Below, piece by piece: positions 1 through 64,000 of a stretch of DNA of 64,000 bases (positions are counted from its first letter, which is position 1; each line of letters begins with the position of its first letter). A program made the position numbers and the translations under genes. The stretch is from NCBI GenBank assembly GCA_902574355.1, contig CACGNN010000001.1:235165-299164 (forward strand). Reading direction: 5' to 3'. Origin of the DNA: an uncultured SAR86 cluster bacterium (GTDB taxonomy: Bacteria > Pseudomonadota > Gammaproteobacteria > Magnimaribacterales > Magnimaribacteraceae). The notes beneath the pieces are model-generated. The model had not been told where the DNA came from. It was given only the letters and a program-made list of their open reading frames with translations, and made no database searches.

Positions 1-284
1 TTTCTAATACAGCAGAGTTTGGTGATTATGTTAGTGGACCAAAAGTTGTAAATTCAGATGCCAAAGAAGAGATGAGAGCTGTATTGAAGAGAATTCAATC
101 AGGTGAATTTGCTCAAGAATTTATGAGCGATTGCAGAGAGAGTAATGATGGAAAGGGCGGACCAAGGATGAAGGAATATCGTCAACAAACTTCAGAACAC
201 TCGATAGAAAAAGTAGGATCTGAACTTAGAGCTATGATGCCTTGGATAGCTCAAAACAAAATTGTAGATAAAGCCAAAAATTAA
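1..284 (+). CDS. ilvC: Ketol-acid reductoisomerase, C-terminal part (gene starts before window)
   Basis: Frame from nt 3 reads SNTAEFGDYVSGPKVV...MRAVLKRIQSGEFAQEFM...MMPWI, characteristic IlvC C-terminus; no start in window. Confidence 0.93.
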   Translation, partial: SNTAEFGDYVSGPKVVNSDAKEEMRAVLKRIQSGEFAQEFMSDCRESNDGKGGPRMKEYRQQTSEHSIEKVGSELRAMMPWIAQNKIVDKAKN

Positions 285-288
285 ACTC

Positions 289-1074
289 ATGTCTGATGAC
301 CATCAAGAAAGTCTAGATCTCTTTGATGATCATGAAGAGGTCGTCTCCGAGGATGGTAAGAAGGTTACTCGAAAAGGAATATATCTACTCCCGAATCTGC
401 TCACAACCGCTTCACTTTTTTCAGGATTTTTCTCAATTGTTTCTGCCATAAATGGAAATTTCATTGCTTCAGGAATGGCCCTATTTGCCGCTCAAATGCT
501 AGATGGTTTGGATGGTAGAGTTGCGAGATTAACTAATTCTCAGAGTTTATTTGGTGCTCAATATGACAGTCTTTGCGATGTTATCTCTTTTGGCCTTGCA
601 CCGGCTATTATTGTTTTTCTATGGGGCTTAGACTCCATCGGTCAAACTGGCTGGGTCTTTTCGTTTTTCTATGTTGCTGCTGCCGCATTAAGGCTAGCTA
701 GATTCAATACCTTCATAGGTTCAGAGGATACTTACTTCAAAGGATTGCCCAGTCCTGTTGCTAGCGCTACAGTCGTCTATTTTGTATGGGCAATGAGTTC
801 TTTCGGTATTCAAGGAGAAGAAGTTGGAAGAATCTTAGCAATCTTTACTGCTCTTTTGACTGGATCCGTCTCTCTTTTGATGGTGGTCAACATTCCTTAT
901 TATAGTTTTAAAGAGATTGAACTTAAAAAGAGAGTGCCTTTCTTTAGTATGTTGTTTGTTGTTTTCATATTTGTTCTCATTTCTATTGATCCACCAATCG
1001 TACTCGCATTATGTGCCTTTGCTTATGTCATTTCGGGGCCGATCAACTGGGCAGTAAAAACCTTACGTAAATAG
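289..1074 (+). CDS. pssA: CDP-diacylglycerol--serine O-phosphatidyltransferase
   Basis: CDP-alcohol phosphatidyltransferase motif DGLDGRVARLTNSQSLFGAQYDSLCD; follows ilvC. Confidence 0.93.
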   Translation: MSDDHQESLDLFDDHEEVVSEDGKKVTRKGIYLLPNLLTTASLFSGFFSIVSAINGNFIASGMALFAAQMLDGLDGRVARLTNSQSLFGAQYDSLCDVISFGLAPAIIVFLWGLDSIGQTGWVFSFFYVAAAALRLARFNTFIGSEDTYFKGLPSPVASATVVYFVWAMSSFGIQGEEVGRILAIFTALLTGSVSLLMVVNIPYYSFKEIELKKRVPFFSMLFVVFIFVLISIDPPIVLALCAFAYVISGPINWAVKTLRK

Positions 1075-1108
1075 TTAATTTCTAGTAAGATGCGCGATCC
1101 ACGTAAGT

Positions 1109-1186
<78 letters not shown>

Positions 1187-1265
1187 TTTTAAATTTCTAT
1201 TAACTTCTATCCTTTGGTTAACTAAACTAAGATGAGATTTAATTAATGCCTTTTCAAAAAATCGT

Positions 1266-2807
1266 ATGTTAAAAAAAATAACAGAAAGTCTTCTTATTTT
1301 TCTTTTCTCTTTGCAGACTTTTGCAGAAGTAAAAGAGTTAACTATTTTGCATACTAATGATTTACATGCGCACCTTTTCCCAAGAATAGCACCTTGGGTA
1401 AGTGAATCTAGAAAGATTGGTGGTTTCGCCAATTTGGCCACCTTGGTAAAACAAGAAAAGGCATCTAATCCTAATAATATTCTTATTGATGCTGGAGATT
1501 ACTTCTCAGGTCCCTACATAAGCACTTTAACTAAAGGTGAGGCAGTTATTAAGTCGATGAACTTCTTGGGGATTGATGCAGCTTGCATTGGCAATCATGA
1601 ATTTGATCATGGATGGGACAATATGTTGGAACAAATCAAGAAAGCTAATTTTCCAATTCTGAATGGCAATCTTTTTTTTGAAGGAACTGATGATTTAGTT
1701 TGGGATAACCCTTATTTAATTTTGGAAAGAGCAGGATTAAAAATAGGAATTATTGGTCTTCATGGAAAGTTTGCTTTCTATGACACCATCAATTTTAAAA
1801 TGACTGAAGGTATTGAAGCCAGAGATGAAGAAGAGTATCTGAGACAATACATAAAAGAGTTAGAACCCATAACAGATCTCATTATTCTTGCAGTACATCA
1901 AGGAATGCCTGGGAGACAATCTACTATTGGTTTAACCGATGTTGAGAGAAATCTTTATAAGGATATTCTCCTCGCCCAAAATGTTCCCGGTGTGGATATT
2001 ATTGTTACTGGACATGCCCACCAGGGAACAGAAAAGGCCCTAGTTTCAAATGGCACAATTATTGTTTCAACCAATGCAAATGCAACTGAACTTGGAAAGC
2101 TTCAAGTTATATTTGATACTGAAAAAAAGAAAATAGTTTCTCATTCCAATGAACTCATAACTATTTATGATGATGAGCTAGAAGATGATGCAGATATGCT
2201 TCGTGAAATTACCTTTTGGCAAAAAGAAGTGGACCAGGTTGCAAAAGTACCAATTGTTTCCTCTACAAAAAAACTTGTAAGAGCATACGGAAAAGAATCC
2301 AACATGGGCAACTTATTTGCAGATGCAATAGAAGCTTTTGATCCTAGAATAGATATAGCCGTTGTAAACAGTGGCGCTCTTAGACAAGACATAAAACCAG
2401 GAACAGTAACTAAAGGAGATTTAATTTCTGCATTTCCGTTTCCTAATACTGTGGTCATGACAAAATTAAAAGGCTCTCAAGTTGTAAAAATATTTAATCA
2501 TGCTGCAGGTATGACAAATGGGATTCTGCAAGTTTCAAAAAATGCTAAATATTCATTTAGTCCTAGAAATAAGGCACATGAAATTTGGATCAAAGGAAAG
2601 CCATTAAAAAATGATGATGAATATTGGGTAGCCGCTCCTAATTTTGTTACACAGGGGGGAGACGGATATTGGGAATTTCAGAACTCAATTGAGTATATTG
2701 ATACAGGAGTTTTGATAGTTGATGCTGCTGAGTATTTTCTTCAAGATATGGAAGTTTATGAACCCAAATATGAAGGTAGAGTTCTTGTTATCGATTCAGA
2801 AATTTAA
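1266..2807 (+). CDS. Secreted 5'-nucleotidase/2',3'-cyclic phosphodiesterase (UshA/NT5 family)
   Basis: Signal peptide, then LTILHTNDLHAH, GNHEFDHGWD, TGHAHQ metallophosphoesterase motifs; 5-nucleotidase C domain (NSGALR, VTQGGDGY). Confidence 0.9.
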   Translation: MLKKITESLLIFLFSLQTFAEVKELTILHTNDLHAHLFPRIAPWVSESRKIGGFANLATLVKQEKASNPNNILIDAGDYFSGPYISTLTKGEAVIKSMNFLGIDAACIGNHEFDHGWDNMLEQIKKANFPILNGNLFFEGTDDLVWDNPYLILERAGLKIGIIGLHGKFAFYDTINFKMTEGIEARDEEEYLRQYIKELEPITDLIILAVHQGMPGRQSTIGLTDVERNLYKDILLAQNVPGVDIIVTGHAHQGTEKALVSNGTIIVSTNANATELGKLQVIFDTEKKKIVSHSNELITIYDDELEDDADMLREITFWQKEVDQVAKVPIVSSTKKLVRAYGKESNMGNLFADAIEAFDPRIDIAVVNSGALRQDIKPGTVTKGDLISAFPFPNTVVMTKLKGSQVVKIFNHAAGMTNGILQVSKNAKYSFSPRNKAHEIWIKGKPLKNDDEYWVAAPNFVTQGGDGYWEFQNSIEYIDTGVLIVDAAEYFLQDMEVYEPKYEGRVLVIDSEI

Positions 2808-2885
2808 TGTCTACTCTTAACTAACTTCACTAGAAATTTACAAAAAGTTATTCAATTTTTAAATTTACTCACACATAATGTTTTT

Positions 2886-4490
2886 ATGAACTTTACAAAA
2901 TATTTATCCAAATTTACCTTTCTCTTATTATTTGTTTTGAGCTACGGTGTTTCCTCTCATGATGAAAGTAAGGTCGCTAAATATTCTTCGGAGTTGGCTC
3001 ATGCACCTTCACCACTTCCGGATAGGGTAGTGTTAACTTGGGAAGATGATCCAGCAACAACTCAATCTGTTACTTGGCGTACAGACGTCTCAACAAAAAA
3101 AGGAATGGCTCATTTGGCACTAGCAAATGCAAATGGAAGAGCTTTAGAAATAGAGGAGTTTATTGCTGAAACTTCTTTCTTCAAGAGCGATATTAATGAG
3201 GCTAATTATCACAGTGTAACTTTCAAAAATCTTGATCCAGATACTCTCTATACTTATCGTGTGGGCGATGGAGTAAATTGGACTGAGTATTACCATTTCA
3301 AAACAGCTAGTGACAGACCTAGACCTTTTAGCTTCATCTATTTTGGTGATGCTCAAAATGAAGTGCGTACACATTGGTCAAGAGTTTTTAGGGAGGCATT
3401 TAGAGATGCACCAAGAGCTGCATTTACGTTACATGCTGGTGATTTAATCGATAATCCTAATTGGGATGCTGAGTGGGGAGATTGGCATCAAGGCCCTGAC
3501 TGGGTGAATGGCACGATTCCTGTTATAGCAACTCCTGGTAACCATGAATACTATCGGATTAATCAAGGTCCTGAATCAGAGCGTTATTGGCAGACAAAAG
3601 ATGGAAAGACTATTGAAATCATGATGACCGCATTTGAACCTGTGCCATCTGATAAAGGAACGACCTATAAAGTTTCATTTACTGGACCAGAAGGCAATAG
3701 TGCCTCCTTTGAGTTTAATGATGGAGGTAATATCATTTTTGTCGATGATCAAGTTGAATCCATTACAGGATTCAAAAAAAGCGAATTAGTTGGTTCAAGT
3801 TTTTACTCCAAGCCCTTATACGATCGACAAAGAGATCGAGGAACCCCAGCCGTTAGTAATCATTGGCGTCCACAATTTGCTTTTCCTGTTCAAGATGTTC
3901 CTGATGAAACTCTAAAAGAGACTGTTTATTACATTGATTATCAGGGTGTTCGTTTTATTTCATTGGATTCAAATAAGGCAAAAGAAATACAGATCCCTTG
4001 GTTTAGGAAAGTACTGGAAGATAATCCTAATCGTTGGACTGTTGTTACTTTTCATCATCCAGTCTTTTCTCCTGGATCAGATCGAGATAATAAAGAGCTT
4101 CGTGAACTGTGGAAGCCTCTCTTGGATGAGTTTAAAGTAGATTTAGTGCTAAGTGGTCATGATCATACCTATGCTCGTACCGGTCAGGTAGACACCGAAA
4201 ATCTGGAAAATGTACCCTCTGGCTATCAACAAGCCTATGATCCTGATATTGGAACAGTTTATGTTGTATCTGTAAGTGGACCGAAGATGTATGGCATTAC
4301 TAAAGGCAATTATGCTAAGCGAGTAGCTGAAAATACTCAGCTTTATCAAATTATCAATATTGATGATAAAAACTTAACTTATAAAGCTTATGAGGCAACT
4401 GGAAAACTTTATGATCAATTTACACTTCAAAAAAGAAAAGGATTGCCTAACCTTTTACTGGAAGCTCTTCCTGAAGAAAATAGAAAATAA
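2886..4490 (+). CDS. Purple-acid-phosphatase-like metallophosphoesterase with N-terminal fibronectin-like domain
   Basis: Signal peptide; DRVVLTWEDDPATTQSVTWRT; YFGDAQN, HAGDLID, PGNHEYY, TFHHPVFS, SGHDHTYAR motifs. Confidence 0.88.
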   Translation: MNFTKYLSKFTFLLLFVLSYGVSSHDESKVAKYSSELAHAPSPLPDRVVLTWEDDPATTQSVTWRTDVSTKKGMAHLALANANGRALEIEEFIAETSFFKSDINEANYHSVTFKNLDPDTLYTYRVGDGVNWTEYYHFKTASDRPRPFSFIYFGDAQNEVRTHWSRVFREAFRDAPRAAFTLHAGDLIDNPNWDAEWGDWHQGPDWVNGTIPVIATPGNHEYYRINQGPESERYWQTKDGKTIEIMMTAFEPVPSDKGTTYKVSFTGPEGNSASFEFNDGGNIIFVDDQVESITGFKKSELVGSSFYSKPLYDRQRDRGTPAVSNHWRPQFAFPVQDVPDETLKETVYYIDYQGVRFISLDSNKAKEIQIPWFRKVLEDNPNRWTVVTFHHPVFSPGSDRDNKELRELWKPLLDEFKVDLVLSGHDHTYARTGQVDTENLENVPSGYQQAYDPDIGTVYVVSVSGPKMYGITKGNYAKRVAENTQLYQIINIDDKNLTYKAYEATGKLYDQFTLQKRKGLPNLLLEALPEENRK

Positions 4491-4548
4491 CTATTCTTAA
4501 GGGCTCTTCGATTGGTCAATATTTCATACTTAAGATATATTTCACGAT

Positions 4549-4692
4549 GTGGAGACAAGAAAAGAAGCATACCTAAAGGTATTGGTCAGTAGGGGTTATG
4601 ACAATCCTAAGTTATCTGAGCTTAGTGAGTCAGCACTCAAAGAGATTCTTAAGAATGAAGAATCCTTTTATAAGAGAAATTCTAGTGAGTAG
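4549..4692 (+). CDS. Small hypothetical protein (47 aa, GTG start), not in the ORF track
   Basis: Continuous frame VETRKEAYLKVLVSRGYDNPKLSELSESALKEILKNEESFYKRNSSE*; stop overlaps the next GTG start (AGTGAGTAG). Confidence 0.5.
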   Translation: METRKEAYLKVLVSRGYDNPKLSELSESALKEILKNEESFYKRNSSE

Positions 4693-5005
4693 AACATTAC
4701 TATGGTTTGCTTACTTTTTGGTACTCACTACACCGATACAGATTGCATTTTGCATATGGACTTACTCTTTTCTTTTTTCTCCAGAGCATAGCTTAATGAC
4801 TTTTAGTACTTCTGATTTCCTGGAACTTACATTCCTCAAGCCCGTAAAAGTTTGGATGTATTCTTGGTTTTGGAATGGTTTCTTAAATTTTGTCTGGAGT
4901 CTCCCAGCAAGCATAATGGTTACAGTGAAACTGATCGTAAATACATGGTTAGGGCTCTGGCTCCTTCCAATCGCAAAGGATTTATATGATAAAAAAAGCA
5001 CTTAG
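4685..5005 (+). CDS. Small integral membrane protein (GTG start preferred over the track's 4598 start)
   Basis: VSRTLLWFAYFLVLTTPIQIAFCIW...; hydrophobic segments; GTG overlaps the upstream ORF stop, so the track's first 29 aa are probably spurious. Confidence 0.55.
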   Translation: MSRTLLWFAYFLVLTTPIQIAFCIWTYSFLFSPEHSLMTFSTSDFLELTFLKPVKVWMYSWFWNGFLNFVWSLPASIMVTVKLIVNTWLGLWLLPIAKDLYDKKST

Positions 5006-6332
5006 GAATTTCTTGGCGAAACGCACCATAGGTAGCAAGCTTAGAAATTACAGTATGAATACTTTTTCTAGCTATGATCTATTTAAAAAGATAAGAACAG
5101 ATGCTGAGGCTAAAAGGGATTTGGAAAATAGGCCACACGAAGTAACATATTTTCATAAGGTAGATGATCCTTATTCCCATTTAACCATTCAATATATAGA
5201 GAAAATTAAGGCATCTTATGACGTAGTCTTAAATCCCATCTTAGTTGGAGCTGAAAATCCTGAAACCATTCATGAACCTAATTTATATAATGCTTATTGT
5301 TTGGAAGATGCAAAACGCATTGCTCCATTTTATGGTATTGATTTTCAACCAATATCTTATCCACAAAAGGAATTAGTTGATTTATCCAATGCTATTTTGA
5401 CATCCGTTGAAAATGATAAGTTTGTAGAAATTTCTCAAGAAGTAAGTAATGCATTATGGAAAGGTGATAAAGATACCTTGAGTTCTTTATCTAAGGTTTA
5501 TAGTTCTAGTGAGACAGAAGTAGCAGAGAAATTAGCTTCAGGCAACGCGATAAGAAATGCAAAAGGTTATTATTTTGGATCAGCCTTTTATTATGAAAAA
5601 GAACTTTATTGGGGTGTAGATAGGATCGATCACTTAGAAGATAGATTATCGGAACTTGGTCTAAAGAAGGATACAAATAATGAACCAATTTGTGCTCCTA
5701 TTTTAAATTCTCCCCCATCTTTGGAATCAGATAAACAAGTCAATTTATATTACTATCCCTCCCTGAACAGCCCATATACCTATGCCAGTGCAAAAAGAGT
5801 TGGAGAAATGAGAGATGACTATCCAATTAATTTAGTTACAAAACCAGTTCTGCCAATGTTGATGCGAAATATGAAAATTATTGATCTTAAAGCTAAGTAC
5901 ATTATTTCTGATGCGGCTCGTGAGGCAAGAAAGCATGGATATCCTATGGGTTCCATTTATTCACCAATCGGTAAACCTGCAAGAAAGGCTTATTCTTTAT
6001 TTCCCATCATCGATGAGGCAGGTAAGGGCTTTGAGTATATCGATGAATTACTGAAGGCCTCCTTTTATGACGGCATAAACATAGGTGAAGACGAATATTT
6101 AGAATCTCTAGTCGAAAGACTTGAACTTGACTGGTCTATAATTAAGAAAGATTTAAATACTAAGACATGGAATAAAGTTTTGGATGATAATCTTAAGGAT
6201 ATGTACGCAGGAAACTGTTGGGGAGTGCCGAGCTTTAAAATTACAAACTCAGATGGGACTGATCCATTTTATGTCTGGGGTCAAGATAGGATGTGGCTTC
6301 TCAAAGAAGAGATAAATAGGCGTTTAGCTTAA
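4986..6332 (+). CDS. DSBA-like/2-hydroxychromene-2-carboxylate isomerase-type thioredoxin-fold protein, tandem domains
   Basis: Two related segments: VTYFHKVDDPYSHLTIQYIEKI and VNLYYYPSLNSPYTYASAKRVGEM; C-terminal GNCWGVPSFKI...WGQDRMWLLKE typical of DSBA/HCCA isomerase. Confidence 0.75.
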   Translation: MIKKALRNFLAKRTIGSKLRNYSMNTFSSYDLFKKIRTDAEAKRDLENRPHEVTYFHKVDDPYSHLTIQYIEKIKASYDVVLNPILVGAENPETIHEPNLYNAYCLEDAKRIAPFYGIDFQPISYPQKELVDLSNAILTSVENDKFVEISQEVSNALWKGDKDTLSSLSKVYSSSETEVAEKLASGNAIRNAKGYYFGSAFYYEKELYWGVDRIDHLEDRLSELGLKKDTNNEPICAPILNSPPSLESDKQVNLYYYPSLNSPYTYASAKRVGEMRDDYPINLVTKPVLPMLMRNMKIIDLKAKYIISDAAREARKHGYPMGSIYSPIGKPARKAYSLFPIIDEAGKGFEYIDELLKASFYDGINIGEDEYLESLVERLELDWSIIKKDLNTKTWNKVLDDNLKDMYAGNCWGVPSFKITNSDGTDPFYVWGQDRMWLLKEEINRRLA

Positions 6333-6398
6333 TTAGCTAATATTTTGAGAAATCAGGATGTAATTCTTAAAAATGGCTTATAAAAACTGGGGAAAAAT

Positions 6399-8366
6399 AT
6401 GCCTAACTTTAAAAGTTTCTGGATTCTAATTTTTTTTATACTCAATGCTTGTTCAGAATCAGGACAAAAGATATCTACTGAGCAATATGCAGAAGAAATA
6501 AAGCAGGATATATATCCTAGACCAAAACCTAATCCAGATAAGAATGCTTATTTTGGTGATTTACATGTTCATACTGCAAACTCATTTGATGCATACACTT
6601 TTGGGACTATAAGCACACCTGCAGATGCATATAGATTCGCTCAAGGTGAAGCAATACCGCATCCTACGGGATACAAAATAAAACTAAAAAAGCCTTTGGA
6701 TTTCTACGCTGTAACTGATCATGCAGTTTTTTTAGGACTATTAAAAGAATCAGCAGATACAAGTACTGAGTTCTCTAAGTATGAACTCTCAAAGCCTATG
6801 CATGACCTTAATAAAACAGTAAGTAATAGTATATTTTCAATTCTTAAGAGGAATGGTCTTTTTAGAGCCTTTGGTTCTGAACTTGCTGCAGGTGTAGAAG
6901 ATGGAAGTATTGATAGAGATATGATTCAGAATGTAGGCAACTCGGTTTGGAAAAAAACTATTAAGGCAGCCAATGATGCATACAAACCAGGAATATTTAC
7001 TACATTCGCTGGTTATGAATTTACTTCAAGTGTAGAGCTATATGATAACTATCTTCATCGGAATGTGATCTTCAAGAATACAAAGAACCTTCCTGAGCGA
7101 ATTTTCTCAAGAGCAGATAGCCTCAATCCTGAAAAACTGTGGGACTGGATGGATGGATTAAGGGAAAGCGGTGTAGAAAGCTTGGCCATTCCTCATAATT
7201 CAAATATCTCAGGAGGATCTGCCTTCTCTATGAATGATTATAACGGAGGTCCGATAGATGAAGCTTATGTAAATCAGCGACTTCGGAATGAACCTCTAAC
7301 TGAGATAACCCAGGCAAAAGGAACTTCTGAGACTCATCCATTTTTATCCAAGAATGATGAATGGGCAAACTTCGAAGCAAAAACAAATGTTGAAGGTGAG
7401 AACCTTATTAGCAATTTAAAGGGAAGTTATGTAAGAGATGCATACTTAAGAGGATTAATGTTTGAGGAAATGAGTTTATCTAATCCATATAAATTTGGAG
7501 TAATTGGATCGAGTGATACTCATGTTGCAGGTGGCTCCTATACCGAGGAAACGCATTTTTCCAAAATCGGACTTTTAGATGGAGAGCCATATTTACGAGG
7601 TTCGGTTCCTTTTAGAGGTTTTTATGGATTTATATCAAAAGTTTTTAGACCTCAAACAGTAAGTGAGATAGGGGGCGAGAGTTATTTAAATATTGGAACA
7701 CGCCTTATTAGATTTGGATCTTCAGGACTAGCAGGTGTATGGGCTGAGGAAAATACTCGTGAGTCGATTTATGATGCTTTTAGACGCAAGGAAACATTTG
7801 GCACCAGTGGACCAAGAATAAAAGTACGTTTTTTTGCTGGTTATAACCTAGAGGATGCTGAGCTAAGTGACCTTGGTCTCATAAAAGATGCCTATGCCAA
7901 AAATATTCCTATGGGAGGAACAATCAATCAAGTGGGTGATGAAAGTCCTAGATTTCTTGTTTGGGCAATTTCTGATCCTCTTGGAGCGCCCTTACAGAGA
8001 GTTCAAATAATCAAAGGATGGCTGGAAGAAGGAGAGCATAGAGAAAAGGTTTTTGACATAGCTTGCTCTGACAATGCAAATATAAATCCAACAACCCATA
8101 GGTGCGAAGACCATGATACTAATATTAATTTAGATGATTGCTCCATAGACCTTAAAAAAGGGGATCCAGAGATAAAAACCTTTTGGAAAGACCCTCAATT
8201 TAAAAAAGACCAAAATACTTTTTATTATGCAAGAGTCCTAGAAAATCCTACTTGCAGGTGGTCAACTTGGGATGCGATCAGAGCAGGAGAGAAACCAAGA
8301 CAAGATATACCCGCGACAATACAGGAAAGAGCCTGGTCTTCTCCAATATGGTTATCAGGAAGTTAA
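6399..8366 (+). CDS. DUF3604-family lipoprotein (PHP-like predicted metal hydrolase)
   Basis: Lipobox LNACSES; YFGDLHVHTANSFDAYTFGT, VTDHAVFLG, IPHNSN, SSDTHVAG motifs. Confidence 0.85.
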   Translation: MPNFKSFWILIFFILNACSESGQKISTEQYAEEIKQDIYPRPKPNPDKNAYFGDLHVHTANSFDAYTFGTISTPADAYRFAQGEAIPHPTGYKIKLKKPLDFYAVTDHAVFLGLLKESADTSTEFSKYELSKPMHDLNKTVSNSIFSILKRNGLFRAFGSELAAGVEDGSIDRDMIQNVGNSVWKKTIKAANDAYKPGIFTTFAGYEFTSSVELYDNYLHRNVIFKNTKNLPERIFSRADSLNPEKLWDWMDGLRESGVESLAIPHNSNISGGSAFSMNDYNGGPIDEAYVNQRLRNEPLTEITQAKGTSETHPFLSKNDEWANFEAKTNVEGENLISNLKGSYVRDAYLRGLMFEEMSLSNPYKFGVIGSSDTHVAGGSYTEETHFSKIGLLDGEPYLRGSVPFRGFYGFISKVFRPQTVSEIGGESYLNIGTRLIRFGSSGLAGVWAEENTRESIYDAFRRKETFGTSGPRIKVRFFAGYNLEDAELSDLGLIKDAYAKNIPMGGTINQVGDESPRFLVWAISDPLGAPLQRVQIIKGWLEEGEHREKVFDIACSDNANINPTTHRCEDHDTNINLDDCSIDLKKGDPEIKTFWKDPQFKKDQNTFYYARVLENPTCRWSTWDAIRAGEKPRQDIPATIQERAWSSPIWLSGS

Positions 8367-8408
8367 TTACCTAACATTTATAGGTTTTTTTAAGTGTAAA
8401 CTATCACT

Positions 8409-8870
8409 ATGAGAAATATATTTTTGGTGATGATGTCAGCTTTAGTCATCATTTCTTGCTCAGGAGGAGATGATAATTTGGATAACTTGTTAGAGAGTGA
8501 TAATTTCCTAAAGAATAATTTAAGTAATCCTGGAGTTTTTGAAATTGAGGCTGGTCTTCAGTATGAAAAATTAAAGACGAGTGGTAGCGGGATAAGTCCA
8601 AGCCTAGAAGATGTAATTAATGCAGACTTCCATGGTACTTTATTAGATGGATCGGTTTTCTGGAGCTCCATTGAAAATGGAGAACCATTAGTGGTAACTC
8701 TTGCTCAGCTTATTCCGGGATGCCAGAAAGCAATATCTTTAATGGAAGTCGGGGATAGTTGGAAATTATTTATACATCCTGACCTTGCGTATGGAACGGC
8801 AGGCAGACCAGGTATTCCTTCTAACTCCTTATTAATTTTCGAAGTAAGCCTTCATTCAATAGAAACTTAA
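8409..8870 (+). CDS. FKBP-type peptidyl-prolyl cis-trans isomerase, lipoprotein
   Basis: Lipobox VIISCSGG; HGTLLDGSVFWSS, LIPGCQKAISLMEVGDSWKLFIHPDLAYG...IPSNSLLIFEVSL. Confidence 0.88.
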   Translation: MRNIFLVMMSALVIISCSGGDDNLDNLLESDNFLKNNLSNPGVFEIEAGLQYEKLKTSGSGISPSLEDVINADFHGTLLDGSVFWSSIENGEPLVVTLAQLIPGCQKAISLMEVGDSWKLFIHPDLAYGTAGRPGIPSNSLLIFEVSLHSIET

Positions 8871-8919
8871 GAAAAAGTGGATGGCCAATGATACGATTAA
8901 ATTGACCAGCCACTTTTCT
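8871..8919 (+). terminator. Long imperfect hairpin downstream of the FKBP gene (terminator or structured RNA element)
   Basis: AAAAGTGG(8873-8880)..GGCCAAT..ATTGACC..CCACTTTT(8910-8917), nested arms pair with one mismatch. Confidence 0.4.
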
Positions 8920-9130
8920 CAAGATTATGATTTCTCATAACTCGCTCATCCATGAGCGATGAGATCTTAGGTGAGATTGGAGCCGAGCGTCTACAATGTA
9001 TAAGGAAGTGCGTGCCCGAAATTTCCAAGATTATTAGCAAAGCGGCTCAAGTAATTATTTAAGGGCAATTACATTTTTTTCAAGATAAAAAATAGTTTTT
9101 TTAGTATAAAGTCACAAAATAGGATGAATC

Positions 9131-9808
9131 ATGAGATACGAAGAAGTCATAAATGACAGAAGAAGTGCAAGAGGTTATTTAGATAAACCTGTACCAAAAG
9201 CAGTTTTAGAAGAAGTCATAAAGTTGGCTACTAGAGCCCCGTCTTCAATGAACACACAACCTTGGCATTTTCATGTTATTACTGGACCTGCCTTGGATAA
9301 TATAAGAAAAGAGAATACAAAAAGAAATGTGGAGGGTGTCCCGCCATCCAGAGAAATTAGACCGCCCATGGGTTATGAGGGCGTGCATAGAGAAAGACAA
9401 ATAGAGATCGCCATTCAGCTTTTCAAAGAAATGGGCATAGAAAGAGATGATAAAGAAGCCAGACAAGATTGGGTGTTAAGAGGTTTTAGACAATTTGATG
9501 CACCAGTAGCCATAATCGTGACTTTTGATAAAGAATTAAAAGATGAAGATATCTCAAAGTTTGATTGTGGTGCGGCTGTAAACGGATTAGTAAATGCTGG
9601 TTGGTCTAAAGGACTTGGATCTGTCATTAATAGTCAGGGCATAATGCAGTCTCCAGTTGTAAGAGAATATGCCAAGATTCCGGATGATCAAGTCATTATG
9701 ATTTGTGTGGCGATGGGTTATCCAGATGATAATTTTCCAGCTAATAAGGTAGTTTCAAAAAGGAGGCCTGTTTCAGAAGTGGCTACTTTTATTGGATTCG
9801 ACGAATAG
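9131..9808 (+). CDS. Nitroreductase family protein
   Basis: MRYEEVINDRRSARGYLDKPVP, APSSMNTQPWHFHVITG, MGYPDDNFPANKV. Confidence 0.92.
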   Translation: MRYEEVINDRRSARGYLDKPVPKAVLEEVIKLATRAPSSMNTQPWHFHVITGPALDNIRKENTKRNVEGVPPSREIRPPMGYEGVHRERQIEIAIQLFKEMGIERDDKEARQDWVLRGFRQFDAPVAIIVTFDKELKDEDISKFDCGAAVNGLVNAGWSKGLGSVINSQGIMQSPVVREYAKIPDDQVIMICVAMGYPDDNFPANKVVSKRRPVSEVATFIGFDE

Positions 9809-9810
9809 GA

Positions 9811-10122
9811 ATGTATCGCTTACTACTTTTAATATTTTTTTGGCCAAATTTAATTTTTTGCGCTGTATTTATCGATGTCAGGACAAATGCAGAGTTTGAA
9901 AACGAATCGATAGTGAATACACAAAATATTGAATGGCAAAATATTTCAGATATTCAGACATTTATTTCAAAAGATGAGGAAATCTTTCTGTTTTGCAGAA
10001 GCGGCAATAGGTCTGGTAAAGCTAAGAAAATACTTGAAGCAGAAGGCTATACTAGGGTAATAAATATTGGTGGATTCGAGAAAGCTAAAGAATTTATTGG
10101 TGCCAAGAGAAATGCTCCTTAA
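9811..10122 (+). CDS. Rhodanese-like domain protein, exported
   Basis: Signal peptide; FIDVRTNAEFENESI, EEIFLFCRSGNRSGKA. Confidence 0.88.
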   Translation: MYRLLLLIFFWPNLIFCAVFIDVRTNAEFENESIVNTQNIEWQNISDIQTFISKDEEIFLFCRSGNRSGKAKKILEAEGYTRVINIGGFEKAKEFIGAKRNAP

Positions 10123-10158
10123 ATTGAAGCTAACGAATATAAAGGCTAGAATGTATGC

Positions 10159-10350
10159 ATGGAGTGGTTAAGTCAACATCTTGAACAATGGGCGTTAGTT
10201 TGGTTCGGCCTTTTATTTTGGGGTAGTATTTTTGGAGCTACTCTTCTATATGTTTTTGAAGTAAGTCTTCTTATTTCTTTAGTTGGCTACGCTCTTGGAT
10301 TTCTTTTTGGTCTTCTAGCAAAAAATAAAGGTTGGACATGGATTACTTAG
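10159..10350 (+). CDS. Small membrane protein
   Basis: 63 aa hydrophobic ORF directly upstream of and overlapping the desaturase. Confidence 0.55.
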   Translation: MEWLSQHLEQWALVWFGLLFWGSIFGATLLYVFEVSLLISLVGYALGFLFGLLAKNKGWTWIT

Positions 10351-11261
10351 GCAATGATTCAATGGATTTGTCTATAGAAGCAGAGAGAGAAGTTGCTAGA
10401 ACATTCATGGGACGGATTGAATGGGAGATGATTCTTATAGGGCTTGGACAATTTACAACCTGGATTGTTACCTGGGTTCTTGTGGTAAAAGGAATAATTC
10501 CGCTCTTTGTGGGATTTGTGATAGCCCTTTTTACCGCTTGTAATGCCTATCTTCCATCTCACGCTGGTCAGCATGGTCATTTGTCAGGTGGTAGGAAGAA
10601 TCTTCAATGGTTAGATTTTTGGGTAGGGCAAATAAGCGTAATACCCTTGGCTCAGTCTCATGATGCACTGAAGGTCACTCATTTAAAACATCATGCTCAT
10701 ACTAACGATCCAGATAATGATCCAGATTTTTTCCATGGTAATGCTAAAAGCTGGCTCGGAGCGGTTAAAAATGTAAATGTCTCTTTCAACGATGAAGGTC
10801 CGGCGATGAAGTGCATAGAAAAACACATGGAAGAGGATCCGAAATTCAAAGCTGCTTTAGAAAAAGGAGGAGCTTGGACTCTCCTTTTTTACTTTGCGCA
10901 AATATTTGTCGCTATACTCTACCCGATCGAAACATTACTACTATGGTGGATACCAAAAAGAGTAGCAACATCCTACTTAGGCGTTGTGTTCTCCTACTTG
11001 CCTCATTCAGGTTTGGATAGCGGGCGCTATAAAGATACCAGATTTTGGACTAATAAAATTCCAAGGTTTTTAAATCATTCAATGCAAATACACTCAATGC
11101 ACCATATGTATCCAAGAATTTGTCACTACGATGAAGCCAAAGCAATACAGGCTTTAAAGCCTTATATGATTGAAAGGGGTATACCGGGAGCTGAACATAT
11201 CCCTGATAAGTTGAGATGGAATCCCGTAACTTATATTAAAGAGGTTTACTATGGACGCTAA
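10338..11261 (+). CDS. Membrane fatty acid desaturase
   Basis: Histidine boxes HAGQHGH, HLKHHAH, HSMHHMYP; start ATG 10338 preferred to track TTG 10332. Confidence 0.87.
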   Translation: MDYLGNDSMDLSIEAEREVARTFMGRIEWEMILIGLGQFTTWIVTWVLVVKGIIPLFVGFVIALFTACNAYLPSHAGQHGHLSGGRKNLQWLDFWVGQISVIPLAQSHDALKVTHLKHHAHTNDPDNDPDFFHGNAKSWLGAVKNVNVSFNDEGPAMKCIEKHMEEDPKFKAALEKGGAWTLLFYFAQIFVAILYPIETLLLWWIPKRVATSYLGVVFSYLPHSGLDSGRYKDTRFWTNKIPRFLNHSMQIHSMHHMYPRICHYDEAKAIQALKPYMIERGIPGAEHIPDKLRWNPVTYIKEVYYGR

Positions 11262-11616
11262 AGAGAAAATTAAAGAAGGTGTACAGTTATATTTTGATTC
11301 TATGTATGAGTCAGATCCCAAAAAAGTAAGACAAGCCTTTCATTCAAATGCAATGATTACCGGATATTTAGAAACAGGTCTTGCCGAAATGACTGTAGAC
11401 GAATTCGCAGAATTTGTAGAAAATCAAAATCCATCTCCGAAGGAAAAGGGAGACGAAATCCTTCTTGAAATTGTCTCTTGTGATATTGCAGGCTCCACAG
11501 CCTCTGTTTCAGTGAGAGATGGCTACATTGGCCATGTCTTTTTAGATACTCTTTCTTTCTTAGAAAAAGATGGTGAATGGAAGATTTATAATAAATTGTT
11601 CCATGTAGAGTCATAA
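11251..11616 (+). CDS. NTF2-like/lumazine-binding-like protein
   Basis: VQLYFDSMYESDPKKVRQAFHSNAMITGY...WKIYNKLFHVE. Confidence 0.75.
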   Translation: MDAKEKIKEGVQLYFDSMYESDPKKVRQAFHSNAMITGYLETGLAEMTVDEFAEFVENQNPSPKEKGDEILLEIVSCDIAGSTASVSVRDGYIGHVFLDTLSFLEKDGEWKIYNKLFHVES

Positions 11617-11619
11617 ATA

Positions 11620-12492
11620 GTGAGAATGGAAGTTAAACAGATTTCAGCTGCTCTTGGTGCTGAGATAACGAATGTCGATTTAGCACAAGTATCTGATGAT
11701 CAAGTGGAAGAGATTAAATCTCTTTTAATCGAGCACAAAGTAATATTTTTCCCTGGTCAGAAGTTAAGTCAAGATGAGCATGTTGAATATGGTGCTAAGT
11801 TTGGTGAACTTGAAGGTCATCCAAACCTAAAAAATAAAACAGTGACCCATCCAAAAATCTTTGAACTTGCTGCTAGCTCCGGTGGAATAGCTGATGAGTG
11901 GCATACAGATATAACTTTTCAAGACTCCCCAGCTATTATGTCTGTACTTCATATGGTCAAGTGCCCTGAATTGGGTGGAGATACAATGTGGAGTAATCTA
12001 AATGCGGCCTACGAAGCTTTATCTGATCCAATCAAAGATTTATGTGAAGGAATAACTGCCCTTCATGATGCTAGACCTCACGGAAAACCTGAAAAAACTG
12101 CTATACATCCGGTTGTGAGGTTGCATCCCATATCGGGAAAGAAAGTCTTATATGTAAATGAGCACTTTACTAGAAGAATTGTAGAAATGAACATTGAAGA
12201 AAGCGATATGTTACTTTCTTACTTAACAAAGTGGGTGACAAGACCTCAGTTCACCGTCCGTTATCAATGGACTCCAGGCACTATTGCTATGTGGGACAAC
12301 AGAAGTACCCAACATTATGTTGTAAATGATTTCGTAGGTGAGCGGATTATTCAGAGAGTAACCATCATGGGAGATGAAGTGGTAGGATCATCAAATCCAA
12401 GATGGAGTCCGGCCCTCAAAGAAGGATTCTCTGCCGTTACAACGCACGATAAACAACTTATAACTCACCTAAAAGGGAAAGGATCTCTTTAG
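11620..12492 (+). CDS. TauD/TfdA family Fe(II)/2-oxoglutarate dioxygenase
   Basis: EWHTDITFQDSPAI...MVKCPELGGDTMWSN...WDNRSTQHYVVND; GTG/ATG start (ATG at 11626 also possible). Confidence 0.9.
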   Translation: MRMEVKQISAALGAEITNVDLAQVSDDQVEEIKSLLIEHKVIFFPGQKLSQDEHVEYGAKFGELEGHPNLKNKTVTHPKIFELAASSGGIADEWHTDITFQDSPAIMSVLHMVKCPELGGDTMWSNLNAAYEALSDPIKDLCEGITALHDARPHGKPEKTAIHPVVRLHPISGKKVLYVNEHFTRRIVEMNIEESDMLLSYLTKWVTRPQFTVRYQWTPGTIAMWDNRSTQHYVVNDFVGERIIQRVTIMGDEVVGSSNPRWSPALKEGFSAVTTHDKQLITHLKGKGSL

Positions 12493-12503
12493 GCAAATTA
12501 GAG

Positions 12504-13550
12504 TTAATTTTTTACAAAGTTTGCTATCGATAAAGCGGTTTCATCGCTGATCTCGGGGCATCCAAGAAAAATATCTGTTCCATGGACTGAACCCATGACT
12601 TGTCGACATTGTGCCTCTACATCTGCTTCTCTTAGTAAACGATAAAAATTTACTCCTTCATCTCTTAGAGGATCCATTTCATTGACTAAGATATAAGTTT
12701 TTGGAAGACCTTTAACATCATCTTCAGTTGCAAAGCTTGGCCAAGCTAGTGGATCTTTATTTATATAAGCATCTACTCCATAAATAATTGCGCCTTGAGA
12801 GTATTCATGTTCACTATGAAGCGAAAGTAAAATACCTTCATTTTCTTCAGACGAGGGGTTTTCTGGTAAAGGCCATTGCCCTGCAATATAAGGACATAAA
12901 GCATATAGACCTTTTATCAATCCAATATCTCCATCTTGTTTGAGTTTCAAACTAGTGGCTATGGTTAAATTTCCTCCTCCGCTCTCACCAGCGATGATGA
13001 TTTTGCTATTGTCTATATTTAAATCTTTTGCATTAGCATGCACCCACTTAAGACCAGAAACACAGTCATTTAGTCCTGCTGGATAAGGCTCCACTTCAGG
13101 AGCAGACGAAGCCCACATAGCATTTCTAAAATCTACCATTGCTACTGCAACTCCTTGCCTGGCAATACATCTTCCCCAAGCTGCATATAACTCGTCAAAG
13201 CAAGAACTAACCATCATGCCGCCACCATGGATATAGTAAACACAGGGCAATTCTTCCTCTGTATCTGGTCGAATATACTGGATTTTGATGGTATTACCGT
13301 CTGGATCTGAAATAAATTCTTTTGTGGATGTTAATAAGCCTGTATCAGGAACAACTTCTTTATAATGTGAAGCATTATTAACCATTTCCAAAATGGCTCG
13401 ACCTTGTTTGGCTTCCTCACTCTCCTGATCAGCCATTATACCTTCACGAGTTGAGGCAGGGCTTGATGTGACAGAGGCAAATTCTATTTCTCCAAAGACT
13501 GCACGTATTCTTTTATCTATTTTTAAATTATTTTTAATTTTGTTTTCCAT
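12504..13550 (-). CDS. Alpha/beta hydrolase (acetyl-esterase/HSL type)
   Basis: YIHGGGMMVSS, IIIAGESGGGNLTIA, VNEMDPLRDEGVNFYR. Confidence 0.88.
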   Translation of the reverse strand: MENKIKNNLKIDKRIRAVFGEIEFASVTSSPASTREGIMADQESEEAKQGRAILEMVNNASHYKEVVPDTGLLTSTKEFISDPDGNTIKIQYIRPDTEEELPCVYYIHGGGMMVSSCFDELYAAWGRCIARQGVAVAMVDFRNAMWASSAPEVEPYPAGLNDCVSGLKWVHANAKDLNIDNSKIIIAGESGGGNLTIATSLKLKQDGDIGLIKGLYALCPYIAGQWPLPENPSSEENEGILLSLHSEHEYSQGAIIYGVDAYINKDPLAWPSFATEDDVKGLPKTYILVNEMDPLRDEGVNFYRLLREADVEAQCRQVMGSVHGTDIFLGCPEISDETALSIANFVKN

Positions 13551-13563
13551 TTATTCTCACCCT

Positions 13564-14385
13564 TTATCTGCCTTTAAAAACTGGTTCTTTTTTTTCAACA
13601 AAAGCCTTAGTCGCATTTCTATGATCTTCAGTTTGACCGCAATGTATATGATGAGTTGCTTCTAAATCAAGGCAATCATCCACTTCTCCATGCATAGCTC
13701 TATTCAAATTTTCTTTCATATATCGATATGCAACTGAAGGACCAGAAGCAAGCCTATTAGCAATTTCCAAAGTTTTTTCCATTAGCGCTTCTGGCTCACA
13801 AACCCAGTTTGTTAATCCAAGATTTAGAGCTTCATCTGCAGTAATCCGATCTGACAGGTAATAAAGCTCTCTTGCTTTAGCCGATCCTAAGAGTTGAGTC
13901 ATGAAGTAGGAACCTCCATAGTCTCCAGAAAAACCAACTTTAGCAAACGCAGTAGTCATGATTGCTGAACTAGACATGATTCTTAAATCACATGCTAAAG
14001 CATAAGACAGTCCTGCTCCTGCTGCGGCTCCTGGAAGAGCAGCAATAGTTGGTTTTGGCATTTTAAATAACTTGCCCGATGTCGCTCTTTGATGAACCCT
14101 TTGCTTATGAATAGCCGAGTCAATCGTATTGTCCCCAACTGTCCCATCTCCTGAAGATGCCATTCCTTTTACATCTCCTCCAGCGCAGAAACCTTTTCCA
14201 GCACCAGTCAGAACAACACATCTTATTTCTTTATCTAACTCGACCTCAGCCAGAACTTCTTGCATGGCCTGATTCATTTCTCCGGACATCGCGTTTCTAG
14301 CCTCCGGTCTGTTCATTGTCAGCAATGCAACGCCATTTGCCTTTTCAAAAATGAGGTGATCAGTACCTGTATCAATTTTTTCCAT
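13564..14385 (-). CDS. Enoyl-CoA hydratase/isomerase family protein
   Basis: MNRPEARNAMS, VVLTGAGKGFCAGGDVKGM, ALPGAAAGAGLSYALACDLR. Confidence 0.92.
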   Translation of the reverse strand: MEKIDTGTDHLIFEKANGVALLTMNRPEARNAMSGEMNQAMQEVLAEVELDKEIRCVVLTGAGKGFCAGGDVKGMASSGDGTVGDNTIDSAIHKQRVHQRATSGKLFKMPKPTIAALPGAAAGAGLSYALACDLRIMSSSAIMTTAFAKVGFSGDYGGSYFMTQLLGSAKARELYYLSDRITADEALNLGLTNWVCEPEALMEKTLEIANRLASGPSVAYRYMKENLNRAMHGEVDDCLDLEATHHIHCGQTEDHRNATKAFVEKKEPVFKGR

Positions 14386-14429
14386 AGTTTTTCTCCCCTT
14401 AACTATATCTTTGCTATTCTATATGCAAG

Positions 14430-15242
14430 ATGCAAGCGAAAATTTATCAATTAGGCTTACTTTTTTGCACTATTTTCCTGATCTCACAAGAGAGATTATT
14501 TGCTGAAGAGAAACCGCTGCTGACCAGTCCATTAGTAGAAAATCCTAAATCTGTAGTTTTCATTGGAAATAGCTTTTTTTACTATAACAATGGAGTTCAT
14601 AAACCTACTCTTGGTATGGTTAAAGCAAATTCAGATCTTGGTAAAGGGCATCGATTTAGAAATATCACAATAAACAGCTCTTCTTTAGAATGGCATGATG
14701 TCGAATCTTATGTGACTAATGACAAGATCGGTTCTTTTTCCATCACTTCAAAAAATAAATATAAAAAGTACGAGCCAGAAAATTATGATTTAGCAATTAT
14801 GATGGATTGCAGTCAATGTCCGGTTCACCCAGATAGAAAAGATTTATTTAATTTTTATGTCGACCAACACAGCAAAACACTACGCAAGCATAATGTAGAG
14901 CCTTCTCTTTTGATGACATGGGCCTATAAAGATAAGCCGGATATGCTAGAAGGACTTGCTTCAGCTTATATCGCAGCAGGAAATAAAAATAATATAGCTG
15001 TTTTTCCTGTGGGTCTTGCATTTGAGCTTTCTCAAAAAGAAAATCCTTCAATAGAACTTTTTACACCAGATAAGAGGCATCCGAGCAAAGCAGGTACATA
15101 CTTGATGGCAGCAGTGATTTATTCCTCAATATATAATGTATCGCCAATTAGTAATTCTTATGATTACGGGATTGGAATTGAGAATCAAAGAAAGTTACAA
15201 GAAACCGCATGGAGAACCCTTTTAAGGTACCAAGGAAAATAA
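14430..15242 (+). CDS. Exported SGNH-hydrolase-like protein of unknown function
   Basis: Signal peptide; VVFIGNSFFYYNNGVH (GNS block) and late DKRHPSKAGTYLMA (D-x-x-H block). Confidence 0.65.
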   Translation: MQAKIYQLGLLFCTIFLISQERLFAEEKPLLTSPLVENPKSVVFIGNSFFYYNNGVHKPTLGMVKANSDLGKGHRFRNITINSSSLEWHDVESYVTNDKIGSFSITSKNKYKKYEPENYDLAIMMDCSQCPVHPDRKDLFNFYVDQHSKTLRKHNVEPSLLMTWAYKDKPDMLEGLASAYIAAGNKNNIAVFPVGLAFELSQKENPSIELFTPDKRHPSKAGTYLMAAVIYSSIYNVSPISNSYDYGIGIENQRKLQETAWRTLLRYQGK

Positions 15243-15243
15243 T

Positions 15244-16554
15244 ATGATTTTAAAGAATAGATATTTTTTAGTAATAGTTGCTCTATTTATAGGTTCTTTT
15301 ATTGGTTTCAAATTAACGGAAACTTTTGCTATCAAATATATTATGGAAAACCTTCCAATTGGCACCGCTACGCTCGACGAGAAAGATGTGTACGTGACCG
15401 AAATTAAAGACGGTGTATTTGCCTCCCCGAAAGAACTATCTTATGTAGACAATAAAGCAAAAAATATCATTTTGCTTATTGCAGATGGCATGAGTCTCAG
15501 TCAAATAACAGCATACCGCATGATGAAAGGTAGTCTTAATGAGCGCATCTCAATGGATAAATTTCCATATTCCGGTATTGTTTTAACTCATTCCTATAAT
15601 GCAGCGGTCACTGACTCCGCTTCTTCCGCCACTGCCTATAGCACAGGGTTCAAAACAAATAATGGTGCACTAGGATTAGATCAAGATCTCAATGAACTTG
15701 AAAATTTAACCGAAACAATCGATAAGTTCGGATTTGTGAGCTCCTTAATCAGCACTTCCGAGGTTACCCATGCTACACCAGCTGCATTTGCTGCTCACGT
15801 AGATTTAAGGAGTAAGACAGATATTATCAGCTCACAAATGATTGATTCTAGAGTCGCAACTATTCTGGGTGGAGGACGTTATTTCTTTACACCAGAAGAA
15901 CAGGGCGGAAAAAGAGAGGATGGAAGAAATCTTTTAGATGAGATTAAGGAATCTCATATTCTGCTGATTGAAAAAAATCAATTATCCGAAATTTCTAATT
16001 CTCTTGATAAGCAAGTATTAGGACTTTTTGCTGATGAGCATTTAAGGGATGAAGATAAAAAGGATAATCATGATCTTGAACCCTCTTTAGCAGAAATGCT
16101 TCAGTACTCAATAACACGCTCTGACTTATTAATGAATCAAGGATGTGAGGGTTTTTTCATCATGGCAGAGGGATCTCAAGTAGATTGGGCAGGCCATGTC
16201 AATGATTTCGATTATCTCATAAGGGAAATGGAAGATTTTGACGAAGCAGTAGACTTAGCCTTAGAAATTGCAAAGGAAAGACAAGATACTTTAGTTTTAG
16301 TCACTTCAGATCATGAGGTCGGTGGTCTATTGATAGAACCTGCAAATCCAATAGATAATTCATTAGATGATGTTAAGTTTTCTTTTAATACTGCTGTAGG
16401 AACTGGAACTCATACTGGTGTTCCGGTTCCAGTCTATGCTTACGGACCAGGCTCAGTAAACTTCACAGGAACGCTTGATAACACTGATATATATTATGCC
16501 ATGCTAGCTGCTTTGGACTTGGATGATAAAAAGGGAAGCTGTTTAGGGAGGTAG
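15244..16554 (+). CDS. Alkaline phosphatase (PhoA family), membrane-anchored
   Basis: LLIADGMSLSQITAYR, TDSASSATAYSTGFKTNNGALG, SDHEVGGL, TGTHTGVPVPVYAYGPG. Confidence 0.9.
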   Translation: MILKNRYFLVIVALFIGSFIGFKLTETFAIKYIMENLPIGTATLDEKDVYVTEIKDGVFASPKELSYVDNKAKNIILLIADGMSLSQITAYRMMKGSLNERISMDKFPYSGIVLTHSYNAAVTDSASSATAYSTGFKTNNGALGLDQDLNELENLTETIDKFGFVSSLISTSEVTHATPAAFAAHVDLRSKTDIISSQMIDSRVATILGGGRYFFTPEEQGGKREDGRNLLDEIKESHILLIEKNQLSEISNSLDKQVLGLFADEHLRDEDKKDNHDLEPSLAEMLQYSITRSDLLMNQGCEGFFIMAEGSQVDWAGHVNDFDYLIREMEDFDEAVDLALEIAKERQDTLVLVTSDHEVGGLLIEPANPIDNSLDDVKFSFNTAVGTGTHTGVPVPVYAYGPGSVNFTGTLDNTDIYYAMLAALDLDDKKGSCLGR

Positions 16555-16558
16555 GAAA

Positions 16559-16753
16559 TTGTATTCAGTAATTTTATATTCTGTATTTCTCTTATTTTGG
16601 GTTGCCATTATTTATGATTTTGCAAAGAGACCGAAGGATAGAGATGATGATAAATATATGGATCTTTCTCCACTTAGGCAATTAGCGAGAACATTCTGGG
16701 TGGGCTGGATTGGTATAGTTTTATTATATACACTCATTGTAAGTTTGAATTAG
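16559..16753 (+). CDS. Small membrane protein (TTG start)
   Basis: 64 aa with two hydrophobic segments between phoA-like gene and GNAT gene. Confidence 0.55.
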   Translation: MYSVILYSVFLLFWVAIIYDFAKRPKDRDDDKYMDLSPLRQLARTFWVGWIGIVLLYTLIVSLN

Positions 16754-16769
16754 ATATGGGGAGAAGAGA

Positions 16770-17351
16770 ATGGATACGCCAAAAATTATAAAAGCAGATT
16801 CATCCAATGTTGAAGAGGTAAAGAGTGCAATCACTCTAGGGTTTGCTGCCGATCCTTTACTGAGATGGTTTTTTCCCGATCCACATAAATTTTTAAAGAA
16901 TTTTGCATTTTGGATGGATGCTTTTTCTAAACCAGCACTCGAGTCAGATTCTATTTTTACAGATGAAAATTATTATGGAGGGGCAATTTGGCACCCTCCT
17001 GGAATCCATTTAGATCCCGAGGTGCTCGGACCAACGCTTGAAGATATTCCCTCTAATAGGCTGGAAAGTGCCTTACAAATGTTCGATGAATTTGATGATT
17101 GTCACCCTAAAGAAGATCACTGGTATTTACCTTTTATAGGCTTAGATCCTTCAAAACAAGGTCAGGGCATTGGTTCTTTAATTCTTAAGGAATCTTTAAA
17201 ACAGGCAGATGAGCAAGGAAAAATTGCATATCTTGAATCTTCCAATCCCATGAATATGAGTCTTTATGAAAGACATGGATTTGAAACTATAAAGAGGATA
17301 GAAATTGGAGATTCACCCCCAGCTCACCCCATGATTAGATACCCGAGGTAG
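16770..17351 (+). CDS. GNAT family N-acetyltransferase
   Basis: LPFIGLDPSKQGQGIGSLILKESL, YLESSNPMNMSLYERHGFE. Confidence 0.88.
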   Translation: MDTPKIIKADSSNVEEVKSAITLGFAADPLLRWFFPDPHKFLKNFAFWMDAFSKPALESDSIFTDENYYGGAIWHPPGIHLDPEVLGPTLEDIPSNRLESALQMFDEFDDCHPKEDHWYLPFIGLDPSKQGQGIGSLILKESLKQADEQGKIAYLESSNPMNMSLYERHGFETIKRIEIGDSPPAHPMIRYPR

Positions 17352-17354
17352 ATT

Positions 17355-18224
17355 ATGAGACATTTAGAATTTCACGATGTAGAGATACATGAACTTAAAT
17401 CAGAGATAATTGGAGAAACTTTCGAGATACTAGTAAAACAACCGGATCCCAATATTATTTCTTTATTTGGCGACGGTCCTTTGCCAGTAATTTATGGGAC
17501 AGATTGTAATATTTCAGCCGGAGGCTACATCAATACTATCGATGGATTATACCTTGGTGGAGAAATTCCGCCGGCTCTTTTTATAGGCATACAATACAAG
17601 CTAGGTGATGAGCCAGACTTCATGCAGTTTGTAACTAATAGAACTCGCGAATTCACGCCTGTTGAGGATATTGAAAATCAAAAACTAATGGAACAAATGA
17701 CTCTCAGGGAAGTAAAGGGAGGCGGTGCGGATAAGTTCTTAAAGTTTTTAACAACTGAATTAAGGGATTGGGTTTCAGAAAGATTTAATGTTTCTGATGA
17801 CACGACATATATTGGAGACTCTATGGGCGGCTTATTTGGACTCTACACTTTGTTTCATCAGCCAAAAGCCTTTAAGAGATATGTGATTGGTAGTCCTTGG
17901 CAAGAGTGGAGCCATCCCAATACTTTTGATCTTGAAGAAAGATACTCTGAAAATAATGAGGATATGGAAGCTATTGTATACATAGCATCCGGAGCAGAAG
18001 AAGATGTTATTGGACCTTATCTAGAAAAAATGAATCCAGTAATGGTTGAGATCTTCTCCAAAGCCAAAACCGCTGACTATACCGAACAAATGATAGAAAG
18101 GCTCAATAGCAGAAATTATCCAAGCCTTAAGTTAAAGGGTTTGATTTTAGAAGACGAGACGCACTTCACCATCACTGGAGCATTATTTAACAGAGGACTG
18201 AGACACGTCTTCAATGTTAAGTGA
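17355..18224 (+). CDS. Alpha/beta hydrolase (putative esterase, IroE/Fes-like fold)
   Basis: YIGDSMGGLFGLYTLF nucleophile elbow, DETHFTI histidine region. Confidence 0.8.
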   Translation: MRHLEFHDVEIHELKSEIIGETFEILVKQPDPNIISLFGDGPLPVIYGTDCNISAGGYINTIDGLYLGGEIPPALFIGIQYKLGDEPDFMQFVTNRTREFTPVEDIENQKLMEQMTLREVKGGGADKFLKFLTTELRDWVSERFNVSDDTTYIGDSMGGLFGLYTLFHQPKAFKRYVIGSPWQEWSHPNTFDLEERYSENNEDMEAIVYIASGAEEDVIGPYLEKMNPVMVEIFSKAKTADYTEQMIERLNSRNYPSLKLKGLILEDETHFTITGALFNRGLRHVFNVK

Positions 18225-19252
18225 GTAATATGAAAAATTTAAGAAACCGAAAATGGACCTTAGCTAGCAGACCAGTCGGGATGGTTGGGGAACATAATTT
18301 TTCCTATGAAGAGGAGGAAGTAAGAGATATTGAAGACGGAGAGTTTCTTATAAAGAACTTGTATCTTAGTTTTGATCCTGCTCAAAGAGGTTGGATGGAA
18401 GATAGAAAAAGCTATGTACCACCAGTTGGAATTGGAGAGGTAATGAGAGCTGGCTCTGTAGGCCAAGTCATTGAATCAAATAATCCTAATTATTCTGTAG
18501 GTGATAAAGTTCAAGGCACTTTTGGATGGCAAGAGTACGCCATTTCAGATGGAAAGGGTATTTTAAACGCTACTGTCATTCCAGAAGGAGCATCTCTCAC
18601 AGCACCTTTAAGCGTCTTTGGCATTACAGGACTCACTGCATATTTTGGTTTATTAGATGTTGGACAGCCTAAAGAAGGAGATACAGTTCTCATATCTGGA
18701 GCAGCGGGATCCACAGGATCTATTGCTGCACAAATTGCCAAAATAAAAGGCTGTCGTGTTATAGGTGTTGCTGGCGGAGTTGAGAAATGTAAATGGCTAA
18801 CTGAAGAAGTAAAAATTGATGCAGCAATAGATTACAAAACAGCAAATTTAGAGGAAGTTATTCCTGAATTGTGTCCAGAAGGCATAGATGTAATTTTTGA
18901 TAATGTTGGTGGAGAATTCCTAAACACATCACTTATAAGCATAAACCAAAATGCTCGAGTGGCGATTTGTGGTGCCATCTCAGGCTATAACAATGAGACT
19001 CCTGCTCCTGGACCATCAAACTATACTGCTCTATTAATACAGCGAGCTAGGATGGAAGGATTTATAGTGTTGGATTATATGGATCGGTTCCCTGAGGCAA
19101 TTGGAGAATTGATGCAATGGGTCCAAGAAGGAAAAATTATTTATCAAGAAGATATACAGGAGGGTATCGAGAATGCCCCTGATACTTTATTGAGGCTTTA
19201 CACAGGCCAAAATAAAGGCAAGCAACTTCTTAAAATAGCTGATCCCGAATAA
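18221..19252 (+). CDS. NADP-dependent MDR-family oxidoreductase (CurA/PTGR-like)
   Basis: LYLSFDPAQRGWM, VLISGAAGSTGSIAAQIAK, DVIFDNVGGEFL. Confidence 0.9.
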   Translation: MSNMKNLRNRKWTLASRPVGMVGEHNFSYEEEEVRDIEDGEFLIKNLYLSFDPAQRGWMEDRKSYVPPVGIGEVMRAGSVGQVIESNNPNYSVGDKVQGTFGWQEYAISDGKGILNATVIPEGASLTAPLSVFGITGLTAYFGLLDVGQPKEGDTVLISGAAGSTGSIAAQIAKIKGCRVIGVAGGVEKCKWLTEEVKIDAAIDYKTANLEEVIPELCPEGIDVIFDNVGGEFLNTSLISINQNARVAICGAISGYNNETPAPGPSNYTALLIQRARMEGFIVLDYMDRFPEAIGELMQWVQEGKIIYQEDIQEGIENAPDTLLRLYTGQNKGKQLLKIADPE

Positions 19253-19254
19253 GT

Positions 19255-19494
19255 TTAAAGATCTTTATGAGTTCCGTCACAAAAAGCGCCGTTTTTACTC
19301 ATCTTGCATCCGCAGAAAAAAACATCCTTTTCCTCATCGAGTTTTACTTTCAATGGTAAGAATTCAGTGCCTTCATGGGAGCCATCGCAGAAAGGTTGTT
19401 TAGAACTTTTTCCACAACTGCACCACCAGTAATTTTTTTCAGACTCAACGGTAACTTTGTAAGGAAACTTTTGAACTACTTTTGGATTATTCAT
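19255..19494 (-). CDS. CDGSH-type iron-sulfur protein, two motifs
   Basis: WCSCGKSSKQPFCDGSHEG and FCGCKMSKNGAFCDGTHK; start MNNPKVVQ at 19494, not the track's 19650 which overlaps def. Confidence 0.88.
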   Translation of the reverse strand: MNNPKVVQKFPYKVTVESEKNYWWCSCGKSSKQPFCDGSHEGTEFLPLKVKLDEEKDVFFCGCKMSKNGAFCDGTHKDL

Positions 19495-19570
19495 AAAAAA
19501 AAAGTAACATAAATTCCAGATAAAATTACTAATGAGATTTATTCTCAGATACTCTGTAAAGTAGATTCTT

Positions 19571-20119
19571 ATGAGCGTTAAAGAAATATTAAAAATGGGT
19601 AACCCTCTTTTAAGAAAAGAGGCTGAAGATTTCACTATTGAAGAAATCAAAAGTCCAGAAACAAAATTATTACTTGAAGATATGTGGGACTCTCTAGAAG
19701 TTGCTGGTGGAATTGGATTAGCAGCTCCTCAAATTGGCATTTTAAAAAAACTAGCTGTAATAAAGTTATCTGAAGAATCAGATAGATATCCAGACATGGA
19801 GGATAGTGAGCCTTATGTCATCTTTAATCCAAAAGTTTCTGTGGTGGATAAAACTGAACAAGGTTTTTGGGAAGGTTGTCTTAGTGTTCCTGGATTAAGA
19901 GGTTTTGTTGAAAGACCGAGGAGTATTAGAGTAGATTTTTTAGATGAAAATGCGGAACCAAGAACTATTGAGGCTGAAGATTTTCTAGCTACGGTTTTTC
20001 AACATGAGTTGGATCATTTAGTTGGAAAACTTTATGTAGATAGAATGAAAGATATAAAGACTTTAATGTTTGAGGAAGAAATGGTGTTTGATGAAATAAA
20101 AGAAGAAGTCTTGGATTGA
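19571..20119 (+). CDS. def: Peptide deformylase
   Basis: GGIGLAAPQIG, EGCLSVPG, FQHELDHLVGKLYVD. Confidence 0.93.
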   Translation: MSVKEILKMGNPLLRKEAEDFTIEEIKSPETKLLLEDMWDSLEVAGGIGLAAPQIGILKKLAVIKLSEESDRYPDMEDSEPYVIFNPKVSVVDKTEQGFWEGCLSVPGLRGFVERPRSIRVDFLDENAEPRTIEAEDFLATVFQHELDHLVGKLYVDRMKDIKTLMFEEEMVFDEIKEEVLD

Positions 20120-20132
20120 TAGAGGAAAAATT

Positions 20133-21200
20133 ATGACAAATGAAGAACGAATTAGGGCAGCTTGGCAGGGGAGAATATCCGGTTGCTTGTTAGGAAAACC
20201 TGTAGAAATGATTTCTATGAGAGAAGGTCCACAAGGATTAAATACCTTTTTACAGGATTCAGGATCACTTCCTCTTCGCAACTACGTCAACTATATGGAG
20301 CATGAATTACTGAGGGGTGCTAATAAACGATGTTGCTTAGGAATGATGGAACGGGCTGAAGTTGATGATGACATAACCTATCTCGTTCTGGCCTTGATGA
20401 TGATGGAGCAGTATGGCTTAGATTTAAGTACAGATGATGTTGCAAGATCATGGATTAACTTATTGCCAGTCGGAGCCACATTTACTGCAGAAAGAGACTC
20501 ATATTTAAAGCTCATAGAAAAATCAAATATGGCATATCAATTTGGTGGCCCTCGCAGCTTTGATCTAGAGGAAATAAATGATGGAGAATACAACGACTGG
20601 ATAGGAGCTCAGATCCGGATTGATATGTATGGATGGTTGTTACCCGGAAAACCAAAATTAGCTGCAGACTTAGCAAGAAGAGATGCAATGCTATCGCATA
20701 GGTCCTGTGCTGTAGAGGCCTCAGCTTATATCGCTGCATTGTGTGCATTGGTTCCAGTTTCTTCTTCAAGAGAAGAGGCTGTTAAAGCAGCATTAGATTT
20801 AATAGAAAAAGATTCCTTGGCTTATGAGGCCGTTGAAGTAGGTATTAAATATAAAAATGAACCTGCCTCTAATCTTCATCAACATTATGGAGATATGTCA
20901 CCCGTTCATAGCTTAAATAATTTAGCGGTAGTAGTATGGGCATTTTTATCATTTCAGGATTCATTTGATGAAGCAATCGGAGAAACCATCTGTTGTGGGT
21001 GGGATACAGATTGCACAGGTGCAACGGTAGGAGGATTACTTGGCTTAGATATGGGAGCTATACCGGAATCATGGACATCTCCTTGGCAAGGCAGAGTACA
21101 AACTGCGATTGCCGGAGTTGGAGAACTCGATCTAGATATCTTAGTTAAAAGAACATGCACCCTTGTCGATAAATTTTCCTCTGTAGCTGACCTAGGTTAA
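20133..21200 (+). CDS. ADP-ribosylglycohydrolase family protein
   Basis: GRISGCLLGKPVE, VDDDITYLVLALM, CCGWDTDCTGATVGGLLG. Confidence 0.88.
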   Translation: MTNEERIRAAWQGRISGCLLGKPVEMISMREGPQGLNTFLQDSGSLPLRNYVNYMEHELLRGANKRCCLGMMERAEVDDDITYLVLALMMMEQYGLDLSTDDVARSWINLLPVGATFTAERDSYLKLIEKSNMAYQFGGPRSFDLEEINDGEYNDWIGAQIRIDMYGWLLPGKPKLAADLARRDAMLSHRSCAVEASAYIAALCALVPVSSSREEAVKAALDLIEKDSLAYEAVEVGIKYKNEPASNLHQHYGDMSPVHSLNNLAVVVWAFLSFQDSFDEAIGETICCGWDTDCTGATVGGLLGLDMGAIPESWTSPWQGRVQTAIAGVGELDLDILVKRTCTLVDKFSSVADLG

Positions 21201-21204
21201 ATTC

Positions 21205-22116
21205 ATGACAAATCCGATTGCAGTCTTTGGCAGCATCAATATGGATTTAGTGGTTTATAGCTCTGCCAAACCAAAAGACGGTGAAACAATTTTTGGAAAA
21301 AACTTTGAAACTTTTCTTGGAGGTAAGGGTGCCAACCAAGCAGTAGCTTCCTCAAGGACAGGTTCAAATGTGTCGTTTGTCGGAAAAGTCGGCAATGATC
21401 TCTATGGCGAATTACTCAGAGAAAGACTTGACTCAGAAAATATTGATACAGAATTATTGGGATGTCACGATGGAGAATCTGGCGTAGCTTTGATTAATGT
21501 CGTCGAAAGTACCTCTCAAAATCAAATAATAGTTGTCCCAGGAGCGAATTTTCATACACGATCCGAACAGATGAGTGATCAGGTGCTTTCATCTACGGAT
21601 ATCCTTATTTCTCAAATGGAAGTTGAATCCAAAGAAATTGAGAAACTGTTCTTAAGGGCTAAAGATAGAAATTGCTATCGTATATTAAATGCAGCGCCAG
21701 CTTTGACATTAAGTAAATCGCTTTTTTCTAACACTGATTTATTTGTAGTTAACGAAATTGAGTTAGAGTCTCTAACAAAAAAATCAATTCAAATAGATTC
21801 CTTGGATTCTATCAAAGAAAGTATTGAATCCATGGGTTTAAATAATCAACAATCTATAGTCGTAACTCTTGGATCTAAAGGTGTTTATATCCATCAAAAT
21901 AATAAATATGAGTTTATCGAGAGTCATAAAGTTGATGCCATTGATACAACTGGATCGGGGGATTGTTTTATCGGAGCATTAGCAAGCTCCTTACTTGAGA
22001 AGCATGATTTATCAGAGGCTGCTATCTTTGCCAATAAAGCTGCCGCTATTTCTGTGACAAAGAAAGGTGCATCGGCTTCTATGCCAACTACTCAAGAAGT
22101 CTTAAAGTTTGGATAA
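21205..22116 (+). CDS. rbsK: Ribokinase (PfkB family)
   Basis: VFGSINMDLVVY, GGKGANQAVASSRTG, DTTGSGDCFIGALA. Confidence 0.9.
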   Translation: MTNPIAVFGSINMDLVVYSSAKPKDGETIFGKNFETFLGGKGANQAVASSRTGSNVSFVGKVGNDLYGELLRERLDSENIDTELLGCHDGESGVALINVVESTSQNQIIVVPGANFHTRSEQMSDQVLSSTDILISQMEVESKEIEKLFLRAKDRNCYRILNAAPALTLSKSLFSNTDLFVVNEIELESLTKKSIQIDSLDSIKESIESMGLNNQQSIVVTLGSKGVYIHQNNKYEFIESHKVDAIDTTGSGDCFIGALASSLLEKHDLSEAAIFANKAAAISVTKKGASASMPTTQEVLKFG

Positions 22117-22117
22117 A

Positions 22118-23098
22118 TTATAGTTCTATCAAAAAATCTATCACCCTCTCCCTAAATAAGGAATTAAAAGCTTCAACATCCAAATCTAAAGCAATTTCAG
22201 AGTTGGGCTTCGGTTTGAAGATCTGTCCCATGATAGATTCATTAAATTCGCTAACTGTTTGTCCATCAGTAAATTCACCTTTAGTTTCTATAGATACATA
22301 GGCCTCTTTGAAATCTGCAATTTCAGGCATAAACGAGAGAGCTACTGCTAACGAGTCATACAAATGAAGTCCTTGATCAATTATTTCTTTATTTGGATTT
22401 ATTTTTAACCACGGGTCTACTGATTTCTGCACAAATTGACAAAAAGGATGTCCATTTTCTCCAATTAAATTCAACTGTTCTCTGCCAAATCTAGTTTTAT
22501 GACATACGTCTAGTGGAACCATTCTTATTGGAATGCCAGAGCCAAAGACTCGAGCGGCTGATTCAGGATCAGCCCATACATTAAACTCTGCAGCTGGCGT
22601 AACATTTCCTTGCACAGTAGATGCTCCTGCCATCATGGTTACTTTATTTATGTGATTTGGCAATTCAGGGTCTAAGTCTAAAGCTTGAGCGATGTTAGTT
22701 AGAGGGCCTATAGTCACAAGCTCAATATCACCAGAATTTTCTTTTGCTGTTTCGGCAATAAAAGCTGGTGCACCTTTCTTATCGTTTTCAATTGGTAGTA
22801 TTGGAGTCAATTGTTCCATTTCCTCCCGTTGGCCAAGCCATTTTCTTTTTTCATTTCTATCCTGACTATATGTTCCAGGTTTTCCAGTATGAACAGGTAT
22901 ATCTCTTCCAAGCTGCTCAACTAAATAGGTAGCATTGCTAAAACCTCTCTCTACAGGTACATTTCCTTGCACGGTCGTGATGCCAAGTATTTCAAGTTCT
23001 GGCGAATTCATCGCAAGCATAATTGCAAAACAATCTTCTGGATCACCACCCTTTGTTCCCATTGCTGGATCAGTATCAATTATTATTTTCTTTTTCAT
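22118..23098 (-). CDS. Nucleoside hydrolase (IUNH family)
   Basis: KIIIDTDPAMGTKGGDPEDCFAI, ELVTIGPLTNIAQAL, AAEFNVWADPESA. Confidence 0.92.
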   Translation of the reverse strand: MKKKIIIDTDPAMGTKGGDPEDCFAIMLAMNSPELEILGITTVQGNVPVERGFSNATYLVEQLGRDIPVHTGKPGTYSQDRNEKRKWLGQREEMEQLTPILPIENDKKGAPAFIAETAKENSGDIELVTIGPLTNIAQALDLDPELPNHINKVTMMAGASTVQGNVTPAAEFNVWADPESAARVFGSGIPIRMVPLDVCHKTRFGREQLNLIGENGHPFCQFVQKSVDPWLKINPNKEIIDQGLHLYDSLAVALSFMPEIADFKEAYVSIETKGEFTDGQTVSEFNESIMGQIFKPKPNSEIALDLDVEAFNSLFRERVIDFLIEL

Positions 23099-23140
23099 AT
23101 TTCGTGATATGTTAACTCTTTAGATAAGTAATAGGGAGAA

Positions 23141-24694
23141 ATGCTTATGAGACCAGTTGTTGAAACTAAAAGCGGACCAGTAGAAGGTTTAATTGAAGAA
23201 TTTAATGGAATTAAGGGCTACAGTTTCAGAGGTATACCTTACGCTGCTGATACTTCAGGTAACAACAGATGGCGTGCTCCTCAGGATGTTGAATCATGGC
23301 AGGAAAATTTTGATGCTAGTTCATTTGGACCACAATGTCCTCAATTTAGAAGAGGAGAGGGGGGATTTAGAGATTCGATTGCGAATGCATACGAAATTGA
23401 AATACCTGAAGAGGAACCGCCGCAAGAATCAGAAGATTGTTTAAGACTGAATATCTATTCAGGAGATATAGCTCCGAAAGAAAAGTTACCAGTTATGTTT
23501 TGGATTCATGGCGGTGCTTTAAGATTTGGATCTGGAGATAATTATTTACCAGATGGAATACTCTCGAAAGGAAAAATACTCGTAACTATAAATTATAGAT
23601 TAGGAGAATTAGGTTTTTTTGCTCATCCATCAATAAATGACAGTGAAGAAGAATTTAAAACTAATTTTGGCTTGCTGGATCAAATTAAGGCTTTGCATTG
23701 GGTAAAAGAAAATATAGAAAATTTTGGTGGTGATCCATCCAATATCACAATATTCGGGGAATCTGCTGGAGGATTTTCAGTTGCCGCACTTTTAGTATCT
23801 CCTCTCTCAAAAGGTCTTTTTCACAAAGCAATTGTCCAAAGTGGTGGTTTTTCAAGAATGGCTCTCCATTCGTCTAATAAATCGAGTAATGGCTTTTCTG
23901 CTGCTGATCTTGGATCAAGATTCGGAGAATTTTGTGGAATTCCAAATAATGATAATCAGTTAAAGCTGATGAGAGAATTAACTATAGACAAGATAATTGA
24001 GGTGGGAAAAATTGGATTTTCTTCTTCATTTTTCGTTGATGATAAAACCATTCTCGCTCCCGTGATGAAGAGTTTTGAAGAAGGTTTAAATCATAAAGTC
24101 CCAACAATTATTGGGACCAATGCGGATGAAGGGACGGCACTTTACTGGGGAAGTCCTTTGGCAGATGTCGCACCTCCTGTTAATTCAATCGAAAAATATA
24201 AGCTAGTTATTTTGGATAAATTTGAAGAAAAAGCTGAAAAAATTCTTTCTATCTATCCTGCCTCTGATAAAGAAGAGATGATCAAATCAAGCAAGAGATT
24301 ATTGGGAGACTCTTTGTTTGGAGCACCATCTTTTTTTGCCTCTAAATTTATGGCTGAACGATCTGAAGATATTTATTTTTATCATTTTAATCAGAAACCC
24401 TCAGGTAAAGCTGGAGAAATATTAGGATCCTTCCATGCCTACGAAATAAGCTATGTCTTCGGAGTTGGAGGCTTGGGCATTATAGAAAATCAAGAGCTAT
24501 CAGATATTATGCTTTCTTATTGGACTAATTTTGCTGAATCGGGAAATCCTAATTCAGAAGAGCTACCCGAATGGGAAAAATTATTACCTGGTGAAAATAA
24601 GTGGCAGGTACTGGGATCTGAAGTAGGAAAAAAAGATATAGATAGGATAGAGATCTACGATTTACTTCAAGATTTTGAATTCAAGGGTATCTAA
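23141..24694 (+). CDS. Carboxylesterase type B
   Basis: GYSFRGIPYA, SEDCLRLNIYSG, VMFWIHGGALRFGSG, ITIFGESAGGFSVAALL. Confidence 0.93.
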   Translation: MLMRPVVETKSGPVEGLIEEFNGIKGYSFRGIPYAADTSGNNRWRAPQDVESWQENFDASSFGPQCPQFRRGEGGFRDSIANAYEIEIPEEEPPQESEDCLRLNIYSGDIAPKEKLPVMFWIHGGALRFGSGDNYLPDGILSKGKILVTINYRLGELGFFAHPSINDSEEEFKTNFGLLDQIKALHWVKENIENFGGDPSNITIFGESAGGFSVAALLVSPLSKGLFHKAIVQSGGFSRMALHSSNKSSNGFSAADLGSRFGEFCGIPNNDNQLKLMRELTIDKIIEVGKIGFSSSFFVDDKTILAPVMKSFEEGLNHKVPTIIGTNADEGTALYWGSPLADVAPPVNSIEKYKLVILDKFEEKAEKILSIYPASDKEEMIKSSKRLLGDSLFGAPSFFASKFMAERSEDIYFYHFNQKPSGKAGEILGSFHAYEISYVFGVGGLGIIENQELSDIMLSYWTNFAESGNPNSEELPEWEKLLPGENKWQVLGSEVGKKDIDRIEIYDLLQDFEFKGI

Positions 24695-25470
24695 GCCCGT
24701 CTTATAGAAAGACCACCATCCACAGGCAAATAAACGCCGTTAATATAGGATGAAGAGGGTAGGCAAAGATTTAGAGTAGCATGTGCAACCTCTTCAGGTT
24801 CACCATATCTTTTTAGACCAACTCTTCTTCTGGCATAGGTTTCTTTATCTTTAGTATCTATAGCTGCGGTCATGTTCGTATTGATAGGACCAGGACAAAT
24901 ACAGTTTACTGTTATACCTTTTGGACCTAATTCAAGTGCTAGGGAGCGAGTTAAACCTATTACCCCATGTTTTGCTGCCGTATAAGGACTATGAAATGGT
25001 GATGCACCAAAACCTTCGGTAGAGGATATGTTTACTATTCTTCCATTGTCAGATTCAAGAAGGTATGGAAGTGAGGCTCTAATTAATCTTACTTGACCTG
25101 TAAGAACTACATTTAAAGTATCATCCCAGTAATTTTCAAAATTTTCATCATCTACAGAAGTAACAGAAGATATCCCTGCGTTATTAATTACGAAATCAAT
25201 AGTTTTATATGTGTTGATGGTTGCATCTATACAATTTTTTATTGAAGTATTATCGGTTACATCTAATAGAAAGGGCATACATTCTCCACCACTTTTTATT
25301 ATTTCTGATGAAACTCTATTTACTTCCTCTTGATTAACATCGGTAGCAACAACCTTAACTCCCTCTACTGCAAAAACTTTAGCTGTTGCTTCTCCCATAC
25401 CGCTTCCTGCACCTGTAATGATTGCAACTCTTCCTTTAACTGATCTAGAAAGTTTTTTGAAGATTTTCAT
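24691..25470 (-). CDS. SDR family oxidoreductase
   Basis: AIITGAGSGMGEATA, VINNAGISS, YTAAKHGVIGLTRSLALELGPKGITVNCICPG. Confidence 0.93.
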   Translation of the reverse strand: MKIFKKLSRSVKGRVAIITGAGSGMGEATAKVFAVEGVKVVATDVNQEEVNRVSSEIIKSGGECMPFLLDVTDNTSIKNCIDATINTYKTIDFVINNAGISSVTSVDDENFENYWDDTLNVVLTGQVRLIRASLPYLLESDNGRIVNISSTEGFGASPFHSPYTAAKHGVIGLTRSLALELGPKGITVNCICPGPINTNMTAAIDTKDKETYARRRVGLKRYGEPEEVAHATLNLCLPSSSYINGVYLPVDGGLSIRRA

Positions 25471-25540
25471 ATTTAAAATATTTGAGTTATTTGACTACTT
25501 ATAAGATTATACGTTCCCAGATAAATTAAAAGGAAAAACT

Positions 25541-26233
25541 ATGACGGATCAAACAGCAACTTTAACGCAGGATGGAGATGTTTCAATTATTACTTTAGAT
25601 GATGGAAAGGCCAATGTTTTTTCAACCAATATGAGTAATACAATCAATTCTCTTTTAGATTCAGTTCCTGATGACAAAGGTTCTTTATTAATTACAGGTC
25701 GAGAAGGTTTATTTTCCGCTGGTTTTGATTTGAAAACTATTTCTGGAGGAGATCCCAAGGCTGCACTCGAAATGACACAAGCGGGTTTTAAGCTTTTATG
25801 CAGAATTTACAACTTTCCAAGGCCTGTAATTGCGGCGTCTAGTGGTCATGCAATCGCCTTAGGTGCTTTCCTTTTGTGCTGTGCTGATTACAGAGTTGGA
25901 GCATCAGGTCAATTCATAGTGCAAGCGAATGAGACTCGAAATGGTATGTCGATTCCAACTCCAATTTTAGAGATTTCAAAGTCTAGGATTCTCAAGAATC
26001 ATTGGTATAGAGCAATCTTAAATGCTGAAGCTTACCCCATATCTGATTCTGTAAATGCTGGGTATCTAGATGAAGTTGTCGAGCCTGAAGAACTCATGAC
26101 AAAAGCTCTTGAAGTTGCTAAAGACTTAGCAACTTTGAGTCATCCTCACTACAAACTCACAAAAGATCTTGATCAAAAAGATGTAGTTAAAAGAATAAAT
26201 GACTCTATCGCAGAGATGGCTAATCCTTTCTAA
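25541..26233 (+). CDS. Enoyl-CoA hydratase/isomerase family protein
   Basis: LLITGREGLFSAGFDLK, AASSGHAIALGAFLLCCADYR. Confidence 0.9.
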   Translation: MTDQTATLTQDGDVSIITLDDGKANVFSTNMSNTINSLLDSVPDDKGSLLITGREGLFSAGFDLKTISGGDPKAALEMTQAGFKLLCRIYNFPRPVIAASSGHAIALGAFLLCCADYRVGASGQFIVQANETRNGMSIPTPILEISKSRILKNHWYRAILNAEAYPISDSVNAGYLDEVVEPEELMTKALEVAKDLATLSHPHYKLTKDLDQKDVVKRINDSIAEMANPF

Positions 26234-26289
26234 ATTTAAAAAAAGACTTACTTAGTTCTAAGTTTTTGGTAATCTACGCATCCCTAAGT

Positions 26290-26365
26290 GGGGCCATAGC
26301 TCAGCTGGGAGAGCGCATCCCTTGCACGGATGAGGTCGTCGGTTCGATCCCGACTGGCTCCACCA
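26290..26365 (+). tRNA. tRNA-Ala(TGC), CCA encoded
   Basis: GGGGCCA/TGGCTCC acceptor, anticodon loop CTTGCAC, GGTTCGATCC, encoded CCA. Confidence 0.95.
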
Positions 26366-26388
26366 TTGATTAATTCTCTACCTCTATT

Positions 26389-26883
26389 TTGAAAAATTCA
26401 ATCACATTAATAGGAATGGCCGGTGCAGGTAAGACGACCGTAGGCAAGGCTTTATCCCTTGAGCTTGGTTATGAATTTCTAGACACAGATAAAATGATAG
26501 AAACCTCATATGGAAAATCTAAGGATATTATTGATTCTGAAGGTAAAGATAGATTTAGGGTTATAGAGGAAGAAGTTCTGCTTTCAATAAACTTTAAGAA
26601 TACTTTACTAGCTACTGGAGGTAGTGCAGTTTTTTCTCCTTTGGCTATGGAGTACTTAAGAGATAATTCTGATGTCATGTATTTAGAAGTTAGCTTTGAA
26701 AATATTTCTGAGAGAGTTTTGGATTTTAAAGAAAGAGGTTTTATAAAAGAATCACATCAATCAGTTGAAGAAGCTTATATGGAAAGATTAGCCTTATATG
26801 AAAAATATGCTGATTATTCCGTAACTAATAACGGTTCAATACAAGACTGCATTAAAAAGATTTTGTCTTTGTTAGACTTGTAG
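26389..26883 (+). CDS. Shikimate-kinase-like protein (non-canonical GGS motif)
   Basis: [14 protein letters not shown] Walker [34 protein letters not shown] start. Confidence 0.75.
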
Positions 26884-26962
26884 AAAATTTGAATCTTTCT
26901 GAAGCACTTCTCAATACCTTTATTGGTATACTTAATTTGTTTAAATTTTTGGAGCAAATAAG

Positions 26963-27778
26963 ATGAGTAAAGGTTCGTACACTTTAAATTATTGGAATGT
27001 GCCTGGTCGTGGAGAGAGCATAAGAGTAATTTTAGCCCTTGGCGGAATCAATTTTGAAAATAATTTTGTTCCTTTGCCTTTACCTTTAGAAAATCCTGAG
27101 AATCAAAATCCTCCCCCTTTTGATGACGGTACTTGGGGTGAACTCAAACCACAAACTCCTTGGGGAACACTGCCAACTTTACTCTTGCCCTCAGGTGAAA
27201 TTATTGGTCAACAAAGAGCAATTCTTAGATATCTAGGTAAATTGATAAAGTTTGAAGGCAATTACCTTTATCCAGAAGAGCCCGAAGCTTCGGCAAGAGT
27301 GGATGGATTTATGGATATGATGGAAGACATCTGGCCTATTTTGATTGGTCTAAATGGAACAGATTCTATGGAAACGGCGCCCTTGTACTCAACAATGTTA
27401 GGTCAAGGTACTTTAGATGACTTTCTAAATCCTAGAATGGAAAAAGGAAGTGGGGAACTCGCAACTCTATTTGATTTTTTAGAAAATGCCATTAGCGATG
27501 AAGGTCCATTCTTACTAGGCTCTAATCCTTCGTGTGCGGATGTTCTTCTTTTTGCCGCTATCTCGTGGTGGGGCGCAGCAGTTTTTCCAAGTATGGATAA
27601 AATATTAGAGGGCAGGCCAAAAATAGAGAAATCTATTAGAGCAGTAGGAACTATAGGGGCAATTTCTGATTACTACAGCAGTTTAAAATCTAGCAGAGAT
27701 TCTATGCCTATAGTGGGTTCAACTAATTATGCTAGTTATTACAAGAATTATCATTTGTTGTGCGGATTAAATGAATAG
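26963..27778 (+). CDS. Glutathione S-transferase family protein
   Basis: YTLNYWNVPGRGESIRVILALGG, PWGTLPTLLLPSGEIIGQQRAILRYLGKL. Confidence 0.88.
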   Translation: MSKGSYTLNYWNVPGRGESIRVILALGGINFENNFVPLPLPLENPENQNPPPFDDGTWGELKPQTPWGTLPTLLLPSGEIIGQQRAILRYLGKLIKFEGNYLYPEEPEASARVDGFMDMMEDIWPILIGLNGTDSMETAPLYSTMLGQGTLDDFLNPRMEKGSGELATLFDFLENAISDEGPFLLGSNPSCADVLLFAAISWWGAAVFPSMDKILEGRPKIEKSIRAVGTIGAISDYYSSLKSSRDSMPIVGSTNYASYYKNYHLLCGLNE

Positions 27779-27789
27779 TCCATATTAAA

Positions 27790-28857
27790 ATGAAATTATC
27801 AGTAATACTCATTTCAATCCTTTTCTTTGGCATTGTAAGTACTGAAGAACCTGGCTATGTTTTTGGCTGGACACACTTAGCTGACCCAGATCTGCAAGCG
27901 CCAATAGGAGGATCAACCACAGGTCCTGAGATCGAGATAGATGAAAATCCTAACCCTTATTGGCTTGAACTTCAAAGTCCAGGCCTGTCAAAATATGAAA
28001 AGGATAGGTTGGCCATTCTTGCCATGCAGGGACGGTATAAAGCAAATTTTGATTTTATGGAAACGATGGGTTTCTTTGAAACTTACTCACCTTCAAGACC
28101 GTATCAATCTTGGGGAACAGAATTCGTGAAAGTCATTGAAGATAGAGAAGATTTCATCAGCCTTCAACACATCATGGTGATGTTTTTTGAACAAGATGAC
28201 GGTTCTATTTCTGATCCAATCGTGGTGAAACATTGGAGACAGGACTGGCATTATGAAGATAAAACTATAAATGTTTATGTAGGAGATAATATTTGGAAAA
28301 AACAAACTCTTTCAGACAAGGAAATTCAGGGTAAATGGTCTCAGTCTGTTTATCAGGTCGATGACTCTCCTAGATATCAAGGATATGGAGAATGGAAACA
28401 TTATAAAAATACCTCTAGTTGGGTTAGTGAAGAAACAAACAGACCTCTGCCAAGGAGAGAAACTACCATTAGAGAAGACTATGATTTACTTTCAGGTACT
28501 AATCTCCACACTATTACTCCTTCTGGATGGGTTCACGAGCAGAATAATTCAAAGGTTTTATTAAATGGCAAAGTACTTGCTAAAGAAATAGGTCTTGCCA
28601 GATATCAAATGGTAAGCGATTTTGATTGGAGTGCTGGAGAGGAATACTGGGACAAAACAAAGCTTTTTTGGCTTGAGGTTCGAAACTACTGGAAGAAGAC
28701 TTTAGAAAAATCTGATCAGGTACAAGTTCTAAAGGCAAATCAAGAAAAACCTCTATTTGCTGAGTTATTTGGGCTCGCAGATTCATATGCGAAAGGAAAT
28801 TTAGAGTCCATCAATGAAGTTGCTCCAGTGATCTCAAAATATGTTGAAGAAATTTGA
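27790..28857 (+). CDS. Exported protein resembling the DUF6607 family
   Basis: Signal peptide; ISLQHIMVMFF...PIVVKHWRQDWHYED...family assignment from memory of motif. Confidence 0.55.
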   Translation: MKLSVILISILFFGIVSTEEPGYVFGWTHLADPDLQAPIGGSTTGPEIEIDENPNPYWLELQSPGLSKYEKDRLAILAMQGRYKANFDFMETMGFFETYSPSRPYQSWGTEFVKVIEDREDFISLQHIMVMFFEQDDGSISDPIVVKHWRQDWHYEDKTINVYVGDNIWKKQTLSDKEIQGKWSQSVYQVDDSPRYQGYGEWKHYKNTSSWVSEETNRPLPRRETTIREDYDLLSGTNLHTITPSGWVHEQNNSKVLLNGKVLAKEIGLARYQMVSDFDWSAGEEYWDKTKLFWLEVRNYWKKTLEKSDQVQVLKANQEKPLFAELFGLADSYAKGNLESINEVAPVISKYVEEI

Positions 28858-28861
28858 AAAT

Positions 28862-30190
28862 CTAGATGGTGTTGTGATTTTCTACGGCAAAATTAACCGA
28901 TTGTTTTAGCACTTCTACCATTAAATCAATTTCTTGATCTCCAATAATAAATGCTGGGCCTAGACAAATGATATCTCGATATTGGCCAGTACCTCCTGGG
29001 TACAAAAAGACGCCTTCCTCCAGACCTTTTTGCATGACTTTGCTGGTAATTTTCTTAGATTCATCAAATGGTTTTAGGTTAGATTTATCCTCAACAATTT
29101 CGATCCCTATAAGAAGTCCTTTTCCTCTTATCTCGGCTATATTTGGATGTTGTCCTACTTCAGAATTGAGTTTTTGTAGTAACTTTTCACCAAGAGGCTG
29201 AACTCTCTCACATAATTTTTCCTCTCTAAGGGTCTTTAGGACTTCAGCGGAAGCTGCGCATGATTGAGGTAGTGCTGCAAATGTATGAAACATAACCTCA
29301 TACCCTGCTGATTGAATAGAGTCAGCTATCACTTCAGTGCTGTAGGTTCCACCAATAGCTGCATATCCTCCACCCATTCCTTTGCCTGCCACAAGGATAT
29401 CTGGTTGAGTGTTGTAAAGATTGCTAGCGAAGTCTATTCCAACTCTACCAAAGCCTGTCATAACCTCATCAGCAATTAGCAAAATATCATTTTCCTTAAG
29501 TATTTTCTCAGCTTCTTCCCAATATCCGTCTGGAGGAGTAATTGCTCCGCCGCTAGATCCATTTATAGGTTCCATTAAAAGGGCGGCTATATTTTTTGGA
29601 TCTAATCTCTTAATCGTATCTCTCAGATTATCTAAATAATAATCTTTTGAGTCAGGATGAAAACTACCTAAAGGACATCTAAGTGGGTAAGGCGTTTCTA
29701 TTGTGGTAGGCGAAGGGACATAACTTTCCAGTCCTCTTTTTCGAGCTTGATGACCCGAAATACCTGACATATTTAATGTAGTACCGTGATAAGAGAGACT
29801 TCTTGTAAGAATGATATTCTTTTCGGGCTTACCTCTGCTCGCTTGATATTGTATAGCCAGTTTAACTGCAGATTCATTTGCTTCCGATCCACCTGACGAG
29901 AGATGTATTCTAGTTAAATGTGGTGGAAGCCAGTGATTCCTCAACTCGTCTAGTAAAGCTTCTCTTTCAGGAGTAAGAAAAGGAGGGAGTATATAAGAAT
30001 TATTTATTACTGCTTTTGAAATAGCCTCAGCGACTTCTTCCCTTCCATATCCGATATTATTGACTATCGCTCCGCCGGCTGCATCCAGAATTTTTCTTCC
30101 GTCTTTAGTATATAAGTATGCTCCCTTAGAACTTTCAAATTCTGTTCCCCATGTTTGTTTAAGGAAGGGCCATTTTATCTGTTCCATCAA
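28862..30190 (-). CDS. Class III (PLP) aminotransferase
   Basis: ILDAAGGAIVNNIGY, LSSGGSEANESAVKLA, LLIADEVMTGFGR, VAGKGMGGGYAAIGG. Confidence 0.92.
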   Translation of the reverse strand: MMEQIKWPFLKQTWGTEFESSKGAYLYTKDGRKILDAAGGAIVNNIGYGREEVAEAISKAVINNSYILPPFLTPEREALLDELRNHWLPPHLTRIHLSSGGSEANESAVKLAIQYQASRGKPEKNIILTRSLSYHGTTLNMSGISGHQARKRGLESYVPSPTTIETPYPLRCPLGSFHPDSKDYYLDNLRDTIKRLDPKNIAALLMEPINGSSGGAITPPDGYWEEAEKILKENDILLIADEVMTGFGRVGIDFASNLYNTQPDILVAGKGMGGGYAAIGGTYSTEVIADSIQSAGYEVMFHTFAALPQSCAASAEVLKTLREEKLCERVQPLGEKLLQKLNSEVGQHPNIAEIRGKGLLIGIEIVEDKSNLKPFDESKKITSKVMQKGLEEGVFLYPGGTGQYRDIICLGPAFIIGDQEIDLMVEVLKQSVNFAVENHNTI

Positions 30191-30196
30191 TCCACC

Positions 30197-31531
30197 TTAG
30201 AACGCTAAAAGTATGTCGTCTATGATTAAAACTGCCATACTCAATTGTAATACTAAACTTGCCCATAAAATAAATTTAGTTGTAAATCTGGGTTGTAACT
30301 CTGGCTCAAGCTTATTGACTAAATAAAGCGCCCCTATATTAACTATTGGTAACCCCATGGCGGCCCATATGCCTGCTATGAGAAGTAAGGTGAAGGGATT
30401 TGGTAAAACAAAATAGAATAAACCTGATAGAAATGGGATAAGGAAAGCTATCAGCTTGATTAACTTTTTTCTTGTATTTGCTTGCTCTTTTACTAGACCC
30501 ATAGAAATTAAATAGTCAGATATGGTCCTTGTGAATGCAGCTGTTCCTGATAAGAGGGTAGAGAACAAAACAAAGAATGCCAGAATGATAAAAAGCCATT
30601 TAGCCCAACCGCCCAACACGAGAGAGAACATATTTTGAAGCGAACTTATAACATCTATATCCCAAAAAGAGCTTGTTGCTAAAGCTTGTTGTAATTCAGG
30701 GATGTTGTAAAGAACGCCTGCGCCTAAAAAGAAAAAGGGCAGTGTTCCAAGAGTAATAAAAAAGACCGTTACCCAAACATCAGTTTGCATGGTCTTTATC
30801 CAATGTTTTGTTTCCTCAACATTATTTCCACTATTTTCTGCATAGCCTTTTTCTAAACACCAATACGTATAAGCCATTATTTCTCCATAGCTTATTCCGG
30901 TAAAACCAAAAACAGCTAGAGCTAGAGGTAAGTAACCTGATGGAAAAGAAAAGCTAAGACCAGAAGAGACTTGCGCAGCACTGACTTGATAATCAGTAGA
31001 TTGCATTGCAATTGCGATAATCATGGTCATGAAGGAGAAGAATAATACCATCACAAGCAAGGTCTTCTCTAAGCTTTTATAGGACCCAAAATACAACAAT
31101 ATCCAAGTAACTAAACAAGAGATTACAACCCATATCTCTACTGTCAGAAAGGGAAACATTGTATTGCCAGCTTCTGCCACAGCACCTGCTAATCCGCCCA
31201 TACCCGCAATTGAAGGTATGACTCCAATGAACATGAACCAGACTAACCAGGATGTAGTTTTTCCCTGGATGGTTGTCTTGAAGCCAGGCATATCGGCAAA
31301 AGCTTCTAAAAATGTTTTTTTCGTAACAACTATATATCGAGCTATTTCAGCTTGGATGATAGGTTTACTCCACATGCTTAATAGCAACCACCATAAAAGC
31401 ATGAACCCTGCGGCTGCTCCCAGTAAGGGTGTCATCACTATCGATCCACTGCCTACAACACTCCCAGTGACAACCACACTAGGGCCAATAAATTTTAATC
31501 TTTCAAAAAAGGTTTTAGGTGCTTCTTGCAT
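30197..31531 (-). CDS. NRAMP-like divalent metal/other cation transporter
   Basis: About 11 hydrophobic segments; FIGPSVVVTGSVVGSGSIVMTPLLGAAAGF resembles NRAMP TM1 region. Confidence 0.75.
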   Translation of the reverse strand: MQEAPKTFFERLKFIGPSVVVTGSVVGSGSIVMTPLLGAAAGFMLLWWLLLSMWSKPIIQAEIARYIVVTKKTFLEAFADMPGFKTTIQGKTTSWLVWFMFIGVIPSIAGMGGLAGAVAEAGNTMFPFLTVEIWVVISCLVTWILLYFGSYKSLEKTLLVMVLFFSFMTMIIAIAMQSTDYQVSAAQVSSGLSFSFPSGYLPLALAVFGFTGISYGEIMAYTYWCLEKGYAENSGNNVEETKHWIKTMQTDVWVTVFFITLGTLPFFFLGAGVLYNIPELQQALATSSFWDIDVISSLQNMFSLVLGGWAKWLFIILAFFVLFSTLLSGTAAFTRTISDYLISMGLVKEQANTRKKLIKLIAFLIPFLSGLFYFVLPNPFTLLLIAGIWAAMGLPIVNIGALYLVNKLEPELQPRFTTKFILWASLVLQLSMAVLIIDDILLAF

Positions 31532-31597
31532 TCTTGTATAGATTTTCTCACTAAATATGGAACAATTCCTTAATTCTTTTCAGAAAAATTAATACCA

Positions 31598-32437
31598 ATG
31601 AAATTTAAAGTTAGTTCAGGCCTAAATATTGAAGCAACTGCCCTAGGTAATCCTGACGATCCTCTTGTAATTTTGCTTCATGGAGGCGGTCAAACAAGAC
31701 ATGCATGGGGTGGTACAGCTGAAAAATTATCACGAGCAGGATTCTATGCTGTAGCTATTGACTTAAGAGGTCATGGAGATAGTGATTGGAGCCACGAAGG
31801 AGATTATGCAATTGAGAGCTATAAAGAAGATCTGATAAGTATTATCCATCAATTAGGCAAGTCTGCCTCCTTGATCGGTGCATCTCTAGGCGGGATGGTT
31901 TCTTTGTGCACCGCAGGTGATAAAGAATGTAGAGATCTATGTAATGCTCTGGTAATGGTTGATATTGGGATTTATCCAAATGAAGATGGATCAAATGAAA
32001 TTCTTAACTTTATGAGTTCAGGTTCTAAAGGTTTTAGTTCATTAGAAGAAGCATCTGATTCAATAGCTTCTTATCTCCCGCATCGAGAAAAACCTAAAGA
32101 TATCTCAGGTTTAAAAAAGAATCTAAGATTGAAAGAAGATGGAAGATATTATTGGCATTGGGATCCCAGATTCATAGAATCTAGAACAAGCAACAAAAGT
32201 GATTATAAATTAAGACAGAAAATATATGCTGAATCAGTCAATATTCCCACTTTGCTTATTAAGGGAGCTTTAAGTAACGTTGTAACTCAGGATGAGGTCG
32301 ATGATTTCTTGGAAACTATAGATCATGCTGATTTCATTGAGATAGATCATGCTGCTCACATGATAGCTGGAGATAGAAATGATATTTTTGCTAATGCTGC
32401 TATTTCATTTCTACAAAAGACCTTAAATTCAGAGTAA
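31598..32437 (+). CDS. Alpha/beta hydrolase
   Basis: VILLHGGGQTRHAWGG, VAIDLRGHGDSDW, LIGASLGGMVSL. Confidence 0.92.
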   Translation: MKFKVSSGLNIEATALGNPDDPLVILLHGGGQTRHAWGGTAEKLSRAGFYAVAIDLRGHGDSDWSHEGDYAIESYKEDLISIIHQLGKSASLIGASLGGMVSLCTAGDKECRDLCNALVMVDIGIYPNEDGSNEILNFMSSGSKGFSSLEEASDSIASYLPHREKPKDISGLKKNLRLKEDGRYYWHWDPRFIESRTSNKSDYKLRQKIYAESVNIPTLLIKGALSNVVTQDEVDDFLETIDHADFIEIDHAAHMIAGDRNDIFANAAISFLQKTLNSE

Positions 32438-32467
32438 TTTAGAGAACCTTTTGATAATATCAATCAC

Positions 32468-33055
32468 ATGATAGTTGGTTTAACTGGTGGAATAGGAAGC
32501 GGTAAGACTGCAGTTTCAGACTGCTTTGAAGAGCTAGGGATAGTTATAGTAGATGCTGATTTAGCTTCAAGAGTAGTAGTCGAAAAAGGTAAACCATGCT
32601 TAGAACAAATATCTGAACGCTTCGGTCAAGATATCCTAAATGAAGCAGGGGAGTTAGATAGAGCAAAATTGAGAGAAATAATCTTTAACTCTGATGAAGA
32701 GAAAGATTGGCTAGAATCTTTATTGCATCCAGCCATAGCAAGACAAATACAAGACGAACTCAAAGCTTCAACAAGCCCTTATTCTATTTTAGTTTCACCC
32801 CTTTTACTTGAGACAGGTCAAAAAGATTATTGCGATAAAGTTTTAGTGGTAGATGTTCCTGTCGAAACTCAGGTTGAAAGAACTTTGAAAAGAGATGGCG
32901 TATCTGAAGAGCAAGTTCATTCTATTATCAAAGCTCAGATTTCTCGACAAAAGAGATTGGAGCATGCAGATGAAGTTATCATCAATGATAATACTCTCGA
33001 GGCTTTGCAATTAGCCGTGAAAAAACTTCATCAACAATTTATTGCTGAACTATGA
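32468..33055 (+). CDS. coaE: Dephospho-CoA kinase
   Basis: MIVGLTGGIGSGKTAVSDCFEELGIVIVDADLASRVVVEKG. Confidence 0.95.
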   Translation: MIVGLTGGIGSGKTAVSDCFEELGIVIVDADLASRVVVEKGKPCLEQISERFGQDILNEAGELDRAKLREIIFNSDEEKDWLESLLHPAIARQIQDELKASTSPYSILVSPLLLETGQKDYCDKVLVVDVPVETQVERTLKRDGVSEEQVHSIIKAQISRQKRLEHADEVIINDNTLEALQLAVKKLHQQFIAEL

Positions 33056-33234
33056 AATATGTCAAATGCCCAGAATGTGGACAGCAAGCAGAATATTCTG
33101 ATAAAAATGAGCATAGACCTTTTTGCAGCCGGCGCTGCCAACTTCTTGATTTAGGAGCTTGGGCAAGTGAAGATAGAAAGATAGCAGGAGAAAAAATTTT
33201 TGAACCAGAAGAAGATTTTGAAACGCGTCATTAA
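33052..33234 (+). CDS. yacG: DNA gyrase inhibitor YacG (zinc ribbon)
   Basis: VKCPECGQQAEYSDKNEHRPFCSRRCQLLDLGAWASE; adjacent to coaE. Confidence 0.93.
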   Translation: MKYVKCPECGQQAEYSDKNEHRPFCSRRCQLLDLGAWASEDRKIAGEKIFEPEEDFETRH

Positions 33235-34430
33235 CTCCTGTAATCGCTATTGATTAGAACATAATCTTCAGATAAGTCAGAAGTCATCACCTCAAAGTTC
33301 TTTTTACCCAATCCGAGACTCACTTCGATTAGAATTTCTTTTTTTTTCATTTCCTTTGATGCGCGTTTTTCTGAATATTTAGAATCAATATAGCCCTGTT
33401 TAACCAGTGGTTGTCCATTTAATTGAATCTTAACTTTATCGATTCTATCAATATTTTTATTTCTACCAATTGCGGAAAGTATTCTTCCCCAATTAGCATC
33501 ACTCCCAAACATAGCTGTCTTAACTAGAGGTGATTCAGCTATTGTGAACGCTACAGATTTAGCTTGATCAGTATTCTTGGCTTTATCTACCTTGATTTTA
33601 ATTTTTTTTGTAGCGCCTTCTGCATCTTCTACGAGTAGTTCAGCAAGATCTTTAAAAATTTCTGTAATTGCATTAGAAAGTCTTTTTTCTTCAAGAGAAC
33701 CGGCTTTTATACTTTTTTCTTTATTACCATTTGCAACCAATAAAGAAGAATCATTTGGAGAAGTATCGCCATCAACAGTAATAGCTTCAAAACTAACTTT
33801 GAGAGCATTAGCATGGATATTGTTTAGAGACTTTTGAGTTAATTTTGCATCTATGAATACAAAACTCAGCAATGTAGCAAAGTCCGGTCTGATCATTCCT
33901 GAACCTTTCGCAAATCCAGTTATAAAATAAGAAGTCTTGCCAACTTTGACTTCTTTAGAAATTATCTTCGGCTTTGTGTCAGTAGTTAAAATGGCCTCAG
34001 CAGCTTTTTTCCATTTATTCTCACTTAAACCTTTTGATGCTTCTCTAAAGGCACTTAGATAATTTTCTGTAGCTAATGGTTCACCGATGACACCAGTTGA
34101 AAAGGGTATAACGTTTTCTTGACTAATTTTAAAATCTAGTGCGATCTCTTTACAGTATTTTCTAACATCCTTTAAACCTTTTGGCCCAGTTGCAGCATTT
34201 GCATTTCCAGCATTAATCAATAAAACCTTTTTGGCTTTTTTAGAATTAGATAAATTTTCAATTGCTAATTTAACTGGCGCAGCTTTTAGTTTATTGGAGG
34301 TAAATTTTCCGCTAAGTATTGATTCTTGAGGAATGGTAACTAGCAGGCTATCTTCTTTTCTCCCATATCGCGTATTACTTGAAGCTGTGCCAAGGCTTAT
34401 ACCTTGAATCTTATATATTCTTTTTGGCAT
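33231..34430 (-). CDS. argJ: Bifunctional glutamate N-acetyltransferase/ornithine acetyltransferase
   Basis: LLINAGNANAATGPKG, AILTTDTKPK, TVDGDTSPNDS, FGSDANWGRILSAIGR. Confidence 0.93.
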   Translation of the reverse strand: MPKRIYKIQGISLGTASSNTRYGRKEDSLLVTIPQESILSGKFTSNKLKAAPVKLAIENLSNSKKAKKVLLINAGNANAATGPKGLKDVRKYCKEIALDFKISQENVIPFSTGVIGEPLATENYLSAFREASKGLSENKWKKAAEAILTTDTKPKIISKEVKVGKTSYFITGFAKGSGMIRPDFATLLSFVFIDAKLTQKSLNNIHANALKVSFEAITVDGDTSPNDSSLLVANGNKEKSIKAGSLEEKRLSNAITEIFKDLAELLVEDAEGATKKIKIKVDKAKNTDQAKSVAFTIAESPLVKTAMFGSDANWGRILSAIGRNKNIDRIDKVKIQLNGQPLVKQGYIDSKYSEKRASKEMKKKEILIEVSLGLGKKNFEVMTSDLSEDYVLINSDYRS

Positions 34431-37114
34431 TATTTTTTTCTAGCATTTTTCCTAGCCATTTTTGCTTCAGCTCTTCTCAGCCTTCTGTTGCCCTGCTCTT
34501 TAGAAGTTGCTTCTTCTTGCCTGGCTGGAGTCAATGCAGATTCAGGACTAGGATGGTCTAGATTCTGAGCTTGATTTTGTTTCGGAAGGTTCAAGTCTCC
34601 AGAATCCTCTAATTCAATTTCCACTCTTGATAAGAATCTTATGCCCTCTAATCTTATCTTATTCAAAAGGCTCTCAAATAGTTCAAATGATTCTCTTCTA
34701 AATTCAAGCTTGGGATTTTTACTGGCATAACTTCTAAGGCCAATACCCTGTCTTAAGGCATCTACCTCTGCCAGATGATCTTTCCAAGCATTATCAATTA
34801 TCTGAAGGAGTATTTGCTTCTCGAAATCTCTCATGACTGGACCTATGCTATTGCTTTTTTCACTATAAGCCTGATTTGCAGACATGAGTATTTTTTGCTC
34901 TACATCTTCTCGCGTCATATTACTCTCTGACGCAATCCATTGTTTGATTGGGATTTGTAGTCCAAATATATTTGATAAAGAACCTTCCAAAACATCAGTA
35001 TTCCATTCGTGAGGCTCTAAATCTCCAAGAGAAACAGAATCTAATTCATCTGAAATTATGGTCTCTCTCATTGAGTCAAGTAGTTCAGTTATAACGTCAG
35101 CCTCAAGAATATTATTTCTTTGTGAGTAGATAATTTGTCTTTGCTCGTTTGCCATATCATCATATTCAAGTAGCATTTTCCTAATATCGAAATTTCTTCC
35201 TTCAACTCTTTTTTGCGCTCTCTCTATCGCCCCGCTTAACATCCTATGTTCGATAGATTCTCCTTCCTCCAAACCTACTCTTTGCATAATATTTTTGAAT
35301 TGATCGGATGCAAATATTCTCATCAGATTATCTTCAAGAGAAATATAAAATCTTGAGGAACCTGGATCACCTTGTCTGCCTGAACGTCCTCTGAGTTGAT
35401 TATCCATTCTTCTAGATTCATTTCTTTCGGTCCCAATGACATGTAAACCTCCAGAATTAATAACCTCTGAATTTAGATTTTTCCATTTAGATTCCAATTC
35501 TTCTTTTTTCGAATCATCCTTATGCTTTTCAAGCTCTGCTTCCCAGTTTCCGCCGAGAACTATATCTGTTCCCCTACCTGCCATATTGGTAGCTATAGTA
35601 ATAACACCTGGTTTACCAGCCTGTGAAATTATTTCAGCTTCTTTTGCATGATTTTTTGCATTGAGAACTTGATGTTCAATATTTTCCTTTTTTAAAAGGC
35701 TAGATAAAAGCTCTGAACTTTCTAAAGATGCTGTACCAACGAGTATGGGATTACCTTTATTTTTATACTCTTTAATTTCATTTATTACAGCTTTATATTT
35801 TTCAGCTTGGGTTAAATACACAAGATCATTTTTGTCGTCACGAATCATAGGTTCATTTGTTGGAACTTCCAGAACATTGAGACCATAGATTTCAGCAAAC
35901 TCCTCAGCTTCTGTACTTGCTGTACCAGTCATTCCAGATAATTTTTCATATTGCCTGAAATAATTTTGGAAAGTACAAGATGCCAGAGTCTGACTTTCCA
36001 TTTGTATGGGTACATTTTCCTTTTGCTCTATTGCTTGATGCAAACCATCAGCCAGTCTTCTTCCCGGCATGGCTCTGCCTGTGTTTTCATCAATTAATAC
36101 TACTTGGTTATTTTGGACCATGTAGTCAACATCTTTATTGAAAAGAAAGTGAGCTCTTAATGAGGATTGAATATAGTGAAGAAGTCTTAAATTTCCTGAA
36201 GAGTAAAGACTCTGATCTTCTTCAAGAAGATTATCATCTTTTAATAGCTGCTCGATGAAATCATGTCCAAAATCGGTAAGCTCAACCTGCTTTGATTTCT
36301 CATCTATAACAAAATGACCCACATCTTCCTTATTTTGATCTTGGTCATCCTCTTCATCAGTCTCTAAAATAGTTTGTTCTTCTAATTTAGGAATAAACTT
36401 GCTAATTTTTTGGTAGATCTGAGCTGTATTTTCTGCTGGTCCAGAAATAACAAGAGGAGTCCTTGCCTCATCTATAAGAATAGAATCTACTTCATCAATG
36501 ATTGCAAAATAATAGTCATTCATCATCCTATCATTTGTATTCACAACCATATTATTTCTAAGAAAATCAAACCCAAGCTCATTATTGGTTGCGTATATAA
36601 CATCTGCTTCATAAGAAGCTTTTCTTTCTTCTAGTTGCTGTCCTGGAATGATAAAAGATACAGACATACCAAGATTTTCATATATTGGGCCCATCCATTC
36701 TGCATCTCTTTTTGCTAAGTAATCATTCACTGTTACTAAAACAACTTTTCTTTCTGTTATGGAATTGAGGTAAGAAGGCAAGGTAGCTACAAGTGTTTTA
36801 CCTTCTCCAGTAGCCATTTCAGCTATTTGACAATTGTGAAGGGCTATTCCACCTATGAGCTGACAATCATAGTGTCTTAAACCAAGCTGTCTTTTGCTTA
36901 CTTCTCTGACGACAGCAAAAGCTTCAGGGAGTAGATCATCTAAAGATTCTCCATTCTTGTGGCGGTCAATGAAATCTTCTCTTTTTTTCTTAAGATCTTC
37001 GTTGGTGAGCTTTGAATACTCTTCCTCAAGGGAATTTATAGAATTCACCAAAGGTTGAATTTTTTTTAATACTTTCTGGTTTTTTGAACCAAATATTTTA
37101 TCTAATAAACCCAT
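34430..37114 (-). CDS. secA: Preprotein translocase subunit SecA
   Basis: MLxKIFGSKN, EMATGEGKTLVA, MAGRGTDIVLGGN, QLRGRSGRQGDPGSS. Confidence 0.98.
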   Translation of the reverse strand: MGLLDKIFGSKNQKVLKKIQPLVNSINSLEEEYSKLTNEDLKKKREDFIDRHKNGESLDDLLPEAFAVVREVSKRQLGLRHYDCQLIGGIALHNCQIAEMATGEGKTLVATLPSYLNSITERKVVLVTVNDYLAKRDAEWMGPIYENLGMSVSFIIPGQQLEERKASYEADVIYATNNELGFDFLRNNMVVNTNDRMMNDYYFAIIDEVDSILIDEARTPLVISGPAENTAQIYQKISKFIPKLEEQTILETDEEDDQDQNKEDVGHFVIDEKSKQVELTDFGHDFIEQLLKDDNLLEEDQSLYSSGNLRLLHYIQSSLRAHFLFNKDVDYMVQNNQVVLIDENTGRAMPGRRLADGLHQAIEQKENVPIQMESQTLASCTFQNYFRQYEKLSGMTGTASTEAEEFAEIYGLNVLEVPTNEPMIRDDKNDLVYLTQAEKYKAVINEIKEYKNKGNPILVGTASLESSELLSSLLKKENIEHQVLNAKNHAKEAEIISQAGKPGVITIATNMAGRGTDIVLGGNWEAELEKHKDDSKKEELESKWKNLNSEVINSGGLHVIGTERNESRRMDNQLRGRSGRQGDPGSSRFYISLEDNLMRIFASDQFKNIMQRVGLEEGESIEHRMLSGAIERAQKRVEGRNFDIRKMLLEYDDMANEQRQIIYSQRNNILEADVITELLDSMRETIISDELDSVSLGDLEPHEWNTDVLEGSLSNIFGLQIPIKQWIASESNMTREDVEQKILMSANQAYSEKSNSIGPVMRDFEKQILLQIIDNAWKDHLAEVDALRQGIGLRSYASKNPKLEFRRESFELFESLLNKIRLEGIRFLSRVEIELEDSGDLNLPKQNQAQNLDHPSPESALTPARQEEATSKEQGNRRLRRAEAKMARKNARKK

Positions 37115-37167
37115 AAAAATTTGTTAGGCGCAATTCTAACAGTTGCTAACGAATATCAGATAAAAAA

Positions 37168-38088
37168 TTATCCCGAACTAGGATCAATGATGGGTTCGAG
37201 GTATTTGATGGGAGAATTCACTGGATCATCATAAGTTTTAACTTCCCATGTATCTGGTCTAGCAATGAGTTCTCTTAGGAGTGCATTGTTTACTTTATGA
37301 CCTGACTTATAGCCTTCGAAAGAGCCTACCAAATTATGACCAAGTAAGTATAAGTCCCCAATAGCATCTAGGATTTTATGCTTGATCATTTCGTTCTCAA
37401 CCCTCAATCCATCTTCATTTAATATGCAATCATCACCTATGGCTATTGTGTTTTTTACACTTGCTCCTAGGGCAAGATTATTTTCATTTAAAGTTTCTAG
37501 CTCACTCATAAATCCAAAAGTCCTTGCTCTGCTTACTTCTCTTACAAATGAAGTGCTATTAAAGTTAACTGAGGCTTTTGTCGCATGATCCTTGTGAACT
37601 GGGTGGTCATATAACATTGTAAAATCGACTTTGAATCCATCAAAAGGTGATACTTGAGCCCAAGCATCATCATGGGATACTTTCACTGTATCTTTTATCC
37701 TTATGAATTTTTTTATTTGGTCTTGTTCAAGTAAACCTGCAGATTCTAGTAAGAATACAAATGGTGCAGCGCTTCCATCCATTATAGGAATTTCAGGTCC
37801 ATTTACTTCTACATATGCGTTATCAATACCTAGTCCTGCTATAGCAGACATGAGATGCTCAATGGTCGAAATTCTTGTCTCTCCTGAAGTTAGGCAAGTC
37901 GATAATGAAGTATCGCCAACATTCTCTGCCGAAGCCTTTATTTCAACAACAGGATCTAAATCAACTCTTTTAAAAATAATCCCTGTATCTGTAGGTGCAG
38001 GAAGAATCTTTAATATAATCGGATTTCCCGTATGTAAACCTACACCAAATGCCTTAATAGGATTTTGCAGGGTTCTTTGAGTGAGCAT
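37168..38088 (-). CDS. lpxC: UDP-3-O-acyl-N-acetylglucosamine deacetylase
   Basis: [70 protein letters not shown]. Confidence 0.97.
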
Positions 38089-38110
38089 TTAGTTATTCTA
38101 TAGATAAAGT

Positions 38111-38860
38111 TTAATTAAAAGAATTATTTTGTTTTTTGATCTCAAACAGCATTATCCCGGCACTCACTGATGCATTTAAACTATCCATTTTTTCCGACAT
38201 CTTTATCTTTATGAGTTCATCACAATTTTCTCTAGTTAGTCTTCTAATGCCTTTATTTTCAGATCCAATTATCAACGCCATCTTCTTAGGGTAATTAATT
38301 TCGTTATGACCTAATGAGGCTTTCAGATCACTTCCATATACTGCTACTCCCATTTCTTGCAGATTATTAATTGTCCTCACTATGTTAGTGACAATAACAA
38401 ATGGAATAAGTTCTGAAGCTCCGCAGGATATTTTTCTAACTGTAGAGGTAAGATGACAAGATCTATTCTTTGGGACTATTACTGCATCGACATCTGCTGC
38501 AGCCGCACTTCTTAAGCATGCTCCGACATTATGAGGATCCAAGAGGCCATCTAAAATAAGAAATGTAAGGTTAGGTCTTTCAATTATTGATTGGATGAAC
38601 GCTTCAGATTCTTCTAATCTCTTATTACATGTCACCGCAATACTTTGATGATTAATATCTTGAAATTCCTTTTCAAAAAACTCAGGATCTTTTTTAGTGA
38701 TTTTTATTTTATTTTTTTCAGCTTGACCAACAACAGACTCGATCCTTCTATTCAGCACTTCGCCAACATACAGAGATTGAACCGATTTAGGTCTCGAGTT
38801 GATTATTTGGTTGACTATATTTAAGCCACACACCAATTCCTGATCTGAATTTGAACTCAT
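38111..38860 (-). CDS. rlmB: 23S rRNA (guanosine-2'-O-)-methyltransferase RlmB (SpoU family)
   Basis: FLILDGLLDPHNVGACLRSAAAADVDAVIVPKNRS, LIIGSENKGIRRLTRENCDELIKIKM; downstream of rnr. Confidence 0.93.
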   Translation of the reverse strand: MSSNSDQELVCGLNIVNQIINSRPKSVQSLYVGEVLNRRIESVVGQAEKNKIKITKKDPEFFEKEFQDINHQSIAVTCNKRLEESEAFIQSIIERPNLTFLILDGLLDPHNVGACLRSAAAADVDAVIVPKNRSCHLTSTVRKISCGASELIPFVIVTNIVRTINNLQEMGVAVYGSDLKASLGHNEINYPKKMALIIGSENKGIRRLTRENCDELIKIKMSEKMDSLNASVSAGIMLFEIKKQNNSFN

Positions 38861-40794
38861 TTAACTAATCTAAGGTCTACTTTCTGAGCGAAGACTTCCA
38901 CTTTTTCAATTGTTGCTTTAACCTCGTCTCCAAGAGAGTATGAGTGTCTTGAGCTATTACTTTGTAACATTTTACTATCTTCATCGAAGACATAATACTC
39001 ATTACGCGGTAAATACTTTATATGGCAGAGACCTTCAATATTTATCTCTTTTAAGTGAATAAATATACCAAAATTAGTAACACCAATTATCTGACCATTA
39101 AAAGTATTCCCAATATTCTCAGAAGCAAAAGCACACTTCAGGTGATTTAGGGCTTCTCTTTCAGCTTTTTCAGCAATCCTTTCCTTTGTAGAACAACTTT
39201 TTGACGACTCTATTAACTGGTCATGGCTATAAACAGGTTTAGTTTTTATGGGATTTTCAGCTATTTTTATATTTCCATGATTAGACTTTATTAGAGATTT
39301 TATTGCTCTATGAACAAGTAAATCAGGATATCTTCTTATTGGAGAAGTGAAGTGAGAGTAGTTTGAGTAATTTAGGGCATAGTGGATGGCAGCATCAGCT
39401 TCGTAAGTAGCCAGGCTCATAGAATATAAAATTTGCGAGTGAATGATGCTCTTATCTTTTCTATCCTTAGCTGCTTCTGCAAGAGATGTTAATTTTTTTA
39501 TATCGCTACCGTCATCCAAAGAAGCATTAATTTTTCTACTCCTTAAAAATTTTTCAAGAGTTTTAATTTTTAATATATCTGGCTTTGGGTGAACCCTGAA
39601 AACGGATGGCATTTTATGTTTCAAACATAATTCAGCAGCTGATATATTTGCAGCTAGCATGAATTCTTCGATCATCATATGAGAAATCTCTCTTGGTGAA
39701 TCAATAAATTTTACAATTTTCTGATTTTCTAACTTAGGAATGTATGTTGGTACTTCGAGCTCTAGTGAACCCCTTTTAACTCTATTTTTCTTTAATCTTT
39801 TATAGATTTTTAACAGAACTCTTAAAGAATCTGCGTAGGGCTTTTTAAATTGTTTTTTTTCTATTTCCCGCGTAACTGTAGGGTAAGTCAATCTAGACTT
39901 AGAATTGATTATTGCTTCAAAAAAAGAAGTATCTGTGAGACTTCCATCTTCACTGACAGTAGTCTTACAAACTATACAGAATCTATCCTCATTAGGTTTT
40001 AATGAACACAAGTCATTACTTAATTCCTCTGGCAACATAGGAATTACTCTCTGCGAAAAATAAACTGAGGTTCCTCTATCAAAAGCTTCATTATCTAGAT
40101 GACTACCTTCATCTACATAACGTGCAACATCGGCTATTGCTACGTATAAAATTAGATTTCCATCCTCATCCTTTTCTCCTAGCACAGCGTCATCAAAGTC
40201 TTTTGCGCTTTTTCCATCTATAGTCACAAAAGTTTTACCCCTGAGATCTATTACGGATTCAATATCGAAATTCTTATCTTTTAGCTTTCTTGATTCATTA
40301 ATTACCGCCTTAGGCCATTCACGTTTAAGATTATGATTAGTTACAGCCATCTCATATGCCAAACTAAATTCATTATCTAAATCGAATAAAGAAATAAGAT
40401 TTGCTTCAGGCAGGGCTTCTAGACTGGGTTGTTTATGCAACAAAAATTTACCGATGCCACCATCTTTAATCATTTTAGGATACGGCTCTTTGATTAAAAC
40501 CCTTAAATCATTTTCGTAGCCCATTGGACTTGTGTATAACCTTTTACCTCTTTTAAATATCTTCCCAATAAATTCGCTTGTATTTTCTGTGATGACTTTA
40601 TCTATTTTTGCCCAACCTTTTGGAGTAAGAGAAAATTGAACTAAGTCTCCAGGCATTGCTTTAAACAGTTCTTTCTTTCCAAGTTTAAATTGAGAATCAT
40701 ATTTGGAATCATCTACATAAAATCCTCTAGATTTATTAGATTTTTTTACAATCCCTCTAAGTGCTTTAGAGGTTTGTTTATATGATTTTTTCAA
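38857..40794 (-). CDS. rnr: Ribonuclease R
   Basis: VTIDGKSAKDFDDAVLGE, YVDEGSHLDNEAFDRGTSVYF, HFTSPIRRYPDLLVHR, C-terminal S1 domain. Confidence 0.95.
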   Translation of the reverse strand: MKKSYKQTSKALRGIVKKSNKSRGFYVDDSKYDSQFKLGKKELFKAMPGDLVQFSLTPKGWAKIDKVITENTSEFIGKIFKRGKRLYTSPMGYENDLRVLIKEPYPKMIKDGGIGKFLLHKQPSLEALPEANLISLFDLDNEFSLAYEMAVTNHNLKREWPKAVINESRKLKDKNFDIESVIDLRGKTFVTIDGKSAKDFDDAVLGEKDEDGNLILYVAIADVARYVDEGSHLDNEAFDRGTSVYFSQRVIPMLPEELSNDLCSLKPNEDRFCIVCKTTVSEDGSLTDTSFFEAIINSKSRLTYPTVTREIEKKQFKKPYADSLRVLLKIYKRLKKNRVKRGSLELEVPTYIPKLENQKIVKFIDSPREISHMMIEEFMLAANISAAELCLKHKMPSVFRVHPKPDILKIKTLEKFLRSRKINASLDDGSDIKKLTSLAEAAKDRKDKSIIHSQILYSMSLATYEADAAIHYALNYSNYSHFTSPIRRYPDLLVHRAIKSLIKSNHGNIKIAENPIKTKPVYSHDQLIESSKSCSTKERIAEKAEREALNHLKCAFASENIGNTFNGQIIGVTNFGIFIHLKEINIEGLCHIKYLPRNEYYVFDEDSKMLQSNSSRHSYSLGDEVKATIEKVEVFAQKVDLRLVK

Positions 40795-40921
40795 TAGATG
40801 GATTTTATAAAGTATTTTTCCGGTAACTTGCTGGAGTATTTTAAATCATTAAGTTCTCTAAGAGTGATTTTTGTATTAGCACAAGGTTGCTTGCTAATAA
40901 CTTAGCTATTAAAGTTGTGTT

Positions 40922-41080
40922 ATGCATATTGGAATTATTATTTCTTTAATATTTATTAGCCTTTTATTCTTTCTTTGGCAATATTCGAAAGGAGAGCAAG
41001 TTGGAAGAAGAATTGGTTTCTTATTAAATATTTGGGGAGCAGTAATAGTATTCTACTTATTCATGGTTGTTTTTTTATAA
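40922..41080 (+). CDS. Small membrane protein (52 aa), not in the ORF track
   Basis: MHIGIIISLIFISLLFFLWQYSKGEQVGRRIGFLLNIWGAVIVFYLFMVVFL*, two hydrophobic segments, ends just before the acyl-CoA synthetase. Confidence 0.5.
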   Translation: MHIGIIISLIFISLLFFLWQYSKGEQVGRRIGFLLNIWGAVIVFYLFMVVFL

Positions 41081-41092
41081 CTGGGGAAATTT

Positions 41093-42637
41093 ATGTCTGT
41101 CAAACATTATGATTGGTCAGCTTATCATGCTTACGTGAGGCCAACTAAGATAGCGATTCGTGATTTGAGTGCAAAACAAAGTCTTACTTACAAAGAGCTT
41201 GATGATAGAGCTTGTCTTTTAGCAAATTGGCTACAAAGAAAGGGTGTAGAAAAGGGTGATAGGGTAGCAATTTTATCTCAGAATTGTGCTGAATTTTTCG
41301 AACTAGAATTTGCATGTGCAAAAATAGGAGCTATTGAGCTCCCCTTAAATTGGCGATTAACAAAACCCGAACTGGAATATATTCTTAATGACAGCACGCC
41401 TAAAGTTCTTATCTATGATGTATCTTTTTCTGATATCTCAAACGAATTAGTAAAGGACTGTAATATTTCCAGCTCTTTGGAGATAAATAAGGAAGATTTA
41501 GAAAGCGAGTATGAAATTACTCTAAAGGAATCTAGTTTTGAATATGATCAACCGGAAATTACACAAGAAGATTTGATAATGATTATGTATACATCTGGTA
41601 CAACTGGTCACCCAAAAGGGGCGATGATTAATCATCAAATGCAACTGTATAATGTGATCAATCTTGCCTCACCTGCATTTGTATCTACGGATACTGTTCA
41701 GTTAGTAGTTTTACCGCTTTTTCATACCGGGGGTATGAACTGCTATGCAAATCCTGTTTTGCATGCTGGTGGGGAATTAATTCTTATTAGAGATTTTGAT
41801 CCTGGCTTAGCATTGTCAATTCTTGGAAATCCTGAATTTCAGGTATCTCATTTTTTTGCAGTTCCAGCCCCTTATCAATTCATGATGAATCATCCTGATT
41901 TTGATAGCACTGATTTATCAAGTCTGAAAGTTGCAGGAGTAGGTGGTGCTCCATGTGCTGAGGCAATACTCAGAACCTGGTCAGATAGAGGCGTTTCTAT
42001 GATTCAGGGTTGGGGTATGACTGAGACAAGTCCTGGAGGTATAGGACTTCCCGCCGAAGATGCTGAAAGAAAGTTAGGCTCAGCAGGAAAGCCACTTTTG
42101 CATACAGAAGTCAAAGTAGTTGACGATGAAGGTCAAGAGCTTCCTTGGGGGGAGGTAGGGGAGCTATATATAAGAGGTCCAAATATCACTCCAGGTTACT
42201 GGAATAATGAAGAAGCAACACAGAATTCTTTCGAAGGCGATTGGCTGAAAACTGGTGATGCTGCAAGATTCGATGATGAAGGGTTTATATATATCGTAGA
42301 TCGTTGGAAAGATATGTATATATCCGGCGGAGAAAATGTTTATCCAGCTGAAGTTGAAAATGTTCTTTACCAACTTCCTGAAATTGCCGAGGCAGCAATT
42401 ATTGGTGTACCAGACAATAGATGGGGTGAGACAGGTATAGCGTTTATCAGCCTCAAATCAGAACAAACCCTAGAAGAAAAAGATATCATAGAACATTGCC
42501 TAAAAAACCTCGCAAAATTTAAAGTTCCAAATTCAGTGAAATTTATAGATGCCTTGCCCCGAAATGCTACTGGTAAAGTCTTAAAAAGAAACTTAAGAGA
42601 TGATCTTCTTGGGTCAGATGCTCCAGCTATTTCTTAG
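41093..42637 (+). CDS. Acyl-CoA synthetase (AMP-dependent ligase)
   Basis: MYTSGTTGHPKGAMINH, GWGMTETSP, YIVDRWKDMYISGGENVYPAEVE, PRNATGKVLKRNLR. Confidence 0.95.
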   Translation: MSVKHYDWSAYHAYVRPTKIAIRDLSAKQSLTYKELDDRACLLANWLQRKGVEKGDRVAILSQNCAEFFELEFACAKIGAIELPLNWRLTKPELEYILNDSTPKVLIYDVSFSDISNELVKDCNISSSLEINKEDLESEYEITLKESSFEYDQPEITQEDLIMIMYTSGTTGHPKGAMINHQMQLYNVINLASPAFVSTDTVQLVVLPLFHTGGMNCYANPVLHAGGELILIRDFDPGLALSILGNPEFQVSHFFAVPAPYQFMMNHPDFDSTDLSSLKVAGVGGAPCAEAILRTWSDRGVSMIQGWGMTETSPGGIGLPAEDAERKLGSAGKPLLHTEVKVVDDEGQELPWGEVGELYIRGPNITPGYWNNEEATQNSFEGDWLKTGDAARFDDEGFIYIVDRWKDMYISGGENVYPAEVENVLYQLPEIAEAAIIGVPDNRWGETGIAFISLKSEQTLEEKDIIEHCLKNLAKFKVPNSVKFIDALPRNATGKVLKRNLRDDLLGSDAPAIS

Positions 42638-42665
42638 TATCAATATATAGCAATTTAATTATTTT

Positions 42666-43496
42666 ATGTCTCTATCAGAATTTTCATTAAAAGGTAAAAA
42701 GGCTTTAGTCATTGGTGCAAGAAGAAATATGGGGAAGGGTTTTGCCCTTGGACTTGCTGAAGCAGGGGCCGATGTTGCTGTCACAGATCTAAACATCGAA
42801 TCTGGTCAGCTTGATGCAGTTTGTAAAGAAATTAAGGCTATGAACAGGCAGTCTATCTGCATCAAGACAGATATTTCTTCTCAGCCAGATGTAAAAAGCA
42901 TGGTTGATCAAGTTATGCAGGAATTTGGAGGTATCGATATTTTGATGAATGTGGCTGTCATGTACCACATGAAATCAGTAGTGGATCTGGATGAAGAAAG
43001 TTGGGATATGCTCAGTAATGTAAATTTGAAGGGTTACTGGCTCACTATTCAGGAAGTGGCCCCAATAATGAAGAAGCAAAAAAGTGGAAGCATAATAAAC
43101 CTTACTTCGAGAGGTGGACTTAAGGCACATGCTGATAAAGCTATGGGAAACTACGCAATAGTTAAATCAGGTATAGCAATGATGACAAGACAGTATGCAA
43201 GATATCTCGGACCTCATAATATAAGAGTCAATGCCATTGCACCTTCTTTAGTCGAGTGGGAAGAATTTCCGGGTCAAGAAAATAGAGAAAATAAAACTAT
43301 AACTAAGGGAGAAGTAAAAAAAGAAATATCTGAAAAAGAGAAATTTGAAGCATGGTCTACTGGACCAGAAAATATTCCTTTAGGACGTGTTGCTACCTTT
43401 AATGAAATGGCAAATGCGGCTGTTTTCCTTGCTTCTGATGCATCTAGTTATGTAAACGGCACTATCTTAAATGTTGATGGCGGATACATGGCATGA
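42666..43496 (+). CDS. SDR family oxidoreductase
   Basis: KKALVIGARRNMGKGFALGLAEAGADVAVTDLN; YAIVKSGIAMMTRQYARYLGPHNIRVNAIAP; VNVDGGYMA-type C-terminus. Confidence 0.92.
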   Translation: MSLSEFSLKGKKALVIGARRNMGKGFALGLAEAGADVAVTDLNIESGQLDAVCKEIKAMNRQSICIKTDISSQPDVKSMVDQVMQEFGGIDILMNVAVMYHMKSVVDLDEESWDMLSNVNLKGYWLTIQEVAPIMKKQKSGSIINLTSRGGLKAHADKAMGNYAIVKSGIAMMTRQYARYLGPHNIRVNAIAPSLVEWEEFPGQENRENKTITKGEVKKEISEKEKFEAWSTGPENIPLGRVATFNEMANAAVFLASDASSYVNGTILNVDGGYMA

Positions 43497-44413
43497 TACA
43501 TAACTGGGAATTTAACCATCTCGGGATGATGGTCACAGATCGAGATGAAATATTGAACTACTATCAATCTATTGGACTTGGAGTAAGCGTAGGACCGCAA
43601 CCTTTATTGCCATACATGGAGGGTGAAGGAGAGATAACTTTTTTTAAAGAGCTTTATGGTGAACCTATCTCTCATAGATTTGTGACCGGGGGAGCGCATA
43701 ATTTTAAAGATGGCCAGTCACAAATTGGAAATTGTCAGTTGGAAGTTTATCCCATGCGACCCGGACCCGGCATGTTCATTAGCAGATATCTAGAGAAGAA
43801 GGGTGATGGAATTAATCACATAGCTTTTAATACGACAGATATTGAAAGAGATACTCAATTTTTTTTAGATAGAGGCTGCGAATTAGTTTTTAATGTTACA
43901 ACTAATGGCAAAATTGTAGAAAACTATATAGATACTAGATTACATGGAGATTTGATGATTTCTTTAAGGCCACCGGCAGATAACTGGGAAAAATCTTGGC
44001 GAAAAAATAATGAATCGCATCCTCTAGTCAATAAGTGGGAATTTTTAGGCATAGGAATATGTGTTAATGATTTAGAGTCTGCTTCTGGTTATTACTCGAA
44101 ACTAGGTTATAAGAAAATTGAAGAAAAGCAGGTCAGAAAAGAATGGCAAATAACCTCTGAAGAATTTTATGTAAGTAATGTACTTTTTGAATTGATACAG
44201 GCCGAAAAAGACAGCATTTATAAAAATTCATTAGCACAACGAGGTGATGGCGTGGCAGAAATGATATTTAAGGTTTCCAATCTGAAAAAAGAAATAGATT
44301 TACTTAAAATTAAAGGCGCTAAGATACTAAAAGTATCTGATGATAAGAAAACGGCTTATATTGATTCATGCATGAAAGGCAACTTACTTACTAGGCTTGT
44401 AGAAAAGAAATAA
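43493..44413 (+). CDS. VOC (glyoxalase/dioxygenase) protein with two VOC modules
   Basis: NHLGMMVTDRDEILNYYQSIGL...GINHIAFNTTDI and LGIGICVNDLESASGYYSKLGY. Confidence 0.82.
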   Translation: MIHNWEFNHLGMMVTDRDEILNYYQSIGLGVSVGPQPLLPYMEGEGEITFFKELYGEPISHRFVTGGAHNFKDGQSQIGNCQLEVYPMRPGPGMFISRYLEKKGDGINHIAFNTTDIERDTQFFLDRGCELVFNVTTNGKIVENYIDTRLHGDLMISLRPPADNWEKSWRKNNESHPLVNKWEFLGIGICVNDLESASGYYSKLGYKKIEEKQVRKEWQITSEEFYVSNVLFELIQAEKDSIYKNSLAQRGDGVAEMIFKVSNLKKEIDLLKIKGAKILKVSDDKKTAYIDSCMKGNLLTRLVEKK

Positions 44414-44415
44414 CC

Positions 44416-44553
44416 ATGGAATTTTCATCTTTCGTCGCTGCTATTTTCATATTTCTTATCTGCCTAATAGTTTCATTAAAGCCGAGTAAAATTATCACAA
44501 TTCTAGGCGCAGTTTTAATTATCCCTCTACTACTTTTCATTATCTATCAGTGA
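44416..44553 (+). CDS. Small membrane protein (45 aa), not in the ORF track
   Basis: MEFSSFVAAIFIFLICLIVSLKPSKIITILGAVLIIPLLLFIIYQ*; starts 3 nt after VOC stop. Confidence 0.5.
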   Translation: MEFSSFVAAIFIFLICLIVSLKPSKIITILGAVLIIPLLLFIIYQ

Positions 44554-44648
44554 CTAAGGTTACAGAGAGTCATCATTACGGAAAATAAACGAAAAGGTTG
44601 ACATTTAAAAAGAAGGATCAAACACATACTTGATTAAATTTGACCATA

Positions 44649-44667
44649 TACTACACTTTACGTAGTA
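44649..44667. promoter_or_regulatory. Short inverted repeat upstream of TonB receptor, possible operator
   Basis: TACTAC-N7-GTAGTA about 40 bp upstream of the receptor start. Confidence 0.25.
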
Positions 44668-44710
44668 ATTTAAATTATTCAAGAATGCGCGCTTAGTGGG
44701 GAGACCAAAG

Positions 44711-47308
44711 ATGTTTACAAAAATTCGTGAAAAGTTAAGCTTTTATTTATCAACTTTTATTTTATTAAATGCTTCTGCATTCGGTGGCTATGTTTTAGCT
44801 CAAGATGCTTTAGAAGAAATTGTAGTTACTGCAAGAAAAAAAGCAGAAAGTTTACAAGACGTGCCTTTGTCTGTTTCAGCTCTTAGAGAAAGCTCTCTTG
44901 AAGAACTTGGCGTAAATGTTTTTGAAGATTACTTACTCCAGCTTCCTAGCGTTACAGCTGGTGGAGCCGGTCCAGGAACAAGTACTATCTATATCAGAGG
45001 TCTTGCATCTACAACCCCTAATCTTACAACAGCAGGTGTCGGTGGTTTGGCTCCAAACGTATCATTTTATCTTGATGAGCAACCACTGGCTCAACCCGGT
45101 AGAAATCTAGATGTTTATGCAGCAGATATAAGCCGTATAGAAGTGTTAAAAGGACCACAAGGAACACTTTTTGGCGCTAGTTCACAAGCAGGTGTAGTTA
45201 GAATGATTACAAACAAACCCGTGATCGGTGAAAGTGAAACAAATATTGAAGTTGAATCTAGGTATATGTCAGAGGGAGCTAATGGAGGAAAACTTGAATT
45301 CGTTACTAATATGCCGATTGGAGACACTTCCGCAGCAAGACTAGTTGCATATAGAGACAGGAGAGGTGGTTATATTGATCAAGTAGCTGGCTCTGTTGAT
45401 GCAAGTGAATCCGCTCGTTTTAGGGCATCAGGGACCGTAAGAAGTAATGGATTGCCGGTTTCTGCTGCTAGAAACGGTTTTCAAGCTGGAGCTGATCTAT
45501 CCAGTGTGACTTTTGCTAAAGCAAATTCAATAGTTGAAGAAGATATTAATGATGTTGAGTATGAAGGTTTTAGATTGAGCTTTGCTCAAGAGTTAAATGA
45601 GAATTGGGATGCTCTTGTTTCGCGTTCTCATCAATCAATTGAATCTGATGGAGTGTTTTTTACTGATCCAACTTTAGGAGATCTTGAGATTCAAAGATAT
45701 CACGATGATCATCTTGAAGATAAATATGATAATACGAGTTTGACAATCGAAGGTTCTATTGGCGATCTTGAAGTTGTCTATGCTGGAGCTTACACAGATC
45801 GTCACTCAGATCAAATAATTGACTACACTGATTATCTTTTTGTAGGCCAATATCTACCTTATTACATTTGTGATTACTATGTTACTTATACTACATATGC
45901 TCCCGGAAATGTGCCTACTGGTTCTTGCCCGGCACCAGATATGTTTGTGGATTCTGTAACAGATACAGAGGTACAAACTCATGAAATAAGAATAAACGCA
46001 CCTATAAGCGATAATATGAGTTTAACTGCTGGTGCATTTATGAGCGATCTTGAATTGCTAGAACATAACATGTTCACTTATCCTGGTGCAGTCGAAAGTG
46101 ATATAGGTTGGGGAGTGAATTATGCCCTTACCGATACATCGGTCTACGGTTATCAAGCTCTTCTATCAAATGGAGCCCTCAAGTCAAAACAATACGCAGC
46201 TGCTGGTTGGAACTCCGGAAGAGGACCTTATATGCCGCCTGTTATGTTTATCAATGATATAAAGAGAACTGATAAACAGAAGGGTGTCTTTGGTGAACTA
46301 GCCATTGATCTATCTGATTCTATTGAGCTTACTCTTGGAGCTCGTTGGTATGATATAGAGGTTGATTTGGAAGGAAGTGCAAATGCATCATTCAGTACCG
46401 GATTTGGCGGAGGTGACCAACAAAGGTTTGGCACTAATCTATCTGCAGCATTTAATGAGCCGGGGGTTGTTACAGGTAATCCATTTATTGATGAATTGAA
46501 TTATCCTGATAAAGCCGAATCTGATGGGGTTATAGGTAAGGCTACACTCTCTTGGAATGTTTCTAATGATGTAATGTACTATGTGACGTGGTCAGAAGGT
46601 TTTAGGCCAGGCTTGTTAAATCGACCAGCTGGCCAATCAACACCAGATGGGTCATACACTGTTAGACCAGTTACTGACTCAGATGAAGTTACAAATTACG
46701 AATTTGGTTGGAAGACAGTTTTACAAGACGGTCGATTGAGATTTAATGGAAGTGTATTTTTGGTGGATATTTCAGGACTTCAAACAACAATTTTTGATCC
46801 AAGTATTGCAAATTTATTTTTCTCAGATAATGCCGCAGATGCTGATATTACCGGTCTGGAAGGAGACTTCCTTTATTATACAAATACAGATGGTCTCATA
46901 ATCTCAGGAGCTTTCTCGTTCTTAGATACTGAAATAAAGAAATCATTGACTACTAGTGATGTTCAGGCTGGAGAAGAATTAGCTTTTGCTCCAGGCATGC
47001 AAGCCAATGTTGCTGCAAGATACGAGTGGGGAATGTCTTCGGGCTTGCAGGGTCACTTACAAGGTCAAGTTGTTGCCTCTGACAAAAGTTATTCAGATAT
47101 TATTGAACCTAACAAAGCTAAACAGGATAGTTATAGTTATGCAAACCTAAGGGCAGGCATCAGTAATGATTCTTGGGTAGCTGAGATTTATGTTGATAAT
47201 ATTTCGGATGAAAGAGCTGAAATAAGCAATAATTATGTTTTTGATCGACAAAGAGTTGCAGTGATTAGGCCTATGACGGTTGGTTTAAGATTTAAGCTTA
47301 ATTATTAG
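44711..47308 (+). CDS. TonB-dependent outer membrane receptor
   Basis: Signal peptide, LEEIVVTARKKAESLQDVPLSVSAL TonB box/plug, LKGPQGTLFGASSQAGVVRMITNKP, C-term VGLRFKLNY; ATG at 44711 preferred to track GTG/TTG 44696. Confidence 0.95.
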   Translation: MFTKIREKLSFYLSTFILLNASAFGGYVLAQDALEEIVVTARKKAESLQDVPLSVSALRESSLEELGVNVFEDYLLQLPSVTAGGAGPGTSTIYIRGLASTTPNLTTAGVGGLAPNVSFYLDEQPLAQPGRNLDVYAADISRIEVLKGPQGTLFGASSQAGVVRMITNKPVIGESETNIEVESRYMSEGANGGKLEFVTNMPIGDTSAARLVAYRDRRGGYIDQVAGSVDASESARFRASGTVRSNGLPVSAARNGFQAGADLSSVTFAKANSIVEEDINDVEYEGFRLSFAQELNENWDALVSRSHQSIESDGVFFTDPTLGDLEIQRYHDDHLEDKYDNTSLTIEGSIGDLEVVYAGAYTDRHSDQIIDYTDYLFVGQYLPYYICDYYVTYTTYAPGNVPTGSCPAPDMFVDSVTDTEVQTHEIRINAPISDNMSLTAGAFMSDLELLEHNMFTYPGAVESDIGWGVNYALTDTSVYGYQALLSNGALKSKQYAAAGWNSGRGPYMPPVMFINDIKRTDKQKGVFGELAIDLSDSIELTLGARWYDIEVDLEGSANASFSTGFGGGDQQRFGTNLSAAFNEPGVVTGNPFIDELNYPDKAESDGVIGKATLSWNVSNDVMYYVTWSEGFRPGLLNRPAGQSTPDGSYTVRPVTDSDEVTNYEFGWKTVLQDGRLRFNGSVFLVDISGLQTTIFDPSIANLFFSDNAADADITGLEGDFLYYTNTDGLIISGAFSFLDTEIKKSLTTSDVQAGEELAFAPGMQANVAARYEWGMSSGLQGHLQGQVVASDKSYSDIIEPNKAKQDSYSYANLRAGISNDSWVAEIYVDNISDERAEISNNYVFDRQRVAVIRPMTVGLRFKLNY

Positions 47309-47328
47309 TATCTTATATACCTATAATG

Positions 47329-47356
47329 AAAGGGAGCAAATGCTCCCTTTTTGTTT
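47329..47356 (+). terminator. Rho-independent terminator after TonB receptor
   Basis: AAAGGGAGCA-AA-TGCTCCCTTTTTG with T tract. Confidence 0.85.
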
Positions 47357-47399
47357 CTTAATCAAATTAAAATAATGGAATTTGAAATCATAAAAAAAT

Positions 47400-49430
47400 A
47401 TGGATGAACCTAAATTCAGTACTGACGATACTTCTTTTGCAATTGATTTGAACGATGCAACTCAGGCAGTTAAAGAAAGCCGTTTTCAGGATGCTTATAA
47501 TTTATTATCTATAGTTCTTAAAGAACATCCCAAAAATATTGATTGCTTGTATCTCGCAAGTGTTTCAGCAAGATATTTAAGAAAATTTGAGGAATCCAAA
47601 AAATATATTGAGCATCTGCTAGTTAATGCTCCCGATATGGGCCGCGCTTATCAAGAACTTGCCCATCTTTATAGAGACATGGGCAATGAAGAGAAGGCGG
47701 TTAACCACTATAGGCAGGCATGCGAGCTCAATCCTGCACTACTTGCTTCATGGAATTTTCTTTATCAATACTTCCTAAAAAATAATAATCAACCAGCAGC
47801 TGATCACGCTTCTAGCCAGATAGAAAAATTAAAATCATTACCAGGTCCACTCTTATATATAGACCAGATTCTTAATGAAGGAAGATTAGGGTTAGCTGAA
47901 ACAAAATGCAGAGCTTTCCTTAAACAAAATCCAACTCATACTTATGCAATGTCTTTGCTTGCTGAAATAGCTAATAGACTAGGTTATTTTGATGATGCTG
48001 AATTCTTGCTTGAGAAGGCTGTTGAATTTAAACCAGATGATGGCGATTTAAGGCTTAAATATGCCGGCATCCTAAGAAAAAAACAAAAGTTTTCTAAAAC
48101 CATAGAACAGGTCGATATTTTATGTGATCAATATCCTGATAATTTAAATTATCAAGCACAAAAGGCTAGTGAAATAATGCAAAATGGTGGCCACGAAGAA
48201 GCTATTAGCTTGCTAAATGATATATTAGATAAAAACCCTTTTAACTTTAGTGTTTTGACTTCCAGAGGGCATGCTCAAAAAACTCTGGGTAGGACTGAGC
48301 AAGCAATTAAAAGTTACAAGTCTTCCTATAAAGTTAAACCAGATCATGGTGAAGCTTATTTTTCCTTATCGAATCTAAAGACTTATGCATTCACTAAAAA
48401 AGAATTAGATGAAATGAGGAGTCAAGTTATGAGAGTAGATTTATCATTGAGAGATAAAGCTTATTTTCATTTCGCTCTAGCTCAAGGATGCGAAGTAAAT
48501 GGTGAATTTGAAGAAGCCTTTCATCATTTAGTAAGAGGCAATCAAATTAAGAGAGATCAAAGTCAATATTCCATTGAAAGAATGGACAATGAATTAAATG
48601 CTCAAATAGATGTTTGTGATGATTCCTTTTTCAAAGATTTAGGCGACGGAGGATATCAAACTAAAGATCCGATATTTATACTGGGGTTGCCTAGAGCGGG
48701 ATCCACCTTGATAGAGCAGATCTTAGCATCACACTCGATGATAGATGGTACATTAGAACTTCCAAATATCCTCTCAATTGCACAAAGTCTAAGAGGTGAT
48801 GATATTTATGGAAAATTTGGCAATTATCCAAAAAGTATGAAATCCCTTAATCTTAATCAAAGAAAAGAATTAGGTAGAAACTTCATTGAAGATACAAGGA
48901 TGCACAGAAAAGATGCTCCTTTTTTTACAGATAAAATGCCCAATAATTTCAGGCACATTGGATTAATTCATTTGATTATGCCTAATGCAAAAATTATTGA
49001 TGCAAGAAGATATCCTCTCGACTGTTGTTTCAGTATGTTTAAACAACTTTTTGCACAGGGACAAGAGTTTACATACGGACTTGAGGAAGCTGGAAGCTAC
49101 TATAATAGTTATATCAAACTTATGAATCATTGGGATTCTGTTCTTCCGGGTAAGATACTGAGAGTAAATAATGAAGATGTAGTCGAAGATCTTGAGGGAC
49201 AAGTTTCCAACATCCTTGAATTTCTTGAGTTACCTTTTGAAGAGGAATGTATTTCCTTTTATGAAACTGAGAGATCAGTAAGGACTGCTAGTTCCGAGCA
49301 AGTCAGAAAACCTGTAAACAAAGAAGGTATGGGTAGATGGAAGCCTTATGCTAAATATTTAAAGCCCCTAGTTAAAACTCTAGATCAAGATCTTCTTAAG
49401 TCAGAAGATATTGCACATATCACTCAATAG
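47400..49430 (+). CDS. TPR-repeat protein fused to a C-terminal sulfotransferase domain
   Basis: Repeated TPR-like blocks (AYQELAHLYRDMGNEEKAVNHYRQACELNP), then PIFILGLPRAGSTLIEQILASH PAPS-binding motif. Confidence 0.9.
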   Translation: MDEPKFSTDDTSFAIDLNDATQAVKESRFQDAYNLLSIVLKEHPKNIDCLYLASVSARYLRKFEESKKYIEHLLVNAPDMGRAYQELAHLYRDMGNEEKAVNHYRQACELNPALLASWNFLYQYFLKNNNQPAADHASSQIEKLKSLPGPLLYIDQILNEGRLGLAETKCRAFLKQNPTHTYAMSLLAEIANRLGYFDDAEFLLEKAVEFKPDDGDLRLKYAGILRKKQKFSKTIEQVDILCDQYPDNLNYQAQKASEIMQNGGHEEAISLLNDILDKNPFNFSVLTSRGHAQKTLGRTEQAIKSYKSSYKVKPDHGEAYFSLSNLKTYAFTKKELDEMRSQVMRVDLSLRDKAYFHFALAQGCEVNGEFEEAFHHLVRGNQIKRDQSQYSIERMDNELNAQIDVCDDSFFKDLGDGGYQTKDPIFILGLPRAGSTLIEQILASHSMIDGTLELPNILSIAQSLRGDDIYGKFGNYPKSMKSLNLNQRKELGRNFIEDTRMHRKDAPFFTDKMPNNFRHIGLIHLIMPNAKIIDARRYPLDCCFSMFKQLFAQGQEFTYGLEEAGSYYNSYIKLMNHWDSVLPGKILRVNNEDVVEDLEGQVSNILEFLELPFEEECISFYETERSVRTASSEQVRKPVNKEGMGRWKPYAKYLKPLVKTLDQDLLKSEDIAHITQ

Positions 49431-49438
49431 AGGATTAT

Positions 49439-51028
49439 ATGAATCAAAATTTAAATAATGCCTCAACTTCTATAATAGGACCTAAGAAGGAAAAATTTTT
49501 AGGTTTAGATGTCAATTTTCCTGTTTTCTTGATCAGCTCTGGGTTGGCAATTCTTTTTTCTTGTTTGGTATTAATTTTCCCAGAAGCTTCAAATACCTTT
49601 CTTTCAAATAGCAGACAATTTGTTGTCAGTCAGTTTGATACTTTATTTACAGTTTCAATGTTGTCTTTTACCTTCATAATTTTCTTTTTAATTGTATCCC
49701 CTTTCGGAAAGATTAAACTCGGTGGAAAAGATACATCTCCAGAATTTAGTTTTTTATCATGGATTTGCATGTTATTCGCGGCGGGTGTGGGTATAGGAAT
49801 GACTTTTTATGGAGCTGCTGAACCTCTTTCTTACTACACTGGAGTCTTTGGAACGCCATTAAATATTACTCCAGAGACTGAAGAAGCGCGGAGATTAGCT
49901 TTTAGCGCAACAATTTTTCACTGGGGAATAAATGGTTGGTCTGTTTATGCAATCATAGGACTGTCACTTGCGTTCTTTTGTTATAACTGGAAATTACCTT
50001 TAACTATTCGTTCAATATTCTTCCCCCTTCTTGGTAATAAAATTTGGGGATGGCAAGGAGACTTTATAGACATAATAGCTGTTTTGGCTACTTTATTTGG
50101 TTTAGCTACTTCCCTAGGATTGGGTGCACAGCAAGCATCTTCAGGTTTATTTTATTTATTCAATTTACCTAATAATTTAGTCAGTCAGTCTTTGGTCATT
50201 ATTTTTATTTCCTCAGTAGCAATTTTTTCTGTTTATAGAGGCCTCGATAAAGGAGTGCGTATTTTAAGCAATTTAAATATAGCCTTGGCTATACTGTTAC
50301 TACTTTTTGTAGTTCTTGCAGGACCAACCTATCAAATAATCTCTTCTTACGGAGTAAATTTAATGGCATATTTTCAGGATATAGTATTTCTTAGCAATTG
50401 GGATAGACCTGAAGATAGAGATTGGTATCAAGATTGGACAATATTTTATTGGGCCTGGTGGATATCTTGGTCTCCTTTTGTAGGAATGTTTATTGCTCGT
50501 ATTTCTAAAGGAAGAACGATTAGGGAATTTTTAACTGTAGTCATGTTTGTACCTCTAATATTCAATTTAATTTGGTTTTCTTCATTTGGTGGAGCAGCAA
50601 TTTTTCAGTTTGAAGAAGGATTAGGTAAATTAAGTGAACCTGTTAGTGATATTTCTCTTGTACTATTTTATATGCTCGATAATTTACTCTTACCCACTTT
50701 CACAAGCTTATTTGCTCTTTTTATGTTGGTTCTCTTTTTTGTGACCTCGTCTGATTCAGGCTCGCTGGTCATTGATACGATAACTTCAGGAGGACAAGAT
50801 AATAATTCTAGTAAACAAAGAGTAATCTGGGCAATAATTCAGGGCTTAATAGCGATAGTGTTATTGGTAGGTGGAGGCTCTTATGCATTATCGGCAATTC
50901 AGTCGGGTGCAATATCAATGGCATTGCCATTTGTATTTATATTAATAGCTGCAACATTGAGTTTACTTCGAGGAGTCTATATAGAAGTATACGACTCAAA
51001 AAAAATGGAAGATTTACATGGAAGATAA
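49439..51028 (+). CDS. BCCT family betaine/choline/carnitine transporter
   Basis: FAAGVGIGMTFYGAAEPL, HWGINGWSVYAIIGLSLAF, FYWAWWISWSPFVGMFIARISKGRTIREF. Confidence 0.95.
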   Translation: MNQNLNNASTSIIGPKKEKFLGLDVNFPVFLISSGLAILFSCLVLIFPEASNTFLSNSRQFVVSQFDTLFTVSMLSFTFIIFFLIVSPFGKIKLGGKDTSPEFSFLSWICMLFAAGVGIGMTFYGAAEPLSYYTGVFGTPLNITPETEEARRLAFSATIFHWGINGWSVYAIIGLSLAFFCYNWKLPLTIRSIFFPLLGNKIWGWQGDFIDIIAVLATLFGLATSLGLGAQQASSGLFYLFNLPNNLVSQSLVIIFISSVAIFSVYRGLDKGVRILSNLNIALAILLLLFVVLAGPTYQIISSYGVNLMAYFQDIVFLSNWDRPEDRDWYQDWTIFYWAWWISWSPFVGMFIARISKGRTIREFLTVVMFVPLIFNLIWFSSFGGAAIFQFEEGLGKLSEPVSDISLVLFYMLDNLLLPTFTSLFALFMLVLFFVTSSDSGSLVIDTITSGGQDNNSSKQRVIWAIIQGLIAIVLLVGGGSYALSAIQSGAISMALPFVFILIAATLSLLRGVYIEVYDSKKMEDLHGR

Positions 51029-51536
51029 TCATTTAGAGGAAGCGCTAGTCGCAATTAGACGAGTAATGAGAGCTACTGAAATAAATTCATTGTCTTTAGC
51101 AAAAAAATCTCAGCTTACACCAACGCAACATATTGTTCTGCAGATCATTGCTAACAAGAAACACACAACACCAAGCCATATTTCATATATTACTACGTTG
51201 AGACATACAACCATTGCAACGGTCATCAATAAACTTCTATCTAGAGATCTAATCACAAGAGAGAAGGGTATAAATGATAAAAGGATTCAATATTTAAATA
51301 TAACTGAGGAAGGACTGAAGATACTTGAATCATCGCCAGATGTTTTACAAGATAAATTTAAAGAACAATTTTCTAGCTTAAATGACTGGGAGCAGAGCAT
51401 GATCGTATCCTGCTTACAAAGGGTAGCAAGATTTATAGATGCAGAAGAAATAGATGCTGCACCGATTTTAGATTATGGCGGCTTAAATGAAGAGCCAGAA
51501 GAATATCTGAATGAAGAACAAGATTCTTTTAAATAA
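51018..51536 (+). CDS. MarR family transcriptional regulator
   Basis: LTPTQHIVLQIIANKKHTTPSHISYITTLRHTTIATVINKLLSRDLITREKGINDKRIQYLNITEEG. Confidence 0.85.
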   Translation: MEDNHLEEALVAIRRVMRATEINSLSLAKKSQLTPTQHIVLQIIANKKHTTPSHISYITTLRHTTIATVINKLLSRDLITREKGINDKRIQYLNITEEGLKILESSPDVLQDKFKEQFSSLNDWEQSMIVSCLQRVARFIDAEEIDAAPILDYGGLNEEPEEYLNEEQDSFK

Positions 51537-51575
51537 AAGAAATTTCTTAAAATTTATAGCTTATTATCTGCAGGA

Positions 51576-52772
51576 TTGATTTTTAATTTAGGCTCCAATG
51601 AGAATAAATTTAAATTGAGTAATTTAAAAAAAAATATAAGAAAGGATCTCATAAAGTGGGATTCTATAAAACTTCATAGAACAGGTACTGAGGGTGATAA
51701 TGAAACCGCGTATTGGCTAGCTCATGAGATAAAAAAATGTGGCCTTACAGCAGAAGTAGTTAAATTTGATTTTACTAAGAGAACTCCGGGTAAATGCGAG
51801 GTTACTAATGATACTCATACTGCAATTGGATTACCCTTGTTTGATGGAGGAAGCACTGGTTTCGATGGAATTAAAGGCCAACATGGTTCCTTGAATACTG
51901 ATGATGTTATTGCAATAACTCAATATGGCTCCTCAGCAAATGATGAGTCTTCTATAAATCTAAATAAAGCAAGGGCAGAAAATAAACATCCTGCAATTGT
52001 TACTGTAGCAGACGTTTCTCCCAATATTCCAGGACTTGCTGTACTAAATGCAGAGTCTTATCGAAAACCCTTTGGACCACCTGTTCTTCAGGTAGCAACA
52101 CAAGAGGGAGAGTGGCTTATGAAATTAAAAGCAGATGAAAAGATAAGTGTATCTGTTGAATTAATCGATGAAGAATCTCATGCTTTAAATGTTCAAACTA
52201 GAATAGAAGGTAAAGATCAATCTCTTAGTCCTTTAGTGGTCATGACACCAAAGAGTGGCTGGTGGACATCTACTTCAGAAAGAGGAGGTGGAATAGCTAT
52301 TTGGTTAAACGCAATGAGATATTTATCCAAAATCCAACCTAACCGGAATGTAATATTTACTGCAAATACAGGGCACGAATTAAGTCATCTAGGTCTGGAT
52401 CATTTCTTAGAAAAAAATTCGTCCTTAGTTAAAGATGCTTTTGCCTGGGTTCATCTGGGAGCTAATTTCGCTGCAAAATCAGGTCAGGTATTATGGCAAG
52501 CATCTTCAGATGAATATATGGAAAAAGGCTTGGAGCAACTTAAGGCTTTAAACTTACATGAAATCATATCATCGCCTGTATCATCTAGGCCGCTAGGAGA
52601 AGCAAGAAATATCTATGATGGGGGTGGAAAATTTATTTCATTACTTGGAAGCAATCCTCTTTTTCATCATCCAAAAGATATATGGCCAGACTCTATAGAT
52701 ATGGAAAAGTTGATCAAACTAAATTCTTTTATGACGAATATGATTATAGACTTGGCTAATGATGCTAATTAA
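51576..52772 (+). CDS. M28-like peptidase domain protein; N-terminus uncertain (see finding on split signal sequence)
   Basis: GTEGDNETAYWLAHEIKKCGL, NVIFTANTGHELSHLGLDHFLE; homologous reading frame continues upstream to 51537 without an ATG. Confidence 0.7.
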   Translation: MIFNLGSNENKFKLSNLKKNIRKDLIKWDSIKLHRTGTEGDNETAYWLAHEIKKCGLTAEVVKFDFTKRTPGKCEVTNDTHTAIGLPLFDGGSTGFDGIKGQHGSLNTDDVIAITQYGSSANDESSINLNKARAENKHPAIVTVADVSPNIPGLAVLNAESYRKPFGPPVLQVATQEGEWLMKLKADEKISVSVELIDEESHALNVQTRIEGKDQSLSPLVVMTPKSGWWTSTSERGGGIAIWLNAMRYLSKIQPNRNVIFTANTGHELSHLGLDHFLEKNSSLVKDAFAWVHLGANFAAKSGQVLWQASSDEYMEKGLEQLKALNLHEIISSPVSSRPLGEARNIYDGGGKFISLLGSNPLFHHPKDIWPDSIDMEKLIKLNSFMTNMIIDLANDAN

Positions 52773-52855
52773 GAAACTTTTATTATTCAATTGCAATTTT
52801 AAGCTTTTCGCTCATTGAAAGCGAAATTGATGTAACTAGATTCGAGACAGATTTC

Positions 52856-53233
52856 ATGAATAATTTGTACAAAATATTAAGAGAATATGAATGGGAAGAG
52901 GCTAAAGAAACAGGTCAAATTACTACAGCTTTAGATAAGCAAGATGGATTCGTCCATTTATCAACTGCATCTCAACTGGCTGGCACATTAGCTTTTTTCT
53001 TCAAGGAATCAGACTCTCTTCTACTCCTGCAACTAAATTTAAATAAGATAGATGAAACTAAATTAATCTATGAATCTCCTCACCCTAATGCAGGAAAAAG
53101 AAAAAGTGCTTTTCCTCATCTTTACTCTCAATTAACGACTGACCAAATATTTGAAAGTTGGAATATAAAAAGAGGAAGTTTTAGTCTTCCAGAAGAAGTT
53201 CTGCTTCAAGCAGAAAACTTAGTTCAAGAATAA
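52856..53233 (+). CDS. DUF952 family protein
   Basis: LYKILREYEWEEAKETGQIT...DGFVHLSTASQLAGTLAFFF...FPHLYSQL. Confidence 0.85.
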   Translation: MNNLYKILREYEWEEAKETGQITTALDKQDGFVHLSTASQLAGTLAFFFKESDSLLLLQLNLNKIDETKLIYESPHPNAGKRKSAFPHLYSQLTTDQIFESWNIKRGSFSLPEEVLLQAENLVQE

Positions 53234-53252
53234 AATATTTTTTCTCCATCGT

Positions 53253-53304
53253 ATATGGAGCTGGCGATAGGATTTGAACCTACGACCTGCTGATTACAAA
53301 TCAG
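53253..53304 (-). repeat. Truncated 3' part of tRNA-Thr(TGT), distal att-like direct repeat
   Basis: 52 bp identical to 54656-54707; contains anticodon arm to CCA end but no 5' acceptor strand or D arm. Confidence 0.9.
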
Positions 53305-53354
53305 TTGTTTTGCTATCTTAATCTCTTCAAAGTGTTACTAAATCAACAATCTTG

Positions 53355-53416
53355 ATGGTTTGCACATGGTTTGCACGAAAACGAACTGTGTAACTTGGTT
53401 TGCATATGGTTTGCAA
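53355..53416 (+). repeat. Four 11-bp repeats WTGGTTTGCAN in two tandem pairs, possible integrase arm-type sites
   Basis: ATGGTTTGCAC 53355-53365, ATGGTTTGCAC 53366-53376, TTGGTTTGCAT 53395-53405, ATGGTTTGCAA 53406-53416. Confidence 0.75.
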
Positions 53417-53438
53417 ATTTAAAATCTATACTCAATTT

Positions 53439-53466
53439 TTGAAGACGCATGCAGTGTCCTTATAGA
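53439..53466 (+). promoter_or_regulatory. Candidate sigma70-type promoter for the autotransporter gene
   Basis: TTGAAG-N16-TATAGA, about 50 bp upstream of the start codon. Confidence 0.3.
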
Positions 53467-53515
53467 CATTCTGTCGGCAAAAGGTTAATTTGAAATTAAA
53501 TTTTTGGAGAGAAAA

Positions 53516-54607
53516 ATGAAAAAATTATTAACGATTTTCTGTTTGTCTTTTATTTTCGGAGTGGGCAATGTATATGCAGATGAAAGCAGCTCTAGTTCTG
53601 AAGAAAGTAGTTCTAGTTCTGAAGAAAGTAGTTCTAGTACAGAGTCTGCTAGCACAGTTGGCGAGGCTAAAACCTATGCCGTTAAATTTAATAGTGAAAT
53701 AAAAAAGAACGAGATTTGGGAAGTAAAATCTGATGGAACAAATGTAAAGTTAATTGATTTTGAATTTCCTTCTGGTTATTGGACACCCGCAACCTCCTAT
53801 GCTAGCAATAAAACTGGAAAGATTTATCTGAAAGATTCAGGTTTAGGTTTAACAGAAGAAGAAAAGGGCTGGGTAGTTTATGACCCAGCAACCAATACCC
53901 TTACAACGGGAGTCAAAGAAGGTTATCACGAAGGTTACCAAAAGGTCTTTAGTGATGTGCTTAAAATAGATTCTTTAATACGTTCAGATGATGGAAGCTC
54001 TATACACATAGGAGAAAATTCTTTAGTAACTGTCGAAGAGAATGGCGTTCAGCAGCTATATGCTACAGATGCTAATGGTGACATGATAAACATCAATATA
54101 AAGAAGGGTACAGACTTATTGATTGATGGGGTTAGTGTTTCGGGTTCTCTTAATACAAATGCTACAAATATAGCTACTAATTCAACAAATATAGCTACCA
54201 ATAAAACTAACATAGCTACTAATACGACAGACATAGCTACAAACGCAACTAATATAGCTGCTAATACGGCAGAGATAGCTACTCACAGCACTTCTATTGC
54301 TAGTAATACCACCGCTATTGCTGCTTTAGGCTCTGATTTGAGTGCATTCAAGGCTTCAACAAATTCTCAAATGAACTATATGAAATCTGATTACAGTTCA
54401 GGTATTGCTTCTGCTATTGCAATGAGCCAATTTAATTTAGCTCAAGAAGGTTTCTCGGTTGGAATAGGAAGAGGTTCTTACAACGATGAAGATGAAACTG
54501 CTTTTGGATTGGGTTACGGAGGTGAATTTAAAAACGGAACACTCTTTAAGCTTCAAGCCAGTAAGAGTGGTGATGCCAGTGGAGTTGGATTAACAATCTC
54601 CTTCTAA
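53516..54607 (+). CDS. YadA-like trimeric autotransporter adhesin
   Basis: Signal peptide; SSSSSEE repeats; heptad stalk ATNxTNI repeats; C-terminal SAIAMSQFNLAQEGFSVGIGRGSYNDEDETAFGLGYGGEFKNGTLFKLQASKSGDASGVGLTISF resembling a YadA anchor; RBS GGAGAG favours ATG 53516 over track TTG 53504. Confidence 0.78.
   Translation: MKKLLTIFCLSFIFGVGNVYADESSSSSEESSSSSEESSSSTESASTVGEAKTYAVKFNSEIKKNEIWEVKSDGTNVKLIDFEFPSGYWTPATSYASNKTGKIYLKDSGLGLTEEEKGWVVYDPATNTLTTGVKEGYHEGYQKVFSDVLKIDSLIRSDDGSSIHIGENSLVTVEENGVQQLYATDANGDMININIKKGTDLLIDGVSVSGSLNTNATNIATNSTNIATNKTNIATNTTDIATNATNIAANTAEIATHSTSIASNTTAIAALGSDLSAFKASTNSQMNYMKSDYSSGIASAIAMSQFNLAQEGFSVGIGRGSYNDEDETAFGLGYGGEFKNGTLFKLQASKSGDASGVGLTISF
54151..54324 (+). 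repeat. Degenerate 21-bp tandem repeats encoding the ATNxTNI heptad stalk
   Basis: ATAGCTACTAATNNNACNAAY units read directly. Confidence 0.85.
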
Positions 54608-54612
54608 AAAAT

Positions 54613-54653
54613 AACCCTTACAAGAAGCTCAAATAGAATTTTTTGTAAGGGTT
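54613..54653 (+). terminator. Perfect 11-bp stem hairpin between adhesin gene and tRNA-Thr
   Basis: AACCCTTACAA (54613-54623) and TTGTAAGGGTT (54643-54653), 19-nt loop, no long T tract. Confidence 0.6.
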
Positions 54654-54658
54654 TAATA

Positions 54659-54734
54659 TGGAGCTGGCGATAGGATTTGAACCTACGACCTGCTGATTAC
54701 AAATCAGCTGCTCTACCAACTGAGCTACGCCAGC
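54659..54734 (-). tRNA. tRNA-Thr(TGT), CCA encoded
   Basis: Reverse complement GCTGGCGTAGCTCAGTTGGTAGAGCAGCTGATTTGTAATCAGCAGGTCGTAGGTTCAAATCCTATCGCCAGCTCCA. Confidence 0.96.
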
Positions 54735-54744
54735 GCGGTGAGCA

Positions 54745-55548
54745 TTATAGTTCTCTTATTGAAACTTCGCCATAACGAAGAGTAAGATATTGTGAACCTT
54801 CTTTAACAAGCATTTCTCCTTTGTCGTTCACACCTACGACCTCTACAGTTTTATCAATACCTTCAATGTTAACGCTACATTTTCTCCCTGTGAGTAAATC
54901 CAATGATTCATAGTCTGATTTATAGGGTTTAAAACCTTTATCGGGAAATACTGTAGTGAGTTGAAAAACCTTATTTACAATATCTCCTATAATTTCATTT
55001 CTATCATTTATTGAGTCAGTTACTTGATCTAAAGAAATCCATGACTGATCAATCTCTTTCCCTTCATCATCAGACATATGTACATTTATGCCTATGCCTA
55101 TTACAACTCCTACTTGATTGTTTATATCAATAGTTTCTATCAGGATTCCTGATATCTTCTTTTTTTCAATCAACAAATCATTAGGCCACTTAATGCCAAC
55201 TTGATTTTGAGTAAATTTATTTAGGGTAGACGCAACAATAGAACCAATAGCTAGGCTTAATCCATCTAGATGTGAGTACTTCAGTTTAGACAGCCATCCA
55301 ATAGAGAGGTATATGTTTTTTCCTTTTGGGCTAATCCATTTCTTGCCATTTCTTCCTCTTCCTGCAATTTGTTGTTCTGATGTGTGGATTGACAATAAAG
55401 ATGATTGCTCTGATAAGAAATTCTTTGCATCATTATTAGTGGACCCTGTAGATTGCGATATAAATATTTCAATACTCGTATCTAATAGATCACTATCTAA
55501 GAAATCTTTTAATAAATCTATATCTAGAGAAATGTAATTGTCTTTCAT
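54745..55548 (-). CDS. birA: Biotin--[acetyl-CoA-carboxylase] ligase (no N-terminal HTH apparent)
   Basis: STNNDAKNFL, EQQIAGRGRNGKKWISPKGKNIYLSIGW, VGIKWPNDLLIEKKKISGILIE, GIGINVHM. Confidence 0.93.
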   Translation of the reverse strand: MKDNYISLDIDLLKDFLDSDLLDTSIEIFISQSTGSTNNDAKNFLSEQSSLLSIHTSEQQIAGRGRNGKKWISPKGKNIYLSIGWLSKLKYSHLDGLSLAIGSIVASTLNKFTQNQVGIKWPNDLLIEKKKISGILIETIDINNQVGVVIGIGINVHMSDDEGKEIDQSWISLDQVTDSINDRNEIIGDIVNKVFQLTTVFPDKGFKPYKSDYESLDLLTGRKCSVNIEGIDKTVEVVGVNDKGEMLVKEGSQYLTLRYGEVSIREL

Positions 55549-55639
55549 AACCTAAAATTTTTGGAAATTTAAGTAATTTAAGTTGACATAGTAAGCTTGC
55601 AGTTACAGAATTGCGCGCTGTTTTTTAACCTAATTTATA

Positions 55640-55724
<85 letters not shown>

Positions 55725-55904
55725 TTAAAAAATCTCTCCAAAAGATGCGAAAACACTTGCATTAGAGGCCTAAAAATACTATAAAAGCGCTCCGAGCTTT
55801 GGGTTGTAGGTTTTATTTCAATAGATTTTATAGATTATTTTGTTTCTCTGTTTATCAGAAAAAATACTCTACACCCTAAAAAAGCAGCAAAAATTAAGAT
55901 TTTT

Positions 55905-55980
<76 letters not shown>

Positions 55981-56011
55981 GGTAATAGTAATTTAAATTT
56001 AGGGAAAAAAA

Positions 56012-57196
56012 ATGGCTAAAGAAAAATTTGAAAGAACCAAACCCCATGTCAATGTAGGAACAATTGGACACGTCGATCATGGTAAAACAACTTTAACTGC
56101 TGCGATAACGAAAGTTCAAGCTGAAGCTCTAGGTGGAGAAGCAATTGCCTTTGATGGTATTGATAATGCACCAGAAGAAAAAGAACGTGGTATCACGATA
56201 TCTACCTCTCATGTTGAATATGATTCTGAATCAAGACATTATGCTCACGTAGACTGTCCTGGTCACGCTGACTATATTAAAAATATGATCACAGGTGCCG
56301 CTCAAATGGATGGCGCGATACTAGTAGTGAATGCTGCAGATGGTCCGATGCCTCAAACAAGAGAGCACATACTTTTAGCAAGGCAGGTCGGAGTACCCCA
56401 TATAGTAGTATTTCTAAACAAAGCCGATATGGTCGATGATGCTGAATTAATTGAATTAGTTGAAATGGAAGTAAGAGAACTATTAACAGAGTATGACTTC
56501 CCTGGTGATGATACTCCTGTGATTGTAGGATCTGCATTGAAAGCTCTTGAAGGAGATGCAGAGTACGCTGCAAAAATACAAGAGCTAGTTCAAGCATTGG
56601 ATGATTTTGTCCCAGAGCCTGTAAGAGACACTGACAAACCTTTCTTAATGCCTATTGAAGACATATTTACAATCCAAGGTCGTGGAACAGTTGTAACAGG
56701 TAGAATTGAAAGGGGCGAAATTAAAGTAAATGAAGAGATAGAAATAGTTGGTATTAGAGAGACTACTAAAACTGTTTGTACTGGCGTGGAGATGTTCAGA
56801 AAACTTCTCGATGAAGGGAAGGCAGGAGAAAATGTCGGTATCCTTTTAAGGGGAACTGAGAGAGATGCTGTTGAAAGAGGACAGGTGCTCACTAAGCCGG
56901 GAGCTATTAATCCTCATACTAAGTTCGAAGCTACAGTCTATGTTTTATCTAAAGAAGAAGGCGGACGACACACACCTTTCTTCAAAGGATATAGGCCACA
57001 ATTCTATGTAAGAACTACTGACGTAACAGGAGCTGTAGAGCTTCCAGATGGTGTTGAAATGGTTATGCCTGGAGACAATATAGACATGACTGTTGAACTA
57101 ATCTCTCCTATTGCAATGGAAGATGGAATGAACTTCGCAATAAGAGAAGGTGGAAGAACAGTTGGTTCTGGAGTAGTTACTAAGATTATTGATTAG
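56012..57196 (+). CDS. tuf: Elongation factor Tu
   Basis: [50 protein letters not shown]. Confidence 0.99.
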
Positions 57197-57197
57197 T

Positions 57198-57273
57198 AGG
57201 CCAGTAGCTCAATTGGCAGAGCGACGGTCTCCAAAACCGTAGGTTGGGGGTTCGATTCCCTCCTGGCCTGCCA
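57198..57273 (+). tRNA. tRNA-Trp(CCA), CCA encoded
   Basis: AGGCCAG/CTGGCCT, anticodon loop CTCCAAA; 1 nt after tuf stop. Confidence 0.95.
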
Positions 57274-57300
57274 CTCAGCCAAAAAGCTTAGCCTTATAAA

Positions 57301-57657
57301 ATGGGAAATAGTATAAGAATGCAAAATTATATCCGTTGGATTGTTGGACTTACTGTTGTGGGACTAGCTGTATACGGTAATTCTTATTATTTTCAAGAAC
57401 CACTTCTTTATAGAGTAATAGGAGTGATCGTTATATCTAGTTTAGGTCTCTTTATTTTAACTACAACTCAAGAAGGTAAAGAGGCCCTTAAAACTGTAAT
57501 AGATTCAAGAACTGAGATTCGAAGAGTAGTTTGGCCTACTAGGACAGAAACAACTCAAACTACTCTCATTGTTTTGGTGGCAATAACAATAGCAGCTCTT
57601 ATCCTGTGGGGACTTGATTCCCTGTTCGGATGGGCAACAGCAGCTTTATTAGGATAA
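57301..57657 (+). CDS. secE: Preprotein translocase subunit SecE
   Basis: [24 protein letters not shown]; position between tuf and nusG. Confidence 0.95.
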
Positions 57658-57659
57658 AC

Positions 57660-58193
57660 ATGGAAAAACAGTGGTACGTAATACATGCTTATTCTGGATA
57701 TGAGACTAAAGTTAGAGAAGCTTTAATTGAGAGAATAGAAAGACTGGGAATGGATGATTTATTTGGAGAGATTATGGTTCCATCTGAAGAAGTCGTTGAA
57801 ATGAAAGGCGGTCAAGAGAGGAAAACCCAAAGGAAATTCTTCCCTGGCTACGTTTTGGTAAATATGGAACTAAACGATGATAGCTGGCACCTTGTCAAAG
57901 ACACTCCTCGTGTCATGGGATTCATAGGAGGTACGAAAGAAAAACCATCTCCTCTTTCAAATGTAGAAGCGCAAGGAATTATGCAACAACTTGAACAGGG
58001 ATCAGACATCACAAAACCGAAAGTTTCTTTTGAACCAGGTGAAATGGTAAGAGTAGTCGATGGACCTTTTAACGACTTCAGTGGAGTCGTAGAAGAAGTT
58101 AATTACGAGAAAAGTAAGGTTAGAGTCGCTGTATTGATTTTTGGTAGATCAACACCTGTTGAATTGCAATTCAATCAAATCGAGAAAGGATAA
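57660..58193 (+). CDS. nusG: Transcription termination/antitermination protein NusG
   Basis: [52 protein letters not shown] at 57660 (track start 57630 overlaps secE). Confidence 0.97.
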
Positions 58194-58621
58194 TGGCAAA
58201 AGAAATAGAAACGTATGTAAAACTCCAAGTCCCCGCTGGTCAAGCTTCACCAAGTCCCCCTGTCGGCCCTGCGTTAGGCCAACATGGCTTACCTTTAATG
58301 GATTTCTGCAATGCATTTAATGCAAGAACAAAAGACTTAGAACAAGGATTACCTTGCCCTGTAGTCATAACAGTTTATGAAGATAAGAGTTTCGACTTTG
58401 TCATCAAGACTACACCAGCATCAGTACTTATCAAAAAAGCTGCAGGTATTAAATCAGGAAGCGGAACTCCCAATAGTGTAAAAGTTGGAAAGGTAACGAG
58501 AGCTCAATTAGAAGAAATTGCAAAAATAAAAGATCCTGATCTTACTGCTGCTGATATGGATGCCGCTGTAAGAACATTATCTGGAAGTGCCAGAAGCGCT
58601 GGAATAGAAGTAGAAGGTTAA
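58193..58621 (+). CDS. rplK: 50S ribosomal protein L11
   Basis: [36 protein letters not shown]. Confidence 0.98.
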
Positions 58622-58622
58622 A

Positions 58623-59309
58623 ATGACTCAGAGTAAAAGAAAACAATACATCAACACTTTAGAAGAAAAAAAATATAATGTTTCAGAAGCAATGGAATTT
58701 ATCCAAGCTTCTCCAAAAGTTAAGTTCAATGAATCAATCGATGTAGCCATTAATTTGGGCGTCGATCCTACTAAGTCAGATCAAAATGTTAGAGGTGCTA
58801 CAACTTTGCCAGCAGGTTCAGGAAAGCCTTGTAGAGTAGCTGTTTTTGTAGAAGGCGATCAAGCTTCTGCTGCTAAAGAAGCCGGTGCTGATGCTGTTGG
58901 CATGGAAGACCTTGCAGAAGAAATTAAAAAAGGTGAAGTTGAATATGATGTCATCATAGCTACGCCGGATACAATGAAAATTGTTAGTCCTCTAGGAAAG
59001 GTCTTGGGTCCAAAAGGAACTATGCCCAATCCTAAGACAGGTACGGTCACGAAAGATGTAGCTTCTGCAGTGAAAAATGCGAAAGCAGGACAAATTAGAT
59101 ATAGAACAGATAAAGGTGCAATTATCCATGGAAGAATAGGGGATATAAGCTATACACCTGAACAGATTAAACAGAACTTAGAAACGCTTTTAGATGACTT
59201 GAAGAGGAATAAGCCCCCTTCAGCTAAAGGAGTTTTTATTAAAAAAGCAACTCTATCTTCCACTATGGGAGCTGGAGTTGAAATTGATTTATCTTCGTTA
59301 GTCTTTTAA
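58623..59309 (+). CDS. rplA: 50S ribosomal protein L1
   Basis: [30 protein letters not shown]-type sequence; [20 protein letters not shown]. Confidence 0.98.
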
Positions 59310-59334
59310 AGACTACTAAAGATAAATGGTTTCT

Positions 59335-59445
59335 TCAGTATGGTGCGATTATTCGCCCATCGAAGACCGTAGGTGCGGGGAAAGGTTCCTTGCTTAATTA
59401 TTTTGACCTACGCAGATGGTAATTGACTGCTTGCAGTCATAGCCA
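59335..59445 (+). ncRNA. Ribosomal protein L10 leader (autoregulatory RNA)
   Basis: GACCGTAGGTGCGGGGAAAGGTTCC...GACCTACGCAGATGG immediately upstream of rplJ, matches the known L10-leader arrangement. Confidence 0.75.
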
Positions 59446-59486
59446 AAAATGATAATACCAGTTATTGGTATTTGGAGGATAGGAAG

Positions 59487-60014
59487 ATGCCAATGCGCAT
59501 TGATGACAAGAAAGTTGCTGTTGACGAGCTCAAAGACATAGCTAATAAAGCAACTTCAGCTGTAGCTGCTGATTATCATGGTGCATCCGTTACTGAGTTA
59601 ACTAAACTTAGAAAAGATGCCCGAGACAACTCAGTTCACCTGAAGATTATTAGAAATACTCTTGCGAAGAGGGCTTTAAATGATACTAAGTATTCTTGTT
59701 TTGAAGACCTACTAGTAGGCCCAACTATGTTGGCTTTCTCATTAGAGGATCCCACAAGTGCAGCTAAACTAGTCAATGACTTCACAAAGATCAATAGTAA
59801 ATTTGCGGTAAAAGGAATTTCTTTAGGAGACACCTTACTAGAGCTTTCAAAGCTCTCTGCACTAGCAAATATGCCCTCTAGAGAACAGGCCATAAGCCAA
59901 CTAGCAGGTTTATTGAATGCACCTATGAATCAATTCGTAAATATTCTTAATCAAGTACCTTCTAAACTTGTTAGAACCTTACAAGCGGTGAAAGAACAAA
60001 AAGAATCGGCATAA
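59487..60014 (+). CDS. rplJ: 50S ribosomal protein L10
   Basis: VAADYHGASVTELTKLRKDARDNSVHLKIIRNTLAKRAL; ATG 59487 with GGAGGATAGGAAG upstream. Confidence 0.96.
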   Translation: MPMRIDDKKVAVDELKDIANKATSAVAADYHGASVTELTKLRKDARDNSVHLKIIRNTLAKRALNDTKYSCFEDLLVGPTMLAFSLEDPTSAAKLVNDFTKINSKFAVKGISLGDTLLELSKLSALANMPSREQAISQLAGLLNAPMNQFVNILNQVPSKLVRTLQAVKEQKESA

Positions 60015-60044
60015 CCTTAATTAACTAACATTTGGAGAATAAAA

Positions 60045-60434
60045 ATGGCACTAAGTAAAGAAGAAATATTGGACGCTATAGCAGAAATGAGCGTCATAGA
60101 CATTGTTGATCTAATAGAAGCAATGGAAGAGAAATTTGGAGTATCTGCTGCAGCTCCCGTAGCAGCCGCAGCTCCAGCAGCAGCTGGTGGTGGTGATGCA
60201 GGTGGAGAAGCGGAAGCAGATGATGCTCCTGTTGATATTCACCTATCAGAAGTTGGTGATAAGAAAGTAGATGTTATTAAAGCAGTGAGAGCAATTACTG
60301 GTTTAGGCCTTAAAGATGCAAAAGCTATGGTCGATGATGCTCCTTCAGTTATAAAAGAAGGCGTAAATAAAGCTGAAGCCGATGAGCATGCAAAGGCCTT
60401 ACAAGATGCTGGTGCAACTGTTGAATTAAAATAA
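60045..60434 (+). CDS. rplL: 50S ribosomal protein L7/L12
   Basis: [20 protein letters not shown]-type N-domain, [26 protein letters not shown]. Confidence 0.98.
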
Positions 60435-60475
60435 CAAATTTTCTATAAATATAAATAAATTAAAAAGAGGTCTTT

Positions 60476-63400
60476 ATGAGTTTTTCATATACTGAGAAAA
60501 AAAGAGTTAGAAGGAGTTTTGAAAAAATCTCCAGCGTTATGGAGCTTCCAAATCTTCTTGCAACTCAAATCCAGTCTTATGACGCTTTTTTACAAAGATA
60601 CGTTGATAGTGAAAAAAGATTGAATGCTGGTCTGGAACAAGTCCTAAATTCAATCTTTCCCATCGAGAGCCATAATGGTTTTGCTAGGATGGAGTACTCT
60701 GGTTACACTTTAGGCGAACCTATTTTTAATGAAAGAGAGTGCAAGCTAAAAGGTATAACTTATGAAATTTCTTTGCATATCAACTGCGATCTCTTTTTTA
60801 TAGATAAAGACTCAGGAAAACTTAAGGAAGGAAAGTCTCAAAGCGTTTATATGGGGACTGTTCCTCTTATGACCGATCATGGAACTTTCATAATTAACGG
60901 AACTGAAAGAGTTGTTGTTTCACAGCTCCATAGATCTCCTGGTTTATTCTTTGATCACGATAAAGGAAAAGGTCACTCATCTGGAAAAGTTTTGTATGGT
61001 GCGAGAGTCATTCCTTACAGGGGCTCATGGCTGGATTTTGAGTTTGATGCTAAAGACTTGGTATATGTTCGGATAGATAGGCGAAGAAAGCTATTAGCTA
61101 CAATTCTTTTAAAGGCTCTGAAACTTACTAATCAAGAGATCCTTGAAAGGTTTTATGAGACGGAAATTTATAAAAATAAAAAGAATGATGTATTCCAATT
61201 ACAAGTTATACCTAGAAGGCTTATGGGAAGAGTTTCGCCAGTAGAAATTGAGTCAAAGGGTGAAGTCATTGTCAAAAAGGGAGATAGGATTAGTGCTAGA
61301 CATATAAGAAAAATTGAAAGTGCAAAAATAAAACTTCTCGATATGCCTAAAGAGGCACTTTATGGTCAAGTCATTGCTAAAGATATTTTAGATAAATCTA
61401 CTGGAGAAATCATCATAGAAGCTAATACGGTTATTGATGAAGACACTATGCCTGTTCTCGATGAATTAAATCTGCCTGAACTCGAGACACTCTACATTAA
61501 CGATATTGAATCAGGACCCTATATTGCTGATACCCTAAGAGCGGACTCAACTACCAATGAAATTGAAGCTTTGGTGGAAATTTATAGGATGATGAGACCA
61601 GGAGAACCCCCGACTAAAGAAGCTGCCACTACCTTATTCAATAACCTATTTTTTAATGCCGAAAGGTACGATCTATCCGCCGTTGGTAGAATGAAATTCA
61701 ATAAAAGGTTAGGGATTGAAGATCTTGAAGGGAGTAGTATTTTAAGTGACGAAGATATTTTAAATACTTTAAAGACTTTGGTATCGATCAGAAATGGACA
61801 AGGTAATGTTGATGATATAGATCATCTGGGAAATAGAAGAATAAGGTCCGTAGGTGAAATGGTTTCAAATCAATACAGAATAGGACTTGTGAGAGTTGAA
61901 AGAGCTGTGAGAGAAAGGTTGGCAACTGCCGAAGCTGATGATTTAGGCCCACAAGATTTGATAAATGCTAAGCCAGTATCTGCAGCAGTCAAAGAATTTT
62001 TTGGATCAAGTCAATTATCACAATTTATGGATCAAAATAATCCTTTATCTGAAGTAACACACAAAAGAAGGGTTTCCGCATTAGGTCCAGGAGGTCTCAC
62101 GCGAGAAAGAGCAGGATTTGAAGTCAGAGATGTTCATCCAACTCACTATGGCAGGGTTTGTCCTATAGAGACACCTGAAGGCCCTAATATAGGTTTGATA
62201 AATTCTTTAGCCGCATATGCAAGAACGAATGAGTATGGGTTTTTGGAAAGTCCTTTCAGAAAGGCTGAGAATGGAAAAGTCTATGATAGTTTCCATTATC
62301 TTTCAGCAATAGAGGAAGGAGATTACGTAATAGCACAAGCAAGCGCTTTATTGGATTCTTCTAATAAATTTACAGAAGAATTGGTACCAGTAAGATACAA
62401 GAATGAATTTTCATTCATGCCTCCTGAAAGGGTAGATTACATGGATGTATCTCCCCAACAAGCCTTTTCAGTTGCTGCTTCCCTCATTCCTTTCTTAGAG
62501 CATGATGATGCTAATAGAGCATTAATGGGTTCTAATATGATGAGACAGGCAGTTCCTACTTTACAAGCCGAAAAGCCTCTTGTTGGTACAGGTGTTGAAA
62601 GGCTTGTTGCTAGAGATTCTGGTTCATGTGTTACAGCGTCAAGAGGAGGAACTATAGAAAGTATAGATGCAAGTAGAATTGTGGTAAGAGTGAATGAAAA
62701 AGAAATCCAAGCCGGTGATTCCGGAGTTGATATATATAACTTAATCAAATATACACGTTCTAATCAAAATACTTGTATAAATCAGAGACCGATTGTCTCT
62801 TTGGGAGATAAGATTCATAAAAATGATATCTTGGCTGATGGCCCTTCAATTGACCTCGGGGAATTGTCTTTAGGTCAGAACGTAAGAATTGCTTTTATGC
62901 CTTGGCATGGTTATAACTTTGAAGACTCAATTCTTATTTCAGATAAACTTGTTAGAGATGATAAATTTACTAGCATCCACATACAAGAATTAACATGTGT
63001 GGCCAGAGACACCAAATTAGGACCGGAAGAAATCTCAGGTGATATTCCAAATGTTGGAGACAGTGCCCTTTCGAAGTTAGATGAGTATGGAATTGTACAT
63101 ATTGGAGCAGAGGTTAAGTCAGGTGATATTTTAGTTGGTAAAGTTACACCAAAAGGTGAAACACAATTAAGCCCTGAAGAAAAACTACTAAGAGCAATTT
63201 TTGGAGAGAAAGCTTCTGATGTAAAGGATAGTTCTTTGAGAGTTTCTTCTGGTGCTGATGGCACTGTCATAGATGTTCACGTGTTTACAAGGGATGGAAT
63301 AGAAAAAGACGGTCGTGCAGAATCTATAGAAGAATCTCAGCTAGCTGAAATTCAGAAAGATATAGATGATGAATTAAAAATTCTTGAACAAGCTGCACTA

Positions 63401-64000
63401 TCTCGACTGGAATCTATTTTAGTTGGGAAAAAAGTTGCATCAGGCAAAGGATTAAAAAAAGGCTCAACTATTAAGATTGCTGACCTAGAAGAAATTCCCA
63501 ATGACGATTGGTTCAAAGTTAGACTTGATAATGAAAATGCAAATAAACAAATTGAGAACATCGCTAAGAGCTTAAAGGAATATAAAGAAGATTTGGATAT
63601 AGCATTTGGAAAAAGAAAATCCAAAGTTACAGATGGTGATGATTTAGCACCTGGTGTTCTTAAAATTGTTAAAGTTTATTTAGCAATCAAGAGAAGAATT
63701 CAGCCAGGAGATAAGCTCGCAGGAAGACACGGAAATAAAGGTGTTATCTCTGTAATTATGCCAGAGGAGGACATGCCTTTTGATGAAAATGGACAGCCTG
63801 TAGATATAGTTCTCAATCCATTAGGAGTACCATCTAGAATGAATGTTGGTCAGGTTTTAGAAACTCATCTTGGTTGGGCTGCAAAAGAATTAGGAACCAA
63901 GATTGGAGAGATGATCGATTCCGAAGTGAAAGCAAATGAGATTAGAGGACTTCTGTCAGAGATTTATGAAAAAGATGGATCTCAAGATCTTAGTTCTTTA
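60476..64000 (+). CDS. rpoB: DNA-directed RNA polymerase subunit beta (runs off window end; not in ORF track)
   Basis: [40 protein letters not shown]...; [17 protein letters not shown]; [19 protein letters not shown] motif near 63720. Confidence 0.97.

Follow-up and report, generated by a model that had tools for sequence, protein, structure and literature searches.

The stretch of DNA analysed here (64,000 nucleotides, hereafter 'the window') comes from contig 1 of a SAR86 genome (Gammaproteobacteria; G000), an assembly of 1.435 Mb in 34 contigs that is 90.5% complete. SAR86 bacteria are streamlined and are among the most abundant bacteria of the surface ocean. Within the window, a block of ~1.4 kb is situated between a DUF952 gene and birA, two core genes that are syntenic in relatives, and it holds one large gene bordered by a partial and a complete copy of tRNA-Thr(TGT) (Table 1).

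Anatomy of the tRNA-Thr locus

Comparison of the window with itself reveals that the partial tRNA copy is identical over 52 bp to positions 54656-54707 of the intact gene (91% over 66 bp), with 1403 bp separating the two matching stretches. Only one intact tRNA-Thr(TGT) gene is detected, and the distal copy ends just beyond the anticodon arm and thus has no D arm or 5′ acceptor strand, two absences that an earlier sequence-only reading of this DNA had already noted. The intact gene forms part of a tRNA cluster next to tuf (54659-57273 of the window), from which tRNA-Thr(TGT) is split off beyond birA on the opposite strand and in which there is no tRNA-Gly. This arrangement differs from the usual gammaproteobacterial order.

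A feature that had escaped the sequence-only reading is a set of four TGGTTTGCA copies at positions 53356-53415, which start ~51 bp inside the remnant and are laid out as TGGTTTGCACATGGTTTGCAC followed 40 bp on by TTGGTTTGCATATGGTTTGCAA. Tyrosine integrase arm-type sites typically look like this, with 9-mers in directly repeated pairs next to a piece of a tRNA; those of KplE1 are a worked example (PMC2951348). Chance alone would produce the paired motif 0.01 times in a window of 64 kb, and a first pair as good as the observed one, which starts 50-51 bp inside the core, was obtained in none of 100 shuffles. At the opposite (tRNA) end of the block, the same repeat test yields p=0.45 and no arm repeats were found. 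The spacer between the remnant and the repeats includes AATCAACAATCTT, a possible IHF-like site, and sigma-70-like matches in the leader of the passenger gene are no better than those in shuffled sequence.

Table 1. Features of the tRNA-Thr(TGT) locus, in window coordinates
Feature	Position	Strand	Basis and remarks
DUF952 gene, core flank at the remnant side	52856..53233	+	PF06108, E=1.1e-21; syntenic in relatives
Displaced 3′ part of tRNA-Thr(TGT), candidate distal att copy	53253..53304	-	52-bp identity; flanks, when joined, give the empty site of G013/G007/G006
att-proximal spacer TTGTTTTGCTATCTTAATCTCTTCAAAGTGTTACTAAATCAACAATCTTGA	53305..53355	+	Common to cassettes with differing cargo and arm motifs
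Arm-type direct repeats, pair 1: ATGGTTTGCAC, two copies, 11-bp spacing	53355..53376	+	Repeat search, shuffles
Arm-type direct repeats, pair 2: TTGGTTTGCAT and ATGGTTTGCAA	53395..53416	+	Repeat search
Putative leader/promoter region of the passenger gene	53417..53515	+	Assigned from position
Passenger gene, probable trimeric autotransporter adhesin (363 aa)	53516..54607	+	ATG start; TTG start at 53504 possible
Predicted coiled-coil stalk with 21-bp (7-residue) repeats	54137..54415	+	Direct repeats 54133-54321; helix 208-300 in the model
Probable YadA-like C-terminal anchor	54446..54607	+	YadA_anchor, residues 311-363; 85 residues share 94% aa identity with the cassette gene of G005
Terminator-like hairpin between passenger and tRNA	54613..54653	+	14-nt arms, 93% complementary
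Intact tRNA-Thr(TGT), predicted integration target restored by the cassette	54659..54734	-	ARAGORN
birA, core flank at the tRNA side	54745..55548	-	PF03099, E=6.9e-20; syntenic in relatives

The passenger gene is the sole large ORF between the repeats, and the ORF list together with recombinase searches confirms the earlier statement that no integrase is encoded there. Its product had been called a YadA-like surface protein, an assignment that stands as probable. The coiled coil of the protein has PDB matches among the stalks of trimeric autotransporters, and a low-confidence model (pLDDT 60) predicts a beta head, a 93-residue helix and four C-terminal strands. The YadA_anchor match itself is weak (E=0.0084; 16.6 bits against a Pfam gathering cut-off of 22.7). 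We describe the protein as a probable trimeric autotransporter (YadA-like) adhesin, as judged from these sequence matches and the predicted topology.

This adhesin is mosaic between the window genome and its congener G005, with 45% amino acid identity in the N-terminal part and 94% in the C-terminal part. Recent horizontal transfer of the gene between the window genome and G005 or G015 finds no support, as evident by dS values of 1.1-1.3 that are near the core-gene level (1.4 or more). Members of the adhesin family also adjoin tRNA-Phe (G017, G023) and tRNA-Arg (G037), and those of G004 and G057 sit away from tRNAs. A search of IMG/VR returned no relatives of the adhesin in viral contigs.

The tRNA-Thr site in related genomes

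Three genomes of the same genus (G013, G007 and G006) carry an empty birA/tRNA-Thr/DUF952 site that the window's flanks, once joined, match without a gap, and two more (G004 and G016) have a single tRNA-Thr at this location. Because the joined flanks gaplessly reproduce the single-tRNA site of three close relatives, a chance origin of the repeats is excluded. Other genomes carry different cargo at the same tRNA. G011, which is about as near to the window genome as G013 (core dS mostly 0.2-0.4), has two lipoprotein-like genes behind TGGTTGACC arms, and G014 has a 1299-aa helicase related to the DpdF/PsyrT defence proteins. In G005 there is a tandem array of two cassettes, the first with a lipoprotein-like gene and the second with the adhesin homolog; the contig ends within this homolog, and its other half lies beside the tRNA on another contig. 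Two cassettes are likewise present in G027, which belongs to another genus, and a third genus (G033) has a secreted-protein gene behind TGGTTTGCA arms. The sequence-only reading had proposed that the block was inserted at tRNA-Thr by site-specific recombination and that its cargo is exchangeable. Both proposals are supported by this comparison of the birA/tRNA-Thr/DUF952 junction, with its gapless empty sites, other cargo and arrays, and by the presence of integrase-type arm repeats.

Among the tRNA-Thr cassettes of the window and its relatives, no integrase gene was found and no fragment of one. The cargo consists mostly of secreted or lipoprotein-like proteins. The cassette heads are 85-91% identical across unrelated genes; that of the window is 91% identical to the head of G011 over 105 bp, 89% to that of G014 over 96 bp, and 90% to that of the first G005 cassette over 164 bp, and the genes that follow are different in each case. 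The arm pair is located ~50 bp inside the core with a spacing of 11 or 12 bp, and in four cassettes its two members are identical at 9 of 9 positions with a spacing of 11 bp (shuffle p<=0.01). The arm sets of G014 and of the second G005 cassette are degenerate, and no arm repeats were found at the tRNA end of any tRNA-Thr cassette.

G011 and G014 have the head, promoter and leader in common, and the remainder differs. At three loci (L020:2946-3260, L077:5400-5510 and L082:5764-6282), a promoter and a signal peptide resembling MKNLTITLLTLL are shared, and the mature proteins differ. Judging from their sequences, cassettes of this kind suggest head-swapping.

Integrase-bearing and integrase-less elements in the SAR86 order

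Non-Xer integrases are rare in the family, and a P4-type set was found in five of the 203 SAR86-order genomes that we surveyed, with both PF00589 and PF13356 present in all three of the integrases scanned. Elements that encode them place the tRNA 3′ remnant first, then a spacer, the arm repeats and the integrase gene, and the latter begins directly after the repeats, at the position held by the passenger in the cassettes. Because the integrase elements run in this order, the cassettes can be said to share their layout, with a passenger in place of the integrase. The elements reside at tRNA-Asn (TGGTTCGCC arms), tRNA-Pro (TGGTTCACA) and tRNA-Phe (TGATGACTT, GGTTCAC or TGATGCC), and in two complete tRNA-Phe elements the arms recur before the intact tRNA (G123, TGATGACTT; G044, GGTTCAC). 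A matched pair from one genus is particularly informative: at tRNA-Phe, G044 carries an integrase gene and G042 carries instead a 1027-aa restriction-helicase gene, behind near-identical heads that align almost end to end.

At tRNA-Thr itself, a contig of G017 ends in what appears to be the right end of an integrase-type element, with TGGTTGACC arms that equal the G011 motif; the alignment is short, and we regard the assignment as suggestive. The integrase-bearing elements have in common a right-end motif, AAAATGTTyGAGCACTnnTATATA..CCTGC (L080:40-240, L125:6690-6830, and the reverse-strand right ends of L145 and L147).

Cassettes with the same anatomy and no integrase recur at tRNA-Phe and tRNA-Ile across the order. 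The tRNA-Phe 3′ half is present in two or three copies in 42 of the 170 order genomes with a recognisable 3′ half, and 20 of these 42 loci were read (L166-L185, e.g. L174:1576-2567). Most lack an integrase, and their cargo includes secreted proteins, pairs of a C5-methylase and an endonuclease, and a type I restriction system, among others. In several of these integrase-less cassettes, arms of matching motif are retained at either end, and the agreement of head and tail motifs averages 14.9 of 16 within an element versus 10.7 of 16 between motif groups. A passenger protein of 107-109 aa (MEKNMQVFKCE..NHNVH.DWDD.GNLHF) recurs in many tRNA-Phe cassettes with varied partners (L168, L170, L171, L174, L177). 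A gene-less, MITE-like segment of 221 bp with arm-like repeats is located between an intact tRNA-Phe and its remnant at L206:4424-4765, and an adhesin homolog comes after it.

The third dock, tRNA-Ile, carries arrays in G086 and G162 (L210:4729-9377 and L211:246-6692), and a G162 cassette there encodes an apparently complete PstS-PstC-PstA-PstB phosphate transporter along with a weak recombinase-like fragment. Thirty-four complete cassettes measure 0.6-5.2 kb, and most of what they encode falls under secreted proteins, restriction systems and a phosphate transporter. A local profile built from 13 recombinases, which recovered four positive controls at 1e-127 or better, detects no recombinase in 32 of them and one in each of the other two, one of these being weak. 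The earlier suggestion of exchangeable surface variation agrees with the mostly secreted or lipoprotein-like proteins at tRNA-Thr, the site for which it was made, but restriction systems and a phosphate transporter are among the cargo at other tRNAs.

Origin of the cassette and its likeness to known systems

The explanation that we favour, with a probability of roughly two in three, is that the block is a non-autonomous cassette placed at the tRNA-Thr(TGT) 3′ half by a P4-type tyrosine integrase (Arm-DNA-bind_3 class) encoded elsewhere. Recombination by this enzyme would take place between the tRNA 3′ half carried by the cassette and its chromosomal counterpart, such that the tRNA stays whole and the old 3′ half becomes the remnant. 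The integrase's N-terminal arm-binding domain is predicted to bind the four TGGTTTGCA repeats, and the passenger would occupy the integrase position of autonomous elements in the same order. Presumably the enzyme is supplied in trans by another (helper) element and acts on a cassette circle, and the cassettes may still move at present. The Thr cassettes lack arms at the tRNA end; therefore, excision may fail. If SAR86 enzymes need both arm sets for excision, we hypothesize that these cassettes enter easily and leave poorly.

It is conceivable that the block is instead an immobile one-gene scar, left when an ordinary integrase-bearing tRNA element lost its integrase and most of its cargo by deletion. 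The arm repeats at one end only, the degenerate arms of G014 and the second G005 cassette, and the absence from the window cassette of the right end that is conserved in autonomous elements are all consistent with decay. However, the Thr cassettes hold no integrase fragments, the tidy order of head, promoter, gene, stop and tRNA is seen again at three tRNAs where the cargo is unrelated, several Phe cassettes without an integrase keep matching arms at both ends, and arrays require repeated insertion. We consider such a scar unlikely, although it deserves weight.

Host recombination could also swap cargo by homologous exchange, using the tRNA 3′ repeat and the conserved head as recombination arms and involving no integrase. 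The similarity of heads in front of different genes, the divergence of G011 and G014 after a common leader, and the mosaic adhesin of G000 and G005 all point in this direction. New insertion at empty sites and tandem arrays are left unexplained, however, as is the fact that the arm motifs of neighbours differ while the spacer is kept. As a sole cause, we judge such exchange to be improbable. It may nonetheless act in addition to integrase-mediated insertion, and exchange across conserved heads probably contributes to diversity, given the mosaic make-up of the adhesin and of the leaders in G011 and G014.

A phage satellite packaged by a helper phage seems very unlikely. The cassette is indeed small, has a tRNA att site and lacks transfer genes of its own, but it contains no phage-like, replication or regulatory gene, its adhesin has no viral-contig relative in IMG/VR, and the arm motif was not seen in related viral contigs. 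PICI and PICMI satellites are defined by regulatory, replication or packaging modules, and only the adhesin gene is found here. Tandem duplication or chance decay of the tRNA gene, the copies of which would then enclose an unrelated gene, would account for the partial copy, yet it is contradicted by the gapless empty sites, by the presence of arm-type repeats and by the recurrence of this geometry at three tRNAs in dozens of SAR86 genomes, and its probability is negligible.

Systems close to this one have been described in other bacteria. In the additive flexible genomic islands of 'Ca. Actinomarinales' (PMC7771536) and similar islands with tRNA-Lys repeats in Methylophilaceae (PMC10872708), small gene sets lie at tRNAs of streamlined marine bacteria, are marked by direct repeats of partial tRNAs, and vary between close genomes. 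The tRNA cassettes of additive islands are defined (PMC7771536) as small gene sets bounded by a tRNA and a partial repeat of it, with content that varies among close genomes, which is what we observe. An integrase is not mentioned in the main text of the Actinomarinales paper (PMC7771536), whereas SAR86 exhibits arm-type sites, integrase-bearing sister elements and a matched pair with and without an integrase.

The 15 ssrA islands of Dehalococcoides that lack an integration module serve as an example of CIMEs (cis-mobilizable elements), the class proposed for tandem islands without an integrase (PMC3146451). The SAR86 cassettes resemble these in their tandem occurrence at one RNA gene and in keeping att sites without any recombination, integration or transfer gene. 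The Dehalococcoides islands rely on serine recombinases, whereas SAR86 has P4-type tyrosine integrases, usually one to few genes per cassette, and most copies have no integrase-bearing neighbour. In KplE1-kind prophages, which are likewise inserted at a tRNA, the tRNA 3′ part, the arm-type sites and the integrase promoter overlap one another within attL (PMC2951348); here a cargo gene takes the place of the integrase. Of the hallmarks of tRNA elements with tyrosine integrases, the tRNA and its 3′ repeat and an empty attB are present and an integrase of its own is absent.

Tycheposons, likewise tRNA-bordered cargo elements of streamlined aquatic bacteria, are described (PMC10872708) as carrying a tyrosine recombinase and spanning 4-200 kb. 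The label 'tycheposon-like' given previously is thus a poor fit for a cassette of 1.4 kb without a recombinase. Integron CALINs (PMC11389934), which are recognised by at least two attC sites, are similar in that small cassettes form arrays and rely on an integrase from elsewhere, but the recombination site of the window cassette consists of a tRNA 3′ half plus linear arm repeats and its target is a tRNA gene.

Cassettes inserted at tRNAs and CIMEs are already known in other bacteria, and the precise cassette anatomy, the pairing with integrase-bearing elements and the order-wide reach in SAR86 are new. The first SAR86 isolate paper mentions neither tRNA nor integrase in its main text (PMC11582366). 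The window cassette has the appearance of a single member of a system in which gene cassettes are exchanged. In a broader and more tentative view, which we hold to be possible rather than probable, the SAR86 order would have an integron-like exchange without an integron: integrases encoded by only a few elements would stack tiny cassettes, composed of a tRNA-half core and linear arms, at tRNA-Thr, -Phe and -Ile, and one-armed cassettes would integrate but excise poorly, ratcheting surface and defence genes into streamlined genomes. The helper integrase might additionally repress a passenger that occupies the integrase position beside the arm sites. The cassette anatomy and integrase-bearing sisters make the swapping of surface and defence genes in streamlined plankton directly testable, as each arm motif can be assigned to a single tRNA target and integrase, and cassette heads can be used to scan metagenomes.

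The sequence-only reading had envisaged an island mobilised in trans. The absence of an integrase of its own is supported, but movement in trans or at the present day is a proposal; within the order, exact TGGTTTGCA arm pairs were found only in cassettes, and tail arms are missing from the window cassette. That reading had advised a search of the genome for an integrase with a matching tRNA-Thr att, and G000 encodes only two tyrosine recombinases, of 303 and 313 aa, which are presumably XerC and XerD. Most of the compared genomes are incomplete assemblies, and at the completeness of G000 a helper missing there is not proof of absence. Neither the 203 order genomes nor IMG/VR yielded an element that combines an integrase with TGGTTTGCA arms, and exact TGGTTTGCA arm pairs occur in the order genomes only in cassettes (G000, G005 and G033).

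Several other candidates were pursued and set aside. In IMG/VR, TGGTTTGCA pairs appear in two contigs only, both unrelated, and alignment with the P4-type integrases yields only four distant matches. Three matches of the tRNA-Thr core to viral contigs proved to be whole phage-encoded tRNA genes rather than att sites. Pairs of AGTGTTCAT, examined as a pointer to a helper of the Phe cassettes, led only to integrase-less cassettes and the tRNA-Ile dock. In GTDB genomes, 17 stretches carry TGGTTTGCA pairs; two are SAR86 (G005 and G033), and several are beside tRNA 3′ ends in unrelated phyla. Pairs of TGGTTTGCA beside tRNA 3′ ends or fragments are seen in Komagataeibacter (L037), Mucilaginibacter (L047), Acidimicrobiaceae (L036) and Gemmatimonadales (L034).
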